Part shown: positions 1 through 64,000 of the stretch, one piece after another | Numbering within the stretch: the stretch's first letter is position 1 | How the letters are laid out: the number at the start of each line of letters is the position of its first letter | Notes under the pieces: generated by a model | The model's input: only the letters and a program-made list of their open reading frames with translations | The model's database searches: none | What the model was told of the DNA's origin: nothing | Position numbers and translations under genes: made by a program | Origin: Oceanihabitans sp. 2_MG-2023 | Lineage (GTDB): Bacteria; Bacteroidota; Bacteroidia; Flavobacteriales; Flavobacteriaceae | Reading direction: 5' to 3' | DNA length: 64,000 bases | Assembly (NCBI RefSeq): GCF_030547245.1 | Contig: NZ_JAUOQT010000004.1 | Coordinates: forward strand, 129,001 to 193,000

Positions 1-282
1 GTAGATGGTAATTATTTAGAAACGCTAGATGAAAAAGGTCGGAGAATTAAACGAGCGTATTGTAAGGCTGATTTTTTAGGCAACTCTAGTGATATTGTGG
101 TAGTTAAAGATGGTAATTATATAGAGGTTTTAAATGCAGACTTAAAAAGATTATCGCGTAGCTACATAAAAGCAGACCAATTTTTGGCTGTTTCTGGAGA
201 CACTTTTTCTATTCAAAATGGAAACTATGCAGAAACGTATGATGCTAAAGGAAAACGAATCAGTAGAAATTATTCAAAATAA
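1..282 (+). CDS. C-terminal part of a short-repeat protein (5' end outside window)
   Basis: The reading frame is open from base 1, so the start lies upstream; 93 residues are visible. They consist of three copies of a roughly 35-36-residue unit with the core GNYxExxDxKGxRxxRxY (residues 4-20, 39-55, 75-91). Two spacers share a KADxFL motif. The pattern of short alternating hydrophobic strands suggests a beta-repeat protein, possibly propeller-like, but I do not recognise a named family. The stop is three bases before the start of the KAP ATPase gene, so the two are almost certainly co-transcribed. Function is unknown; the ATPase neighbour only suggests a shared role. Confidence 0.75.
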   Translation, partial: VDGNYLETLDEKGRRIKRAYCKADFLGNSSDIVVVKDGNYIEVLNADLKRLSRSYIKADQFLAVSGDTFSIQNGNYAETYDAKGKRISRNYSK

Positions 283-285
283 AGA

Positions 286-2247
286 ATGAGTACATCCAGT
301 ATTATAGACGTGCCTAAAAAAGCACAAGATAAAGATCAATTAGGTATAGATGCCTACAAAAACGGTTTAACAGGTTTTATAAATACAGCGCAAACACCAC
401 TCACTATTGCCATACAAGGAGAATGGGGTAGTGGGAAAACTTCACTAATGAATGCTATAAGGCATGATTTGTGTGAAAATGAAAATAGCTTTTTTGGTAT
501 TTGGATAAACACTTGGGAATATTCGTTGCTTACAGACGAGTATACCACGATGACGAATATTATTCAAGGTATTATTTCTTCGGTTATACAGGTTTTGGAA
601 AAGGATAAGAACCAAAACCTAGAAGATTTAAAGAAAAAAGCTGTTGGCTTTTTTAAAGCCGCAGCACGTAGTGCCGCAAAAATGGGAGCTAATGCAGCAA
701 CCGCTGGTATTGCAGGAGATGCTACCGATGCTTTTTTTGAAGCTGCAGATAAACAATCGTCTTTGCGCGAGTTACACACCGAGTTACAGAAGCAAATTAA
801 CCAAACTATTGAGCACAATGAGAACGCCAAAGGGTTCTTGTTTTTTATAGATGATTTAGATCGTATCAATCCACCTGTAGCAGTGCAAATACTAGAGCTG
901 CTAAAAAATATCTTCGATTTAGAGAATTGTATTTTTATGTTAGCCATAGATTATGATGTGGTTGTTAAAGGTTTGGAACCAAAATTTGGTAAAAAAACAG
1001 CTGAGAATGAACGCGAGTTTCGATCTTTCTTTGAAAAAATTATCCAGTTACCTTTTACCATGCCTATTGGTCAATATCGTGTTAACGATTTAATTATTGA
1101 TAATTTAAAGCAACTGCAATATTTTAACGAAGGGGAGCTTACACCAGATATTTCAGATGTTATTGTAGATATTAGTAATCTTACCGTGGGTTCTAATCCA
1201 AGGGCTATTAAGCGTTTACTAAACAGTTTATCTTTAGTACGAAGTATTATGATTGCTGTAGAGAAAGATAGTAAGCCTTCAGCCTTTGAGCAGCTTATAA
1301 ATATAGGTGTCTTTAGCATTCAAATTGCATACCCTTTAATCTTTAAAGTATTAGAACGGTTTCCAGATTTTACGGCTTGGAATGATGAGGTTGTGGAAAC
1401 CTTTAAGTTAAAAACTATAGACGCTAGTTTAAAAGAAAAACTGTCGCAGAATGAATATTTTGATGAAGAGTGGGAACAGGTGTTGTATCAATTGTGTCAG
1501 CGCGAAACGTTTTTAAGTAATCGCGCAATGCAAATTTCTAGGCTTTTTAACACCTTAAAAAATCGTATAGAACTCAATGCTACCAATGTTTCTAATGATA
1601 CGGATCAGACCGAATCACAGGATGTTACTTTACTAGATGTAATGACTAATGCCATTCAAATAGCATCCGTTACTAGTTATGATAACAATATTGAAGAGCC
1701 AAAGGCAAAAGAAATACATAAATCTGGATTTTTAAAAGGTTTAAGAGAACGCATTAAAAATAATTTAATGCAACAAGCGGCATCTAAAAATATAGAGATT
1801 CTATACCAACAAAAGGCTGTGAAATCTAACTTGACTTTCTTGATACAAAAAGGAAAACACAGGTATCGTTTAGATTTCTCGGTGCATACCAGTGCTAAAG
1901 AATATAGTATACTAGCACGTTACGGTAGTTGGTATTTTGTAAAAGCCATACATAACGATTTTTACAAAAACCTAGAAGAGCCCGAAGCAAAGGAATTAAA
2001 TGCAAAAGAACGCTTTGAAGGCATGCTACTTAAGATGGAAGAACTTAATAAAGAACTCCCTGAAAATTACGAGCTTAATCATAATGTATTAACAAACGAT
2101 AAACACAATACGGTTGTGGCTACCATGAATGTGAAAACACCAAACGCATGGGCTTTTATTAAAGATCAACAAGAGCTAGACATCTACTTAGATAAAATAA
2201 TAAAGTTTTTAGAAGCTGTTAGAGATATAAAGATTGGTAATAGTTAA
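286..2247 (+). CDS. KAP family P-loop ATPase
   Basis: A 653-aa protein with Walker A GEWGSGKT at residues 45-52 and a KAP-type Walker B FFIDDLDR at about 186-193. Between them lies the long helical, alanine-rich insertion (about 110-170) common in KAP NTPases, where membrane-associated helices often occur; here it is only moderately hydrophobic. The last 150 residues, from about 490, look like a separate alpha/beta domain that I cannot name. KAP ATPases are scattered among bacteria and several act in phage exclusion, the classic case being PifA of the F plasmid. That link here is by family and neighbourhood only. The gene starts three bases after the repeat-protein stop and is followed by a terminator, so it probably forms its own transcript apart from the downstream helicase cassette. 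Confidence 0.85.
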   Translation: MSTSSIIDVPKKAQDKDQLGIDAYKNGLTGFINTAQTPLTIAIQGEWGSGKTSLMNAIRHDLCENENSFFGIWINTWEYSLLTDEYTTMTNIIQGIISSVIQVLEKDKNQNLEDLKKKAVGFFKAAARSAAKMGANAATAGIAGDATDAFFEAADKQSSLRELHTELQKQINQTIEHNENAKGFLFFIDDLDRINPPVAVQILELLKNIFDLENCIFMLAIDYDVVVKGLEPKFGKKTAENEREFRSFFEKIIQLPFTMPIGQYRVNDLIIDNLKQLQYFNEGELTPDISDVIVDISNLTVGSNPRAIKRLLNSLSLVRSIMIAVEKDSKPSAFEQLINIGVFSIQIAYPLIFKVLERFPDFTAWNDEVVETFKLKTIDASLKEKLSQNEYFDEEWEQVLYQLCQRETFLSNRAMQISRLFNTLKNRIELNATNVSNDTDQTESQDVTLLDVMTNAIQIASVTSYDNNIEEPKAKEIHKSGFLKGLRERIKNNLMQQAASKNIEILYQQKAVKSNLTFLIQKGKHRYRLDFSVHTSAKEYSILARYGSWYFVKAIHNDFYKNLEEPEAKELNAKERFEGMLLKMEELNKELPENYELNHNVLTNDKHNTVVATMNVKTPNAWAFIKDQQELDIYLDKIIKFLEAVRDIKIGNS

Positions 2248-2270
2248 GTAGGTTTCAATTATAAAAAAAC

Positions 2271-2310
2271 AAGCAGAATATTTTCTATGAAATATTTTGC
2301 TTTTTTTATT
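2271..2310 (+). terminator. Rho-independent terminator after KAP ATPase
   Basis: AAGCAGAATATTT and AAATATTTTGCTT form a stem around a short loop, followed by a run of T. It separates the KAP gene from the helicase cassette. Confidence 0.75.
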
Positions 2311-2413
2311 TTAAATAATACACTTAAGTAATAAATTATTTAAAATGTAATATATTACTTAATGATTAAAAAATTATATTGTTATTGTATTGGTAATTAG
2401 GTGTTTTTTAAAA

Positions 2414-2428
2414 TGGTATGAGGATTGG
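2414..2428 (+). promoter_or_regulatory. Candidate sigma54 (-24/-12) promoter
   Basis: TGGTATGAGGATTGG matches the sigma54 layout TGGCAC-N5-TTGC: GG and the -12 dinucleotide are exactly 10 bases apart, and TGG and TTG are both present. The -12 C is replaced by G and the -24 CAC by TAT, so this is an imperfect site. It lies 32 bases before the ATG at 2460, a sensible distance, and the cassette it would drive ends with a sigma54-dependent activator. No clear Bacteroidota -7 box was seen in the gap. Confidence 0.35.
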
Positions 2429-2459
2429 TTTATGGTGTGTGAATTTAAAAACATATACA

Positions 2460-2750
2460 ATGAAAAACATTCTTAATTACAAGTTAACACATCATTTTGA
2501 AGAAAGATTAAACCAAAGACAAATAGATCCTTTTTTGGTCTCTATGTGTCTTGTTAAAGGGGATATTAAGATGATGAAAAAAAATAAAATAGAATTTACA
2601 CTTTCTAAAGATGCTATTAAGCAAGCTATAGCACAAGGTTATATGTTGGCTAGAGATTGTCTTGGTATAACAAGTTTAACGGTAGTAGTGAGAAAAAATA
2701 TATTAATAACCACATTTGCTAAGTTTGGCGATACAGGGATAAGTAATTAA
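2460..2750 (+). CDS. Small DUF4258-like protein
   Basis: A 96-aa protein. It begins with a THHFEERLNQRQI segment and ends with a hydrophobic strand VVVRKNILITTFAKFGDTG. This arrangement (H..eR...R.I near the start, VVV...I.T near the end) resembles DUF4258, a small family related in shape to BrnT-type toxins; the assignment is by pattern only. An in-frame ATG at 2418 would add 14 residues, but it lies inside the candidate sigma54 promoter, so the ATG at 2460 is preferred. It is the first gene of the cassette, with only two bases between its stop and the helicase start. It may be a nuclease-like, toxin-like or RNA-binding component; no catalytic role is shown. Confidence 0.6.
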   Translation: MKNILNYKLTHHFEERLNQRQIDPFLVSMCLVKGDIKMMKKNKIEFTLSKDAIKQAIAQGYMLARDCLGITSLTVVVRKNILITTFAKFGDTGISN

Positions 2751-2752
2751 TT

Positions 2753-5596
2753 ATGAGTGAAGAAAATAAAGCAAACTTGCACTATGCTAACTCTGTAGTA
2801 ACTGATGATAATGATTTTTCAAAAGGAAAGATTTTAGATGGTGTTAGTTATGGATTAAGGGATTATGAAAACTATCTTAATAATAGTATACGTGTTATAC
2901 AAAAAGATAGAGCTATTAAAATACCTTTAAAATTAAAAGAAAAAAGGTATTATATACTATTCAATGATTTTTCTACCGAAGATTCAGAAGCAATTAAAAA
3001 CACAATATTCACAAAAAAAATAAAGAAGGTATTAATAAATAATTCAGAAAAAGCAGTTCAAATTAGTCATGTAAGTGATAAAGAAAAATATATAGTAGTA
3101 AAAACAAATACTCATGTTAATACAATAACATTAAAATTATCTTCTAAATCTATTTCTCTATCATTAAAAATGGCAATAGTTTATGCTGTTGGTTTAGATG
3201 ACCTTAAAGAAAGGGATGCGAAAAAAGTGGAGTCCGAATTATTTGAAAGAGGAGTTAAAACTGTTTATACAGAACAGCCAGGTGCTAATGTAAGAAGTAA
3301 TAAAGCTAATGCTGTTTATGTGAAATCACGTAATGAACCTGAAAAGTATATAGTTTTAGATGAATCGGAGGAAATTGAATATGTGTACTTAAAAGCAGAT
3401 GATTATCAATTACAAATGCAATTAAAGGCTATTCGTAATTTAAAAAATAAACCTAGATTAGAACATACTCCTTTGCAAAAGCTCTTTGATTTATCTTATA
3501 AGGCAAAATCTTTTTTCGAAGAAAATATGGAATATGATAATCGAGAGCTGAAATTTCAAATTTTAAATAAGCCTGATGAATTTGATGGTACCATTGAGCA
3601 ACAAAATTTTGTGAAAAAGGCTTTAAGAACTAAAGATTTTGCTTTATTAGAAGGCCCTCCTGGTTCAGGTAAAACTACTGCTATTATTGAGTTAATTATT
3701 CAACTAATAAAGCAAAATAAACGTGTTTTGTTAGTGTCAGCAACACATGTTGCTGTAGATAATGTAATACATCGCATTCTTACTACGTATAAAGAACAAT
3801 GTCAAGGCTTGGTTGTCCCAATTAGAATTGCTTCAGATGTAGATAGTATTAGAAAAGAAAGTGTAGAGCCTTATGAGTTGAATAGTTTTATAGATACAAC
3901 AAAAGTTGAAATAGCTAGAAATATAAGGTCAAAAAATGTTAAGGAAAGTGGTAAAACATTATTAGAAAGTATAACAAAATCAGAATCCAGCTTTGATGAT
4001 GTCATCCTAAAATCAGCAAATTTAGTTGGAGGAACTATGATTGGAATTCTAAAGCATCCCGATATTAAAAAAGGAGGTATTCAAGAAATGTTTGATGTAA
4101 TGATAGTAGATGAAAGTTCTAAGGTTACTTTTCTAGATTTTATAGTTCCTGCATTGTATGCTAAGAAATGGATACTAGTTGGTGATGTAAAGCAATTGTC
4201 TCCATATACCGAAGATGACTTTATTAATGAAAATATTGATGCTGTTATAAAAAATAAAGAAGATAAGAAAAAACTTGTTTCTGCTTATGAAGTAAATAAA
4301 AAATTACTTTCAAATGAAATATGGAATAAAAAAAGTGTGAAGGTTTTATTTTCTAAAAATCATAATGAAAGCGATTTTGAAAATCATGAAGTTTTTAAAA
4401 TACCATCAAGCTTTGAAAATACAGAAGCGAATATATTAAAACTAAATAGTGTTGATTTAGTTATTAGTGAACCTACTAAAAAGCATAAAAAAATCATTGC
4501 AAATAATCTATTTGTAAAAGCGCAATTATTTGAAGATAAAATAGATGAAATCGCTTTTAAAAATAGACAAGTTTCTTTTCATAAAAAGAAGAAGCGTTAT
4601 AATAATAAGTCATTTTATCCTTATGAGTTTATAACGGGTAAAAATGAAGAGTGGAAAGAGTTGGTTGGTAGTAATTTAAGTCAGATGTATCAATATCGAT
4701 TTGATCCTGATTTAAATAAGGAATTAGCTAATGCGTTTGATGTACTGGTGCCAGAAGTATATCAAGAAAATATTGAAAAAATTAGAAGAGTTGCCTTGCC
4801 CTCTATATTGGAGTTGTTGCAAATCGGAGTTGGAGAAAAATCTAGAGAAACAAAAAATGGTGAGCGATATGTAGAGGATAAGTTGATTTATAAAGGATTC
4901 AATCATTTTTCAAGGATAAAAGAAAATAAGTTTCAAACCTTATCTTATCAACATAGAATGGAAGAGGAAATAGCTAACCTTTCTAGAGAGCATTTTTATA
5001 ATAATGATAATTTATATACTGCAAATACAGTTGTTAAAAGGAGGAGTCCTATTGCGTGGTTTAAGTCCAATGAGGATAAAGTGATTTGGGTAACTAATAA
5101 GGATGAGACATTTAGAAAACGCAATAAAAAAGGGGAATCAAAAAATATAAACCCAACAGAAGTTAAACAAATAATAAGTGAGTTGGAGCAATTTATTAAA
5201 CAAGCAAAATTAAATCCAAAAAGTAATAATGAGAAGTATGAAATAGCTGTTTTAACTTTTTATAGAGCACAAGTTATAGAGCTGAAAACAGAACTACGAC
5301 AACTTACAAATCAAAGGAATAAACACAAGTTTTTTACTACGGGTAATGTTGAAATAACATTGAGTACTGTTGATAAGTTTCAAGGGGATGAAGCAGATAT
5401 GGTGTTGTTGTCATTTACAAAAGCAACAAAAAAGGCTTTTTATAATAGTCCGAATAGATTAAATGTAGCGCTAACACGAGCGCGTTATAAGTTGATGCTT
5501 TATGGTAATCAAAATTGGTTATCAAGGAATGCTCAGCTGGAAGCACTTAGAGCAATTGCGAGTTCAGTAGGTAATATTAAACAAATAAGAGAATGA
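2753..5596 (+). CDS. SF1 helicase, Upf1/COG1112-like
   Basis: A 947-aa superfamily 1 helicase. Walker A GPPGSGKT is at residues 301-308, motif II reads DESS at 453-456 (usually DEAS/DEAA in Upf1-like enzymes), motif III GDVKQLSP follows, and VDKFQGDEADMV plus NVALTRAR (904-911) are motifs V and VI. An insertion of about 200 residues separates motif III from motif IV. The 270 residues before Walker A form an unrecognised N-terminal region. The family unwinds RNA or DNA using ATP. Prokaryotic COG1112 helicases next to PLD nucleases are the core of the Mokosh anti-phage systems; here the PLD protein is two genes downstream. No kinase domain, as in type I Mokosh, is visible. The gene overlaps the next by four bases (ATGA). 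Confidence 0.9.
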   Translation: MSEENKANLHYANSVVTDDNDFSKGKILDGVSYGLRDYENYLNNSIRVIQKDRAIKIPLKLKEKRYYILFNDFSTEDSEAIKNTIFTKKIKKVLINNSEKAVQISHVSDKEKYIVVKTNTHVNTITLKLSSKSISLSLKMAIVYAVGLDDLKERDAKKVESELFERGVKTVYTEQPGANVRSNKANAVYVKSRNEPEKYIVLDESEEIEYVYLKADDYQLQMQLKAIRNLKNKPRLEHTPLQKLFDLSYKAKSFFEENMEYDNRELKFQILNKPDEFDGTIEQQNFVKKALRTKDFALLEGPPGSGKTTAIIELIIQLIKQNKRVLLVSATHVAVDNVIHRILTTYKEQCQGLVVPIRIASDVDSIRKESVEPYELNSFIDTTKVEIARNIRSKNVKESGKTLLESITKSESSFDDVILKSANLVGGTMIGILKHPDIKKGGIQEMFDVMIVDESSKVTFLDFIVPALYAKKWILVGDVKQLSPYTEDDFINENIDAVIKNKEDKKKLVSAYEVNKKLLSNEIWNKKSVKVLFSKNHNESDFENHEVFKIPSSFENTEANILKLNSVDLVISEPTKKHKKIIANNLFVKAQLFEDKIDEIAFKNRQVSFHKKKKRYNNKSFYPYEFITGKNEEWKELVGSNLSQMYQYRFDPDLNKELANAFDVLVPEVYQENIEKIRRVALPSILELLQIGVGEKSRETKNGERYVEDKLIYKGFNHFSRIKENKFQTLSYQHRMEEEIANLSREHFYNNDNLYTANTVVKRRSPIAWFKSNEDKVIWVTNKDETFRKRNKKGESKNINPTEVKQIISELEQFIKQAKLNPKSNNEKYEIAVLTFYRAQVIELKTELRQLTNQRNKHKFFTTGNVEITLSTVDKFQGDEADMVLLSFTKATKKAFYNSPNRLNVALTRARYKLMLYGNQNWLSRNAQLEALRAIASSVGNIKQIRE

Positions 5597-6663
5597 TATT
5601 AAATAAAGATATAAATATAAATAAATACAGAGTACTAGCAGACTATAAAGTAAAAGTGAAAAAATCTCCTTTTATGTCCGTTTTACAGTTAGCAAAAGAA
5701 GAATTAGGTGAATTGACTGCAGAAATTCTTTATGAAAAGTTAATGAAACCTTTATCTGTAAAAGCATGTGAGAACTTATTGATTAGGCTTGTTTCTATGG
5801 GGTATTTTGAAAAAGGTTTTAATGGGATTATTGAAGGTGATGAAAACGAATGGTTAGCTGAAAATAAAAATGATTTTTATCAATTAACTCCATTTGGATT
5901 CCAATCCATTGATACTAAAGAGTTCTATGACACAAGAAATGGTCTTTTAGAAATTTGGATAGCAGAGGATAATGCATTTACAACTAAAATTGTGAAAATT
6001 GTAGAATTGAGATATGATGAAGACAAAGAACAGGAAACTCAATATATTACTAATGAATTATTATCTTTAATAAAAAAGACACAAGTTATTAAGCTTAAAA
6101 ATGATGCATTTACTATTGATAAAATAGAATCTCAGGTTAAATTTTTTAGTTCGAATAAAGAGGTTTTAACAGTTGTATTTGAAGAGAGTAATTATATGAT
6201 TCAATTGGCTAATTTTTCGCAGTACATTGAAGAAGAAAAACAAAAAGCTATAGCTTCTATTTTAAAAAGTGAGTTTAGATCTAATTATTTACAGCAAGAA
6301 CATATTGTTTTAACTGACTTTAAGAATAATAATCTTTCATTAGTTGGGGATCATAAAATAGAAAGACCCGTTTTTAAAGAAACCTTTTTTAATGCCATCA
6401 CTATTCCTAATGTAACAGTAAGCCCTAAAAATAGAAAGGAAGCTAAAAGCTGGTTTCAAGCTAAGCTAAAGCAAGGAATTAACAAGTATTTTGTGTCTGA
6501 TGAGGAGTTTAGAAAATATGAAAATGAAATAGCCAACGAATTTCAGTTGTTTAAAAAAGAGTTATCAAATACCATAAGCAGGCAACAATTATTAGAACTG
6601 ATAGGGGAAGAAGATTTTTATAAAAAGGCAAAATTAGAAACTATAGATTATTTAAATTATTAA
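5593..6663 (+). CDS. Unrecognised cassette protein, possible N-terminal winged helix
   Basis: A 356-aa acidic, soluble protein with no signal peptide or membrane segment. Residues about 25-75 read like a winged-helix domain: helices containing SVLQLAKEELGE, LYEKLMKPLS and ACENLLIRLVSMGYF, followed by a short hairpin. The remainder is mixed alpha/beta with a coiled, lysine-rich C-terminal third (about 280-345). I recognise no family. Its start overlaps the helicase stop by four bases, so it is translationally coupled and likely works with the helicase, for example as a DNA/RNA-binding adaptor. That role is inference. Confidence 0.75.
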   Translation: MILNKDININKYRVLADYKVKVKKSPFMSVLQLAKEELGELTAEILYEKLMKPLSVKACENLLIRLVSMGYFEKGFNGIIEGDENEWLAENKNDFYQLTPFGFQSIDTKEFYDTRNGLLEIWIAEDNAFTTKIVKIVELRYDEDKEQETQYITNELLSLIKKTQVIKLKNDAFTIDKIESQVKFFSSNKEVLTVVFEESNYMIQLANFSQYIEEEKQKAIASILKSEFRSNYLQQEHIVLTDFKNNNLSLVGDHKIERPVFKETFFNAITIPNVTVSPKNRKEAKSWFQAKLKQGINKYFVSDEEFRKYENEIANEFQLFKKELSNTISRQQLLELIGEEDFYKKAKLETIDYLNY

Positions 6664-6667
6664 GGAG
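6662..6667 (+). promoter_or_regulatory. Strong Shine-Dalgarno AAGGAG before PLD gene
   Basis: AAGGAG lies six bases before the ATG at 6674. Most genes in this window have no Shine-Dalgarno sequence, as usual in flavobacteria, so a near-perfect one here is unusual. It may raise synthesis of the PLD protein within the cassette. Confidence 0.6.
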
Positions 6668-6673
6668 AAAGCA

Positions 6674-8158
6674 ATGAAAGAATTAGTTTATAAAAAGAGT
6701 TTCGAAAATAAAAAGGTGCTTCATAATGTTTTTGTTCCTACAAATAAAGAATGGATAAGTACAGAAAATGATGATTTATCAATAATAGAATCTGGAAAAA
6801 ATGGTGTGTTATTTAATAAAATAATTGCAGATATCCATAATGCTCAAGTAATGATATGTCTACAATCCTTTTTAATTCAAGACACTAAAATAATAGATGC
6901 TTTATTAAAAGCGAAGCAAGAAAGAGGTGTTAAGATTTTTGTTATGGGCTGTGCAGAAGCAAAGCTAGAAGCGAACCCTTATGGAGAAGAAGATAGTTTT
7001 ATAACAAAAGGATATAAAACAATGTTGGAGGAGAAGTTTAAAAACAACTTCGTGCACAGACAAGCAGGAAATCTACACGCAAAATTTATTTTAATAGACC
7101 CCAAAACAAATCCAAAAGGATATCTTTTTACAGGAAACTTTAACTTAAAACCTTTTTATGAAAATCCAGAATTAGCTATACAACTCTCAATGGCTAAAAC
7201 AAAAGAACTCTTTCAGGTATTTGTGCATCATTTTTGGAATCATACAACAGATGAACAAACGCAATCCTCTCATTTTGATAAGGTAAAGCCTATTAATAAA
7301 TTTGAAACAGTTGTTTTAAAACAGATTTTACTCACCTCTCCAAATAAAGATTTGTGTAACTTAAAAACGACTTTATTAGAAGTAATATTAAAAGCAGAAA
7401 AAGAGATCCAGGTTTCTACATTTGGTTTAGATATTAATCATGAACTATCACAGGGTATTTTAGATAAGCTTAAAGAAGGAGTAAAAGTTACTGTTTTTTG
7501 TAGACCAAGATTAAAAACTATAAATGGACATATTGAAATTTTGGCAAAACATGGGGCAAAGGTGTTTTGTCACCCGCTAATTCATGCTAAATCTATAGTT
7601 GTGGATAATACAGAAGCTTATGTTTTTTCAGCTAATTTTGAAGAGTATGGTATGGATACAGGTTTTGAAGTTGGGTTGAAATTAATAATGAAGCAAAGAA
7701 ATGATTTATTAAAAATATATGATAATTGGAAAAATACGTTTCCGTATGAATACTTTAATGAAAGAAAACTAACAGAAATAGATAGTTATCAAGTACTAGA
7801 TAGAGAAAGTAGGTTGAAGTCTATTATTAAAATCGAAGAAGAACGTTTTGTTGCTAAAAAGCAACACGCAAAAACACTAAATGAATTGTTAGCTTTTTTC
7901 TCAATAAACGAACCAAAAGATTCTCTGTTAAAAATAGAACATGTAGAAGTGGTAGCTAAGTTAGATACACTAGAAAAGTATACTAAAGTTAAAGTTATTA
8001 GTAAAGTAGCAGAGTTAGTAGAGATCCAAATAGGACGTAGTAAGAAAAATAAAACAGAAAAAGTATTATTGTTTGATGTTAAAGAAGAAGATCGTATTAT
8101 CAGTTTATTACCAGATTTAGCAAAAGACTATAAAAATTTTAAAATTTATGCAAAATGA
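6674..8158 (+). CDS. Phospholipase D-family protein with two HKD motifs
   Basis: A 494-aa protein with two PLD catalytic half-sites. The first is H135-A-K137 with D142 followed by TGNFN; the second is H304-A-K306 with D311 followed by SANFE. Both HxKxxxxD cores are intact, so a complete active site can form within one chain. PLD enzymes cleave phosphodiester bonds; bacterial members without a signal peptide next to helicases are often nucleases, as in DISARM and Mokosh. The C-terminal 130 residues are a separate charged domain that I do not recognise. The gene has a strong ribosome binding site and overlaps the activator gene by four bases. Confidence 0.85.
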   Translation: MKELVYKKSFENKKVLHNVFVPTNKEWISTENDDLSIIESGKNGVLFNKIIADIHNAQVMICLQSFLIQDTKIIDALLKAKQERGVKIFVMGCAEAKLEANPYGEEDSFITKGYKTMLEEKFKNNFVHRQAGNLHAKFILIDPKTNPKGYLFTGNFNLKPFYENPELAIQLSMAKTKELFQVFVHHFWNHTTDEQTQSSHFDKVKPINKFETVVLKQILLTSPNKDLCNLKTTLLEVILKAEKEIQVSTFGLDINHELSQGILDKLKEGVKVTVFCRPRLKTINGHIEILAKHGAKVFCHPLIHAKSIVVDNTEAYVFSANFEEYGMDTGFEVGLKLIMKQRNDLLKIYDNWKNTFPYEYFNERKLTEIDSYQVLDRESRLKSIIKIEEERFVAKKQHAKTLNELLAFFSINEPKDSLLKIEHVEVVAKLDTLEKYTKVKVISKVAELVEIQIGRSKKNKTEKVLLFDVKEEDRIISLLPDLAKDYKNFKIYAK

Positions 8159-9729
8159 AAAACAAGCAAATACTATTAACATGGGATGCTTTTAATAATG
8201 GTTTTGTGGTAACTGCAAAAGTTTTGAAATCTTTATTACTAGAAAAAAAAGTTTCAATTGATTTCATTTATTATTTGCAAAATCAGGAATTATCCGATGA
8301 AAATTTAGCAGAAATTGATGTCTTTTTTGAAAGAAAGAAATACGGTGAGGTTTTAAAGAAGTTTGATGATGAAAGAATTATTGATAGAATAAAAGAAAAC
8401 CGTGCAATTAGTGAATCTCTAAAATTAGAAACGGAAGTGCTTCCTAAATTTCAAAATAAGAGAGTTTCAATCAATGGTGTAACTAATTATCAATCTATTT
8501 ATGATAGTTTAATAACTTTTTTAAAAGATAAAATTTATGATAGAGAAAATATTGATTTACATATAAATATTTCTCCAGGTACACCACAAATGCATGTGGT
8601 TTGGTTAATGTTGAATTCTGCAGGTTATTTACCTGCAAATACTACTTTGTGGTCTAGTCAATATGATAAGACCAAAAAGAAAACATATTTAGAAGAGGTT
8701 CGTTTTACACCTAATATATTTTTAAGTGAATTATTAAATAAAAAATATTTAAATAATGCACATAGGTTAAATCCAAACGAGACAAAATCCCAAAAAAGGA
8801 AAGCAGCAGAAAGTAGATTAGCGTTGTTTTCTCATATTCCAAATGCTTCTATTTTATTGTTGGGTGAAAGAGGGACAGGTAAATCTACTTATGTTAGAGA
8901 GTTGATTGTTAAAAAATATAATAAAGATTATCCATTTTCAGAATTAGCATGCGGTACTTTTTCAGAAGAGTTGATGAAATCGGAGCTTTTTGGATATAAG
9001 AAAGGTGCATTTACAGGAGCTGTAAAAGATAAAGAAGGGATATTGTCAAAATTTACAAAAGGTGGGGTGTTATTTCTGGATGAAATACAAGATTTGTCTA
9101 AATCGCTACAACGGCAATTAATTCAAGTTTTACAAACAGGTAATTACTTTCCATTAGGAGCAGATCAACCAGAAAAAACAAACTTTAGATTAATAGCGGC
9201 AAGTAATATTTCTTTTAGTGACTTAACAAGTAATATGTTAGACTATGATTTTTTTGATAGAATTTCTAGGTTTATAGTGCAGATTCCTTCTTTGAGAGAA
9301 TGTCAAGAAGATTTTGTTATTAATTGGCAAAATGTTTGGAATGATATCTCTAGTTTTGAAGATGCGCCAAGTGTAATATGGAATGATAAAATACATGGGT
9401 TTTTAAAATCTAAAAAATTATATGGTAATTATAGAGATATGCAAAAGTTAGCATCTTATATTTTGGCTTTTTATTTTGAAAGTCACAAAAAAGATGTTGC
9501 TGTTGATAAAGCAATTAAAGAATTTGAAAAATGGAATGTTGAGAAGGCGAGTTCAGATAAGTCCTATTTTGTTGAAGGTAAAACATATAATGAAATGGTA
9601 GCAAAATTTAATAAAGAATTAGCAGAGTGGTCTATCAATAATTATGGAAATAAAAAGAAGGCTTCAGGTGTCTTAAATCGTTCAGAGAGTATGTTGTCTA
9701 AAGATTTAAAAATGGATAGACTAAAGTAG
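8155..9729 (+). CDS. RtcR-like sigma54-dependent activator with CARF-type N-terminal domain
   Basis: A 524-aa protein. Residues 1-190 resemble the CARF sensor domain of RtcR; most telling is the segment HINISPGTPQMHVVWLML followed by YLPANTTLWSSQ, which parallels the RtcR IHITTGTHVAQICWFLL...YLPARLI region. Residues 210-430 are a sigma54-interacting AAA+ domain: Walker A GERGTGKS at 237-244, intact GAFTGA loop at 284-289, Walker B GGVLFLDEIQD, and FFDRISRF...LREC. The last 50 residues include a likely Fis-type helix-turn-helix. RtcR-type activators sense an RNA-derived ligand and switch on RNA-repair genes. Here the target is probably the cassette itself, since a sigma54-like site precedes it. 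It would connect damage or infection signals to expression of the helicase and PLD protein. Confidence 0.85.
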   Translation: MKNKQILLTWDAFNNGFVVTAKVLKSLLLEKKVSIDFIYYLQNQELSDENLAEIDVFFERKKYGEVLKKFDDERIIDRIKENRAISESLKLETEVLPKFQNKRVSINGVTNYQSIYDSLITFLKDKIYDRENIDLHINISPGTPQMHVVWLMLNSAGYLPANTTLWSSQYDKTKKKTYLEEVRFTPNIFLSELLNKKYLNNAHRLNPNETKSQKRKAAESRLALFSHIPNASILLLGERGTGKSTYVRELIVKKYNKDYPFSELACGTFSEELMKSELFGYKKGAFTGAVKDKEGILSKFTKGGVLFLDEIQDLSKSLQRQLIQVLQTGNYFPLGADQPEKTNFRLIAASNISFSDLTSNMLDYDFFDRISRFIVQIPSLRECQEDFVINWQNVWNDISSFEDAPSVIWNDKIHGFLKSKKLYGNYRDMQKLASYILAFYFESHKKDVAVDKAIKEFEKWNVEKASSDKSYFVEGKTYNEMVAKFNKELAEWSINNYGNKKKASGVLNRSESMLSKDLKMDRLK

Positions 9730-9743
9730 ATATGAAAAGAACC

Positions 9744-9774
9744 AAAAAATCCCATACAGCAAAGCCATATGGGA
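9744..9774 (-). terminator. Terminator of the gene at 9799-10599
   Basis: TCCCATA (9750-9756) pairs with TATGGGA (9768-9774). On the minus strand the stem is followed by TTTTTT. It also sits in the convergent gap with the + strand cassette. Confidence 0.7.
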
Positions 9775-9798
9775 TGTTTCTACTACCTTGTTAAAAAG

Positions 9799-10599
9799 TT
9801 AACCAGCAGCAGCTATTTGCATACAATGCCCTTGTGCAAGGGCATACAATTCGCCATTTACCATTTGGTAAAACACAATAGCAGTTCCTGCAAATAAAGA
9901 TGTAGTTGCGGGTATAGGCGCATAAGCCGTTAAGTCTACTGTTAAATCGGTTGCTGCACCAACCATACCACTTAAAGCAATAGCATCGCTATAGCTTACA
10001 TCGCCATGTCCATTAGCATTTTCTTCTACAGGCTCATAAGATTTTAGAGCAGGTTCCCATTCATAATTACTGGTATAACCAGCGGCTAATGCTAGTTTAC
10101 AATGGGTGGCACCTTCTGGTATATTAATATACGTTTCTGTATTAAAATCAGGAATAGACCAAGTTACGGTATCCCGACTGGCATTAATAGTTGGCCCTAC
10201 ATTAGGAGCGTTAAACTGACTGTCAAAAGGCTTGGTCTTATCAAAGTTAAAACCAAAAAAAGTAGCGCTATTATCTACCACATTAATGCTGCGAGAACCA
10301 CGAGTACCAATACCATTCGATACTACGTTACGCATAATACCCGTAATTCGTGCGCTTAAATAATTATCACCAACCAATCTGGCAATTCCAGAAAAGCTTT
10401 CTCTAAAGGCTTTACCGCATCGCGCTGCACCTCCAAATTCTTGCATATTTTCTCGCGTACGCTTGTACGCAGGGTCGTTTAATATGCGTTTTTTACTAAC
10501 GTTACTTTTGGTTTTCACAAAATTGTCGCCGTTCTTTCTAAAAAAGGTTAAACCATCTAAGGTCCCTTCCAAACGAATAAATGAATTGTTCTTTGCCAT
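9799..10599 (-). CDS. Conserved hypothetical protein of flavobacterial type
   Basis: A 266-aa protein with no signal peptide. The N-terminal 95 residues are highly basic and patterned (IRLEGTLDGLTFFRKNGDNF, then RILNDPAYKRTRENMQEFG), while the second half is a hydrophobic beta-rich domain with a GTAIVFYQMVNGELYALAQG ending. Proteins with this layout recur in flavobacteria, but I know no function and no confident Pfam name. It is a single-gene unit with its own terminator and a striking stem-loop 16 bases before its start, suggesting independent regulation. Confidence 0.75.
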   Translation of the reverse strand: MAKNNSFIRLEGTLDGLTFFRKNGDNFVKTKSNVSKKRILNDPAYKRTRENMQEFGGAARCGKAFRESFSGIARLVGDNYLSARITGIMRNVVSNGIGTRGSRSINVVDNSATFFGFNFDKTKPFDSQFNAPNVGPTINASRDTVTWSIPDFNTETYINIPEGATHCKLALAAGYTSNYEWEPALKSYEPVEENANGHGDVSYSDAIALSGMVGAATDLTVDLTAYAPIPATTSLFAGTAIVFYQMVNGELYALAQGHCMQIAAAG

Positions 10600-10614
10600 A
10601 TTATTAAAATTTAT

Positions 10615-10655
10615 GATGCATGTAGCTTATGGCATACGAAAGCTACATAACGCAT
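10615..10655 (-). promoter_or_regulatory. Stem-loop in the leader of the gene at 9799-10599
   Basis: GATGC-ATGTAGCTT and AAGCTACAT-AAC-GCATC form a 14-bp stem with a 3-nt bulge and an 11-nt loop. No T run follows on either strand, so it is not a standard terminator. It lies 16 bases before the start codon, where it could act as an RNA control element or an operator. Confidence 0.55.
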
Positions 10656-11020
10656 CTAGTTAAACAAAATACCCAAGTATGGCCAAATATGGGTGTATAA
10701 ATAAAAAGGGTTTTTTGTAGTTCTCTATAAAACCGGTATTATATAGATAGTAAATAAACACCTAATACAATTAACTGTAAATCAAACATATAAAATATTT
10801 TCGTATTCAAAAGCGTATCCAAATCAGGCATTCGCAACAAAATATAGAAAATTTTCTCAGTCTTTTAATAACTAACGAATTATAGCAGATAAATTTTAAA
10901 ATTCTTACAAATACCCGAAAGGCAATTAAGAATCTCATAAAAATGAAAACTAGAAGTAAAAAATATAACAACAAAAAAGCACAACAAACAAAAATACAAG
11001 AACTGCGTACTAGTATCTCC

Positions 11021-11072
11021 TCGGGTGCTCCCTCGGTGCTCCTTCGGATATACGTCGGATATGCGTCGGGTG
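11021..11072. repeat. GC-rich tandem repeat with 11-bp period
   Basis: TCGG occurs at 11021, 11033, 11044, 11055 and 11066, spaced 12, 11, 11 and 11 bases. The units read TCGGGTGCTCCC, TCGGTGCTCCT, TCGGATATACG, TCGGATATGCG and TCGGGTG. It is a sharp GC island within A+T-rich non-coding DNA. Confidence 0.7.
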
Positions 11073-11130
11073 TAGATAAAAACAGATACAGCACATGTTA
11101 AAGCGCAACTACAATGATTACAAACCGTTT

Positions 11131-11679
11131 TTAATGTAAAAAAAGAGCATCTATTTTCAGTACAAAGGTTTCTGCCTTTTGGTTAGCAATTAAAAAAGCA
11201 ATTTCTTCAATAGCAGATCCGTCATAATTTGGCATATCCAGCTTGCGCCCCCTAAACGTAGGGTAGAGGTCTAATAACCTTATACTAATATCTTGCCACT
11301 CCTTTGTGGTGTCAAAATAAGTGACATAAGAGTAGTAGTCAGAAGACTTTCTTTTTATTCTAAATTGATACCTTTTTCCATCCCCTTGTACCCTTAAAAT
11401 AAGTTTAGAAACAGTATGGGTGTTTATTTTGTCAAAACGATACCGCAACATAGAAAATCCACCATTGTTTTCTAAAGAAACATGTCCTTCAAACACACCA
11501 TGACCTGTAGGGGCAACATAAAAATGCCCAGAAGATTTGCCTCCCATTACTACATCGTCCACAACCTGCCATTCTTTGGTGTTGCTATTCGTTTTAAAGT
11601 CAAAAAGAAGTATAGGTTGTTCCATGGTTACAATAAGTAAAATTAGTAGTTGTACAGTGGTATTTAGGTTAATAATCAT
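11131..11679 (-). CDS. CIA30 family protein
   Basis: A 182-aa protein resembling the CIA30 (complex I intermediate-associated protein 30) family, a galactose-binding-like beta-sandwich. The hallmarks are LFDF near residue 25, WQVVDDVVMGGKSSG, then GHVSLENNGGFSMLRY and RIKRKSSDYYSYVTYF. Bacterial members have no settled role; they probably bind a ligand or partner protein. The chosen ATG overlaps the stop of the previous gene by 11 bases and gives a hydrophobic start (TVQLLILLIVT) without a clear positive region; the ATG at 11625 is an alternative that removes it. It is the last gene of the photolyase operon. Confidence 0.8.
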   Translation of the reverse strand: MIINLNTTVQLLILLIVTMEQPILLFDFKTNSNTKEWQVVDDVVMGGKSSGHFYVAPTGHGVFEGHVSLENNGGFSMLRYRFDKINTHTVSKLILRVQGDGKRYQFRIKRKSSDYYSYVTYFDTTKEWQDISIRLLDLYPTFRGRKLDMPNYDGSAIEEIAFLIANQKAETFVLKIDALFLH

Positions 11680-12100
11680 AATAACGCAAGTCTAGAAAGG
11701 TGTTTTTTAAGGCAGTCATTTTAGCAATAAACCGAATATTGTTTTTATAGTTTTTGTTTTTCCGAAACCGTATAAAATGCCCATTGGCGTGAATACTAAA
11801 AGTTTGTGTACTGTATAGTACTAATCTATAGTAGGGGATAACCCAAGAATACCGATCTAAATTATTAGTAAAGTGTACTATAATACCTTTAGGTCTTAAT
11901 TCTATATTAGAATATTTAATAGAAGCAGTTGTTTCTAACGAACAAAGTGTTGTGCTAATTTCAGAAAGGATAAACCTACTAGAGCCAACACCTCCCATTT
12001 TTATTTTTTCTAGAAAGCTAAACGAAGGACCTAGAGTTTCAGTACAAGTTTTGGTGTATTTTTCATTCTTATAACTGGTATTAAAAAAAAGTGTAGCCAT
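11669..12100 (-). CDS. Conserved hypothetical protein of the photolyase operon
   Basis: A 143-aa protein without recognised domain. It has a beta-rich middle (IELRPKGIIVHFTNNLDRYSWVIPYYRLV) and a basic segment (RFRKNKNYKNN), giving the look of a PH-like or small beta-barrel fold, which is inference. It starts nine bases after the photolyase stop and its end overlaps the CIA30 gene, so it is part of the operon. I do not assign a function. Confidence 0.7.
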   Translation of the reverse strand: MATLFFNTSYKNEKYTKTCTETLGPSFSFLEKIKMGGVGSSRFILSEISTTLCSLETTASIKYSNIELRPKGIIVHFTNNLDRYSWVIPYYRLVLYSTQTFSIHANGHFIRFRKNKNYKNNIRFIAKMTALKNTFLDLRYYDY

Positions 12101-12109
12101 AATAATAAC

Positions 12110-13591
12110 TTATAAAGATTGTAAATAGTTATTTGCATTTTTTAAGTGCATTTGTTGTTTTTCGGCAGGCATATTATCAAACATACGTATCAGCATTCCT
12201 AATCTTGGGTTAGATAAAAAGAATGCTCTATGGGTATGCATAAACCTCCAAAAAAGACCATCCCAAGTTGCTTGCCAAGTACCTTTTTTGTAGTTGCTCA
12301 TTTTTATAAGGTAATTACTACCACTTATATAAGGCTTACTAGCCATTAAGCCTCCATCTGCAAATTGACTCATGCCATAAACATTGGGTACCATTACCCA
12401 ATCATAGGCATCAATAAAAAGTTCCATAAACCACTTATATACTTCGTCTGGATCAAATTCGCAAAGCAGCATAAAGTTACCCAAAACCATTAAGCGCTCA
12501 ATATGGTGGCAGTAACCCGTTTGCAATATTTTTTTTATGGTTTTATCAATAGGAACAATCCCTGTAGTACCAGTATAAAAGGATGCAGGTATTTTCTTTT
12601 TAAACTGCCAAAAATTACTAGTTCGTGCATCGCTTCCTCTAGAGGCATACATTCCTCTAATAAATTCCCTCCAACCTATAATCTGTCTAACAAAACCTTC
12701 GGTAGAATTAATAGGGATAGTATTAGCTTCCGCATAGATTAAACAAGAATCTATAACTTCAGAAACGCTAATCAAACCAACGTTAAGCATGGGGGTTAAT
12801 ACACTATGGTTTAGTATGGTACTTTCTGCAACAATAGCATCTTCATACGTACCAAACTCCATAAAACGCTGTTCAAAAAACTGCTGTAACCATACGCGAG
12901 AAGCTTCAAAACTAGTAGGGTATAAGGGCAAAGCACTTAGTGTACCTAAATGCGAATGAAAATGCTTTTCTACATAGGTTTTAGCCTCTTCATAATACTT
13001 GTCTGTATCGGGGTAAAAAATAACAGGAGCTGTTTTTTTAGCAGGATATTTTTTTCTGTTTTCACTGTCAAAAGTCCATTTCCCACCTGTAGGTTTTCCG
13101 TCAGAATCAATAAGAATATTGCGTTTTTTTCGCTGTGCTGTATAAAAAGAAGTTTGGTGGTATTTCTTTTTATCAACCTTAAAAAATGCACTTAAATCTT
13201 CTGTAGTATTTAAAAACAATGGAGACGCATATTGGGTGCTAGAAATAGCGCTTTCGCGGAAACCCAAATCCAATCTTTTTTGCAACCAATTATCGGTAGG
13301 ATCTATATAGTAAATATGCGAAACCCCTTGGCGTTTTAATTCAGGAAGCAGGATGCGTATATCAGAAATAGGCGCTATAGCCTCTACATAATATACTACT
13401 GCATTTTTCTCCTCCCGAAGAAAATCGGCATACCGCTGCATAGTCGCTCTATGGAAGGCAATTTTTTGTTTGTGAAAAGCATATTGTTTAAAAAATAAAT
13501 ACGCTTCCACAATATAAAAAGGAGCATCGTTTTTAAATAGCGGAGAGGCTTCAAATAACTGATGCGGAAATACAAGGTTTATGTTTTTCAT
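12110..13591 (-). CDS. PhrB-like (FeS-BCP group) cryptochrome/photolyase homologue
   Basis: A 493-aa protein of the deoxyribodipyrimidine photolyase-related family whose characterised member is Agrobacterium PhrB, a (6-4) photolyase. Visible family marks: an alpha/beta antenna domain with FPHQLF at its start, [59 protein letters not shown], and WDGLFWRFM. The start used is the ATG at 13591, which overlaps the DUF2256 stop as ATGA; an upstream in-frame ATG at 13687 lies inside the DUF2256 gene and would add 32 unrelated residues. PhrB holds a 4Fe-4S cluster with cysteines near the C-terminus; between KMSNY and WDGLFW here there are no cysteines, so the cluster is probably absent. Confidence 0.85.
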
Positions 13592-13716
13592 TTGTTCTTT
13601 CTGCAGCGTACACTGCAATATTTTACAGCTTCCCAATGCTTTGCCCATTTTTTGCGCCAAGTAAACGGACGATTGCAAACGATGCAAATTTTTTCAGGAA
13701 GGTGTTGTTTTTTCAT
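13588..13716 (-). CDS. DUF2256 small zinc-finger-like protein
   Basis: A 42-aa protein with four cysteines in a CxxC...CxxxC pattern (C11, C14, C34, C38) around [17 protein letters not shown]. This is the DUF2256 signature, and members are repeatedly found next to photolyase genes. It starts one base after the flavin reductase stop and its TGA overlaps the photolyase ATG, so translation of the two is coupled. It probably binds zinc; whether it helps the photolyase bind DNA or fold is unknown. Confidence 0.85.
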
Positions 13717-13717
13717 T

Positions 13718-14344
13718 TTAAAATTCAGGAACTTCAGTTACTCTCACGTAGGGATGTTTTTCTATTTTTCGCAAAGCATAATACGTGTTTAACCCAGAAA
13801 TACCAACGCTATTGGTAGCCTCTAAATCAAGATCTTGATCAACAATAGCAGTATCAGGTAGGATGAGGTGTTCAATTTCTCCAATAACTAATATGGTTCC
13901 GTTGCACTTTATATCTATGGCTTCTTTAAATTGTAAACCCATTTTAAAAGTGCTCTCTTTTACAAATGGCGCTTTAAAACCAGCACTAAATTCTTCTGTA
14001 AGATTGCAACGCTCAAATTCGGAAACCGTAGCATCAAATTTTGCTGAAGTATAATGTGCATTTTTAATAAACTCAGGATGAATATGATTAATAGTATAAT
14101 ACCCATTTTGTTGAATGTTCTTGTATGTATGACTAAAAGCTGTGGTTTTAGGTCTGCAAATCATTCCTATTAATGCAGGATGACTTCCTAAATGTACTAC
14201 AGAGCTAAATACAGCGAGGTTTGTGTTTTCCTCTTTATCTATTGTGCCAACAAGGTTAGCAGGTTTAATGCCGGTTACCGAATTGATGATTTTTAATCGG
14301 TTAATACGGTCAAGTTCTTGTATGTCTTTTTTTGTGTAAATCAT
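13718..14344 (-). CDS. Flavin reductase family protein
   Basis: A 208-aa FMN-binding split-barrel protein. Typical segments are [35 protein letters not shown] for flavin contact, and GYYTINHI. Members reduce free flavin with NAD(P)H or bind flavin for a partner. Set between photolyase genes with gaps of one base on both sides, it may supply reduced flavin to keep the photolyases in their active FADH- state. That is inference from context. Confidence 0.85.
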
Positions 14345-14345
14345 A

Positions 14346-15803
14346 TTATTTTTTGTTAACCAGTGTATTTAGTAATCGTTTCTTTTCTCGTTCTACTACA
14401 GGGTGTTTTTTATGTCCCCAGATTTTATCTCGTGCTTGTTTGGCGCTTTCTTGTAAATCTACAATAGGAAAAGGGTAATCTTTGCCAAGCGTAAAATTGT
14501 AAAAGGTTTGTTCCATTACGGTCATTTTCCAGGGTTCATGAATATGTGGAATAGGCACGTTAGTGAGTTCAGGAACCCATTTTTTTATGAATACACCCTC
14601 AGGATCATGCGCTTTAGAATTTTTTATGGGGTTATACAAACGAACCGTGTTTATTCCAGTTGTACCAGCTTGCATTTGAAATTGCGGATAATGAATACCA
14701 GGTTCATAATCTAAAAATTGTTTGGCTAAATAATACGTGCCGTCTCTCCAGTCTTGGTCTAGATTTAATGTTAAAAAAGAAACGACCATTGCACGCATTC
14801 TAAAGTTAATCCATCCTGTTTCTTTTACTGCTCGCATGCAGGCATCAATTAAAGGGTAACCTGTAGTTCCTGTTTTCCAGGCTTTTAAAAAAGCATTGTT
14901 TCTAGTGTGTGCTAGTAATTCGTAACCACTATTAATACAAGCCGTTTCATAGCTACAAGCGGTTTCAAACTTTTGTATAAAATGACAATGCCAATGTAAC
15001 CTAGTTAACATAGCAGAAAATGCATTGCTGTTTTTAGTACCGTTAGGATGTGTACCCACAAATTGAAAAACTTGTTTAATACTTATGTTGCCCCAGGCCA
15101 AGTAAGGCGATAGCCTACTACAGGACTTTCTGCTTTGTGTAGGTTTTGAAATGTGTTTTTGGTAGTTAAAGCCCCTTTGTTCTGTAAAGCTCTTGAGGTA
15201 ACGCCATGCATTACGTTCTCCAGCAGGTTGATACTGTTTAGGGTATGCTTGTAGTTTTTTTTCTAGTTTTTGAGGAAGTATAAAAGGATGTGTATATGCA
15301 TCCATTTGATTAACCGAATAGGTGTTTACACAAATAGCTGTATGCATTGTTTTACCCCATAGCGTATTCCAAGTATCTCTATTTTTAATGCCACGTATAA
15401 TACCATCTCTTTGAAATTCTTTCCAAATAATATGTTTTGTTTTACAGAATGTCTTTAATAATTTATCTCTTTGCCATGTAATTTGTATTCCGCTTTCTTG
15501 ATAACTAAATAGGTTTTTAATTTCAAATTTTTGATGCAGATATCTAAATACTTCAATAGCTTCCTGATAAAACACTTCAACCTTTCTATTAAAAGGAGCA
15601 AGCGTTTTATTTAATTCTAATATAGAATTATATACAAATTGTAAATGTCTTAAGCTTGTGTCTGGATGCCTAATTAAAGAAGGTTCAAATAAATAAACAA
15701 TAAAATATGGCGTACCATCTGCTTCAGCCTTAAATAAAGGTTCGTGATCTTGAGAGCGTATATCTCGCTTTAACCAAACTATATTTATAACCTGTTTTTT
15801 CAA
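14346..15803 (-). CDS. Cryptochrome/deoxyribodipyrimidine photolyase family protein
   Basis: A 485-aa protein with an N-terminal photolyase alpha/beta domain ([17 protein letters not shown] at residues 7-23) and the C-terminal FAD-binding domain: [63 protein letters not shown] and FIKKWVPEL. Classical CPD photolyases have W-M-H-N-R in the substrate region; this protein reads [10 protein letters not shown], marking a distinct subclass with uncertain lesion specificity. It probably repairs UV-induced pyrimidine dimers with blue light or acts as a light receptor. Its start overlaps the upstream gene by four bases. Confidence 0.85.
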
Positions 15804-16918
15804 TAATCTAGCTGTTTTTTACATTTTTTCCAGAAACTAAAAAAAGAAGGGTAGTAGCCATCTACTGTAAACATCCAATCTCTAGGTACTTCTGTGCCTT
15901 TGTAATGTGTTTGTAGTGGGTGTTCTTTAAAATAGACATTTGTAGAAGGGTGTTTGGTAGTAAACGCATCAAACTCTCCTATGTAGATTTGTATATCTGT
16001 AATGTTTTCTTTAGAAATTACAAGAATGAAATCTAAAGTTTTCTGTGCTATTGGGTATTTTTCAAAATGCGAAGGCTCTAATAATAAAACTCTATTTGCT
16101 TTAATTTCTTTTTTCCAATTAGGATCTAGATTATAAAAATTATAAATACAAGTAGGAAGGTTTTTATTTATGGTAATACCTTTCTGTTTTGGTAGTATTG
16201 TTTTTAAGCTTAAGCTTGAAATGTCTTGCAATTTCGAGGGGATAGTAGACAAAGGAAGATGCGTATAACTGACATCTAAATACGTGTTTTTTTGGTCTGT
16301 AAAACAATATTTATTAATGTTGTCTTGATTTGCAACATACTTTTTATTTGCATTAGTTCCAGCAACCCATTGCCAACTTAGTGCATTACTAGCCCAATCT
16401 GCATCTAATAGATGATAATACATCCATTGTGCTGGAAGTTTCCAGTGACTTTGCGCTATGTTACAAGTTAAAGCAGCAATATACATGCGTACGTGGTTAT
16501 GTATATATCCTGTAGCATAAAAATTTACAATCGCTTTATCTATGGCTTCAATACCAGTATTCGCATTTAAAATAGCCGTTGGAATTCCTTTATTTAAAAC
16601 GGGTGTTTGTTTTTGTTTCATGTCTTCATTAATACTATCTCCTTTTGCAATCCAAACCTGTTGCCAATACTCTCTCCATGCTAGTTCTTGAATGAATTTT
16701 TCTATTTGTATGGGTGGATAACCGCTTTGTAATATTTCTGAAAGTATCAATTTTGTAGAAATCACACCTCTTGAAATATAAGGTGATAAGTAGCTAACAG
16801 CACCATTTGTATAATTTCTTGTTGTGGTATATTTAATGGGGTCTATAGTACGAATACGTTCAAGTATTTCTGTGTAAGAAATAGGAAATAATATGTTTTG
16901 TTGTTTTACTGAGGCCAT
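15800..16918 (-). CDS. FAD-binding-domain photolyase homologue with C-terminal alpha/beta domain
   Basis: A 372-aa protein whose first 215 residues are a photolyase-type FAD-binding domain: [64 protein letters not shown] and a [12 protein letters not shown] end. No antenna domain precedes it. Instead residues 240-365 look like an alpha/beta domain ([10 protein letters not shown]...DFILVISK...[11 protein letters not shown]). The usual order of domains thus seems reversed. It may be a cryptochrome-like sensor or a photolyase partner. It begins directly before the DUF2452 stop and overlaps the next photolyase gene by four bases. Confidence 0.75.
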
Positions 16919-17323
16919 TTATACTTTTTCCCAAATTTGTTCTGCATTTAAATAAAAGCTTCCTAGTGCATTAAAATTACATTCTTCAGGTGCTATAATA
17001 GAAAGAAAAGTTTCGTTGTTGTCTCTTTTGTATAGGTGATATACTTGCCCAATAATAGGTTCAAAAGAAAATGTAGCTTCAAAAATAAGTTTGTTGTATT
17101 CAAATTCTTGCATTAACTTTTCATAGGCAGATTTAAGCTCCAAATATTTGGTTTCTACTTTGTGGTTAATTTTATGGATGCTTCTGTTTTTCCAAGCAAT
17201 GGTATCTGTGGTAGTAATTTTAGGTGCGCCTACAGAAGTTGCATAAGGTTTAATAGCTGCATCATATCTTTGTGTATCTTCATTAAAAACAACATTGTCC
17301 GGTTTCTTTTTTTTTATCATCAA
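16919..17323 (-). CDS. DUF2452 domain protein
   Basis: A 134-aa cytoplasmic protein matching the DUF2452 pattern: KPDNVVFNEDTQRYDAAIKP at residues 7-26, YATSVGAPKI, WKNRSIHKINH, a central helix around KSAYEKLMQEFEYN, and IGQVYHLYKRDNNETFLSII. The family is widespread in Bacteroidota and often near photolyase genes; no function is known. Its stop codon directly abuts the next gene. Confidence 0.85.
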   Translation of the reverse strand: MMIKKKKPDNVVFNEDTQRYDAAIKPYATSVGAPKITTTDTIAWKNRSIHKINHKVETKYLELKSAYEKLMQEFEYNKLIFEATFSFEPIIGQVYHLYKRDNNETFLSIIAPEECNFNALGSFYLNAEQIWEKV

Positions 17324-17330
17324 AGTGCGT

Positions 17331-17498
17331 TTATAGGTTTAATTTTGCTAGTTTCTTCATTACTTCTTCAGCTTCAAATGTTTTTTGATCACTTTTTTTT
17401 CTATTGGTTGTAGAAAGTGTATATGCCTCTTCTAGGAGTTTAGCATATTGTTCTTTTAGTTTTTCTTTCTCTGATTTCTTTTTGAATACTCCGAACAT
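17331..17498 (-). CDS. Lacal_2735-type small protein
   Basis: A 55-aa basic helical protein beginning MFGVFKKKSEKEKLKEQYAK, with STTNRKKSDQKTFEAEEVMKKL near the end. This matches the Lacal_2735 family of small flavobacterial proteins, of unknown function. It is the first gene of the photolyase operon, seven bases before DUF2452. An imperfect -7 box (TATCTTTA) lies about 50 bases upstream on the minus strand. Confidence 0.75.
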   Translation of the reverse strand: MFGVFKKKSEKEKLKEQYAKLLEEAYTLSTTNRKKSDQKTFEAEEVMKKLAKLNL

Positions 17499-17743
17499 GT
17501 GTATTTGGTATCTATTTTATCACTAAATTTTTATAAAGATACAAAATGTCTAACTATTTTTTAAAATAATTAGACAAAAAACAATACTAACACTTTGTAA
17601 AGGCCAGCATTTTGTTGATTTTATGTTATAAGAAAGGATTTAAATAGTGAGATGTTTAATTAGATCTTAAGATTTTAAAAGCGTTTAGTACGTCGTAGAT
17701 AGTTTGAGAAGAGATTGAGAAAATATCAAATGGCTGACACCTA

Positions 17744-17783
17744 AAAAAACAAAGCCCTATAAACATTGCGTTTACAGGGCTTT
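17744..17783 (-). terminator. Terminator of tRNA-Ser
   Basis: AAAGCCCTATAAAC pairs with GTTTACAGGGCTTT; on the minus strand the stem is followed by a T-rich run. It directly follows the tRNA. Confidence 0.8.
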
Positions 17784-17787
17784 TTGC

Positions 17788-17871
17788 GGAGAAAGAGGGA
17801 TTCGAACCCCCGGAGGTGTGACCCTCAACAGTTTTCAAGACTGCCGCATTCGACCACTCTGCCATTTCTCC
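17788..17871 (-). tRNA. tRNA-Ser (anticodon UGA)
   Basis: An 84-nt minus-strand cloverleaf: acceptor GGAGAAA pairs with TTTCTCC, the anticodon stem-loop is CAGTC-TTGAAAA-CTG with anticodon TGA, a long variable arm is typical of serine tRNAs, and the T arm contains GGTTCGAATCC. CCA is not encoded. It decodes UCA and related serine codons. A minus-strand frame over this span (17656-17865) is its spurious translation. Confidence 0.95.
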
Positions 17872-17907
17872 TTGAGTGCCTCATTGGATATTCTCCAAAT
17901 GCGAGTG

Positions 17908-17938
17908 CAAATATATAATCCTTTTTGCTTCTTACCAA
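17908..17938 (-). promoter_or_regulatory. Bacteroidota promoter of tRNA-Ser
   Basis: On the minus strand TTG (17936-17938) and TATATTTG (17908-17915) are 20 bases apart, matching the -33/-7 consensus TTG...TAnnTTTG. The -7 box ends 36 bases before the tRNA. Confidence 0.7.
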
Positions 17939-17998
17939 TAAAAAAATGAAGTTTTATTTCTTTTTTTTTAGCAATACGAAATAATATTTAGAGACAAC

Positions 17999-18031
17999 TT
18001 GGTAATTAACGCGTTACAAATAGTACTTTTG
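17999..18031 (+). promoter_or_regulatory. Bacteroidota promoter of the nitroreductase gene
   Basis: TTG at 17999-18001 and TACTTTTG at 18024-18031, 22 bases apart; the -7 box ends 18 bases before the ATG at 18050, so the leader is very short. Confidence 0.65.
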
Positions 18032-18049
18032 CGAAAATAAATACTTAAA

Positions 18050-18685
18050 ATGAATATAATAGACCATCTATCTTGGCGATATGCAACCAAAAACTTCAAT
18101 GAATCGCAGTTAATAAACCCAGAATCTTTGCAAATTTTGTGTGATGCTTTTAACCTAACTGCAACATCGTATGGCTTGCAACCTATAAAGTTGGTGGTAA
18201 TTCAAGATAAAAAATTACAGGCTAGTTTGGTTACACATTCTATGAATCAACAGCAAGTAGCACAAGCTTCGCATGTATTCGTATTTTGTATTGAAACCAA
18301 TATTGATAAAGCATTTATTCTAAATTATTTTAATAGAGTGAAACAATTAAGAAACACTCCAGATGCGATTTTACAACCTTTTAGAGATTTCTTAATCGAA
18401 GATTTTTCTAATAAACAACAAGAAGCTATCGAAGATTGGGCAACCAAGCAAGCGTATCTTGCTATGGGAAACATGCTAACCGTTTGTGCTACGCAAGGAG
18501 TAGATGCTTGTCCAATGGAAGGCTTTAATCCTAATAAATACGACGAAATTTTAGACTTAAAAACGAAAGGTTTAAAATCGGTATTAATAATGCCAATTGG
18601 TTACAGAGCAGAAGATGATATATTTGCAGGATTTAAAAAAGTAAGAAAAAAAGTTTCAGAATCCGTAATTATACACAAACAATAA
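18050..18685 (+). CDS. NAD(P)H-dependent nitroreductase family protein
   Basis: A 211-aa FMN-dependent oxidoreductase of the NfsB-type nitroreductase family. Visible marks are the flavin-binding start HLSWRYATKNF, SYGLQPIKLVVIQDKKL for the active-site face, AYLAMGNMLTVCATQGVDACPMEGF, and IMPIGYRAEDD. It transfers electrons from NAD(P)H to nitro compounds, quinones or other flavin acceptors; the physiological substrate is unknown. It stands alone, with a clear promoter, divergent from tRNA-Ser. Confidence 0.85.
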   Translation: MNIIDHLSWRYATKNFNESQLINPESLQILCDAFNLTATSYGLQPIKLVVIQDKKLQASLVTHSMNQQQVAQASHVFVFCIETNIDKAFILNYFNRVKQLRNTPDAILQPFRDFLIEDFSNKQQEAIEDWATKQAYLAMGNMLTVCATQGVDACPMEGFNPNKYDEILDLKTKGLKSVLIMPIGYRAEDDIFAGFKKVRKKVSESVIIHKQ

Positions 18686-18698
18686 ACTGGCAAGATTG

Positions 18699-18727
18699 TT
18701 GTTATATTAAAAAAATAGATACATTTG
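18699..18727 (+). promoter_or_regulatory. Promoter of the thioredoxin-like gene
   Basis: TACATTTG (18720-18727) preceded by TTG (18699-18701, with another at 18696-18698), 18-21 bases apart, 26 bases before the ATG. Confidence 0.65.
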
Positions 18728-18753
18728 TAAAACCCACAAAACCAAATCCCAAA

Positions 18754-19215
18754 ATGAAAAATCTAATCTTAATAATAGCTTTTGCCTTTGTAAGCACTGT
18801 GTTTGCTCAAGAAGAAGCAATATCTAATCTTAATTGGTTAACAGATTTTAACCAAGCAAAATCTATTTCATCTAAAGAAAAGAAACCCATTTTAGTATAT
18901 TTTACAGGAAGCGATTGGTGTCCTCCATGTAAGATGTTAAAGGAGGATTTTTTTAATACTCCAGAGTTTGAAGAAAAAGCAAATAATATGGTTTTATTAA
19001 TGGTAGATATGCCAAGAAGAGTGGATATTATTACTCCAGAACAAAAGAAAAAAAACACAGCATTAGTTAATAAATATAATAAAAGTGGAGGCTATCCTAA
19101 TATTGTAGCTTTAAACGATAAGGGGAATGTAATTGGTGAAATTTCAGGATATACTTTCTTGCGTGAAACCGATAGACACAATGCATTTGTAGATTCTGTT
19201 TTAGAGAATTACTAA
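18754..19215 (+). CDS. Secreted thioredoxin-like protein
   Basis: A 153-aa protein with a signal peptide (residues 1-18, ending VFAQE) and a thioredoxin fold containing WCPPCK in a TGSDWCPPCKML context and a cis-proline loop SGGYPNIVAL. The CxxC is complete, so it is likely redox active in the periplasm, reducing or isomerising disulfides. It has its own promoter and terminator, so it is a single-gene unit. Confidence 0.85.
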   Translation: MKNLILIIAFAFVSTVFAQEEAISNLNWLTDFNQAKSISSKEKKPILVYFTGSDWCPPCKMLKEDFFNTPEFEEKANNMVLLMVDMPRRVDIITPEQKKKNTALVNKYNKSGGYPNIVALNDKGNVIGEISGYTFLRETDRHNAFVDSVLENY

Positions 19216-19232
19216 TAAAATGTAAACCTATT

Positions 19233-19269
19233 AAAAAGCGTTAAAACTTATAGTTTTAGCGCTTTTTTT
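19233..19269 (+). terminator. Terminator after the thioredoxin-like gene
   Basis: AAAAAGCG-TTAAAACT and AGTTTTA-GCGCTTTTT form a stem with a short loop and a T run. Confidence 0.8.
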
Positions 19270-19286
19270 ATTCCTAAGATTAATCG

Positions 19287-19294
19287 TAAATTTG
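19287..19294 (+). promoter_or_regulatory. -7 box of the DegT-family aminotransferase gene
   Basis: TAAATTTG matches TAnnTTTG and lies 23 bases before the start codon. No good -33 TTG is present, so only half the promoter is seen. Confidence 0.5.
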
Positions 19295-19317
19295 CTTTTT
19301 AATAACGATATAAGTAT

Positions 19318-20514
19318 ATGCCAGGATTTGAACTTTTTGGAGATAAAGAACGTAAAGAAGTAAACGACGTATTAGAAAACGGCGTGCTCATGCGTTATGG
19401 ATTCGATGCCATGCGAAATGGACATTGGAAAGCAAAAGAACTAGAACAAGCCTTACAAGACAAACTACAAGTACAACACGCACAATTAGTATCAAGTGGT
19501 ACAGCTGCAGTTTCTATTGCATTAGCTGCTGCAGGAATTGGAGCAGGAGATGAGGTGATTATGCCAACATTTACTTTTGTTGCAAGTTTTGAAGCGATTA
19601 TGATGCTTGGCGCTGTTCCGGTTTTAGTAGATATTGACGATACACTTACTTTAAATCCTGAAGCAGTAAAAAAAGCAATTACACCAAATACAAAAGCAAT
19701 TATGCCTGTGCATATGTGCGGAAGTATGGCCGATTTAGATGCCTTAAAAGGAATTTGTGATGCTAATGATTTAATCTTAATTGAAGATTCTTCGCAAGCA
19801 ACTGGTGCAACGTACAAAGGAAAACCACTTGGTAGTATTGGTGATTTAGGTTGCTTGTCTTTAGATTTTGTGAAAATTATTACTGCTGGCGAAGGAGGAG
19901 CTGTACTTACCAACAATCCTAAATACGCATTACATGCCGATCATTTTAGTGATCATGGTCACGATCATAAAGGAAACGATAGAGGTGCAGAAACACATCC
20001 TTTTTTAGGCTACAACTTTAGAATTTCCGAATTACATGCAGCAGTTGGTTTAGCACAAATAAATAGATTGGATGAGTTTGTTGCGATACAGAAAAAAAAC
20101 TATAGCATACTTCAAGATGCTTTATCACAAATACCAGAAGTTACTTTTAGAACCGTTCCAGAAGGAGGAGTGGAAAGTTATTCGTTTTTAAGTTTCTTTT
20201 TGCCAGATTTAGAAACGTCTAGAAAAGCTTCGACTGCACTAAAAGAAAATGGTATCGATGCCTGTTTTCATTATTATGATAACCAATGGCATTATATTAG
20301 AAAATGGCAACACCTTAAAGATTTAAAGACATTGTATCCTATTCCTGCCGAAGTAAAAGAAGGATTAAAATATCTGGAAAAAGCAGATTATTCTGTGTCT
20401 GATGCTTTTATTGCTAGAAATATATCTTGTTTAATAAAACTATCTTGGACAGAGGCTGAGGTTAAAGAACGAGCAAAGAAAATGCAACAAGTTATAAGAA
20501 CAGCAATTCTGTAG
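19318..20514 (+). CDS. DegT/DnrJ/EryC1/StrS aminotransferase, KdnA-like
   Basis: A 398-aa PLP-dependent sugar aminotransferase. It has the PLP-phosphate region VSSGTAAVSIALAAAGIGAG, IEDSSQATGATYKGKPLG, the lysine in FVKIITAGEGGAVLTNN, and GYNFRISELHAAVGLAQ. The opening PGFELFGDKERKEV and GHDHKGNDRGAETHP resemble KdnA of Shewanella, which makes 8-amino-Kdo for lipopolysaccharide. I judge the family certain and the KdnA match likely, from memory. The KdnB dehydrogenase partner is not in the window, so the substrate is open. It is transcribed alone. Confidence 0.85.
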   Translation: MPGFELFGDKERKEVNDVLENGVLMRYGFDAMRNGHWKAKELEQALQDKLQVQHAQLVSSGTAAVSIALAAAGIGAGDEVIMPTFTFVASFEAIMMLGAVPVLVDIDDTLTLNPEAVKKAITPNTKAIMPVHMCGSMADLDALKGICDANDLILIEDSSQATGATYKGKPLGSIGDLGCLSLDFVKIITAGEGGAVLTNNPKYALHADHFSDHGHDHKGNDRGAETHPFLGYNFRISELHAAVGLAQINRLDEFVAIQKKNYSILQDALSQIPEVTFRTVPEGGVESYSFLSFFLPDLETSRKASTALKENGIDACFHYYDNQWHYIRKWQHLKDLKTLYPIPAEVKEGLKYLEKADYSVSDAFIARNISCLIKLSWTEAEVKERAKKMQQVIRTAIL

Positions 20515-20529
20515 AAAAAAATAAAATGT

Positions 20530-20571
20530 AAAAAATCTCTTTTTAGCAAATGCTTAAAAGGGATTTTTTTT
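20530..20571 (+). terminator. Terminator after the aminotransferase gene
   Basis: AAAAATCTCTTTTTAGC and GCTTAAAAGGGATTTTT form a long imperfect stem ending in a T run. Confidence 0.75.
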
Positions 20572-20657
20572 GCTTAAAAAATTATTTTCATAATGTTAAC
20601 CTTTTTGATTTTTAGAGTATAAATGTTAAAATCTAATTATTTAAAAGTCTATTAATC

Positions 20658-21410
20658 ATGAAATTATTACAAACAATTAACCAAAATTTTTTTCTTTTTA
20701 CAATTCTTGCTATTGTATCTGTGTCTTGTAGCATAGATGGATTAGAAGATAACGAACAACAGCAACAACAATCTACTTCTTTAAATGACTTACAGGGAAA
20801 CTGGATACGAGTTGGTGGCAATAACCCAATTAATAATGGTGTAAAAATACATGTCGATAACAATATTGGAAAGATAACAGACCCGCAACAATCTGGTTAT
20901 GCTATTGGGGATGAAAAGTGGATAGATATTTTTGGATTAGGCGCTGGAGAATATACACATGAAGAGTTGGGTAGTGATTACAACTATTATCCAGCTACCA
21001 TAAAATATGGAGTAGACGATACTTTGCGTGTAGATGTAAACCATTCTGGTGCTGGGAATATTCAAAAATGGGTTAGAGAATCCAATTATACTCCACAAAG
21101 TGTTTTTTTAGAAGTACTTGAAGGAAGTTGGATTCGAGTAGGAGGTAACAATACAACAAATAATGATCTTGTAATAGCTGTAACTAATACAACTGGTACT
21201 ATAACGGATGCGGCATTATCTGGATTTAATATTGGAGATGTTAAGTGGAAAGATATATATGCAATTGATGCTAATAGTTTTATTTACGAAGAGCTTGGTA
21301 GCGATTATAATTACTATAATTCATTTATGGAACTTGGAGTTGCAGATACTTTAAGCATTTCAGTTGGTTATAATGGTTCTGGTAATATTCAGAAGTGGGT
21401 AAGACAATAA
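20658..21410 (+). CDS. Lipoprotein with a duplicated domain
   Basis: A 250-aa lipoprotein: the signal ends at the lipobox VSVSC (cysteine at about 24), followed by a short glutamine tract. The rest is two tandem copies of a domain of about 95 residues. Each begins GxWIRVGGNN, contains SGxxIGDxKWxDI and EELGSDYNYY, and ends SGxGNIQKWVR. The copies differ by point changes only, pointing to an internal duplication. It probably faces the periplasm or cell surface. I do not recognise the domain family. The gene is a single unit with its own terminator. Confidence 0.8.
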   Translation: MKLLQTINQNFFLFTILAIVSVSCSIDGLEDNEQQQQQSTSLNDLQGNWIRVGGNNPINNGVKIHVDNNIGKITDPQQSGYAIGDEKWIDIFGLGAGEYTHEELGSDYNYYPATIKYGVDDTLRVDVNHSGAGNIQKWVRESNYTPQSVFLEVLEGSWIRVGGNNTTNNDLVIAVTNTTGTITDAALSGFNIGDVKWKDIYAIDANSFIYEELGSDYNYYNSFMELGVADTLSISVGYNGSGNIQKWVRQ

Positions 21411-21500
21411 TCAAGAGCTACATAAAATACAATAAACCGAGAAATACATCGCATATTTATTTTTTGGTAAAATAGTAAAGATGCTATTAATCGATGTTAA

Positions 21501-21537
21501 GAGAAACCCTAAGCTAAGGCTAGATGGTTTCTCTTTT
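21501..21537 (+). terminator. Terminator between lipoprotein and ribB genes
   Basis: GAGAAACC (21501-21508) pairs with GGTTTCTC (21526-21533), followed by TTTT. Convergent genes flank it. Confidence 0.7.
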
Positions 21538-21556
21538 CGTATGCTATAGATTGTTA

Positions 21557-22714
21557 TTAATAGCCTACGTATTCTACAATTTCTAATCCATAACCAATCA
21601 TACCAACACGTTTTGTTTGTTGTGTGTTAGATATTAATTTAAGTTTATGAATGTTTAAATCATGTAGTATTTGAGCTCCAATACCAAAATCTTTATTATC
21701 CATTGCTATTGCCGGAGCTTTAGCTATGGATCCTTCGGTTTGATTTTCTTTTAGTAACGTTAGACGTTTTAATAAATTTAAAGATTGCGATTGTTGGTTA
21801 ATAAATAAGATGGCACCTTTTCCTTCTTGATTTATAACACGAAACATATCGTCTAGCTTCTCATCTGCATTATTAGTTAACGTACCAAGAATATCATTGT
21901 TTATTAGTGTTGAATTTACTCTTGTTAAAACAGGTTCATTTGTTGTCCAATCTCCTTTAGTAAGTGCAATATGAACTTGATCGTTTGTTGTTTGTTGGTA
22001 TGCTCGTAATCTAAAACTACCAAAACGAGTTTCAATGTTAAAGTCTTCTTTTTTCTCTATTAAAGAATCGTGATCCATTCTATAAGCGACTAGGTCTTCA
22101 ATAGAAACAATTTTCAAATCAAATTTTTCAGCTACCTCAAAAAGTTGTGGTAAACGTGCCATGGTTCCATCTTCGTTCATTATTTCTACAATAACTCCAG
22201 CAGGTTGTAACCCAGCTAAACGAGCAAAATCGATAGCAGCTTCTGTATGGCCTGTTCTACGTAAAACACCACCTTCTTTTGCGACAAGAGGAAAAATATG
22301 TCCAGGTCTTGCTAGGTCGAAAGGTTTCGTGTCCTTTTGTACTAAAGATTTAATAGTTAAAGCACGATCGCTAGCAGAGATCCCAGTAGTTACTCCTTGA
22401 CCTTTTAGGTCTACCGAAACTGTAAATGCAGTTTCCATAGGATCTGTATTATTGGTTACCATCATGTGTAACCCTAATTCTTTACAACGGTCTTCTGTTA
22501 AAGGTGCACAAATTAAACCACGACCATGTGTAGCCATAAAGTTTATCATTTCAGGGCTTACTAATTCTGCTGCAGCTAAAAAATCGCCTTCATTTTCTCT
22601 ATCTTCATCGTCTACAACAATAATTACTTTTCCATTTTTAATGTCATTAATGGCATCTTCAATAGTGTTTAGTTTATAACTTTTTTTATTGCTGTTTTCT
22701 ACTTTTGTTATCAT
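21557..22714 (-). CDS. ribB: 3,4-dihydroxy-2-butanone-4-phosphate synthase with degenerate GTP cyclohydrolase II domain
   Basis: A 385-aa riboflavin-pathway protein. Residues 1-215 are a full DHBP synthase, which makes 3,4-dihydroxy-2-butanone 4-phosphate from ribulose 5-phosphate; it has the [13 protein letters not shown] loop and [18 protein letters not shown]. Residues about 225-385 align with GTP cyclohydrolase II ([11 protein letters not shown]), but the zinc cysteines are gone: the SECLTGD position reads NSTLINND and the CDCG position NNAD, and the EGRG site reads QSQS. The second half is therefore probably inactive and structural. The gene is the last of the ftsK-lolA-permease operon. 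Confidence 0.9.
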
Positions 22715-22729
22715 GTTGCAAAGATATTC

Positions 22730-24553
22730 TTATTTTAATGTATTTGAAAAGTCTTCATTAATTTTATTTCGTTTTAAAAAGTGTGTTAAAGGATAAAAAA
22801 CGAAACCAAGAAGTAATATTATTGGGTTTTTAGAATTTGTTTTCTTCTCTAATAAAGCATAAAGAGCATTGGTGTTTAAAAATGATTTTACATAGTAGAT
22901 AAGTGTCATTGCAAAAGAGATGATACTTAATTGTACTGCTGCGGAAGCAAAATTAGGAAGTTTATTGTTTTTAAAAACGAGGTATAAAATAATTAAAAGG
23001 AGTCCAGAGATATAAAAAATTAATGCCGTTTTAGAATGAAAACTATAGTTTTTAAACATCGATTTTACTTTCTCTTTATTTTCCGGTTTTACTTCATATT
23101 CTTCAGTTACCGAATCTTTTTCAGTATCCGACTGTATTTTAAATACTTTTTTTATTGGTTCAATAATATGATCAAACTCAAATAAACCTCTATCAGCAGT
23201 TGCTCTTTTCGTTAGGAAAACGCCAAGAGGAAACATGATCATTGTGGAAATCCAAGGTGCAATCATTGGGTTTATACTTCCGTCGTTTGCACTATTTTTT
23301 GCGAAAATACCAATAAAGTGATAGGTTAAAAATAATAAAATAGCAATAACCATTGGTAAGCCTATTCCTCCTTTTCTAATTAATGCCCCTAGTGGCGCAC
23401 CTACAAAAAATAGAATGATACAGGCAAAACCTAAAGCAAATTTTTCATGAAATGCTACAATATGCTTATTGTAATTGGTTTGTTTGTTTGCAATAAATTT
23501 CACTTTAGTATTCATCATTTGCTTCGTACTGTTCGTGCTGTTTAATGCTAAATCTATTAGTTGAATTTTCTTTTTAGTTTCATATAAACTTAATACATCT
23601 CCATTAAAAATGGTGTCCTTTTTTAAGCGTAAACCATTATCAAGTGAGGCTACTTGAGATCTGTTGTATAAATCTTCAGAAAAGATATCAAAGTCTTTTT
23701 TATTTTCTACGGTTAGTGAGTCTATGGTATAGTTTAAATCTGCAATATTAAGCATGCTGTATTTGTCGGATACATTTTTTTCGTCTAAATCTTGACTATT
23801 TTCTTCCGATAAATCTATGTTGACGGTGTATTTTTTAAAGGCACTCTTTACTAGAGGATTTTTTTCTCTTTCTTTAAAGTTGTTAGGAGGCGTATCATCA
23901 TAAAAGTAGCCATCATGCAATATTAGTTTTAATACACTAGATTTTTCGTTACCAATAAGTTCTCCAGATTTTGAAACAATTGTTCTATAATTTTTATTTC
24001 CTCTTGTCGAGCTGCTTTTTACATGTATTACAACACCTTTAAGGTCTTTGCCATTTAAGCCACTTTTTTCTTCCACCTTAATATTAAAGTTGCCAACATC
24101 GTTAAATTGCCCTTCTGCAATAGCCATTGCAGGTTTTAATTTTTGAATATTTTTTCTAAGGTTATAAGAATTGTATTCTCCCCAAGGTATTACGCTGTTA
24201 CTAAAAAAGAATGTGGTAACACCAAGTATACCAATAAATATACCTAAACCAGCCATGGCACGTTGTAATGAGATACCAGTAGATTTCATGGCTGCAAACT
24301 CATAGTTTTCGGCAAAATTACCAAATACCATTATAGACGCAAGTAGTATAGTTAGTGGTAATACTAAAGGAATTAGCTTTGGTGAATAATAAAGTAAGAA
24401 CTTTAAAACGACAATTAGGTCTAAGTCTTTACCCGCTAATTCTTTAATAAATAGCCAAATTGTTTGTAAAACAAAAATCAGCATGAGTATTAAAAACACG
24501 CTGATAAAGGTCTTTAGGTAAGTGTTTAAAATGTATCTGTCTAATATTTTCAC
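22730..24553 (-). CDS. LptF/LptG family permease
   Basis: A 607-aa inner-membrane protein of the YjgP/YjgQ family, part of the lipopolysaccharide exporter LptB2FG. An N-terminal group of membrane helices (about 12-120) starts MKILDRYILNTYLKTF, a typical LptF/G beginning. A periplasmic domain of about 200 residues follows, then more helices (about 365-450). A C-terminal addition with further helices after residue 500 makes it longer than the usual 360-400 aa. It lies 30 bases after lolA and 15 before ribB, in one operon. Whether it acts as LptF or LptG is not decided by the sequence. Confidence 0.9.
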   Translation of the reverse strand: MKILDRYILNTYLKTFISVFLILMLIFVLQTIWLFIKELAGKDLDLIVVLKFLLYYSPKLIPLVLPLTILLASIMVFGNFAENYEFAAMKSTGISLQRAMAGLGIFIGILGVTTFFFSNSVIPWGEYNSYNLRKNIQKLKPAMAIAEGQFNDVGNFNIKVEEKSGLNGKDLKGVVIHVKSSSTRGNKNYRTIVSKSGELIGNEKSSVLKLILHDGYFYDDTPPNNFKEREKNPLVKSAFKKYTVNIDLSEENSQDLDEKNVSDKYSMLNIADLNYTIDSLTVENKKDFDIFSEDLYNRSQVASLDNGLRLKKDTIFNGDVLSLYETKKKIQLIDLALNSTNSTKQMMNTKVKFIANKQTNYNKHIVAFHEKFALGFACIILFFVGAPLGALIRKGGIGLPMVIAILLFLTYHFIGIFAKNSANDGSINPMIAPWISTMIMFPLGVFLTKRATADRGLFEFDHIIEPIKKVFKIQSDTEKDSVTEEYEVKPENKEKVKSMFKNYSFHSKTALIFYISGLLLIILYLVFKNNKLPNFASAAVQLSIISFAMTLIYYVKSFLNTNALYALLEKKTNSKNPIILLLGFVFYPLTHFLKRNKINEDFSNTLK

Positions 24554-24583
24554 ACTTTAATTGTATTACTATTTTTTAATGTA

Positions 24584-25219
24584 CTAATCTAACTTTTCTA
24601 TATAGTAGTCTTTAAACTTACTTTCGTCAAAGGTAAATAAGGTTTTTGAAATAGTCTCGTTTGTTTTAAAAGAATTAACGGTTAAAGTAGTTTTTGTTCC
24701 GTTTTTTCCTGTTTCAATTAAATTGTAAATATGTTTTGTTTGCGCATCTATTCCTAAAAGCACTGATTTTATTTCCGAATTTGAATCGATAGGAGTCAAT
24801 TTTACATATTGTATTTTTCTTCCTTGTACATTTTGAACGATGTCCATAACATAGGTGAATCCGTCTTCATAAAAAGATAACATTTTACTTGGTGTTATGC
24901 TTCCTTCGTCGTCCATACTTTCCGAAGAAATAGTTACTTGTTCGTCTTCAGGACTTATGCTGTACAGTGTTTTTCCGTTATATATTCTGGTTATACCAAG
25001 AATGTTTAGTTTGAATTTTTCACCTTGCATTACTACATCACCACGTGTTTCTTGTTTAATATTCTCGGCAGTATTATGTAGCATATATTTAAAGTCTATA
25101 GCTATATTATCATAGCTTTTTACTTTTTGGGAAACTTCGTCCAATAAGGTTTTAGCTTCATTTTGAGCAAAGCTTGTAATACTTAATAAAATGGTGAATA
25201 TGAAAATTAACTTCTTCAT
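24584..25219 (-). CDS. lolA: Outer-membrane lipoprotein carrier LolA family protein
   Basis: A 211-aa periplasmic protein with a signal peptide (residues 1-18, ending SFAQN) and the LolA beta-barrel pattern: SYDNIAIDFKYML near the start, RGDVVMQGEKFKL, and RIYNGKTLYSISPEDEQV. LolA carries lipoproteins across the periplasm from the LolCDE exporter. It sits between ftsK and the LptF/G permease, linking lipoprotein and LPS transport genes in one operon, an order conserved in Bacteroidota. Confidence 0.85.
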   Translation of the reverse strand: MKKLIFIFTILLSITSFAQNEAKTLLDEVSQKVKSYDNIAIDFKYMLHNTAENIKQETRGDVVMQGEKFKLNILGITRIYNGKTLYSISPEDEQVTISSESMDDEGSITPSKMLSFYEDGFTYVMDIVQNVQGRKIQYVKLTPIDSNSEIKSVLLGIDAQTKHIYNLIETGKNGTKTTLTVNSFKTNETISKTLFTFDESKFKDYYIEKLD

Positions 25220-25244
25220 AATAAATACTTGTTTTTCTTTTTTG

Positions 25245-27662
25245 TTATAAACTTTCGTTTTCTAATAATTGATCTAGAGCAACTAAATCTGGAACCAAAA
25301 CTTGTCTTGCTTTACTACCTTCAAACCCACCTACAATTCCAGCAGCTTCTAATTGATCGATTAATCGTCCTGCACGATTGTATCCTAATTTTAGTTTACG
25401 CTGTAATAAGGAAGCAGATCCTTGTTGTGCAATTACAATAAGTTCGGCCGCTTCGCGAAATAGTTTGTCTCTATCGCTTATATCTATATCAAGACTTGTG
25501 CCACTTTCTTCACCAACATATTCTGGAAGTAAATGTGCATCTGGATAAGCCTTTTGCGCACCAATAAAATCTACAATTCTTTCTACTTCGGGAGTATCTA
25601 CAAAAGCACATTGTATACGCACTAACTCGTTTCCTTGTGTATAAAGCATATCTCCACGACCAATAAGTTGGTCTGCTCCAGAGCCATCTAAAATAGTTCT
25701 CGAATCAATTTTACTCGTTACTCTAAATGCGATTCTTGCTGGGAAATTGGCTTTAATAATACCTGTAATTACATTTACAGATGGTCTTTGTGTTGCTATA
25801 ATTAAATGAATACCAATTGCACGAGCTAATTGTGCTAAACGGGCAACCGGAGTTTCGACTTCTTTACCAGCAGTCATAATTAAATCAGCAAACTCATCTA
25901 CCACTAAAACAATATATGGTAAAAAGGCATGGCCATCATTAGGATTTAATTTACGTGCTTTAAATTTAGTATTATACTCTACAATGTTACGACAAAGTGC
26001 ATTTTTAAGCATTTCGTAACGATTGTCCATTTCTATACAAAGCGAGTTAAGGGTGTTAATTACTTTGGTGTTATCAGTAATAATTGCTTCTGCTTCGTCT
26101 GGTAATTTTGCTAAATAATGACGTTCTATTTTATTGAATAATGTAAGTTCTACTTTTTTAGGATCTACCAAAACAAACTTCACTTCTGCAGGGTGTTTTT
26201 TATATAGTAAGGAAGTAAGGACTGCATTTAAACCTACCGATTTACCTTGTCCTGTCGCTCCAGCCATAAGCATGTGTGGCATTTTTGCTAGATCGACAAC
26301 AAAGGTTTCGTTGCTAATGGTTTTACCAAATGCAATAGGTAGTTGCATTTCCGATTTTTGAAATTTTTGCGAAGCAATTACCGATCGCATAGAAACAATA
26401 GTAGAACTTTTGTTTGGCACCTCTATACCAATAGTTCCTTTTCCAGGAATTGGCGCAATAATACGAATACCTAAAGCAGAAAGAGATAGGGCAATATCGT
26501 CTTCTAGGTTTTTAATTTTTGAGATACGTACTCCTGCTTCTGGAACAATTTCGTAAAGTGTGACTGTAGGACCAATGGTAGCCTTGATACTAGAAATTCC
26601 AATTTTATAATTGTTTAAGGTTTCAACAATTCTGTTTTTATTTTCTTCTAGCTCCTCTTGGTTTATAGAAATACCTTCGTTGTCGTATTTTTTTAATAAG
26701 TCTAAAGGAGGAAACTGGTAATTACCAAGTTCTAAGGTTGGATCGAATTGACCAAAATCTTCTACGAGTTTGTTCGCTAGATTGTCGGTTTCCGAAATTT
26801 CTTCAGCTACTTTTTCTACTTCCATAGCAACTTCTTCTTCCTCTTCTTCTTTTGCTATCTCTACTTTAAAGTCGTCTGTTTTAATCTTGGTTTTAGGTTC
26901 TTTTTTTATTTCTGGTTTAATCTCTTGTTGAACTACAATAGGTGCTTCTTTTTGGACATTAACTTGATGCGCTGCTTTAATTTCTTCCGCTTCTGCTGTT
27001 AAATCATTATCTAAAGGAATAAACTCTTCTTTAAAATCGTCTATTTCTTCATTAATTTCTTTTTTTGCTTTTTTGAAGACTTTAGCAAAAGTTTCTACAG
27101 TCATTTTAAAACGTGTCGCTAAATAGGTGATTAGCCCAAAAACAAGTAAAAGTATGGTTCCAATTTTACCAATATAATCTTGTAGAAAGGAATTAATTTC
27201 AAAACCAATAACACCTCCTAATATATCATTTTTATGCGCAAAAAATCCGAAGAGAATAGATAACCAAATCACTATTAAAGTTCCCCAAAACCAATGTTTT
27301 CCTAGTTTTTCTTTTTTTAGGTTTAGTAAAACGTAAACGCCAGAAAGAAAGATGAGGCCAGAAAATATAAAGGAAGCAATACCAAAACCACGCTGGATAA
27401 AAAAGTCGCTTAACCAAACTCCAGATTTACTAAGCCAGTTTTGAGTTTCTACGTTTCTTGATCCAAACTCGGTTAATGTACTTTGGTCTGCTTTTCCTGT
27501 AAAAAAGAAAGATAAAAAAGCGATAAAAAGTAATAAGCCAAGTATAATTAATAAGCTTCCTAAAACCAATTTTTGTTGGTTAGAAAGTTCAAAACTTGGT
27601 GCTTTTAAAGTTTTAGTCTTTTTGGTTGTAGCTTTTGTCGTCTTCGTTTTCTTTTTTGCCAT
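25245..27662 (-). CDS. ftsK: FtsK/SpoIIIE DNA translocase
   Basis: An 805-aa DNA pump for chromosome segregation at division. It has a lysine/threonine-rich N-terminus, four membrane helices (about 28-185), an acidic linker (about 200-290), and the motor domain with Walker A GATGQGKS at about 465 and Walker B VLVVDEFADLIM. A C-terminal winged-helix gamma domain (about 735-800) reads LLQRKLKLGYNRAGRLIDQL. It forms a hexamer that moves along oriented DNA sequences to the dif site. It heads the ftsK-lolA-permease-ribB operon and is preceded by dgkA and tpx. Confidence 0.95.
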   Translation of the reverse strand: MAKKKTKTTKATTKKTKTLKAPSFELSNQQKLVLGSLLIILGLLLFIAFLSFFFTGKADQSTLTEFGSRNVETQNWLSKSGVWLSDFFIQRGFGIASFIFSGLIFLSGVYVLLNLKKEKLGKHWFWGTLIVIWLSILFGFFAHKNDILGGVIGFEINSFLQDYIGKIGTILLLVFGLITYLATRFKMTVETFAKVFKKAKKEINEEIDDFKEEFIPLDNDLTAEAEEIKAAHQVNVQKEAPIVVQQEIKPEIKKEPKTKIKTDDFKVEIAKEEEEEEVAMEVEKVAEEISETDNLANKLVEDFGQFDPTLELGNYQFPPLDLLKKYDNEGISINQEELEENKNRIVETLNNYKIGISSIKATIGPTVTLYEIVPEAGVRISKIKNLEDDIALSLSALGIRIIAPIPGKGTIGIEVPNKSSTIVSMRSVIASQKFQKSEMQLPIAFGKTISNETFVVDLAKMPHMLMAGATGQGKSVGLNAVLTSLLYKKHPAEVKFVLVDPKKVELTLFNKIERHYLAKLPDEAEAIITDNTKVINTLNSLCIEMDNRYEMLKNALCRNIVEYNTKFKARKLNPNDGHAFLPYIVLVVDEFADLIMTAGKEVETPVARLAQLARAIGIHLIIATQRPSVNVITGIIKANFPARIAFRVTSKIDSRTILDGSGADQLIGRGDMLYTQGNELVRIQCAFVDTPEVERIVDFIGAQKAYPDAHLLPEYVGEESGTSLDIDISDRDKLFREAAELIVIAQQGSASLLQRKLKLGYNRAGRLIDQLEAAGIVGGFEGSKARQVLVPDLVALDQLLENESL

Positions 27663-27819
27663 ATTTATTTTCCGCGAAAGTGAAAATCTTTAATTTCTAA
27701 TTGTGATCTATATATTTTGTATAGATGGAAAACAAAAATACAAATTACAAATGGTAACGAAACTTTATTCTAAAAAATTGTAAACAATGTTTTCAAGAAA
27801 ATGAATTCGGAAGGAGGTA

Positions 27820-28188
27820 TTAAAAAATTTTTGGTAAATAAATAATACAACCAATAATAGATGCTGCAATAGCAAAAATAAAAACAGCCCCTGCTGCTAG
27901 ATCTTTAATGAGTCCTATTTTGCTGTGGTATTCTGGATGAATAAAATTTGCAATTTCTTCAATAGCAGTATTTAACCCTTCAAAAGCCATAATAAGGGCA
28001 ATGCAAAATATTTGAATAATCCATTCGGTTGCAGAAAGTTGGTAATAAAATCCAAGAATGGTCATAATAGTACCAATACAAAATTGTACTTTAATACTGT
28101 TTTCTGTAGTTATTAATAAAAAGGCACCTTTAAAAGCATATTTTACACTTTTAAGTCTGTTTACAAGAAAAGATTCTTTTTTGGTCAT
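27820..28188 (-). CDS. dgkA: Diacylglycerol kinase family protein
   Basis: A 122-aa membrane enzyme of the prokaryotic DagK family: three membrane helices, with the signature FEGLNTAIEEIANFIHPEYHSKIGLIKDLAAGAV (active-site Glu and the KDLAAGAV segment) at about residues 65-100. It phosphorylates diacylglycerol or undecaprenol; small DagK enzymes of Gram-positive bacteria use undecaprenol. It follows tpx by 39 bases and is probably co-transcribed with it. Confidence 0.9.
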   Translation of the reverse strand: MTKKESFLVNRLKSVKYAFKGAFLLITTENSIKVQFCIGTIMTILGFYYQLSATEWIIQIFCIALIMAFEGLNTAIEEIANFIHPEYHSKIGLIKDLAAGAVFIFAIAASIIGCIIYLPKIF

Positions 28189-28227
28189 TTTAAAACTTTT
28201 AAAACTGCCTCCTTATTATAGATCAAA

Positions 28228-28728
28228 TTATTTTAATGCTTCTAGTGCAGCTTTATAATTTGGCTCATCAGCAACTTCTTGTACTTGCTCAGTGTATTTT
28301 ACTACTCCGTTTTCATCTAAAACTACGACACATCTAGAATGTAATCCTTCAAATTTTCCAGTAGCAAATTCTAAACCATAGTCTTTACCAAACTGTCCTG
28401 TATTGAAATCGGATAACATGATAACGTTTTCTATACCTTCAGCTCCACAAAAACGTGCTTGAGCAAAAGGTAAATCTCTAGATATACAAAGAATTTTAGT
28501 GTTTTCGACTTCGGAAGCTTCTTTATTAAAAGTACGTACAGATGTAGCACAAGTACCTGTATCTACACTAGGAAAAATATTTAATACGACTTTATTTCCT
28601 TTTAAATCTGAAAGTTTTTGCGAAGATAAATCACTTACTGTTAATGTAAATTCTGGAGCTTTGTCTCCAACTGTTGGTAAACTACCACTCGTTTCTACAG
28701 GTGCACCACCTAATGTTATTTTAGCCAT
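28228..28728 (-). CDS. tpx: Thiol peroxidase
   Basis: A 166-aa atypical 2-Cys peroxiredoxin. The start MAKITLGGAPVETSGSLPTVG is typical; a TTG two codons upstream is not needed. The peroxidatic cysteine is in SVDTGTCATSVRTFN at about 61 and the resolving cysteine in DLPFAQARFCG at about 95, both intact. It reduces hydroperoxides in the periplasm or cytoplasm with thioredoxin. It precedes dgkA. Confidence 0.95.
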   Translation of the reverse strand: MAKITLGGAPVETSGSLPTVGDKAPEFTLTVSDLSSQKLSDLKGNKVVLNIFPSVDTGTCATSVRTFNKEASEVENTKILCISRDLPFAQARFCGAEGIENVIMLSDFNTGQFGKDYGLEFATGKFEGLHSRCVVVLDENGVVKYTEQVQEVADEPNYKAALEALK

Positions 28729-28961
28729 TTTCAAGTTTTTTTATTAAAGTATAAAATTAAGAATAATTACCTGCTAATGCTATCTAGTTCCTTTTTTTTT
28801 TATTTTTTTTGAAATTATCAACTGCTTGAATTTAATGTGTTTAGCAATAAGAGGCTCGTTAATTTCTTGTTAAAGCCGTGCTATTTAAAAAACCGGCTTT
28901 TATTAATCTTCGTTTATATAACTGTAAACAATAAAATAACAAGTATTAAAAACCAAAAATT

Positions 28962-29540
28962 ATGAAAATTTCAAAAGTATTAAAGTCCACATTATTTACA
29001 ATAGTATTATTTACTTCTATTAGTGGTTTTTCGCAAGAAAAAATGAAGAAAGAGAAAAGTGTTATGGTTGGTGGTGCGGCAATGTATCCAAGTAAAAACA
29101 TAGTAGAAAACGCAGTAAATTCTAAAGACCATACCACTTTAGTTGCAGCAGTAAAAGCTGCAGAGTTAGTAGATGTATTATCTAGTGAAGGGCCTTTTAC
29201 AGTATTTGCTCCTACAAATGAAGCTTTTGCAAAATTACCAAAAGGTACAGTAGAAACATTATTAATGAAAGAAAACAAAAAAACACTACAAACCGTATTA
29301 ACCTATCACGTAGTTGCTGGAAAATGGAATGCAGAAGATGTATTAGAGCTGATTAAAAAAGGAAAAGGAAAAGCTGTAATTGAAACCGTTAGTGGTGGTA
29401 TGATTACCGCTTGGTTAAAAGGAAAAGACGTTTATGTTACTGATGCAAATGGAAATTCAGCAAAAATTACAATTGCCGATGTAAATCAATCTAATGGCGT
29501 TATTCATGTCGTTGATACCGTATTATTACCAAAATCTTAG
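28962..29540 (+). CDS. Secreted fasciclin domain protein
   Basis: A 192-aa protein with a signal peptide (residues 1-24, ending GFSQE) and one fasciclin (FAS1) domain: NAVNSKDHTTLVAAVKAA, GPFTVFAPTNEAFAKLPKGT, LTYHVVAGKW and NGVIHVVDTVLLP. FAS1 domains mediate adhesion or bind small ligands at the cell surface; no enzyme role is known. It is transcribed alone, with a terminator. Confidence 0.9.
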   Translation: MKISKVLKSTLFTIVLFTSISGFSQEKMKKEKSVMVGGAAMYPSKNIVENAVNSKDHTTLVAAVKAAELVDVLSSEGPFTVFAPTNEAFAKLPKGTVETLLMKENKKTLQTVLTYHVVAGKWNAEDVLELIKKGKGKAVIETVSGGMITAWLKGKDVYVTDANGNSAKITIADVNQSNGVIHVVDTVLLPKS

Positions 29541-29570
29541 TTTTTGGGGATTAATTAAGTTTGGTTAATG

Positions 29571-29601
29571 AAAAGCTACTTCTTTTGAAGTGGCTTTTTT
29601 A
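29571..29601 (+). terminator. Terminator after the fasciclin gene
   Basis: AAAAGCTACTTC-TTTT-GAAGTGGCTTTTTT. Confidence 0.8.
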
Positions 29602-29752
29602 TATTTAAACATAGTGTGTGTTTATGGGTAAATGAAAAACAATAGTTTTAAGCTATCGGTAAATAGGGACAATCAATTTTTTATATCTTAATTTTAGAGG
29701 ATAAATAACTAATTTTATTTTCGATTTAAAATGTTAATTTAAAAAAATATAA

Positions 29753-31930
<2,178 letters not shown>

Positions 31931-31950
31931 TAATAAAACATATAGATTTT

Positions 31951-31984
31951 AAAGGGATGGATTTAAAAATTCATTCCTTTTTTA
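31951..31984 (+). terminator. Weak terminator/attenuator between katG and the ankyrin gene
   Basis: AAAGGGATGGAT and ATTCATTCCTTT pair over 12 positions with two G-T wobbles, followed by TTTTATT. It would allow partial read-through into the ankyrin gene 16 bases downstream. Confidence 0.55.
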
Positions 31985-31999
31985 TTGAAAAAGTATAGC

Positions 32000-32470
32000 A
32001 TGAAAAATATAGATCAGATTTTTGAAAGCATAAAAAATAACGATAATAGCACTTTAAATGCATTGTTGTCTGAAAATTCTAGGTTGGCTGAAGCTAAAGA
32101 TCAACGTGGATTTACACCATTAATTTTGGCCACCTATTTTGATAACGAAGCTGCTACTAAAATCTTAGTTGAGAATAATGCACCTATAAATGATAAAGAT
32201 GCCTCCGGAAATACCGCATTAATTGGTGTAAGTTTTAAAGGGAATGCTCCTTTTGCGAAGTATTTAATAGAAAACGGAGCAGATATAAATGCTGTAAATA
32301 ACCATGGAACGACTGCTTTGACCTTTGCTACTCAATATAATAAAGTAGCTCTTGTGAAGTTGCTTTTAGAACAGAAAGCAGATGTAACCATTAAAGATAA
32401 CGAAGGTAAAACAGCTTTAGAATATGCTAAAGCGAAAGGATTTAGTGAGATTATTTCTTTGTTAATGTAG
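32000..32470 (+). CDS. Ankyrin repeat protein
   Basis: A 156-aa protein with four ankyrin repeats between residues 35 and 155, each with a G-TPL/TAL turn (RGFTPLILATYF, SGNTALIGVSF, HGTTALTFATQY, EGKTALEYAKA). No signal peptide, so cytoplasmic. The ATG at 32000 is used; a TTG at 31985 lies in the terminator tail. Ankyrin genes next to catalase genes are known, for example AnkB with KatB in Pseudomonas, where the ankyrin protein supports catalase activity. A helper role for KatG is likely but unproven. Confidence 0.85.
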   Translation: MKNIDQIFESIKNNDNSTLNALLSENSRLAEAKDQRGFTPLILATYFDNEAATKILVENNAPINDKDASGNTALIGVSFKGNAPFAKYLIENGADINAVNNHGTTALTFATQYNKVALVKLLLEQKADVTIKDNEGKTALEYAKAKGFSEIISLLM

Positions 32471-32503
32471 TTGTTTTATTAAACACAAGCTGCTATTATA
32501 CTT

Positions 32504-32535
32504 AAAAACCACTTTGAAAGAACAAAGTGGTTTTT
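32504..32535. terminator. Bidirectional terminator between ankyrin and alginate lyase genes
   Basis: AAAAACCACTTTG-AAAGAA-CAAAGTGGTTTTT: perfect 13-bp stem with A/T runs on both sides, serving both convergent genes. Confidence 0.9.
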
Positions 32536-32555
32536 AATATTAGGTATAATTTTAG

Positions 32556-33653
32556 TTAATCATTTTTTGTGAAATAACCTTCGTTAGAAACAGCAGCTTC
32601 ACTTACAGAAATACTTCCCTTTTTAAACCAAACTTCTGCATAGTTTCCATCTGCATATTGTTTTTGAATATCACCACCATGTGTTTCTGCGCCTGAGCAC
32701 CAGTTTTTGTTCACGTCTGGAGATTTCCCATTGGTTTGGTTATAGCAACCAAGTTTAAAAAAACAACCTTCTCCTGTATAGGCTTCCGGACGCTCTACAC
32801 CATCTTGACCAATAGGGAAAAATAATTTTTGTGTTTGTTCTGGTATGTTTGCTTTTTTAGCGTATTCCGACACTACTAAGTTTTTAGTAAACGTTTTTGT
32901 CTCATGTCCTGGACTAGTAAAAATTAAGTTCATAATTCCGTCTTTTACTTCCACAGAATAGCTAAACTCTTCGCCTAACTTTATACCATCTTTAGCTTCT
33001 TCAGGATAGGTGTTTGCATCACTACCAACCACAGAAAAGTCGTTACCCCATACGGCGGAAGAATAGTCCCAACGTTTTGCGTTATCGTCTCCAGCTGTAT
33101 TAATTTCATAATGCCAGAAAACAGAACCTTTACTGTGCCCAGGGAATTTTTTGTAAAATATTTTAAGCGGCTCATTTTCAAATGCATCAGCACTATGAAT
33201 CTGACCTACAACAACAGCATGAGATGCTGCTACTCGCGCATCACCAGTTGCAGATACATTCATTACTTTAAGTGTAGCTGTTAATTTATCGTTCGCCGTT
33301 TTTGGATACCATTTTTTGGTTTGCGCTAACTCGGTTCTTGTATTGTTTGAAGTTCCGTGTGTGTCTCCTCCATTTGGGGCTTTAAAAACAACCCAATCAT
33401 TGGTGCCATCATTGGTAGTGTAAAAGAAATCTTTATTCTCAAAATTATTTACAATACCAGCATTTGAACCATCTCCTAAGATTAATTTCCATTGGTCAAA
33501 AAATGGAATAACGTCATTAGCGTAAACGGTTTTAGAGGTTACAATTTCTTCTTTTTGTTTCGAGTTTTTAGTTTCGCTTTTACAGCTATTTAATACAATA
33601 AATAAACTAAGTACAAAGCAAGTTGAAAGAAATGACAAGCGTTTTTTGATCAT
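32556..33653 (-). CDS. Polysaccharide lyase family 7 (alginate lyase) lipoprotein
   Basis: A 365-aa lipoprotein (lipobox LNSC, cysteine at about 24) with a PL7 jelly-roll domain. The three PL7 signature strands are visible: NTRTELAQ (usual RTELR), VVGQIHSAD (QIH), and CFFKLGCYNQT (usual YFKAGxYxQ). The usual second arginine in RTELR is Q. It probably cleaves alginate from brown algae by beta-elimination and is anchored in the outer membrane or periplasm. It is solitary; no other polysaccharide utilisation genes (SusCD) are in the window. Confidence 0.85.
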   Translation of the reverse strand: MIKKRLSFLSTCFVLSLFIVLNSCKSETKNSKQKEEIVTSKTVYANDVIPFFDQWKLILGDGSNAGIVNNFENKDFFYTTNDGTNDWVVFKAPNGGDTHGTSNNTRTELAQTKKWYPKTANDKLTATLKVMNVSATGDARVAASHAVVVGQIHSADAFENEPLKIFYKKFPGHSKGSVFWHYEINTAGDDNAKRWDYSSAVWGNDFSVVGSDANTYPEEAKDGIKLGEEFSYSVEVKDGIMNLIFTSPGHETKTFTKNLVVSEYAKKANIPEQTQKLFFPIGQDGVERPEAYTGEGCFFKLGCYNQTNGKSPDVNKNWCSGAETHGGDIQKQYADGNYAEVWFKKGSISVSEAAVSNEGYFTKND

Positions 33654-33726
33654 GATTTATGGTTTTTTATTTTTTAATAGAATGTAAGGTATATAAAAAT
33701 TGGTTAACCAATTAATTTTTAGACAT

Positions 33727-33762
33727 AAAAAAACCACCTAATTTTCATAAAGTGGTTTTTTT
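33727..33762 (-). terminator. Terminator of the peroxiredoxin operon
   Basis: AAAAAAACCAC (33727-33737) pairs with GTGGTTTTTTT (33752-33762); T run on the minus strand. Confidence 0.85.
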
Positions 33763-33786
33763 GAACTAATTTTCTTTTTCTTATGC

Positions 33787-34044
33787 TTATTTATCAATGG
33801 ATCCTAAAACACGTTTCATAAAAGAATTAACGGCCTCTTTTTTAGGAGTTCCTTCTTTAATCATTTTGTTTACTTCTATTGCGCCATACATATTAGAGAT
33901 TAATTCTCCAATAACATCTAGTTCTTCATCCTTTAAAGAGGAAACTTCGGTTAATGCTTCTAGCGTTTCAATGGTTTCTACAATATAGTCTTCGTCATTG
34001 TCTTCTATAAATTGCGCTAAGTGTTTTATTACTGGTAATTTCAT
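33787..34044 (-). CDS. DUF6952-type small protein
   Basis: An 85-aa acidic helical protein beginning MKLPVIKHLAQFIEDNDEDYI and with EVSSLKDEELDVIGELISNM. It matches my memory of the DUF6952 family, found in flavobacteria next to peroxiredoxin/thioredoxin genes. Function unknown. It is the last gene of the operon and is 46 bases after the thioredoxin gene. Confidence 0.75.
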   Translation of the reverse strand: MKLPVIKHLAQFIEDNDEDYIVETIETLEALTEVSSLKDEELDVIGELISNMYGAIEVNKMIKEGTPKKEAVNSFMKRVLGSIDK

Positions 34045-34090
34045 TGATAATTTATTTTTGTTTCCGTGAAAACGGAACCTAATTAAGTTG

Positions 34091-34399
34091 TTATACTACT
34101 TCGTTTACTAATTCTTTTAAAACGTCGAATTTGTTAGTCTGAACTTGATTCACAAAATCACCTTTTTTAAAAGTTGCAAATGTTGGTAAATTATCTACTG
34201 TAGCTAATTTTCTAGATTCCGGAAATTTTTCCGCGTCAGCGATAACAAACGTAATATTTTCTAACTCGCCAGCTAATTTCTTAACTTTTGGTTTCATAAT
34301 ACGACAGTTACCACACCAAGTTGCTGAATATTGCACAACAACGGTTTCGTTAGCAGCAATAATTTCGTTTAGATTATCTTGACTTAATTCTTGCACCAT
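34091..34399 (-). CDS. Thioredoxin family protein
   Basis: A 102-aa cytoplasmic thioredoxin with the active site ATWCGNCRIMKPKV (CGNC instead of CGPC) and a cis-proline loop DNLPTFATFKKG. Only six bases separate it from the peroxiredoxin gene, so it is likely the dedicated reductant of that enzyme. The changed CxxC middle residues would shift its redox potential. Confidence 0.9.
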   Translation of the reverse strand: MVQELSQDNLNEIIAANETVVVQYSATWCGNCRIMKPKVKKLAGELENITFVIADAEKFPESRKLATVDNLPTFATFKKGDFVNQVQTNKFDVLKELVNEVV

Positions 34400-34405
34400 G
34401 ATGTA

Positions 34406-35050
34406 TTAGTTTACGTGATTTGCTAAATATGCTGCAGTACCAATACGGTTAGCGCTCATAGCATCTTTACCTTCTTCCCAGTTTGCAGGACAAACTTCTC
34501 CTTTTTCTTGTACGTGCGTTAATGCATCGATAATACGTAAAAACTCGTTTACGTTTCTACCAATTGGCATATTGTTTACACCTTCGTGTTGTACTACACC
34601 ATCTTCGTCAATAACGTAAGTAGCTCTATAGGTTACGTTGTCTCCTTCAACAGTTACAACACCTGTTTCTTCGTTATATTTTTCGTTTGTGATATCTAAA
34701 ATTCCTAGAGTAGAAGCAAGATTACGATTAGAATCTGCAAGAATAGGGTAAGTAACACCTTCGATTCCGCCATTATCTTTAGGTGTGTTTAACCATGCAA
34801 AGTGTACTTCAGGAGTATCACATGATGCACCAATTACGATAGTGTTTCTTTTTTCAAATTCTGCTTTAGCAGCTTCAAAAGCATGAAGTTCTGTTGGACA
34901 AACAAAAGTAAAATCTTTTGGATACCAGAATAATAATACTTTTTTCTTGTTGTTTTTTGCTTCTTCAAGAACGTTTAATTTAAAGGTGTCCCCCATTTCG
35001 TTCATTGCATCTACATTTAAATCTGGAAATTGTTTTCCTACTATAGCCAT
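34406..35050 (-). CDS. Typical 2-Cys peroxiredoxin (AhpC/Prx1 family)
   Basis: A 214-aa peroxiredoxin starting MAIVGKQFPDLNV; an upstream in-frame ATG at 35104 is beyond the transcription start and is rejected. The peroxidatic cysteine lies in WYPKDFTFVCPTELHAF and the resolving cysteine in GEVCPANWEEGKDAM. It reduces peroxides, peroxynitrite or organic hydroperoxides. A strong promoter precedes it and the thioredoxin gene follows closely. No AhpF reductase is nearby. Confidence 0.92.
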   Translation of the reverse strand: MAIVGKQFPDLNVDAMNEMGDTFKLNVLEEAKNNKKKVLLFWYPKDFTFVCPTELHAFEAAKAEFEKRNTIVIGASCDTPEVHFAWLNTPKDNGGIEGVTYPILADSNRNLASTLGILDITNEKYNEETGVVTVEGDNVTYRATYVIDEDGVVQHEGVNNMPIGRNVNEFLRIIDALTHVQEKGEVCPANWEEGKDAMSANRIGTAAYLANHVN

Positions 35051-35093
35051 TACTTTAAAAATTTTATAATTATTATATTGTTTTTTCAGTGTG

Positions 35094-35123
35094 CAAAGAT
35101 ACATTGGAACAACAAAAAAACAA
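35094..35123 (-). promoter_or_regulatory. Promoter of the peroxiredoxin operon
   Basis: On the minus strand TTG (35121-35123) and TATCTTTG (35094-35101) are 19 bases apart, a full match to the Bacteroidota consensus; the start codon is 43 bases downstream. Confidence 0.8.
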
Positions 35124-35197
35124 GCCTAATAAAATTTTAAAATCTTATTAGGCTATAAATTTTTGTTATAGTAAATAGAAAAAGGAATTATTTATTG

Positions 35198-36664
35198 TTA
35201 TTTCGATTTGAGTTGTCTTATTTTAATATTAAGTGCAGCAAAAAATAAGGTTGTAAAAGGACTGAGCCAATTAAATATAGCGTAAACAAAATATTCACCA
35301 ACGCCAACACCTAAAACACCAGATTGGTATGCACCACAAGTATTCCAAGGGATAAGAACAGAGGTTACTGTACCAGAATCTTCTAATGTTCGACTTAAAT
35401 TTTCTGGAGCAAGACCTTTATCTTCATATGCTTTTTTAAACATTTTCCCAGGAATTACTAATGCTAAATATTGGTCGGATGCAATTGCATTTAAACCTAA
35501 ACAACTAATTACGGTACTTGCAAATAAACCAAATACAGTTGTCGCTAATTTTAAAAGTTCTTTCGTAATTCTAGATAAGGCACCAATGGCATCCATAATA
35601 CCACCAAATACCATGGCACAACAAATTAAATAGATGGTCCATAGCATACCTTTCATGCCACCAGCAGAAAACAAATCGTTTAGTTTTTCATTGTCTGTAG
35701 AAATTTGTGTGTCTGTAAAAACAGAATTAATTATTGCTGTAAAACTGGAATCTGATAAAGCTTTTAGGACATCCGATTGAAAAATAAAAGCAAAAACAGC
35801 GGCAAGTAAAACACCGGAAGTTAAAGCTATTAAAGGTTTTGTTTTTAATAATATAAGTGCAATTACTCCAACAGGAACAATAAATAATAATGGAGTAATA
35901 TTAAAAGTACTTTTTATGCTAGTTAATAAACCACTTATATCTGCACTACCACTAGTATCAATTGTAGCACTCATAATAGCAAACGCTATTAGTGTAATGA
36001 TTACGGTTGGTATAGTTGTAAAGGTCATGTATCTAATATGAGTAAACAAATCGGTTCCAGCCATTGCAGGAGCAAGGTTTGTTGTATCACTAAGCGGTGA
36101 CATTTTATCTCCAAAATACGCCCCAGAAATTACGGCTCCAGCAATCATTCCTGGGTTTATACCAAGAGCAGAACCAATACCAATTAGTGCAATACCAACG
36201 GTTGCAGAGGTGGTCCATGAACTACCAGTAGCAATAGAAATGATTGCACAAATAATTACCGAGGCTGGTAAAAATATAGCAGGACTTAATACTTGTAAAC
36301 CATAATAAACCATTGCAGGAATCACGCCACTAACTAGCCAAGTTCCTGCTAATGCACCAACAAGAAAAAGTATCATGATGGGAACAAAAACACTTTTAAG
36401 GTTTTCTAAAACTTCTTTAAACATTGTTAATGGAGTAACTTTATTAAATAAACCATCCATAAAAGCAACAAAACCACCAATTAATAAAATGATTTGATTA
36501 GAATAATCTCCAAACATTGCACCATCAGCAAAAAATATGTTGTATGCCAATAGTCCCATTAAAATAACTACAGGAATAAGAGCCTCCCAAATATTAAGTT
36601 CTTTATTATCTATTATTTTTTGATCTTGAATGTTAATTTCGGAAAGATTATCGTTTTCTTGCAT
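35198..36664 (-). CDS. Na+/H+ antiporter NhaC family protein
   Basis: A 488-aa membrane protein with about 11-12 helices. Family marks include ATGSSWTTSATVGIALIGIG, AVISGAYFGDKMSPLSDTTN and LEDSGTVTSVLIPWNTCGAY. It exchanges sodium for protons, or related ions, at the inner membrane. The ATG at 36664 (MQENDN) is used; an upstream ATG at 36718 would add 18 residues. The gene stands alone. Confidence 0.88.
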   Translation of the reverse strand: MQENDNLSEINIQDQKIIDNKELNIWEALIPVVILMGLLAYNIFFADGAMFGDYSNQIILLIGGFVAFMDGLFNKVTPLTMFKEVLENLKSVFVPIMILFLVGALAGTWLVSGVIPAMVYYGLQVLSPAIFLPASVIICAIISIATGSSWTTSATVGIALIGIGSALGINPGMIAGAVISGAYFGDKMSPLSDTTNLAPAMAGTDLFTHIRYMTFTTIPTVIITLIAFAIMSATIDTSGSADISGLLTSIKSTFNITPLLFIVPVGVIALILLKTKPLIALTSGVLLAAVFAFIFQSDVLKALSDSSFTAIINSVFTDTQISTDNEKLNDLFSAGGMKGMLWTIYLICCAMVFGGIMDAIGALSRITKELLKLATTVFGLFASTVISCLGLNAIASDQYLALVIPGKMFKKAYEDKGLAPENLSRTLEDSGTVTSVLIPWNTCGAYQSGVLGVGVGEYFVYAIFNWLSPFTTLFFAALNIKIRQLKSK

Positions 36665-36775
36665 GAATGTAGTTGGTTTTAGAAATGTAATGTTACGATT
36701 TTCATTAAAAGTATGCAAATGCCAAAAAGGTCTGAATTTTTTTTCAGACCTTTTCCTTTATTAAAACAAATGTAA

Positions 36776-37990
36776 TTATGCGATTTCCTGTTTTAGAATA
36801 CCTAGTGCTTCCATACAAGATTTCATCGTATTGAAAGTACGTTCAATATCTGCATCTAATCCTATTGAAAATCGAATAAGTCCATCACTCAATCCCATTG
36901 CTGCTTGTTCTTCTTCTGGGATTTCAGAAGATGTAGAGCTTCCTGGAGCAGAGAATAATGTTTTATAAAAGCCTAAACTTACTGCTAAATAACCCAAGTT
37001 TTTTTCTTGCATCATTTCCATTAAGGCATTGGCTTTATCTAAAGCACCAACATCAATAGTTAACATGCCACCAAAACCATATTTATTGTTCATCATACTT
37101 TTAAAGATGTGATGCGAAGGATGCGAAGTTAAACCTGGATATACTGTTTTAAGCCCTAAGTTTTCAAATTTTTCGGCTAAGTAAGTTGCATTCAAACTAT
37201 GTTGTTGCATTCTAATATGAAGTGTTCTTAAATTTTTTAATACCGAAGCAGCTCGTAAACTATCCATTGTGCTTCCTAAAAGCATACAAGCACCATCGTT
37301 TACATTTCGTAAATCATTAATAAACTCTTGAGTACCACAAATTACACCACCAACCGTGTCACTAGAACCATTAATAAATTTGGTTAAACTATGTATCACT
37401 ACATCTGCACCTAATTGCGCAGGAGAAATAGATAATGGGGAAAACGTATTATCAACAATCAATTTAAGATTGTATTTTTTTGCTAGTTTTGCTAAGCCTT
37501 TAATATCTGCAACTTCTAATAAGGGGTTGCTAACAGACTCGCAGTATATAACTTTTGTGTTTGGAGTAATAGCAGCTTCAACTACATCCATTTTTGTAAT
37601 ATCTACAAAAGAAGTTGTAATATTAAAGCGAGGTGTGAAATTTTTTAAGAACGCGTAGGTTCCTCCATAAATGGTTCTACTAGAAACAATATGATCTCCA
37701 GTACCACAAAGTTGCATAATTACTGGAGTAATAGCTCCCATTCCAGAAGCAGTTACATTCGCAGTTTCTGTGCCTTCCATTGCCGCAAGCGCTTCACCTA
37801 AATATAAATTAGAAGGTGTAGAATGGCGTGAATATAAGTAGCATCCATCTGCATTACCTTCAAAAGTATCAAACATGGTTTTAGCAGAAAGAAAGGTGTA
37901 TGTAGACGAATCGGAAATGGAAGGATTCACACCTCCAAATTCTCCAAAATATTGTAAATCTTGAATGTTGTTTGCTGGTTTAAAAGACAT
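36776..37990 (-). CDS. Cys/Met metabolism PLP-dependent enzyme (methionine gamma-lyase-like)
   Basis: A 404-aa enzyme of the trans-sulfuration family. Hallmarks are TASGMGAITPVIMQL, SRTIYGGTYAFLKNF, IYCESVSNPLLEVADI, VDNTFSPLSISPAQLGADVV, and the PLP lysine in HSLTKFINGSSDTVGG. The residue that is cysteine in methionine gamma-lyase (YGCT) is glycine here (YGGT), so the specific reaction (lyase, cystathionine synthase or sulfhydrylase) cannot be fixed. It is divergent from an Lrp-type regulator with a 165-bp gap, the usual arrangement for regulated amino-acid catabolism. Confidence 0.85.
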   Translation of the reverse strand: MSFKPANNIQDLQYFGEFGGVNPSISDSSTYTFLSAKTMFDTFEGNADGCYLYSRHSTPSNLYLGEALAAMEGTETANVTASGMGAITPVIMQLCGTGDHIVSSRTIYGGTYAFLKNFTPRFNITTSFVDITKMDVVEAAITPNTKVIYCESVSNPLLEVADIKGLAKLAKKYNLKLIVDNTFSPLSISPAQLGADVVIHSLTKFINGSSDTVGGVICGTQEFINDLRNVNDGACMLLGSTMDSLRAASVLKNLRTLHIRMQQHSLNATYLAEKFENLGLKTVYPGLTSHPSHHIFKSMMNNKYGFGGMLTIDVGALDKANALMEMMQEKNLGYLAVSLGFYKTLFSAPGSSTSSEIPEEEQAAMGLSDGLIRFSIGLDADIERTFNTMKSCMEALGILKQEIA

Positions 37991-38155
37991 AGTTGTATAT
38001 GGAATTAGTTTATTTTGATGTAAATTTCAGAAGTATTAGATTAATAATCAATATATGTTGTAATATTTAGATATTTTTTCTGTATTTATTTAAATTAGCA
38101 GTTCAATAATGGTATAATTTTAGGTTATTTCTATTTTTACTGAAAATTTTTCGAT

Positions 38156-38614
38156 ATGACTTTTGATGTAATAGACCAAAAACTACTTCAACTTTTACAA
38201 GCGGATAGTAAGCAAACCAATAAAGCATTATCTAATAAATTAAACCTTTCTGTTACTGCGGTTTATGAAAGAATTAAAAAACTAGAAAATCAGGGCGTTA
38301 TAAATAAGTATGTAGCTTTGGTTAATAAAGAAAAAGTAGCTAAATCTTTTGTAGCTTTTTGTCATGTAAAGCTTATTCAGCATTCCCAAGATTATGTGAT
38401 TAAGTTTGAAAACGAGGTGGCTAATTTACAAGAGGTTTTAGAGTGTTATCATATAAGTGGAGACTATGATTACCTTTTAAAAGTGCTAGTAAAAGATATG
38501 GCGGCTTTTAGAGAGTTTATGGTAAATAGACTAACAAAAATACACCATATTGGTAGTACGCATAGTATGTTTATGATTAATGAAGTAAAACATACTACGG
38601 CAATTACTATTTAA
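38156..38614 (+). CDS. Lrp/AsnC family transcriptional regulator
   Basis: A 152-aa regulator with an N-terminal helix-turn-helix (residues 5-60, with SNKLNLSVTAVYERIKKLEN) and a C-terminal RAM/AsnC ligand-binding domain (GDYDYLLKVLVKDMAAF). It probably senses an amino acid and controls the divergent PLP enzyme gene, as is usual for this pairing. Confidence 0.92.
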   Translation: MTFDVIDQKLLQLLQADSKQTNKALSNKLNLSVTAVYERIKKLENQGVINKYVALVNKEKVAKSFVAFCHVKLIQHSQDYVIKFENEVANLQEVLECYHISGDYDYLLKVLVKDMAAFREFMVNRLTKIHHIGSTHSMFMINEVKHTTAITI

Positions 38615-38728
38615 TTTTCATAAATCTTTCTGAAATTCTAGATAGCAGAAATAGATTAATATTATATTTAAAGTAAAATAGAATGCTTTAATATTTATCT
38701 TGCTGCTATTTAGTTAATTATGATTTTT

Positions 38729-40321
38729 ATGAAAAAACAACTACTACTTTTATTCTTAATTTTATTTTGTGCTTCCTGTTCTAGTGTTAAAAAACATAAT
38801 GAACATATAACATCTTTACATACAGTTGCAGCTTTGCAAAAAGATGTAGATAAAGCATATACGCAATTAAAAAAACATCATCCAAATATTAATTTATATA
38901 TAGCTAAAGAACGTTTAGATTTTAAATTTGATAGTTTAAAAAAGAGTATAGATAAACCACTTACAAGTTATGCTTTTTACGCTAAAATATCTCCAGTTAT
39001 TGCTAGTATAAGACAAGGGCATATTAATGTATATACACCAAAAAAACAGTTCAAGAGAAAGGCATATAAAGCATTGATTAAAAAGGATTTTACGATAAAC
39101 GATTTAGATTTTGATTATATTGAAAAGGAGTTAATAGTAACTAATATTCGTTCTCAAGATTCTTTTTTAATAGGAAGTGAAGTTATTAAAGTAGACGGTC
39201 AAGATATTAACGAATTAATAAATACGTATAAATCTAGAATGGCTTCTGATGGCTTTAATACAACCTTGTATGATAGAGTTTTAGGGAAAAGATTTGCAAA
39301 CTATTACTATAGTGATAAATTTTTTATCGATAGTTTACAAATTACTTTCCAAAAGAAGGATTCTGTTTTTAACCGCAATTTTAAACGCATTGAAAAAGAT
39401 GAAAAACAAGCAGATACTATAATAAAAGATAGTTTACAAAAAGATATCATTGTTAAACTTTCAAAAGAAGAACGTAAAGCAAAAAAGAAAAAGGAAAAAT
39501 TAATTAGAAAGCATAATTTAGTGTATGGTTATGTGAAATCTAGAAAAGAATATACTCGAAATTTAGAGTTTATAGGAAAAGATAGTACTGTTGCTTATAT
39601 GAAAATAAGAGGTTTTATGGGCGGAAGATATAAAACATTTTACGAAGAAATTTTTAAAAAGATAGATTCCTCTAAAACAGAAAATCTTATAATAGATCTA
39701 AGAGACAATGGAGGAGGAAGTTTAGCCGAAATTGCTCAACTCTATTCGTATTTAGCAGAAGAACCATATCGTTTTTTAGAGCCAGCAGAAGTGAATAGTA
39801 GAATTCCTTTTTTAAAGGCATTTATGTCGAATACAGAATCTACAGGAATTAAAATTTTGCTTGGTACTTTTTCTCCTTTTATAATCACTCACAATTGGAT
39901 TAAAACAAAAAAAGAAGCGGGGAAATTATATTATAAGTTTAAACAAACTAAAGAAGTAACGCCTAAAGAAAAAAGTTTTAAAGGAGCTGTTTATGTGTTA
40001 ATTAACGGGCATTCTTTTTCTGCATCTTCTGTTTTGTCTAACCAATTACAAGCCAATAAAAGAGCTGTTTTTGTAGGTGAAGAAACAGGAGGAGCATACA
40101 ATTCTACTGTTGCTGGAATTTTTAAAATCTATGAATTACCAGAATCTAAGTTAAAAATAAGAATAGGTGTAATGCAATTAGAAACACCTCACAAACAAAA
40201 ACCGGAAGGTTATGGTGTAAAACCAGATTATATAATATTGCCAACAATTAAAGATCGAAAAGAAAACAACGATCCAGAACTAAATTTTGTTTTAAATACT
40301 ATTGAAAATAAAAATAATTAG
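38729..40321 (+). CDS. S41 family peptidase, lipoprotein
   Basis: A 530-aa lipoprotein starting MKKQLLLLFLILF with a CASC lipobox; an ATG nine bases upstream is less likely. The C-terminal half has the S41 (tail-specific protease) domain: AYMKIRGFMGG, LIIDLRDNGGGSLAEIAQL, LINGHSFSASSVLSNQL with the catalytic serine, and FVGEETGGAYNS. A lysine-rich insertion (about 245-270) precedes the protease domain. It probably acts in the periplasm. The CPBP gene follows by 11 bases. Confidence 0.85.
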   Translation: MKKQLLLLFLILFCASCSSVKKHNEHITSLHTVAALQKDVDKAYTQLKKHHPNINLYIAKERLDFKFDSLKKSIDKPLTSYAFYAKISPVIASIRQGHINVYTPKKQFKRKAYKALIKKDFTINDLDFDYIEKELIVTNIRSQDSFLIGSEVIKVDGQDINELINTYKSRMASDGFNTTLYDRVLGKRFANYYYSDKFFIDSLQITFQKKDSVFNRNFKRIEKDEKQADTIIKDSLQKDIIVKLSKEERKAKKKKEKLIRKHNLVYGYVKSRKEYTRNLEFIGKDSTVAYMKIRGFMGGRYKTFYEEIFKKIDSSKTENLIIDLRDNGGGSLAEIAQLYSYLAEEPYRFLEPAEVNSRIPFLKAFMSNTESTGIKILLGTFSPFIITHNWIKTKKEAGKLYYKFKQTKEVTPKEKSFKGAVYVLINGHSFSASSVLSNQLQANKRAVFVGEETGGAYNSTVAGIFKIYELPESKLKIRIGVMQLETPHKQKPEGYGVKPDYIILPTIKDRKENNDPELNFVLNTIENKNN

Positions 40322-40332
40322 TTGCTATAAAT

Positions 40333-40959
40333 ATGGAATCAAACATACATAGATATACCGAGTTTTTTATTCTTTTTATATTACTTCCTGTAAGTTTTGT
40401 TTTTAATTACTCTTTTGTTATAAAGTTGATTTTAGGAGTGATAGGCTTTGTTTATGTAATTTATATTTTACTAAAAGTAGAAGGGAATACATTTAAAATA
40501 AATCCAAATTTAAATTGGAAACACTTTTGGAAAGTAACTTTTTTTAAAACAATTATCATTGGGGTGTTAACCACAATATTTGTTTGGTACACCAGTAAGG
40601 ATAGTCTTTTTAATGTGGTATTAAACAAGCCTTTTTTATGGTTGGCTATTTTATTTGTTTACAGTGTTTTCTCGGTTTATCCGCAAGAATTGATTTATCG
40701 GACTTTTTATTTTCAGCGCTACAAAAATTTGTTTGTTAATCATCAAATTTTAATGCTTGTAAATGCTATTGTGTTTTCGTTAGCACATTTGTTTTTTAAA
40801 AACAGTTTAGTAATTCTACTCACTTTTGTAGGTGGTTTATTATTTGCTTTTACATTTCATAAAACCAAATCTACATTTTTAGTATCTATAGAACATGCTA
40901 TCTATGGTTGTTGGTTGTTTACAGTAGGAATGGGAGAAATGTTAGGTTTTCCTACATAA
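40333..40959 (+). CDS. CPBP-family membrane protease homologue with altered motif 1
   Basis: A 208-aa membrane protein with about six helices. It resembles CPBP intramembrane metalloproteases: YPQELIYRTFYFQRYK for motif 1, NAIVFSLAHLFFK for motif 2, and FLVSIEHAIYG for motif 3. The usual EExxxR reads QELIYR, with the first glutamate replaced by glutamine, which may reduce or change activity. It follows the S41 peptidase gene. Confidence 0.75.
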   Translation: MESNIHRYTEFFILFILLPVSFVFNYSFVIKLILGVIGFVYVIYILLKVEGNTFKINPNLNWKHFWKVTFFKTIIIGVLTTIFVWYTSKDSLFNVVLNKPFLWLAILFVYSVFSVYPQELIYRTFYFQRYKNLFVNHQILMLVNAIVFSLAHLFFKNSLVILLTFVGGLLFAFTFHKTKSTFLVSIEHAIYGCWLFTVGMGEMLGFPT

Positions 40960-41011
40960 AATATTTTAATTAAATTGCACGTTATAATTAAATCCCTAGT
41001 TAATTATCTTT

Positions 41012-41782
41012 ATGAAATATTCCCAAATTAAACAACTGTATAAATCTATTTTCGAGTCTTATGATACGCCAACATTAGAAACGCACATCAAAAAAATTAT
41101 AGAGTTAGACTTTTATTTGCCGTACAGTTCTACCTTTTTTTGCATAACAAATACACAAGATCTTACTTTTGAATATATAAGTAAAAATTTTAATTCCTGT
41201 TTGGGTTTAGATGCAAACGAATTAAAAGTCAAAGGGATGCGATATTTTTGGAGTAGAATTCATCCGGATGATATTGATATATGGTTAAGTGCTTTAAATA
41301 GTTTAATGGAATTTACGATAACCGAAATACCAGCAGAAAAAAGACAAAGTGCAAACTATACATGGAATTATAGATTAAAAAATGCAAACGATGTGTATGT
41401 AAATATTATTCAAAATACAACCCCTTTAGCATTCGATTCAGATATGAAACCTATTATAGGATTAGCACATTACACGGTTTTAGATGCTAATATTAAAATG
41501 CAAATTACAGCATCTGCTAAGTTGTTAAATGCAAAAAATGAATACGAAACCATTTACTTTAATAACCACTCTCAAAAACTATTAGAAGGCGGAATTAGTA
41601 AAAGAGAACGAGATGTTGTTCGATTATTGGTTTTAAATAATACCAGTAAAGAAATTTCTGAAAAATTAAGTATAAGCTCACATACTGTTGATACACACCG
41701 AAGAAATATTCTTAAAAAATTAAATATATCCTCTACAGGAGAATTAATAGGAATGTTAAAAACAAATAAAAATTTAATCTAA
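41012..41782 (+). CDS. PAS-LuxR family transcriptional regulator
   Basis: A 256-aa protein with a PAS-like N-terminal half (IHPDDIDIW and NYTWNYRLKNANDVYVNII are PAS/PAC features) and a C-terminal LuxR-type helix-turn-helix, SKRERDVVRLLVLNNTSKEI through SSHTVDTHRRNILKKLN. It lacks a receiver domain, so it probably senses a ligand directly. Its target is unknown; it is a single-gene unit ending in a terminator. Confidence 0.85.
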   Translation: MKYSQIKQLYKSIFESYDTPTLETHIKKIIELDFYLPYSSTFFCITNTQDLTFEYISKNFNSCLGLDANELKVKGMRYFWSRIHPDDIDIWLSALNSLMEFTITEIPAEKRQSANYTWNYRLKNANDVYVNIIQNTTPLAFDSDMKPIIGLAHYTVLDANIKMQITASAKLLNAKNEYETIYFNNHSQKLLEGGISKRERDVVRLLVLNNTSKEISEKLSISSHTVDTHRRNILKKLNISSTGELIGMLKTNKNLI

Positions 41783-41870
41783 AATATTTTAAATTTACTC
41801 AATTTGAGTATTGTAGGTTATGGTTAAAACCTTCAAATTTGTATTGCTATTAATCAGTTTTAGGTAATAG

Positions 41871-41914
41871 GCCTATTCTAAAGTTTTTTTTAAAACTAAG
41901 GGATAGGCTTTTTT
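41871..41914 (+). terminator. Terminator after the LuxR-type regulator
   Basis: GCCTATTC pairs with GGATAGGC around an inner AGTTTT/AAAACT stem, followed by TTTTTT. Confidence 0.7.
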
Positions 41915-41992
41915 AGTTTCTATTCCTCTTATATAAAATCAAATTCTATTAAATTTCGTTAATCGTAATTCGTAAAACATAAATCAAAGTTG

Positions 41993-42000
41993 TACTTTTG
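41993..42000 (+). promoter_or_regulatory. -7 box of lpdA
   Basis: TACTTTTG, matching TAnnTTTG, lies 51 bases before the start codon. No clear -33 TTG. Confidence 0.5.
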
Positions 42001-42051
42001 TTTTCGTTTCCACGAAAGTGGAGATCTGTTAAATAAAAACAAGAAATTATT

Positions 42052-43449
42052 ATGAGTAAATATGATGTAGCAGTAATAGGTTCAGGACCTGGAGGATATG
42101 TAGCAGCAATACGTTGCGCACAATTAGGAATGAAAACTGCAATTATTGAAAAATATGCTACACTTGGCGGAACTTGTTTAAATGTAGGTTGTATACCAAG
42201 TAAAGCACTTTTAGATTCTTCACACCATTACGAAGATGCAATCAAACATTTTGAAGCGCATGGTATTGATATTCCTGGAGAAATTAAAGTCAACTTAAAA
42301 CAAATGATTGCAAGAAAACAATCTGTTGTAGACCAAACGACTGGAGGAATTGATTTTTTAATGAAGAAAAATAAAATCGATGTTTATGTTGGTGTAGGAA
42401 GTTTTAAAGATGCAACCCATATTACTATTACTGGTGATGAAACTACAGAGATTGAAGCAAAAAACACCATTATTGCTACAGGATCTAAACCATCTACATT
42501 ACCATTTATTGCATTAGATAAAGAACGAGTTATTACTTCTACCGAAGCTTTAAAACTTAAAGAAATACCGAAACATTTAATTGTAATTGGAGGAGGAGTT
42601 ATTGGCTTAGAGCTAGGTCAAGTTTATAAAAGATTAGGAGCAGAAGTAACTGTTGTTGAGTATATGGACAGAATTGTACCAACAATGGATTCTGGAGTTT
42701 CAAAAGAATTAAACAAAGTTTTAAAGAAGCAAAAATTCAAAATTAACGCTTCGCATAAAGTAAAATCTGTAGAAAGAAATGGAGATGAAGTTATTGTAAA
42801 AGCAGATAACAAAAAAGGAGAAGAAGTAACTTTTACTGGAGATTATTGTTTAGTATCGGTTGGTCGTCATGCATATACAGACGGTTTAAATGCGGAAGCT
42901 GCTGGAGTGAAATTAACAGATAGAGGCTTGGTAGATGTAAACGAACATTTACAAACAAGTGCATCTAATATTTATGCAATAGGGGATGTTATAAAAGGAG
43001 CAATGCTTGCTCATAAAGCAGAAGAAGAAGGTGTATTTGTTGCCGAAACTTTAGCAGGACAAAAACCACATATTGATTATAATTTAATTCCTGGAGTAGT
43101 TTATACTTGGCCAGAAGTTGCAGCTGTTGGTAAAACCGAAGAGCAATTAAAAGAAGCTGGAGTAGCATACAAAGTAGGTCAGTTTCCAATGCGCGCTTTG
43201 GGTAGAAGTAGAGCTAGTATGGATTTAGACGGATTTGTAAAAATTCTTGCAGATAAAACTACAGACGAAATTTTAGGAGTGCACATGGTTGGTGCTCGTG
43301 CTGCAGATATGATTGCTGAAGCAGTTGTAGCAATGGAATACAGAGCATCTGCAGAAGATGTTTCACGTATGTCGCATGCACACCCAACATTTACTGAAGC
43401 TATTAAAGAAGCAGCACTTGCTGCAAATGATAGAGCACTTCATATCTAA
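42052..43449 (+). CDS. lpdA: Dihydrolipoyl dehydrogenase
   Basis: A 465-aa flavoprotein of full length. FAD site GSGPGGYVAAIRCAQLG, redox disulfide GGTCLNVGCIPSK, NAD site IGGGVIGLELGQVYKRLGA, and the C-terminal HAHPTFTEAIKEAAL with the catalytic His-Glu pair are all present. It re-oxidises the lipoyl groups of 2-oxoacid dehydrogenase complexes and the glycine cleavage system. It is transcribed alone, so it probably serves several complexes. Confidence 0.95.
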   Translation: MSKYDVAVIGSGPGGYVAAIRCAQLGMKTAIIEKYATLGGTCLNVGCIPSKALLDSSHHYEDAIKHFEAHGIDIPGEIKVNLKQMIARKQSVVDQTTGGIDFLMKKNKIDVYVGVGSFKDATHITITGDETTEIEAKNTIIATGSKPSTLPFIALDKERVITSTEALKLKEIPKHLIVIGGGVIGLELGQVYKRLGAEVTVVEYMDRIVPTMDSGVSKELNKVLKKQKFKINASHKVKSVERNGDEVIVKADNKKGEEVTFTGDYCLVSVGRHAYTDGLNAEAAGVKLTDRGLVDVNEHLQTSASNIYAIGDVIKGAMLAHKAEEEGVFVAETLAGQKPHIDYNLIPGVVYTWPEVAAVGKTEEQLKEAGVAYKVGQFPMRALGRSRASMDLDGFVKILADKTTDEILGVHMVGARAADMIAEAVVAMEYRASAEDVSRMSHAHPTFTEAIKEAALAANDRALHI

Positions 43450-43503
43450 TCCTAAAAGGAGAATCAAAATATTACACTACGATTATTGTCGAAGTGCCTC
43501 AAT

Positions 43504-43552
43504 AAAAAAGCGAAACATTTGGTTATATTTCTAACTAGATGTTTCGCTTTTG
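43504..43552 (+). terminator. Terminator of lpdA
   Basis: AAAAGCGAAACAT and ATGTTTCGCTTTT form a 13-bp stem around a 20-nt loop. Confidence 0.8.
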
Positions 43553-43726
43553 TTTTATGTGTTTTCTTACAAGAATAGTGATTATAACTTATATAATTAC
43601 TTTTAATCGATTACTTCTTATTTCTACTTTTAAAATATCAAGATTATTTGTCTATATGCGAAATTTAAGAAGTTTTAAATATTGGAGTAAGCGCAGTAAA
43701 AATGATATTTAAATGAGTTAAAGATA

Positions 43727-43825
43727 TAGTAGCGTGTGAAATTGAAATTCAAGATTAAACAAATAGTGTTTATGGTTAATTAAGTTTTGTTAGAAAGGGC
43801 TTGGATTTTTTAAAGCACGCTACTA
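43727..43825. repeat. Long-range inverted repeat
   Basis: TAGTAGCGTG (43727-43736) and CACGCTACTA (43816-43825) are perfect complements separated by 79 bases. They are richer in G+C than the surroundings. Confidence 0.5.
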
Positions 43826-43826
43826 G

Positions 43827-43861
43827 AAAACCCTTTTCATTTTTTATGAAAGGGGGTTTTT
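43827..43861. terminator. Stem-loop at the convergent end before the LytTR regulator
   Basis: AAAACCC-TTTTCAT and ATGAAAGGGGGTTTT pair with small mismatches; T-rich flanks on both strands. It overlaps the regulator stop codon. Confidence 0.55.
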
Positions 43862-44576
43862 AATATTTATCTAATACGCTTAAAACCTCTTTTTTATAGC
43901 TCCTACTTATAGGTAATGCTTTTTTGTTTATGGTAATATACTCGTTGGTAAAAGAACTTATATAACGTATAGAAATAATAAAGGATCTATGTATTCTAAT
44001 AAATTTATTAGAAGGTAGCTTTGCTTCAATAGCACTTATTGTTTCTCTAGTTACAATCGTTTCCTTTTGCAAATGAATCTTTATATAATCGCTATAACTT
44101 TCTACATATAATATAGCTTCAAAATCTATTTTAAGCATACGTCTTTCCGAACGAATAAACATGAAATCTGCAGTTTTAGTTTTTTCAGTTGTAATCGTTT
44201 TCATATTACTATATACTTCAAAATAGGTGTTTACCGATTTTAATAAACGAGCAAAAGAAATCGGTTTTAAAAGGTAATCTACAGCTTGCAGTTCAAAACC
44301 TTCCACAGCATAATCTCTATATGCAGTGGTAAAGATAATTTTAATGTCTTTATTTATCGATTTAGCAAAGGAGATGCCTGAAATTTCGGGCATATTAATA
44401 TCTAGAAAAACCAAATCAATAGTATGGTTGCTAATTATATTAAAAGCTTCCATGGCATTACTGCAACTAGCTACAACATTAATATTGTCTATTTTTGAAA
44501 GATGTGTAGCAATAATTTCTCTAGCAATTGCTTCGTCATCTATTATTAAACAGTGTATGTTTTTTGTGTTTTGCAA
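43860..44576 (-). CDS. LytTR family response regulator
   Basis: A 238-aa response regulator: receiver domain (residues 5-125) with the DD pair at 13-14, phospho-acceptor D59 in LVFLDINMPEISG and the lysine in YLLKPISF, then a LytTR DNA-binding domain (about 145-235, with LYVESYSDYIKIH and FIRIHRSFII). It is phosphorylated by the adjacent kinase; the kinase stop and this start are directly adjacent. Probable targets include the divergent genes from 45821. Confidence 0.93.
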   Translation of the reverse strand: MQNTKNIHCLIIDDEAIAREIIATHLSKIDNINVVASCSNAMEAFNIISNHTIDLVFLDINMPEISGISFAKSINKDIKIIFTTAYRDYAVEGFELQAVDYLLKPISFARLLKSVNTYFEVYSNMKTITTEKTKTADFMFIRSERRMLKIDFEAILYVESYSDYIKIHLQKETIVTRETISAIEAKLPSNKFIRIHRSFIISIRYISSFTNEYITINKKALPISRSYKKEVLSVLDKY

Positions 44577-45629
44577 TTAATTATTATTTAATTTTAAATC
44601 TACTTTAAAAAGATTTTCTGAAGCGTCTATCTTTAAGTCGTATTTATTTTTATAGAGTAAATCTAACCTTTTTTTTATGTTTTGCAAACCTATGCCTTCA
44701 TTGGATGTTTCAGAGAAAGAGCTTGTGTTTACAATAGAAAAGAGAATGTTTTCTTTGGTAGAAGATACGTCAATTTTAATTTTTAAAACGCCGTTTTTTA
44801 TGCTTCCGTGTTTAAAACTATTTTCTATAAAAGGAAGTAAAAGCATTGGTGCTACTTGTGTTGTTTCATTTATGTCTTCACTAGTAAACGAAATATCCAA
44901 GGTGTTATTAAATCGCATTTTTTCTAAATCTATATAGTCTTTTATGTGATTTATTTCGTCTACTAATAATACAAATGGCTTATCTACTTGATACAATAAA
45001 TAGTCAAGTAAATTGGATAACTTTAATATCATTTCTGGTGTTTCATCTGCTTTTTTTAAAGCAAAACCATACATTGTATTTAAAGTATTAAACAAGAAAT
45101 GTGGATGAATTTGCATCTTTAAATAATGTAATTCTTGTTCTTTTAACTGTAACTGACCATCTAGAATTCTTGTTTCTAATATCTTGGTTTTTTCGGCATG
45201 TTTTAAATGAAGTTTTAAAAGCTTAAAAGCACTAACCAAAACCACTACAATATATACAGCTGTTGTAATTAAGATAATATTCCGTGTTAAAGGATTCATA
45301 TCGGCATAGCTAAAATTTGATAAATAAATTAGGCTAAAAAAAACGGAAACCATGATTAAATATCCCGAAATTATTATGGTATATAAACTGTATAAGCAAA
45401 ATCTAAAATATTGTTTACTTATTAAATATTCTGGAATTAATTTATAAATAGAAATATAGGTAGTAGCAATGGTAATAGGCATTAAAAACAAGGCAAAGGT
45501 TAAAGTGTCTTTGTAATTTTTGCTGCCAACACCAAAAAAATAGGTAAAAAATAAAAGTACAGCACACCAGAAAATAATGTGAAGTGTAATTTGTCCTATT
45601 TTATTTAAAATGTCTTTTCTAGAGAACAT
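44577..45629 (-). CDS. LytS/YehU-type sensor histidine kinase
   Basis: A 350-aa kinase with four membrane helices in the first 145 residues, no large extracellular domain, and a His_kinase family domain: YLKMQIHPHFLFNTLNTMYG with the phospho-accepting histidine, then the ATPase region with LPFIENSFKHG and EGIGLQNIKKRL. It signals to the adjacent LytTR regulator. The stimulus is unknown; short loops suggest membrane or envelope sensing. Confidence 0.92.
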   Translation of the reverse strand: MFSRKDILNKIGQITLHIIFWCAVLLFFTYFFGVGSKNYKDTLTFALFLMPITIATTYISIYKLIPEYLISKQYFRFCLYSLYTIIISGYLIMVSVFFSLIYLSNFSYADMNPLTRNIILITTAVYIVVVLVSAFKLLKLHLKHAEKTKILETRILDGQLQLKEQELHYLKMQIHPHFLFNTLNTMYGFALKKADETPEMILKLSNLLDYLLYQVDKPFVLLVDEINHIKDYIDLEKMRFNNTLDISFTSEDINETTQVAPMLLLPFIENSFKHGSIKNGVLKIKIDVSSTKENILFSIVNTSSFSETSNEGIGLQNIKKRLDLLYKNKYDLKIDASENLFKVDLKLNNN

Positions 45630-45696
45630 AACTGGTAATTAATTTACAATAATACTATAATTTTTGCGCGTTTATATTTTTTGTAGACGAATAACA

Positions 45697-45733
45697 GTTT
45701 TAACGCTTGTTTTAACATTATGGTTGTTTTAAT
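45697..45733. repeat. Three direct GTTTTAAC/T repeats, candidate LytTR binding sites
   Basis: GTTTTAAC at 45697-45704 and 45709-45716, and GTTTTAAT at 45726-45733, lie between the kinase gene and the divergent serine hydrolase gene. LytTR proteins bind direct repeats with a GTT core, so these are candidate operators. Spacings of 12 and 17 bases differ from the usual 21-22, which lowers confidence. Confidence 0.4.
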
Positions 45734-45784
45734 AGCAAAACAAGTCGTTCATCGCAAAAAAAAACAATCTTGTTCTTTCTTTTT

Positions 45785-45792
45785 TACGTTTG
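45785..45792 (+). promoter_or_regulatory. -7 box of the serine hydrolase gene
   Basis: TACGTTTG, a TAnnTTTG match, 28 bases before the ATG at 45821. No -33 TTG at normal spacing, consistent with an activator-dependent promoter. Confidence 0.5.
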
Positions 45793-45820
45793 TAGCATGT
45801 TTAAATTAACACCAATATAA

Positions 45821-47140
45821 ATGATAAGAACACTATTAGTATTACTGGTTTTTATAGTTTCTAATGTTTCTAAAGCTCAAAACCTGGAACCGTTAGATTC
45901 CTTTTTAGATACTTTAAATAAGAATAATAAATTTATGGGAAGTTTATCTATTTTAAAAGAAGGAGAAATTATCTATAATAAACAGGTTGGTAATTCGTAT
46001 ATAAATGAAAATGAAAAACCCGCTATAACAAGCCAATCTAAATTTAGAATTGGTTCTGTAACGAAGACCTTTACTGCAGTTATGATTTTTCAGTTAGTAG
46101 ATGAAGGTAAGATAGAATTAGATGAAAAATTATCTAATTATTTTCCAAAAATACCTAATGCTAATAAAATTACTATTGCAAATTTATTAGATCATAGTAG
46201 TGGCTTATTTAATATTCCTAGAGACGATAATTTTGATGAACACAAACCTATAACACAAAAAGGAATGTTAGATCTAATTCAATCGCATGCTGTAGATTTT
46301 CAACCAAATGAAAAAAACGAATATAGTAATACCAACTATATTTTGTTAGGTTATCTTTTAGAAAAGATAGATAAAACAACTTATAAAAGTATTTTAGAAA
46401 ATCGTATTGTTAGCAAGCTGCAATTAAAAAACACCTATTATGGAGATGTGATAGATATTACAAATAATGAGTGTCTATCTTATTCTTACGAAGAAGATGG
46501 TTCTTTATACCAGGCCAAACAAGCGCATTTAAGCAATCCTGGCGGAGCAGGGGCAATTGTTTCTAACACTACAGATTTAGTGGTTTTTATGGACGCTTTG
46601 TTTAATAATAAACTAATGTCTTCTAAGAGTTTTAAAGCCATGACAACTATTAAAGGAGAATATGGAAGCGGAATTATGAGTGCAGAAAAAGGAGGGCAAA
46701 CCATTTATGCACATAATGGAAGTATCGATTTTTTTAAGTCTATGGTTATGTATATTCCAGCTTCAAAAACAGCAATAGCATTTACTGCGAATGCTTTAGA
46801 TTTTGGTTTAATGCCAATAATGTTTAACGCTATGGCAGCATTGCAAGGAGAAGAATTATTTATCCCAAGTTTTAATTCTATTAGTTTAACAGAAAAGGAA
46901 TTACAACTATATGAAGGGGTTTATACTTGCGAAGGTCTACCATTTAATTTAGTTTTTAAGTCTAATGGTACCGCTTTACAAGGAGGTCCAGAAGGAAGAG
47001 ATTTAAAAACATTAGATGCTACTAGTAAAGACCAATTTAAACTAGATTTAGGTGCTGTTTTAAAATTTAATGTAAAAGAAAAATTATTGTTGTTTGAGCA
47101 ATCTGGTGAAACACCAAAAAAATGCTTAAAAAAAGAGTAA
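45821..47140 (+). CDS. Serine hydrolase of the beta-lactamase class C family
   Basis: A 439-aa protein with a signal peptide (residues 1-19, ending SKAQN). The catalytic motifs are SVTK (SxxK) in RIGSVTKTFTAVMIF, YSN in NEYSNTNYILLGYL, and AHNGSID in place of KTG. The C-terminal 100 residues form a small beta-rich domain seen in related esterases. Such enzymes hydrolyse peptides or esters rather than antibiotics. It is the first of three + strand genes divergent from the LytTR pair. Confidence 0.88.
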   Translation: MIRTLLVLLVFIVSNVSKAQNLEPLDSFLDTLNKNNKFMGSLSILKEGEIIYNKQVGNSYINENEKPAITSQSKFRIGSVTKTFTAVMIFQLVDEGKIELDEKLSNYFPKIPNANKITIANLLDHSSGLFNIPRDDNFDEHKPITQKGMLDLIQSHAVDFQPNEKNEYSNTNYILLGYLLEKIDKTTYKSILENRIVSKLQLKNTYYGDVIDITNNECLSYSYEEDGSLYQAKQAHLSNPGGAGAIVSNTTDLVVFMDALFNNKLMSSKSFKAMTTIKGEYGSGIMSAEKGGQTIYAHNGSIDFFKSMVMYIPASKTAIAFTANALDFGLMPIMFNAMAALQGEELFIPSFNSISLTEKELQLYEGVYTCEGLPFNLVFKSNGTALQGGPEGRDLKTLDATSKDQFKLDLGAVLKFNVKEKLLLFEQSGETPKKCLKKE

Positions 47141-47268
47141 AGACTAAATAGCCATTTTTTAGTTTTGGTTATTTAAGGAGCTAAATTGGTTATTTGTCGC
47201 ATTTTAATTTTTAAATTAACAAACTAATTTAAGTTTGTTATATATCTAACTTATAAAACAAATTACGT

Positions 47269-47649
47269 ATGAAATTTTTATCTCTTCAATTTGTCGATCG
47301 CTTTCAAGAAGGAGGATCCTTTATGATGTCACTTATTTTAATATGCTTACTAGTATCATTATTCTTTATTATTAAAGGGTTTATTAATCTTAATAAGGAT
47401 ATTACAACATCTAAAAAAATGTTAAAACTTGCTGCAGATAGTAGCTTGTTAGGTTTGGTAATTGGTTTTTTTGCCTCTGTTTTAGGATTAATAACTGCTT
47501 TTGATTCTGTTGAAGCTATGGGAAATCCAGACCCTTCCGTTTTTGCAGGAGGACTTAAAATCTCTTTGTTAACTGCCACTTTTGGCTTATTTACTTTTAT
47601 TATTACAAGAATTGGTATTCTTGTTTTAAGAGCATTACATAAAGACTAA
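47269..47649 (+). CDS. MotA/TolQ/ExbB-like membrane protein
   Basis: A 126-aa protein with three membrane helices. Its second half, SLLGLVIGFFASVLGLITAF and GGLKISLLTATFGLFTFIIT, matches the proton-channel core of the MotA/TolQ/ExbB family. No ExbD/TolR partner is adjacent, and the N-terminal is short, so it may be a reduced stand-alone member. The neighbours are a hydrolase and an esterase. Confidence 0.75.
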   Translation: MKFLSLQFVDRFQEGGSFMMSLILICLLVSLFFIIKGFINLNKDITTSKKMLKLAADSSLLGLVIGFFASVLGLITAFDSVEAMGNPDPSVFAGGLKISLLTATFGLFTFIITRIGILVLRALHKD

Positions 47650-47684
47650 TTTTTTTAACGAACTAATTTTAAACATCAATCAAA

Positions 47685-48923
47685 ATGCGAACAATTTTAT
47701 TAATAATTTTCTTTGTTATGAGTCATCTTGCAGCAAATGCTCAAGAAAGCAGATTTATATTTCAAGGAAGTACACTAGATAGTATACATTCTAAAATATT
47801 AAATGAAACTAGGTCTATTTATGTGCAAATACCAGAAAGTTATATTTCTGATACAACTAGAAAATATCCTGTAGCATATATTATTGATGGTGACGTATTT
47901 TTACCAACAGTTCGTAATGTGCTAGAATATTACAGTGGTGGTTTTATGCCAGAAATGGTATTGATTGGTATTTCTAATGCAGAGAATAGAACAAGAGATT
48001 TAACCATTTCAAAAATTAGTTTTAGACGTGGTATGCCTTATAATGAAGAAAATGGTGAGGCAGATAATTTCTTGAAATTTATAAGTGAAGAGCTTATTCC
48101 TTTTATAGAAAATAAGTACCCAGTTAGCAATTATAGAACTTTAATTGGCCATTCCTATGGCGGCTTATTTACAGTATATTCTTTAATTAATAAACCAGAA
48201 TTATTTGCAAATTATTTAGCAATCGATCCAAGTTTAGATTGGGATAATCAAAAAATAGTAAAACAAACTGAAGAAGCTCTTGCAACAAATAGTTTTGAAG
48301 GCAAAGCCTTATATATGTCATTAGGTGGTCAACTACACATGCAAAATTCTGAAATTACAATTGATAATGTCATGCAAGATACTACCGATTATACTGCTTT
48401 TGCACGTTCTAATATATTACTATCTAATAGCATTAAAGAAGCAAAGCAAAGTAAACTGTTTCATAAATGGCAGTTTTATCCTAATGATTTGCATGGTACT
48501 ATTCCGCTTCCATCAATAAAAGATGGTTTGATTTCTGTTTTTGAATGGTTTCAGATGGAAGACACAGATAGAATAAATTCATTTGATACACCAAAGGAAG
48601 AACTGTATAGTATTATAAAACATAGAGAAAATAAGCTTAAAAATAATTTCGGGTATTTTGAAGCTCCTTATCCAGAAGATCTTTTAAACATGTCTGGTTA
48701 TATGAATATGGAAATGAATCAAATTGAAAAAGCAAAAATGTACTTTGAGTTTGCTGTTAAATATTTTCCTAATAGTGCTAATGCTTATGATTCTTTTTCT
48801 GAATATTACGAAACACAAAAAGATTATAATAAAGCAATAGAACTAGCCACAAAAGCTTTTGAAATTAGTGGAAGCGATTATCATAAAAAAAGAATAGAAT
48901 CCCTAAATGCTAAAAAATTATAA
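47685..48923 (+). CDS. Secreted alpha/beta hydrolase (esterase D-like) with C-terminal TPR
   Basis: A 412-aa protein with a signal peptide (1-20, ending ANAQE) and an esterase fold of the IroE/S-formylglutathione hydrolase type. The nucleophile serine is in LIGHSYGGLFTVYS, the oxyanion region is near YIIDGDVF, and the catalytic histidine is probably in NDLHGTIPLP. Residues about 330-405 form TPR-like helices (KAKMYFEFAVKYFPNSANAY). It is 35 bases after the ExbB-like gene. Substrate unknown. Confidence 0.82.
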   Translation: MRTILLIIFFVMSHLAANAQESRFIFQGSTLDSIHSKILNETRSIYVQIPESYISDTTRKYPVAYIIDGDVFLPTVRNVLEYYSGGFMPEMVLIGISNAENRTRDLTISKISFRRGMPYNEENGEADNFLKFISEELIPFIENKYPVSNYRTLIGHSYGGLFTVYSLINKPELFANYLAIDPSLDWDNQKIVKQTEEALATNSFEGKALYMSLGGQLHMQNSEITIDNVMQDTTDYTAFARSNILLSNSIKEAKQSKLFHKWQFYPNDLHGTIPLPSIKDGLISVFEWFQMEDTDRINSFDTPKEELYSIIKHRENKLKNNFGYFEAPYPEDLLNMSGYMNMEMNQIEKAKMYFEFAVKYFPNSANAYDSFSEYYETQKDYNKAIELATKAFEISGSDYHKKRIESLNAKKL

Positions 48924-49508
48924 CTCTTTAATTAAATCTCTAATGCGTAAGCGTTTATTGTAATTATATTCATTTACATCTCTAACAAAACAATAGATGC
49001 TTATGCTTTTATTATTTACTTTTTCGGCAAGTTGTTCTACGGTAAAAGGTCCAAATTCTTCCGATCTTTCTATATAATAAAACTCATGTTCTGCTATTAA
49101 ACTAGTCGCTTTTTCTTTGTATTTATTATGAAGAAATTGTTGTACATCTTCAAAAGTGTTTAGTTTTTCAGAATAACTTCCTTCATTAATAAAAACAGCA
49201 CAATCGTCGGTTTGTATTCTGTTTAACACTAAAATATCATCATCTTTAAAATATGCTTTTACTGTAGTTTTTCCATCTTCGGTTACAATAGAAAAAGTGT
49301 TTTTCACCTCAATACACCAAGAAGTTTCTGTAGTGGTTTCGTTTTGTGAAATATGCAACGTATTTTCATCTTTAAAAATATAAACCGCTTTCTTTTTATC
49401 GATGCCATTTACAAGAACCCATGACTGATTTAAAAATAAATCGTCATAATGCGTGTCATGATGAAATGGTTTAAGATTGGGTAGTAAGTTGAAAATAGCA
49501 GTAGACAT
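48918..49508 (-). CDS. Hypothetical protein with GYF_2-like C-terminal segment
   Basis: A 196-aa protein starting at the ATG MSTAIFN; a TTG eight codons upstream is not needed. Residues 1-120 form an unrecognised beta-rich domain. The last 65 residues (FYYIERSEEFGPFTVEQLAE onward) resemble GYF_2, a small domain that binds proline-rich or partner peptides. No signal peptide. Its 3' end overlaps the esterase gene by six bases in convergent orientation. Confidence 0.65.
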   Translation of the reverse strand: MSTAIFNLLPNLKPFHHDTHYDDLFLNQSWVLVNGIDKKKAVYIFKDENTLHISQNETTTETSWCIEVKNTFSIVTEDGKTTVKAYFKDDDILVLNRIQTDDCAVFINEGSYSEKLNTFEDVQQFLHNKYKEKATSLIAEHEFYYIERSEEFGPFTVEQLAEKVNNKSISIYCFVRDVNEYNYNKRLRIRDLIKEL

Positions 49509-49631
49509 CGTCCGTTTTTTAGAGTACTTCAATAAAACTAACGAAAAAATATTTTTTTTATTCTGAAATAGAGTAATTTTCGATAAGATGCATGTGTCCT
49601 AATACATGTACATCTTTATTTTTGCTAAAAA

Positions 49632-50996
49632 TTATTTCCTCTTATTGCGCTTATTATAATTTTTATCGCCTCGCGTTTTTGGCTTTTTATATTTAGCAGC
49701 AATTTTAAATTTATAAGAACCTCCTAAGTTTTCTTTAGAATTTTTTTCTGATTTTTCATGAAAAGCAGGACCAGGAGCATCTTCGTCTTTAGGTCTTTTA
49801 TGTGGATTATTGCGCTCTTTTATTTGAGGTCTTTCTTCTTCAATTAATTCATCAGAAATAACGACTTCTTCAGGAATTGCAACTAAAGGAATTTCCATTT
49901 GCATCAAGTTTTCTATATTTTCTATAGATTCTTGCTCTTTTTCAGTAGAAAAAATAATAGATTGTCCTTCGCGTTCTGCACGACCAGTTCTACCAATTCT
50001 GTGCATGTAATTTTCGGCAAAATCTGGTGTGTCAAAATTAATTACGTGACTTACATTATCTATATCCAAACCACGAGCCATAACATCTGTAGCAACCAAA
50101 ATTCTGTTAAAACCTTCTCTAAATTGCTCAATACTTCGCAGTCTGTAGTTTTGTGTTTTATTAGAGTGAATCACACAAAGTTCTTCATGAAACTCTTCGT
50201 CTAAAGCTTCAAATAAACGATCTGCCATCTTTTTATATGCCACAAATATTAAAACTTTATTAAATGCTACTGTATCTTGAAGCAAATGTTTTAATAAATT
50301 AAGTTTGGTGTGAAAGTTAGGAACGGTATATTTTGTTTGTGCAATATTATCTAAAGGAGTACCAGAAATTGCAATAGAAACACGTTCTGGTTGAATAAAG
50401 AAATCATTAATAAGTTCACTTACATCTTGTGTCATTGTTGCAGAAAACATGATGTTTTGTCTTTTCTCTGGTAGAATATCAAAAATATTAATTAGCTGAT
50501 GTCTAAAACCAAGATCTAGCATCACATCGACTTCATCAATCACTAATTTCTGTATCGATTTTAGTTGTAAAACTCTGGATAATGCTAAATCGTACATTCT
50601 TCCAGGTGTTGCTACTAGTATGTCTATTCCTTCAGCAATAGCTCTTTTTTGTGTGTTTATATTGGTGCCACCATATACACCAAGCACACGATTATTTATG
50701 TATTTACTAAGTTTTTCAATTTCATCAACCACTTGCACCACCAATTCTCTAGTCGGGACTAAAACTAAAATTCTTGGATTTTCTTGTTTAGAAAAAGGCA
50801 GGTTTTTTAAAATTGGTAGCATATAGGCAAAGGTTTTACCTGTTCCTGTTTGGGCAATACCAACCATGTCTTTTCCACTAGCAACTACATTAAATGCTTC
50901 TGCTTGAATAGGAGTAGGTGTTGTAAATCCTAAATCGTCTAAAGCGTTATATAATGGTGTGTTTAAGTTAAGATCTTGAAAAGTAATAGTACTCAT
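49632..50996 (-). CDS. DEAD-box RNA helicase
   Basis: A 454-aa helicase with all core motifs: Q motif GFTTPTPIQAEAF, Walker A AQTGTGKT, motif II LVIDEVDVMLDLGF (DEVD instead of DEAD), SAT in MFSATMTQ, and HRIGRTGRAEREG. The C-terminal 80 residues are basic and end KNYNKRNKRK, as in RhlE-like proteins that bind RNA. It probably acts in ribosome assembly or cold adaptation. Confidence 0.92.
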   Translation of the reverse strand: MSTITFQDLNLNTPLYNALDDLGFTTPTPIQAEAFNVVASGKDMVGIAQTGTGKTFAYMLPILKNLPFSKQENPRILVLVPTRELVVQVVDEIEKLSKYINNRVLGVYGGTNINTQKRAIAEGIDILVATPGRMYDLALSRVLQLKSIQKLVIDEVDVMLDLGFRHQLINIFDILPEKRQNIMFSATMTQDVSELINDFFIQPERVSIAISGTPLDNIAQTKYTVPNFHTKLNLLKHLLQDTVAFNKVLIFVAYKKMADRLFEALDEEFHEELCVIHSNKTQNYRLRSIEQFREGFNRILVATDVMARGLDIDNVSHVINFDTPDFAENYMHRIGRTGRAEREGQSIIFSTEKEQESIENIENLMQMEIPLVAIPEEVVISDELIEEERPQIKERNNPHKRPKDEDAPGPAFHEKSEKNSKENLGGSYKFKIAAKYKKPKTRGDKNYNKRNKRK

Positions 50997-51013
50997 GTTT
51001 TTGTTATAAGCTG

Positions 51014-51021
51014 CAAAGCTA
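51014..51021 (-). promoter_or_regulatory. -7 box of the DEAD-box helicase gene
   Basis: On the minus strand TAGCTTTG matches TAnnTTTG, 17 bases before the start codon; no -33 TTG was found. Confidence 0.45.
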
Positions 51022-51036
51022 CTACTTATATATTTA

Positions 51037-51927
51037 TTACACTAAATGCGGTTTATGTATTTCTATAGAATAGGAGGCTTTAAAATTACTATTTGTATTT
51101 AGCTGAATAATACTAGGTTTGCTAATTATGTTTTGATTTGTGGTTTCTTCATCTGCATAACCAATCCATGGTTCTATACAAACATAGTCTGCATTTGGTT
51201 TAGCCCAAATGCCTAAATGTGGAAAATCTGCATAGCTTACGGTTAAAATATCGCCTCTTTTTTTACTGTGTAAGCTTACTTTTTTAGATGTTAAATCTTT
51301 AAAGATTAGCGCATCCTCATTAAATAAATGGTAATCTAATGCTATCGTGTTTGAGGGCTTAAAAACAGATTTTGTTTTGTTTGTTAGTAGTCCGTTTTCT
51401 GTATTTAATACATAAGTTTTTGAAGTTTCATTGTGTGCAAATATTAATGAGTAATCGGTGTATTTTTCATCCTGATATACAGGACATTTAAAAGCTGGAT
51501 GTCCTCCAAGACAGAAATAAATAGCTTTTTCATCTATATTTTTAACTTCATGATGAACATGTATTATATTATTTTCTAATGCGAATGTTATTTCATAAAT
51601 AAATTTAAAAGGATAAATTTTTAATAAATCGACATTATATTTTAACTGAAATGTTAGGCTGTTTTTCGTTTCTTTAATTAATTCTAACGCTTCATTGTTT
51701 CTAATAAAGCCATGTTTAGGCATGTGGTAGGTTATGTTTTCAAAATGGTATTCATTGTTTTTTAAACCGCCAATTATTGGAAATAGATTAGGAGCAAAGC
51801 TTCCCCAAATATTTGGATCTGCATGCCACATAAATTGTGTGTCATTTTTTATGGAAGAAATTTCGCAAAGTTCTACACCACTTTTTTGAATTGCAATCTT
51901 CACTAACTCGTTGGATATCTGATACAT
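51037..51927 (-). CDS. Aldose 1-epimerase family protein
   Basis: A 296-aa protein of the galactose mutarotase-like fold. The pattern includes MWHADPNIWGSFAPNLFPIIG, YHMPKHGFIRN, FCLGGHPAFKCPV with the catalytic histidine region, and CIEPWIGYADEE. It resembles YeaD/LacX-type members, which interconvert sugar anomers; the substrate is unknown. It is divergent from pabB. Confidence 0.88.
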   Translation of the reverse strand: MYQISNELVKIAIQKSGVELCEISSIKNDTQFMWHADPNIWGSFAPNLFPIIGGLKNNEYHFENITYHMPKHGFIRNNEALELIKETKNSLTFQLKYNVDLLKIYPFKFIYEITFALENNIIHVHHEVKNIDEKAIYFCLGGHPAFKCPVYQDEKYTDYSLIFAHNETSKTYVLNTENGLLTNKTKSVFKPSNTIALDYHLFNEDALIFKDLTSKKVSLHSKKRGDILTVSYADFPHLGIWAKPNADYVCIEPWIGYADEETTNQNIISKPSIIQLNTNSNFKASYSIEIHKPHLV

Positions 51928-52007
51928 TAAAAAAAGGATTTAATCTAATTCCGAAAAGATATTATTTTTTAACTATTCTCATTAACTTTACACGTAATTT
52001 TTTTTTA

Positions 52008-53300
52008 TTGAGAACAACAACTACACATACACCAAGATCTATAGATACCTTTAAACATCAGTTGTTGCTTTGGAGTCAGCAGTTTGATGATGTCGTTTGG
52101 TTAGATTCTAATAAACATTCCTCCAAATATACAAGTTACGATGCTGTTTTAGCTGTAGATGCTTTTACAAGTATACAAACCGATTATACCAATGGTTTTG
52201 CGAAACTAAAAGAATATCAAACAAGTACAAACGATTGGGTTTTTGGATACCTAACCTACGATCTTAAAAACGATGTAGAGAAATTAAAGTCTGCTAATTT
52301 TGATGGATTACAGTTTCCAGATTTATATTTTTTTCAACCTAAAAAAATCTTCTTAATACGAGGGAATACTGTAAAAATTAAATATTTAAAGGCGGTAGAT
52401 GATGAGTTGGATGATGATTTAAAAGCAATTTGTGATTGCAAGGAGAAAAGACGAAGCAATCTACGAAATAATATCAAAATCAAACTAAGAATCCATAAAG
52501 ATGAGTACTTTAAAAAACTAGATAAAATGCTAGGTCATATACATAGAGGAGATATTTATGAAGCAAATTTTTGTCAAGAATTTTATGCAGAAGAAACCGC
52601 AATATATCCACTAGAAACCTACAACAAACTCAATACTATTTCTAAAGCTCCATTTGCTACATTTTTAAAACTAAATGATAAATACTTGCTTTCGGCTTCA
52701 CCAGAACGCTACATTAAAAAGAAAGGGAATACAGTGATTTCACAGCCAATAAAAGGCACAGCAAAACGTAGTGTAAATCGTAATGAAGATCAGGCTTTAA
52801 AATACGAATTAAAACACGACGATAAAGAGCGTAGCGAAAATATAATGATTGTAGATTTAGTGCGAAACGACTTATCTAAAACGGCTAAAAAAGGAAGTGT
52901 AAAAGTAAAGGAGTTGTGTAAAATATATTCGTTTGCCCAAGTACATCAAATGATTTCTACTGTCGTTTCTAAAGTAAAAAAAACAACACATCCTGTAGAT
53001 ATTATAGAAACCACTTTTCCAATGGGAAGCATGACAGGAGCTCCAAAAGTTTCAGCAATGCAAATAATAGAAGATTTAGAAGAAACCAAACGTGGATTGT
53101 ATTCTGGAGCAGTTGGTTACTTTTCACCAAAGGGAAATTTCGATTTTAACGTGGTAATTCGTAGTATTTTATACAATGCAACCAATAAATATGTTTCGTA
53201 TTCCGTTGGTGGAGCAATTACCGCAAAGAGTAAACCTCTAAATGAGTATGAAGAATGTTTGGTAAAAGCAAAGGCAATGCGTGAGGTGTTGGAAAATTAG
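52008..53300 (+). CDS. pabB: Aminodeoxychorismate synthase component I
   Basis: A 430-aa chorismate-using enzyme that makes 4-amino-4-deoxychorismate for folate. Conserved motifs: GDIYEANFCQEF, SASPERYIKKKGNTVISQPI then KGTAKR, MIVDLVRNDLSKTA, GSMTGAPKVSAMQIIE, and SYSVGGAIT. The start is given as TTG at 52008 (read MRTTTTHTPRSID): the frame stays open to an ATG at 51837, but that lies inside the divergent epimerase gene and adds 57 unrelated residues. No glutaminase (pabA) gene is nearby. Confidence 0.88.
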   Translation: MRTTTTHTPRSIDTFKHQLLLWSQQFDDVVWLDSNKHSSKYTSYDAVLAVDAFTSIQTDYTNGFAKLKEYQTSTNDWVFGYLTYDLKNDVEKLKSANFDGLQFPDLYFFQPKKIFLIRGNTVKIKYLKAVDDELDDDLKAICDCKEKRRSNLRNNIKIKLRIHKDEYFKKLDKMLGHIHRGDIYEANFCQEFYAEETAIYPLETYNKLNTISKAPFATFLKLNDKYLLSASPERYIKKKGNTVISQPIKGTAKRSVNRNEDQALKYELKHDDKERSENIMIVDLVRNDLSKTAKKGSVKVKELCKIYSFAQVHQMISTVVSKVKKTTHPVDIIETTFPMGSMTGAPKVSAMQIIEDLEETKRGLYSGAVGYFSPKGNFDFNVVIRSILYNATNKYVSYSVGGAITAKSKPLNEYEECLVKAKAMREVLEN

Positions 53301-53378
53301 TTTTTAAGCAAAAGACAAAAGACAAAAGTAAAAAAGGCAAAATGGATAAGTAAAAAGTTAATTGAGTATTTTTGTTAA

Positions 53379-53669
53379 ATGAAAAGTTATAGAGATTTAA
53401 TTGTTTGGCAAAAAGCGGTAGATATCGGAACGCTAACTTATAAATTGCTTAATAATTTTCCTGAGGATGAAAAGTTTGGACTAACCTCTCAAATAAAAAG
53501 AAGTTCTATCTCTATTTCTTCAAATATTGCTAGAGGTTCGCTATTAGAAATGCAAACCCAATTACAAATTGCAAACCATTTAAGTTTTTTTAAGTTAGAT
53601 GATTTAAATGTAATTAATGACTTATCACTGCAAATTGGAAAAATGCTTAATTCCTTAATCAAAAAATAG
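53379..53669 (+). CDS. Four-helix-bundle protein (S23/IVS family), internally shortened
   Basis: A 96-aa protein of the 23S rRNA intervening-sequence-like four-helix-bundle family: YRDLIVWQKAVDIGTLTYKL, FGLTSQIKRSSISISSNIA, then LLEMQTQLQIANHL. The family is usually 115-120 aa, with about 20 residues (EGAGR...EFxxFLxIA) between SNIA and GS. Here SNIA is followed at once by RGSLLEMQTQL, an in-frame internal loss. The protein may not fold as a bundle. The gene is 12 bases before tilS. Confidence 0.75.
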   Translation: MKSYRDLIVWQKAVDIGTLTYKLLNNFPEDEKFGLTSQIKRSSISISSNIARGSLLEMQTQLQIANHLSFFKLDDLNVINDLSLQIGKMLNSLIKK

Positions 53670-53681
53670 CAAACTAAACTT

Positions 53682-55010
53682 ATGCCTATTAAGCTTTTAA
53701 ATAAATTCCAAAAACATATACACCAAAACCTACCTTTCCTTAACGAAAGCAAACTCCTAATTACCATTTCTGGGGGAATTGACTCTGTAATTTTAACCCA
53801 TTTATGCCATCAAGCAAAGCTTCATTTTTCACTCGCACATTGCAATTTTAATTTACGCGGAAAAGAAAGCGATGCAGATCAAGATTTTGTAATGCAACTA
53901 GCAGAAGATTTAGATGTAGAAGTTTTTATTGAAAGTTTTGAAACGGAAAGTTATGCCAAAACAAACAAACTTTCAACACAAATGGCAGCAAGAGAATTAC
54001 GCTACAATTGGTTTCAAGAATTAAGTGAGCAATTGCATTTTGATTATATTTTAACAGCACATCATGCAGATGATAACCTGGAAACGTTTTTAATAAACCT
54101 TACCAGAGGAACAGGTTTAGACGGACTTACAGGAATTCCAGAAGTAAATGAAAATATCGTTAGACCTTTATTAAAATTTACAAGAGAAGAGATCGAAAAT
54201 TTCGCAAAAGAAAATAATTTTAAATGGCGAGAAGATAGCAGTAATGCATCTACCAAATACCTAAGAAATAAGTTGCGTCAGGATGTAATTCCGATTTTAA
54301 AAGCAATGAATTCGCAATTGCTTTCAAATTTTCAAACCACACAAGATAATTTACAAGACGCTAAAAGTATTATTCAAGATGCTGTACATAAAGTAGAAGA
54401 TAAAGTGCTAACTGTAGAAAATGCAGTGATAAAATTGAATATTGATATACTTCAAAAACAATCGAATACCAAAGCATATTTATTTCAATTATTGAAGGAT
54501 TTTAATTTCACAGAATGGAATGATATTTACAATTTGTTAGAAGCGCAATCTGGAAAACAAGTGTTTTCTAGCACACACAGATTATTAAAAGACAGAAAGC
54601 ATTTATTACTAACAGAAATTTTAAATGTAACTTCGAGCGCAGTCGATAGTTTATTAATAAAAGAAGACGAAAAACAAATAGAAACATCTTTAGGTGTATT
54701 AAGTTTTGAAACAACAAGTCAAATCCACGAATCCAACAAATCGATATTACAGATAGATAAAGATTTGTTAAAATTTCCGTTAACCATTAGAAAATGGCAA
54801 AAAGGCGACTATTTTTACCCTTTAGGAATGCAAGGCAAAAAGAAGCTTAGTAAATATTTTAAAGACGAAAAATATTCGTTAATTGAAAAAGAAAAAGCCT
54901 TGGTCTTATGTTCTGGTGACGATGTCGTTTGGGTTATAAATAAACGAGCAGATAATCGTTACAAAGTCACAGAAAAAACAAAAAATATACTAAAAATTAC
55001 AGTACAATAA
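53682..55010 (+). CDS. tilS: tRNA(Ile)-lysidine synthetase
   Basis: A 442-aa ATP-dependent enzyme that converts C34 of tRNA-Ile (CAU anticodon) to lysidine. The PP-loop SGGIDSVIL is at about residues 28-36, followed by LAHCNFNLRGKESDADQDF and LTAHHADDNLETFL; the C-terminal domain has WQKGDYFYPLGMQGKKKLSK and is ordinary. It is essential. Its last base overlaps the next start codon (TAATG). Confidence 0.95.
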   Translation: MPIKLLNKFQKHIHQNLPFLNESKLLITISGGIDSVILTHLCHQAKLHFSLAHCNFNLRGKESDADQDFVMQLAEDLDVEVFIESFETESYAKTNKLSTQMAARELRYNWFQELSEQLHFDYILTAHHADDNLETFLINLTRGTGLDGLTGIPEVNENIVRPLLKFTREEIENFAKENNFKWREDSSNASTKYLRNKLRQDVIPILKAMNSQLLSNFQTTQDNLQDAKSIIQDAVHKVEDKVLTVENAVIKLNIDILQKQSNTKAYLFQLLKDFNFTEWNDIYNLLEAQSGKQVFSSTHRLLKDRKHLLLTEILNVTSSAVDSLLIKEDEKQIETSLGVLSFETTSQIHESNKSILQIDKDLLKFPLTIRKWQKGDYFYPLGMQGKKKLSKYFKDEKYSLIEKEKALVLCSGDDVVWVINKRADNRYKVTEKTKNILKITVQ

Positions 55011-57385
55011 TGAAGCAATTTTTATTAATACTACTAACTTTCTTTTCCTTAAACACTGCTTTTTCTCAGCTAAATCCAGTAAAATGGTCTACTGCTGTAG
55101 AGAAACTTTCTGATACAGAATATAACCTTATTTTTAATGCAGAAATTGATGACCATTGGCATTTATACTCGCAACACCTTCCAGAAGGAGGTGCTTTACC
55201 AACAGAGTTTGAATTCGATTCTATAGCACAAACACAAGATTATAAACGCATAGGTAAAGTATTAGAAAGTCCAAGTATCACCAAGTTTGATAAGGTGTTT
55301 CAAATGGATTTGACCTATTTTGATGGCGAAGCAACCTTCACACAAAAAATAGAACTTTCTAGTCCAAATATTACTAAAATAGAAACAGAAGTATATTATC
55401 AAGCCTGTGATGATGAGAAATGTATTTTTGAAAGTGAAGTACTTACTTTTAATTTAACTAAAGAGAAAGCAAATATTCTAGATCCTATTCAATGGACTAC
55501 CCATGTTACTAAAGTTAAGGAAGATGTTTATGAGATTAGTTATGAAGCGAACATAGAAAAAGATTGGCATTTTTATTCACAAGAAAGTGTAGACGATTCT
55601 GGATTAGGACCAATACCTACAGCGTTTACTTTTGTTAATGAGAATAAGGATTACCAATTAATAGGAAGCGTTAAAGAATCGGAAACCAAAGAAGTTTTTG
55701 AGGAAGCTTTTCAAATGAATGTTCGCTATTTTGAAAATAAAGCAGTTTTTAAACAGCAAATAAAAGTGCTAAATAAAGAACTAAAAACTCTAGAATCGGA
55801 AGCATTCTATCAAGCTTGTAATGACACCATGTGTCTTGCTCCTGAAACATTTTCATTTAGTATAAATTTAGATGGAAGTACTAACGGTGTAGATATTGTT
55901 GAAATTGATACTCGAAGTCAAGAACTCTCTAATAAACTACAACTAAATGTAACAGGTTGGGAAAAATACGAAAAAGAAGAAGTTAAAGAAAAATCAAACT
56001 TTGGTATTTTTATTCTTGGTTTTCTGGGTGGTTTAATCGCTTTATTAACACCTTGTGTGTTTCCTATGATTCCATTAACGGTTTCCTTTTTCACAAAAAG
56101 CGCAAGTAACTCACAAAAAGGATTAGCAAATGCGATGCTTTATGGATTATTTATTCTAGTAATTTATGTGCTTTTAAGTCTTCCTTTTCACTTTTTAGAT
56201 TCGCTGAATCCAGAAATATTAAATACCATTTCAACCAATGTATGGCTAAATATTATTTTCTTTATAATACTAGCCTTTTTTGCTTTTTCTTTCTTTGGCT
56301 ATTACGAAATTACCTTACCAGCTTCTTGGGGAAATAAAATGGATTCGGCATCTAACGTTGGTGGTATTATTGGTATTTTCTTTATGGCATTAACCCTTGC
56401 TATTGTATCCTTTTCTTGTACAGGTCCAATTCTTGGTTCTTTACTAGCTGGATCATTAACTAGTGATGGTGGTGCAATGCAATTAACTATGGGAATGTCT
56501 GGTTTCGGACTAGCTTTGGCTTTGCCTTTTACCTTATTTGCTATGTTTCCAAAATGGTTAAACGCATTGCCAAAATCTGGAGGTTGGTTAAATACAACCA
56601 AAGTAGTACTTGGGTTTTTAGAATTAGGAATGGCTTTTAAATTTCTATCGAATGCCGATTTAGTGAAACATTGGGGGCTTTTAAAACGGGAAGTGTTTAT
56701 AGGTATTTGGATTGTTTTAGGAATTGGATTATTGCTATATTTATTAGGAAAAATAAAGTTTCCACACGATAGTCCGCTTAAAAAATTAAGCTTCGGTAGA
56801 ATCTCTTTTGCTGTTTTAGTTGGTGCTTTTGTAATTTATTTAATTCCTGGTTTAACGAATACAAAACATGCAAACTTAAAAATGTTAAGTGGTTTTCCGC
56901 CACCTTTACCATATAGTTTGTATGAAAAAGAATCCGATTGTCCGTTAGGATTAAATTGCTACAAAGATTTAGAAAATGGTATTTTTGCAGCTAAAACAGA
57001 AAACAAACCAATCATGTTAGATTTTACAGGCTGGGCTTGCGTAAACTGCCGAAAAATGGAAGAGCAAGTTTGGAGTAAAGACAAGATTTATAATGTGCTA
57101 AATGAAGAATATATTATTATTTCTTTATATGTAGATGATAGAAAAGAACTCGAGAAAGACCAACAATTTCAATTCTTAAAACACAACGGAAGCATTAAAA
57201 ATATTAAAACCATTGGCGATAAATGGGCTACTTTACAAACGCTAAACTTTCAGAATAACTCACAACCTTTTTATGTGTTATTAAACCATGATATGGAACT
57301 TTTAAATCATACTACTGCGTATACACCAAATGCTGAGGAATATTACGATTGGTTGGTAAAAGGTGTAGCGAATTTTAAGAAATAA
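55010..57385 (+). CDS. dsbD: DsbD-family transmembrane thiol-disulfide reductase
   Basis: A 791-aa protein with a signal peptide (residues 1-18), then two tandem DsbD N-terminal-type immunoglobulin-like domains (about 20-150 and 155-295) each with WHxYSQ and a YQACxDxxC pair. A membrane domain of eight or so helices (about 325-620) has the cysteines in LLTPCVFPMIPLT and SFSCTGPILGS, and a C-terminal thioredoxin domain carries DFTGWACVNCRKME. Electrons pass from cytoplasmic thioredoxin through the membrane to periplasmic partners. The two N-terminal domains are one more than in E. coli DsbD. Confidence 0.9.
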   Translation: MKQFLLILLTFFSLNTAFSQLNPVKWSTAVEKLSDTEYNLIFNAEIDDHWHLYSQHLPEGGALPTEFEFDSIAQTQDYKRIGKVLESPSITKFDKVFQMDLTYFDGEATFTQKIELSSPNITKIETEVYYQACDDEKCIFESEVLTFNLTKEKANILDPIQWTTHVTKVKEDVYEISYEANIEKDWHFYSQESVDDSGLGPIPTAFTFVNENKDYQLIGSVKESETKEVFEEAFQMNVRYFENKAVFKQQIKVLNKELKTLESEAFYQACNDTMCLAPETFSFSINLDGSTNGVDIVEIDTRSQELSNKLQLNVTGWEKYEKEEVKEKSNFGIFILGFLGGLIALLTPCVFPMIPLTVSFFTKSASNSQKGLANAMLYGLFILVIYVLLSLPFHFLDSLNPEILNTISTNVWLNIIFFIILAFFAFSFFGYYEITLPASWGNKMDSASNVGGIIGIFFMALTLAIVSFSCTGPILGSLLAGSLTSDGGAMQLTMGMSGFGLALALPFTLFAMFPKWLNALPKSGGWLNTTKVVLGFLELGMAFKFLSNADLVKHWGLLKREVFIGIWIVLGIGLLLYLLGKIKFPHDSPLKKLSFGRISFAVLVGAFVIYLIPGLTNTKHANLKMLSGFPPPLPYSLYEKESDCPLGLNCYKDLENGIFAAKTENKPIMLDFTGWACVNCRKMEEQVWSKDKIYNVLNEEYIIISLYVDDRKELEKDQQFQFLKHNGSIKNIKTIGDKWATLQTLNFQNNSQPFYVLLNHDMELLNHTTAYTPNAEEYYDWLVKGVANFKK

Positions 57386-57421
57386 CCAAGCATATACTTG
57401 AAAAAGTAATTCAGAATAAAG

Positions 57422-57450
57422 AGCTTCCGTTTTAATGGAAGCTTTTTTTT
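57422..57450 (+). terminator. Terminator after the dsbD-like gene
   Basis: AGCTTCC-GTTTTAAT-GGAAGCT followed by T8. It also shows that an ATG at 57435 cannot be the adenine deaminase start. Confidence 0.85.
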
Positions 57451-57491
57451 GTTTAATATTACATACAATAAATAAGAGGAAAGGAATAAAG

Positions 57492-59117
57492 ATGAAATTG
57501 CAAGGAAACATAGTAGATATACTAAACAAGAGAATTTTCAAAGGAGAAGTAACTATTACTGACGGAAAAATAACGTCTATAGCAGAAAAAGAAACTACAA
57601 ATAAGCAGTACATACTTCCAGGTTTTGTAGATGCACACATTCATATTGAAAGTTCTATGCTGGTACCAAGTGAGTTTGCTAAACTAGCTGTACAACATGG
57701 AACCGTTGCTACCGTTTCTGATCCGCATGAAATAGCAAATGTGTTAGGAGTTGCAGGAGTAGAGTTCATGATTGAAAACGGAAAAAAAGTGCCCTTTAAA
57801 TTTAATTTTGGGGCACCAAGTTGTGTGCCTGCAACTAGTTTTGAATCTGCAGGAGCGATTATAGATTCTCAAGACATTAAGAAATTAATGGAGAATCCAG
57901 ATATTAAATATCTGGCAGAAATGATGAATTATCCTGGCGTTTTGTTTGATGATGAAGAAGTCTTGAAAAAAATAGCACACGCAAAAGCAAATAACAAACC
58001 TGTAGATGGTCATGCTCCTGGTGTTATAGGAGAAGATATTACCAAGTATATAGCCGCTGGAATTTATACAGATCACGAATGTTTTACCTACGATGAAGCT
58101 TTAGAAAAACTGCAAAAAGGAATGAAAATTCTAATTCGTGAAGGAAGTGCTGCCAAAAACTTTGAAGCATTAATCGATTTACTTCCTGAGCATTTTGAAA
58201 ATATGATGTTTTGTAGTGATGATAAGCATCCAGACGATTTAATGGTTTCGCATATCAATGCAGTATGTGCAAGAGCAGTTGCCAAAAACATGGATGTATT
58301 TCAAGTATTACAAGCCGCATGTATCAATCCGGTAAAGCATTATAATCTGGATGTTGGTTTACTGCAAGTTGGGGATGCTGCAGATTGTATTGTTGTAGAA
58401 GATTTAAAGAAGTTTAAAACACTTCAAACCTATGTGGATGGAGAATTAGTGTATGACTACGGAAAGGTTAATGTGAAAGACGTAACTTTTAAAAATTTAA
58501 ATAATTTCAATACGGAAAAGAAAAAAATAGAAGATTTTAGTTTTAATTCTTCCGCAGAAAAAATTAGAGTTATTGAAGCTTTAGAAGGGCAATTAGTAAC
58601 GAATGAGCTTATTGAACAAGCAACTATTGAAAATGGAAATCTTGTTTCTAATACCGAAAACGATATCCTAAAAATGACGGTTGTAAATCGTTATAAAAAT
58701 GATGCACCAGCAATTGCATTTATTAAAAATTTCGGATTAAAAGAAGGCGCAATTGCAAGTTCTGTTGGTCACGATTCCCACAATATAATTGCCGTTGGTG
58801 TTTCCGACGAAGCGATCTGCAAAGCAGTCAATCTAATCATTGAAAATAAAGGTGGAATTTGTGCTATAAGCGATTCCGAAGAAAAAATAGTAGCACTTCC
58901 TGTAGCAGGAATTATGAGCGATCAAGATGGTGAAACTATAGGTAAGGATTATGCAGCGCTGGATAAAATGGCAAAACAACTAGGAAGCACATTGCATGCG
59001 CCTTATATGACGTTGTCTTTTATGGCACTATTAGTAATTCCAGATTTAAAACTAAGCGATAAAGGATTGTTTAGTGGTAAAGAATTTAAATTTACTAGTT
59101 TAGAAGTGGTTGTGTAA
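57492..59117 (+). CDS. ade: Adenine deaminase
   Basis: A 541-aa metal-dependent amidohydrolase that turns adenine into hypoxanthine. It has the metal site [58 protein letters not shown] and the C-terminal [11 protein letters not shown]. The start at 57492 ([10 protein letters not shown]) is chosen because a purine-rich GGAAAGGAATAAAG precedes it and the in-frame ATG at 57435 sits in the terminator stem. It is transcribed separately from dsbD. Confidence 0.93.
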
Positions 59118-59163
59118 ATCTATTTATCGTAAGTTAGAGGTCTAAATCTACTACCTCTTAATT

Positions 59164-62100
59164 ATGAAAAAACAATTACTTCTTTTATTTACTATTTTTT
59201 TATCTTGTTATACTATTTTTGGCCAATGTCCAACAGGTAACATTTATCTAACCAGTCAGCAAGATGTAGATGATTTTGTAACAAACTACCCCTCTTGTAC
59301 AGAGGTGTTTACTTTAGCTATTTCTGGAGCAGATACTATAGATTTATCTGGTTTGAATTCCATTACTACTATAACTTCTAATTTATCTATTAGCGGAGCA
59401 AGTAATTTATTAACCTTAACTGGATTAGATAATATTACCTCTGTTGGTGGTTCATTAAGCCTTGTTAATAATAGTTTACTTAGTGATCTTAGTGCACTCA
59501 ATAATATAACACAAATTGGCGATTTTCTTAAAATTCAGCAAATTAATACCATTACTAGCATTAATTTTTTAACTAATTTAACAACAATTGGTGGTGCTTT
59601 GCAAATTAACAGTAATGCTAATTTAGAATATGTTGACGGTTTAAATGCTCTAACAGAAGTTGGCGCGTTTATTCAAATATCAGGTAATGCAAACATTAGT
59701 GATATTTCTAATCTTAATACCATTACTTCAGCAATTCAATATGTGCAAATAAGTGGTAATGCTGTATTGCATGATATAAGTGGATTAAATGGCGTTGAAA
59801 CGATTACAAGTGATGTTACTATTTCAGGTAATGGAAGCCTAAACGATATTTCTGGTTTTTCAGGACTTACGTCTGTAGATCGTGATTTTTCAATTATCTC
59901 TAATAATGCATTAGGAAATATAACCGGATTTCAAAGTTTAAATACCATATCGGGAGATTTTTTAATTACCGAAAATGAGTTGCTTAGTGCGTTTTCTGGT
60001 TTTAGTGCGCTACATACTATTACAGGAAATTTTGAAATTATAGAGAACCCAGCATTAAATAGTTTAGCCAACTTTACTGCATTAACTTCTATTGGAGAAT
60101 ATTTTACTTTTGAAGGAAATACTAGTTTTGTCGATTTCACAGGGTTTCAGAGTCTTACAACTGCTGGTGGATTAACTATTCGATTCAATGATGCATTAGA
60201 AACCTTTTTAGGATTTGAAGTTTTAACAAGTTTAACAAGCGGTTTGCATATTTCTTATAATGATGCACTTTTAAATGTAAATGGATTTGATGCTTTAACT
60301 TCTTTAGGAGGAGGTCTTTATGTTTATGCAAATAATGCGCTATTACATTTAAATGCTTTTAATAATATCCAATCCATTGGAGGAGATGTTACTATTGGAA
60401 CTACATTTCAAGATGCAACTAATAATTCTCTGAGTAGTTTGCCCTTTCAACAACTACAAACAATAGGAGGAGATTTAAACATTGCTGTAAATGGAGCTTT
60501 AGTTGATTTATCTGGTTTTAACGCGCTACAAACCATAAACGGGCATTTAGATATTGAAGTGAATCATGCCATGACAGATATTTCTGGGTTTAATATGTTG
60601 ACTTCTGTCGGAAATGGAACAGGAGAAGATTATATAGGTTTAGCCTTAAGATATAATGAGTCTTTACAGTATATTTCAGGATTCAATGCATTAGAAACCA
60701 TTGATGACGGATTATTAATTTTAACAAATGGCGCGTTGGAAGGAATTACAGGTTTTCAAAATGTAGCTATCATAAATGATTATCTTTTTATTAATGAAAA
60801 TGATGCGCTTACAGATATTACCGGTTTCGGTTCTTTAACAACTATAAATGGAGATTTAAGATTGGGGATTTGGGAAAACTCCTCCTATAATTCTAATGGA
60901 AACTTAGCATTAACAAGTTTAGCAGGTCTAGAATCTTTAAATACTATTACTGGTGATTTATATATAGTTTCTAACCCTAGCTTATTAGATGTAGATGCTT
61001 TAAGTGGTTTAAATACGATTGGAGGTATTTTAAATATAGAAGGTTTTGAAGGTGAAGGAAATGGAGCGCTTCAAAATTTAAACGGACTAAGTGCTTTATC
61101 TAATATTGGAGGAGATATTTTAATAAATAACAATAACAGCCTAGTTGCTATTGGAGGTTTATCTTTAATAACAGAAGCAAACGGAAGGTTAGCCATTACT
61201 GGGAATGCGTCGTTATTAGATTTAACAGGATTAGATAATCTAACGTATGTAGAAGAAGATTTAAGTGTTTTAAATAATCCTAGTTTATTGAACCTTCAAG
61301 GTCTTAATAGTGTTTATGATGTGGAAGATTTACAGATTAATGGAAATGATTCCATGGTGGATTTATCTGGGTTAGAATCCTTAGAAATAATGCATTTTAC
61401 AACAGGAGGAGGAGAGCTTACAATTTATGGAAATGAAAATCTGGTTTCTCTAGATGGTATTGAAAATTTAAGAGCATTACGTCGATTTAGTATTTCTAAT
61501 AATCCATTGTTAACAGATATTTCTGGATTATCTAATGTCGATCATAATTTGTTGATTTCTATAAATTTAGGTGGTAATACATTGTTGTCTGTATGTAACA
61601 TTGTAAGTGTTTGTAATTATTTAAGCATACCAGAAAATTCCGCTTTTATTAATTATTATAATGGCGTTGGATGTCAAAATAGAGATGCAATTTTAGAAGC
61701 TTGTACTAATGGAACGAACTCTTTAAGTGGTACGCTTGTGTTTGATCAAAACAATAACGGCTGTAATCTTTATGATACCATTACCGTTAATGATAGAGCA
61801 ATTAGTATCCAACAAGGAGCTTATGAAGTAAGAACCTTTACGGATTCTGAAGGAGCTTATAAAGCCTACGTAGAAACGGGAGATCATGAAGTAATAGTAG
61901 ACATAGATACAAATGTTTTTCATGTTTCCCCAAGTCCTGCAGTAATTACTTTTGATGGCTATGGAGAGCCTATTAATCAGGATTTTTGTGTTACAGTAAA
62001 TCAAATTACAGAGGATGTTAGAATAAACATATTGCCTACAAGTGAAGCACGACCAGGTTTTGAATCCGCCTACCAATTGGTGTATCAAAACATGGGGACA

Positions 62101-63045
62101 ACATCCATTTATGGAGAAATAAATTTTGAATATGATGAAACCATGCAAAATTTCATTTCCCCTTTGGATGCGCAAGACACGAATGGAGATATCTCTTTTA
62201 ACTATTATTTGGAACCATTTGAAACAAAAAAAATAGATTTAGTTATGCTTACGTTGCAGCCGCCTGCGGTGAATGGTGATGATGTTTTAGTCTTTAATAC
62301 ATCGATTACTATAAATGAAACGGATGCAAATCCCGAAGATAATGTATATACTTTAGAGCAGATAGTTGTAAATTCATACGATCCTAATGATAAGACCGTT
62401 TTACAAGGTGCTGAGATTGATATTTCAGAAGCAGGAAATTATTTAGATTATATTATTCGATTTCAAAATACAGGAACCGCAAGTGCAATTAATGTTAGAA
62501 TTGTAGATGAATTAAATGATAAGTTAGATTGGAGTACTATTGAACCAATAGCCTCAAGTCATACGAATAGAGTACAAGTTAACGGTACTACGCATGTAGC
62601 ATTTATTTTTGACGACATTGATTTACCTGCACAGCAAGATGATGACGCTGGAAGTAATGGTTTTATTGCATTTAGAATAAAACCTAAAAATAATGTTGTA
62701 ATTGGAGATGTTATTACTGGAAATGCGAATATCTATTTTGACTACAATCCAGCAATTGTAACCAATACAGTTAGCACAGAAATTGTGGATGCTTTATCTA
62801 TTGCAGAATTTCAAGCAGTATCCTTTATAATGTATCCAAATCCGGCAAATAACCATTTAACCATCTCTGGTAATTCTGTTATTGATACCATTACTATTTA
62901 TGATGTAAATGGTAGAGCATTGAAGGCAATTAACTATGATGCTAATGTTGTTGAAATAAATATTACAGATTTATCTTCAGGGATTTATTTTATAAAAATT
63001 CAATCCGGAGAACAAAATGAAGTTAAAAAAATCATTAAAAAATAA
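59164..63045 (+). CDS. Leucine-rich repeat surface protein with T9SS sorting domain
   Basis: A 1293-aa secreted protein. Signal peptide at 1-20 (ending IFGQC). Residues about 45-830 hold roughly thirty 23-residue leucine-rich repeats of the form xLxDLSGLxxLxTIxGxLxI, similar to receptor-L-type repeats. Residues about 860-960 are a carboxypeptidase-regulatory-like beta domain. Then come DUF11/DUF7619-type domains with SYDPNDKTVLQG and NIYFDYNPAIVTNTVST. The end has a type A T9SS sorting domain (MYPNPANNHLTISG, GIYFIKIQSGE, basic tail). It is likely exported by the type IX system and anchored at the surface as an adhesin or binding protein; its ligand is unknown. Confidence 0.88.
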   Translation: MKKQLLLLFTIFLSCYTIFGQCPTGNIYLTSQQDVDDFVTNYPSCTEVFTLAISGADTIDLSGLNSITTITSNLSISGASNLLTLTGLDNITSVGGSLSLVNNSLLSDLSALNNITQIGDFLKIQQINTITSINFLTNLTTIGGALQINSNANLEYVDGLNALTEVGAFIQISGNANISDISNLNTITSAIQYVQISGNAVLHDISGLNGVETITSDVTISGNGSLNDISGFSGLTSVDRDFSIISNNALGNITGFQSLNTISGDFLITENELLSAFSGFSALHTITGNFEIIENPALNSLANFTALTSIGEYFTFEGNTSFVDFTGFQSLTTAGGLTIRFNDALETFLGFEVLTSLTSGLHISYNDALLNVNGFDALTSLGGGLYVYANNALLHLNAFNNIQSIGGDVTIGTTFQDATNNSLSSLPFQQLQTIGGDLNIAVNGALVDLSGFNALQTINGHLDIEVNHAMTDISGFNMLTSVGNGTGEDYIGLALRYNESLQYISGFNALETIDDGLLILTNGALEGITGFQNVAIINDYLFINENDALTDITGFGSLTTINGDLRLGIWENSSYNSNGNLALTSLAGLESLNTITGDLYIVSNPSLLDVDALSGLNTIGGILNIEGFEGEGNGALQNLNGLSALSNIGGDILINNNNSLVAIGGLSLITEANGRLAITGNASLLDLTGLDNLTYVEEDLSVLNNPSLLNLQGLNSVYDVEDLQINGNDSMVDLSGLESLEIMHFTTGGGELTIYGNENLVSLDGIENLRALRRFSISNNPLLTDISGLSNVDHNLLISINLGGNTLLSVCNIVSVCNYLSIPENSAFINYYNGVGCQNRDAILEACTNGTNSLSGTLVFDQNNNGCNLYDTITVNDRAISIQQGAYEVRTFTDSEGAYKAYVETGDHEVIVDIDTNVFHVSPSPAVITFDGYGEPINQDFCVTVNQITEDVRINILPTSEARPGFESAYQLVYQNMGTTSIYGEINFEYDETMQNFISPLDAQDTNGDISFNYYLEPFETKKIDLVMLTLQPPAVNGDDVLVFNTSITINETDANPEDNVYTLEQIVVNSYDPNDKTVLQGAEIDISEAGNYLDYIIRFQNTGTASAINVRIVDELNDKLDWSTIEPIASSHTNRVQVNGTTHVAFIFDDIDLPAQQDDDAGSNGFIAFRIKPKNNVVIGDVITGNANIYFDYNPAIVTNTVSTEIVDALSIAEFQAVSFIMYPNPANNHLTISGNSVIDTITIYDVNGRALKAINYDANVVEINITDLSSGIYFIKIQSGEQNEVKKIIKK

Positions 63046-63073
63046 ACTGCTATTTTAAATAATTACATAAAAT

Positions 63074-63105
63074 TGCATCTTTAAACGGATGCATTTTTTT
63101 TTTTA
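63074..63105 (+). terminator. Terminator after the surface protein gene
   Basis: TGCATC-TTTAAACG-GATGCA followed by a run of T. Confidence 0.8.
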
Positions 63106-63115
63106 AATATATATT

Positions 63116-64000
63116 ATGCCAATACTTAACGCCACATACAAGCCTTCTATTTTTTTTAGAAATGGAAATATAGCAACCATATATTCAGGACTTATTCGAA
63201 AAGTTAAGTTAGAACAAAAACGCGAGCGTATTACACTTAACGATGGAGATTTTCTGGACTTAGATTGGAGTTATGCCAAAGAGAAATCAGAAAAGTTAAT
63301 TATTGTTTTACACGGTTTAGAAGGTAATGCGCAACGCCCTTATGTTACTGGTCCTGCAAAACTATTTAATGAAAATGGCGTCGATGCTGTATGTGTTAAT
63401 TTTAGAGGTTGTAGTGGCGAACCTAACTTAAAATACAGAAGTTACCATTCAGGCGCAACCGAAGATTTACATGAAGTTGTAACACATATTCTTGAAACTA
63501 AAAACTATTCCGAAATTTATATCAATGGATTTAGCCTTGGCGGAAATATTTCCTTAAAATACTTAGGAGAAGAACGAATTATTCCGAAACAAATTAAAGG
63601 AGCTATTGCTATTTCAGTTCCTTGTTTTTTAGAAGGTTCTGCTAACGAATTACATAAGATTAAAAATAAACCGTATGCTATCCGATTTAAAAAACATTTG
63701 GTAGATAAGTTAAAACCAAAATTAATACAGTTTCCAGAAAGAATCACAGCACAAGAAGTGGATTCTATAAAACTATTAAGAGATTTTGATGCAGTATATA
63801 CTTCTAAAGCACATGGTTTTAAAGACGCAAAAGATTATTATACAAAATCTAGTTGCCTTCAGTTTTTACCAAACATACAAGTGCCAACATTAATAATAAA
63901 TGCTTTAAACGATTCGTTTTTATCTCCAGAATGCTATCCTATAAAAGAAGCAAAAAACAACGAAAATTTGCACTTAGAAATGCCTGATTTTGGTGGTCAC
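63116..64000 (+). CDS. YheT-family alpha/beta hydrolase (3' end outside window)
   Basis: The open frame starts at ATG 63116 (MPILNATYKPSIFFRNGNIA) and runs to the window end without a stop, giving 295 residues of a usual 320 or so. Hallmarks: oxyanion HGLEGNAQRPY, NFRGCSGEPN, nucleophile serine in INGFSLGGNISLKY, aspartate in NALNDSFLSPE, and the last visible residue H, in DFGGH, is the catalytic histidine. The family (COG0429) are predicted esterases; the substrate is unknown. Complete catalytic triad inside the window. Confidence 0.9.
   Translation, partial: MPILNATYKPSIFFRNGNIATIYSGLIRKVKLEQKRERITLNDGDFLDLDWSYAKEKSEKLIIVLHGLEGNAQRPYVTGPAKLFNENGVDAVCVNFRGCSGEPNLKYRSYHSGATEDLHEVVTHILETKNYSEIYINGFSLGGNISLKYLGEERIIPKQIKGAIAISVPCFLEGSANELHKIKNKPYAIRFKKHLVDKLKPKLIQFPERITAQEVDSIKLLRDFDAVYTSKAHGFKDAKDYYTKSSCLQFLPNIQVPTLIINALNDSFLSPECYPIKEAKNNENLHLEMPDFGGH

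Follow-up and report, generated by a model that had tools for sequence, protein, structure and literature searches.

A conserved helicase–PLD operon of Oceanihabitans with its own RtcR-like activator: a candidate inducible anti-phage system

The window analysed here is a stretch of 64,000 nucleotides from Oceanihabitans sp. 2_MG-2023, and between its positions 2460 and 9729 the list of open reading frames (ORFs) holds five plus-strand genes spaced by −4 to +10 bases (in order, +2, −4, +10 and −4; Table 1), which bears out the tight packing described in an initial annotation of the sequence. The gene identities proposed there were confirmed by Pfam and PADLOC profile searches, the DUF4258 match of the first gene being weak and below the cut-off. 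The ORF of this first gene opens at 2418 (2418–2750), but alignment with related proteins makes the ATG at 2460 the more likely start.

Table 1. Features of the cassette and its upstream DNA (positions in the window).
Feature	Position	Strand	Basis or remark
Tandem palindromes GTAATAAATTAT-N7-GTAATATATTAC; probable upstream activating sequence for the RtcR-like activator	2328..2358	+	predicted
Sigma54 −24/−12-like site TGGTATGAGGATTGGT	2414..2429	+	46 nt before ATG 2460; home-made consensus score
DUF4258-like small protein, 96 aa; BrnT-like predicted fold; candidate RNase	2460..2750	+	Pfam, AF2, Foldseek
Upf1/COG1112-like SF1 helicase, 947 aa; no kinase domain detected	2753..5596	+	Pfam, PADLOC, PDB, motifs, tree
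Protein X, 356 aa; predicted N-terminal winged helix	5593..6663	+	AF2, fold search
Two-HKD PLD-superfamily protein, 494 aa; probable nuclease	6674..8158	+	PLDc_2, HKD motifs
RtcR-like sigma54 activator, 524 aa; CARF-like N-terminus, AAA+ with GAFTGA, C-terminal HTH	8155..9729	+	PADLOC, Pfam

The helicase matched AAA_11 and AAA_12 above the Pfam cut-offs and MkoA best among PADLOC models (303.7 bits), has SMUBP-2, DNA2 and UPF1 as relatives among PDB structures, and carries intact GPPGSGKTT, VDES, QHRM, VDKFQGDE and NVALTRAR motifs. In agreement with the lack of a visible kinase domain noted at the outset, no kinase family figures among the 25 Pfam matches listed for it. The cassette helicases form a clade of their own (support 100/100); two phage records gave weak helicase matches, and three pattern-limited scans of viral contigs with the activator, PLD protein and helicase confirmed no relative. 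The PLD protein matched PLDc_2 (74.9 bits) and has two HxKxxxxD motifs, at residues 135 and 304, whose H135/K137/D142 and H304/K306/D311 are invariant in all nine aligned sequences, the window's included. Its top PADLOC match was DrmC (73.6 bits), with 65.9 bits against a cut-off of 133 for the NCBIfam DrmC model. Lipid-synthesis enzymes also belong to the PLD proteins, which counts against a nuclease reading; the NCBIfam cardiolipin-synthase model scored 34.7 bits, the cut-off being 290.

Neither Pfam nor PADLOC matched protein X up to E 0.1, in keeping with the earlier impression of an extra gene outside the known types, and NCBIfam listed two matches at E 0.06–0.07. Its AF2 model (pLDDT 85.5) most resembled MarR/PadR-type winged helix-turn-helix (wHTH) folds over ∼85–98 columns (best E 0.045, nothing at E 0.001), and a PDB sequence search returned no solved relative at E 10. 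We rejected the idea that X corresponds to an N-terminal part split off from MkoB: although the two share a winged-helix-like appearance on visual inspection, comparing their profiles gave a probability of 0.6% (E 0.09). The DUF4258-like protein, which is 55–67% identical to its counterparts in four relatives, matched Pfam DUF4258 with 19.1 bits against a cut-off of 25, over residues 23–51 of the longer ORF only; no solved relative was found by sequence at E 10 in the PDB. The top Foldseek match of its AF2 model (pLDDT 87.3) was BrnT 3u97 (probability 0.93, E 0.18, TM 0.53/0.63), with nothing at E 0.001; the protein is a candidate RNase. A passage of PMC11980606 lists DUF4258 among the BECR toxins and calls the family undescribed.

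The activator falls within the RtcR_PspF1 family of PADLOC (CARF_AAA_HTH, 378.6 bits over residues 3–519), matches Sigma54_activat (134.4 bits) and Pfam RtcR (24.9 bits, cut-off 23.1), and has GAFTGA at residue 284; an RpoN gene is present in the genome. We know of no ligand for its branch of CARF domains. It is not RtcR proper, the regulator of RNA repair: the NCBIfam RtcR equivalog scored 175.6 bits against a cut-off of 650, and neither RtcA nor RtcB had a match in the genome, which is 99.96% complete. Since E. coli RtcR requires RtcAB, according to PMC9650030, the mode of sensing must differ here. The RNA-damage ligands put forward for it in the initial annotation would be an analogy with Salmonella RtcR as presented in PMC7790460.

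Upstream DNA was scored for sigma54 sites with a home-made consensus, with 500 single-base shuffles per site. A −24/−12-like site was found 40–54 nt before the first gene in seven of eight scored activator-bearing loci. The one in the window has TTGGT at −12 and stands out least among the seven, 5/500 shuffles reaching its score; in the other six (L008, L012, L009, L011, L019 and L020) 0–2/500 shuffles reached the score. In L021, the copy from Alphaproteobacteria, no site was convincing (74/500). Of the two loci without an activator, G697 lacks a good site in the nearest 120 nt (matched by 480/500 shuffles), and L010, scored before base 10001 rather than before the ORF start, has a fair one (3/500), so that a sigma54-like site alone is not diagnostic. 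The tandem palindromes recur in L008, L012, L009 and L011, spaced 19–20 bp apart at −124 to −140, and thus mark all five DUF4258-bearing loci, two of which are from one species and all of which are AT-rich. The pair, whose motif was derived from the window and L012, i.e. from two of the five loci tested, was reached by 0/300 shuffles and by none of 365–1054 other windows per locus. With 19-bp spacing and 0–1 mismatches it occurs at this sole place in the 3.69-Mb genome, and two mismatches add one other place and one overlapping the same place; in the Vibrio copies this palindrome was not evident by eye. The sigma54-like site, the palindromes and the RpoN gene support the proposal that expression runs through sigma54 by way of the cassette's own activator, and judged on these features the RtcR-type protein probably drives its own operon.

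Relatives of X were found in 11 other loci, one of them a fragment. Among the 12 X-bearing loci including the window, helicase, X and PLD genes are contiguous in 11, and the activator follows the PLD gene in 10. Tenacibaculum finnmarkense, Nonlabens and a Chlorobiota MAG share the full five-gene order; Vibrio and Rhodobacterales plasmids carry helicase-X-PLD-activator, and two other genomes (G697, retrieved with X as query, and L010) have helicase-X-PLD without activator. With the helicase as query, six of the seven loci returned had X and PLD genes directly downstream. This order is common to Bacteroidota, Gammaproteobacteria, Alphaproteobacteria and the Chlorobiota MAG; at the chosen starts, no gap exceeds 22 nt and no overlap exceeds 23 nt. 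The DUF4258-like gene was present, among the loci examined, solely in activator-bearing Bacteroidota and Chlorobiota loci, and was not found in the Vibrio copies. The survey of gene order thus answers to a conserved, tightly packed unit whose genes are kept together across phyla, and five loci have in common an upstream sigma54-like site and tandem palindrome. Activators of this kind also occur elsewhere: a survey of 395 genomes with RtcR_PspF1 gave 41 places, spread over 40 genomes, and most of these matched little beyond the AAA+ part. Of the 40 places other than the window's own, six, in five other genomes, were read for their neighbourhood, and these had no helicase, X, PLD or DUF4258 gene at E 1e-3.

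The cassette is sparse, occurring in 2/397 genomes of the family, the window's own included. X was found in 2/395 genomes of the phylum, again counting the window's own, and such counts for X may be low because single-sequence tblastn, which missed X on plasmids where a profile found it, is too insensitive. Horizontal transfer, which the initial annotation had suspected, is supported by a Klebsiella plasmid stretch (X fragment, PLD and activator) that shares 94.5 and 95.8% DNA identity with two Vibrio plasmids, that is, between plasmids of two families; the stretch was unmatched in E. coli genomes. The annotation had also called the cassette A+T-rich relative to its flanks. Its GC content (28.31%, whole window 31.35%) is indeed below that of every sampled downstream 7.27-kb window, but the lowest of these stands at 28.35%, a slight margin, and cassette GC follows the host across loci, from 25 to 62%. 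The downstream anchor gene was found at E 1e-100 in one of seven genomes of the genus, the window's own, which left no empty-site comparison.

The neighbours conform to the expected defence-island setting and favour a defence role. Upstream in the window lie GmrSD, a type I methyltransferase, PDC-M62A/B and a KAP NTPase (PifA/PDC-S20-like); the T. finnmarkense copy neighbours type I RM and McrBC, the Nonlabens copy Wadjet JetA/C/D, and the Vibrio aerogenes copy has annotated cas1/cas2 ∼2 kb away. McrBC lies directly before the T. finnmarkense cassette, the only one it adjoins among the loci examined, and in the Chlorobiota MAG it lies ∼7 kb upstream; McrC was called by Pfam, and McrB in L008 from its AAA_5 domain together with its position, in L009 from its position alone. 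No McrBC match was present in the five cassette genes or the scanned upstream genes of the window, two upstream ORFs being judged by sequence only, and none could be recognised by reading the ORF list of Nonlabens or the annotation of the plasmids, the Vibrio copies being covered for ∼0.5 kb upstream.

We lean towards reading the cassette as a sparsely distributed helicase-wHTH-PLD operon that is inducible and directed against phages, or against plasmids. The RtcR-like protein would bind the palindromes through its HTH, and its CARF-like domain would sense a ligand arising from infection or damage, perhaps, if RtcR is a guide, RNA ends with 2',3'-cyclic phosphate. By opening the RpoN promoter, its AAA+ ring could then sharply raise expression of the entire operon, activator included. 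The Upf1-like helicase would load onto exposed RNA or single-stranded DNA and be coupled by the winged helix of X to the PLD nuclease with its two HKD motifs; together they would degrade phage (or cell) nucleic acid, while the DUF4258 protein might aid the attack or make more activating RNA ends. A bolder version, which we regard as doubtful, is a self-amplifying switch: 2',3'-cyclic phosphate RNA ends arising from phage attack would be sensed without RtcA/RtcB, the RNase-fold DUF4258 protein would make more of them, and the cell would commit to a helicase-wHTH-PLD killing complex. If true, this would give the DUF4258 toxins, called undescribed in a passage of PMC11980606, a first role, and would mean CARF signalling in immunity via RNA ends and not cyclic oligoadenylate. 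Its RNase and weapon would differ from those of the feedback of RNA-end type proposed for CoCoNuT HEPN RNases in section 11 of PMC11090510.

The initial annotation had described the cassette as Mokosh-like. In Mokosh type I, MkoA is an N-terminal Ser/Thr kinase fused to a COG1112 helicase, and type II is a single protein, MkoC, in which helicase and PLD are fused. Membership of the Mokosh family was not supported: no kinase was found, X is extra, the helicases form a separate clade, and on component tests we rejected Mokosh as the family. The best MkoA-model stretch of our helicase begins at position 448, with 304 bits (272 for the Vibrio rumoiensis and 292 for the Pontibrevibacter helicase) against 903 and 849 for two full-length, kinase-bearing MkoA; loci L030 and L032 match from position 5. 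The cassette PLD protein scored 19.9 bits (E 9e-5) on the MkoB model, and that of Vibrio rumoiensis 41.5, against 290 and 278 for the MkoB beside the kinase-helicases, neither of which the cassette PLD profile found at E 10. As for type II, helicase and PLD are separate genes; the MkoC model gave the helicase 83 bits and is not among the matches listed for the PLD protein. A divergent Mokosh, in which helicase and PLD act as MkoA and MkoB, the kinase is lost, and X, DUF4258 and activator are accessory, would suit the helicase's best PADLOC match and a relationship of the PLD protein to the C-terminal domain of MkoB (profile comparison, probability 75.6, E 2.4e-5), yet these same scores, the separate clades and the X–MkoB comparison make it unlikely. 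That the genes are chance neighbours within a mixed, gene-rich island, where RtcR-like activators adjoin other gene sets too, is scarcely credible given the shared order with tight spacing across phyla and the common control DNA; it is refuted for helicase-X-PLD, and DUF4258 and the activator may be optional parts.

A non-defence operon for stress or RNA quality control under RtcR-like control would accord with the resemblance of the helicase to UPF1 and SMUBP-2 and with the control of RNA repair by RtcR proper (PMC7790460), but we hold it to be quite improbable: sparse distribution, plasmid carriage, transfer between families and defence neighbours are unlike housekeeping genes, and the RtcB RNA ligase was not found in the genome. 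A relative of CoCoNuT, i.e. a cnuHE arm with a BrnT-like gene and RtcR, without or with nearby McrBC-type GTPase genes, seems possible short of being probable. The plan resembles the cnuHE arm described in PMC11090510, and McrBC lies near two of the cassettes; against this, the cassette genes and scanned upstream genes of the window hold no McrBC, X is not fused to PLD, and the likeness is one of architecture, to the published description. The rivals are not all exclusive of the reading we prefer, the CoCoNuT one being compatible with it on function.

The cassette's combination of genes was not found in the literature searched. Should the operon prove to be a defence system, it would join a known type of alarm to a little-studied weapon, and would give the undescribed DUF4258 family a defence context. 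Its four-gene core with activator recurs across phyla and its DNA target in five loci, and because switch, probable DNA target and weapon lie within one 7.4-kb stretch, the ligand of an RtcR-type CARF defence activator could be sought with a single plasmid plus a reporter. Helicase and nuclease are separated by a winged-helix protein encoded on its own, which is a possible link between the Mokosh and CoCoNuT architectures.

With DISARM the cassette shares DrmC as the best PADLOC match of its PLD protein, and no other DISARM model is among the matches listed for the five genes. Akin to RtcR and RtcR_PspF1 proteins, the activator has the CARF-AAA-HTH layout and GAFTGA, but unlike RtcR proper it sits in a helicase-PLD operon of a genome without detected RtcA or RtcB; RtcR-like proteins were already reported beside R-M systems in 2014 (PMC4012209). 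The weak DUF4258 match and BrnT-like predicted fold recall the DUF4258 family of RelE/ParE (BECR) toxins, whereas the cassette gene opens a sigma54-type operon with no ORF of at least 80 aa between 2248 and 2459 to serve as an antitoxin. As in Mokosh type I, a Upf1-like SF1 helicase adjoins a PLD nuclease, but the cassette has no detected kinase and adds X and its own activator. In CoCoNuT systems, according to PMC11090510, Upf1-like helicases are followed by an elongated wHTH joined to a nuclease, which in type III-C is a PLD; BrnT-like genes lie directly upstream, and superoperons bring RtcR together with type I RM. The legend of Figure 8 there counts YprA-like helicases and PLD nucleases as ancillary genes in the vicinity of RtcR. 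The cassette differs in having no CnuB/CnuC (NxD McrB GTPase and McrC homologue), separate wHTH and PLD genes and the activator last, and it has the type II/III (CnuH-CnuE) plan of Upf1-like helicase, downstream wHTH protein and nuclease as an architecture, not as homology, together with a BrnT-like gene upstream and RtcR in the operon.

A helicase scan of genome contigs returned seven loci, in six of which the helicase is directly followed by X (the product of the cassette's third gene) and the PLD protein; one of these six lies on the same Nonlabens contig as that of G016, and the seventh locus carries a distant helicase (29%) without X and PLD. In G016, a genome of the same family, all five cassette genes occur in the same order, downstream of a Wadjet operon (JetA, JetC and JetD by PADLOC). 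Counting the window, X was present in 12 loci: the window itself, T. finnmarkense (L008, L012), a Chlorobiota MAG (L009), a Bacteroidetes MAG (L010), Nonlabens (L011), a Chitinophagales MAG (L013, whose contig ends at both edges of the unit), genome G697 (L017), two Vibrio plasmids (L019, L020; X detected by profile, E 2e-12 and 7e-13), a Pontibrevibacter plasmid (L021) and a Klebsiella plasmid (L022). Helicase, X and PLD are contiguous in 11 of the 12 (exception L022), and the activator directly follows PLD in 10 (exceptions L010 and L017, the latter with 616 bases of contig remaining beyond PLD). Five loci (the window, L008, L012, L009 and L011) have a DUF4258 gene ahead of the helicase; none was found in the three plasmid copies for which upstream sequence exists, nor in the activator-less L010 and L017, and L013 and L022 were left out of this comparison.

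The cassette is sparsely distributed. With the window's own genome included each time, X was found in 2 of 60 relatives by single-sequence search, and by profile in 2/397 family genomes and 2/395 phylum genomes. The L022 stretch, from a Klebsiella pneumoniae plasmid, shares 94.5 and 95.8% DNA identity with the two Vibrio plasmids; it holds a copy of X, PLD and activator in which X is interrupted next to an IS21 element (by annotation), and no helicase was found in the stretch examined. GC content was 28.3% for the cassette versus 31.3% for the window, and across loci cassette GC tracks that of the host.

Coordinates of the cassette, its upstream neighbours and related gene sets.
Feature	Location	Strand	Remarks
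Cassette, five ORFs	window 2418-9729	+	gaps +2, -4, +10, -4
KAP P-loop NTPase	window 286-2247	same as cassette	Pfam 133 bits; PADLOC PifA 124, PDC-S20 97
PDC-M62A/B, ATPase and partner	L018 (DNA upstream of window) 6057-9457	same as cassette	PADLOC candidate system, 162 and 157 bits
X-PLD-activator copy	L022 3621-5844		
Kinase-helicase and S1-annotated pair	L031 2779-8036		
ATPase, ~293-aa protein, RtcR-like activator	L072 11618-15830		
ATPase, ~293-aa protein, RtcR-like activator	L076 8324-15239		

Families were assigned with Pfam, PADLOC and NCBIfam. Alignment with relatives favours position 2460 over 2418 as the start of the first gene, whose product matches DUF4258 weakly (Pfam 19.1 bits against a cut-off of 25); its model (pLDDT 87.3) has BrnT (3u97) as best PDB match, with probability 0.93, though at E 0.18. 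According to PMC11980606, DUF4258 is one of the BECR toxin families and has no description in the literature. The second gene encodes a Upf1-type SF1 helicase with its motifs present. Pfam and PADLOC searches with X gave nothing at E 0.1; its model (pLDDT 85.5, pTM 0.69) is closest to winged helices of the MarR/PadR type, aligned across some 85-98 columns with E 0.045 at best, and the remainder of X found no convincing structural match. The PLD protein has both HKD motifs, their H, K and D being kept in 9/9 aligned sequences, and the activator is of the RtcR sigma54 type (378.6 bits to the PADLOC CARF-AAA-HTH model RtcR_PspF1, GAFTGA present).

The window's cassette is preceded by a series of same-strand genes: GmrSD, a type I methyltransferase with a probable specificity subunit (recognised from sequence only), the PDC-M62A/B pair, which sits between that specificity gene and the KAP gene, and the KAP NTPase gene, directly upstream of the cassette. 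The latter was not beside the cassette in the other loci examined, and may be an independent gene for exclusion or defence. The equivalent place in T. finnmarkense TNO010 is taken by type I RM and McrBC, and annotated cas1/cas2 lie near the copy on the Vibrio aerogenes plasmid.

A -24/-12-like site lies 46 nt upstream of the ATG at 2460, and the same scoring placed sites 40-54 nt upstream of the first gene in L008, L012, L009, L011, L019 and L020. In these six loci 0-2 of 500 single-base shuffles scored as well; the window's site was the weakest (5/500). L021 and the activator-less L017 had no such site (74/500 and 480/500 shuffles as good), and the activator-less L010 had a fair one (3/500, scored before base 10001); L013 and L022, having no DNA upstream of the first gene, were left out. 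Further upstream, at -124 to -140, all five DUF4258-bearing loci carry two palindromes spaced by 19-20 bp; neither 300 shuffles nor the 365 to 1054 other windows compared in each locus gave a score as high. The window and L012 supplied the motif, and L012 shares its species with L008, which leaves L009 and L011 as independent tests. Within the genome, the 19-bp-spaced form with 0-1 mismatches occurs only here; with 2 mismatches it recurs at one other place, plus one overlapping the window's own.

The genome has an RpoN gene; neither RtcB nor RtcA turned up there in searches that were positive in 9/14 and 5/14 control genomes, respectively. RtcR binds 5' tRNA halves with 2',3'-cyclic phosphate ends (PMC7790460) and E. 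coli RtcR requires RtcAB (PMC9650030). By analogy, the activator may sense RNA damage at the time of infection; as neither RtcA nor RtcB was found here, such sensing would need to be RtcAB-independent, and the operon's own products could stand in. Helicase, X and PLD would then assemble as an attacking complex; both the sensing and the attack step are what we infer. At six places in five other phylum genomes, RtcR-like activators adjoin other genes, some defence-like by eye, and not the helicase-X-PLD unit. At L072 and L076, an RtcR-like activator comes after genes for an AAA ATPase and a protein of ~293 aa, alike by eye (L076 with an extra ORF within the set), possibly another set under RtcR-like control.

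The initial annotation had taken the cassette for a Mokosh-like unit; membership of the Mokosh family is not supported, the kinase test and the test for the Mokosh part MkoB both having failed. In a tree of 17 rows, built without CnuH and with long outgroup branches, the nine cassette helicases formed one clade (100/100), separate from the kinase-bearing helicases of L030-L032 and from other Upf1-like rows. At L031, on the Mycobacterium marinum plasmid pRAW, the gene annotated as a kinase, which also has a Upf1-like helicase part, is followed not by a PLD nuclease but by one whose product carries an S1 RNA-binding annotation; this pair is a possible Mokosh variant with a different effector.

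RtcR-like proteins adjoining R-M systems are already described in PMC4012209. CoCoNuT systems, as reported in PMC11090510, comprise Upf1-like helicases followed by elongated wHTH proteins fused to nucleases (type III-C with two PLD domains), with BrnT-like genes immediately upstream and, in superoperons, RtcR homologues together with type I RM. The Figure 8 legend of that paper names PLD nucleases among ancillary genes, and the figure may already depict a cassette of this type. In architecture the gene plan of the cassette is a close fit to CoCoNuT, but the cassette lacks the CoCoNuT parts CnuB and CnuC.
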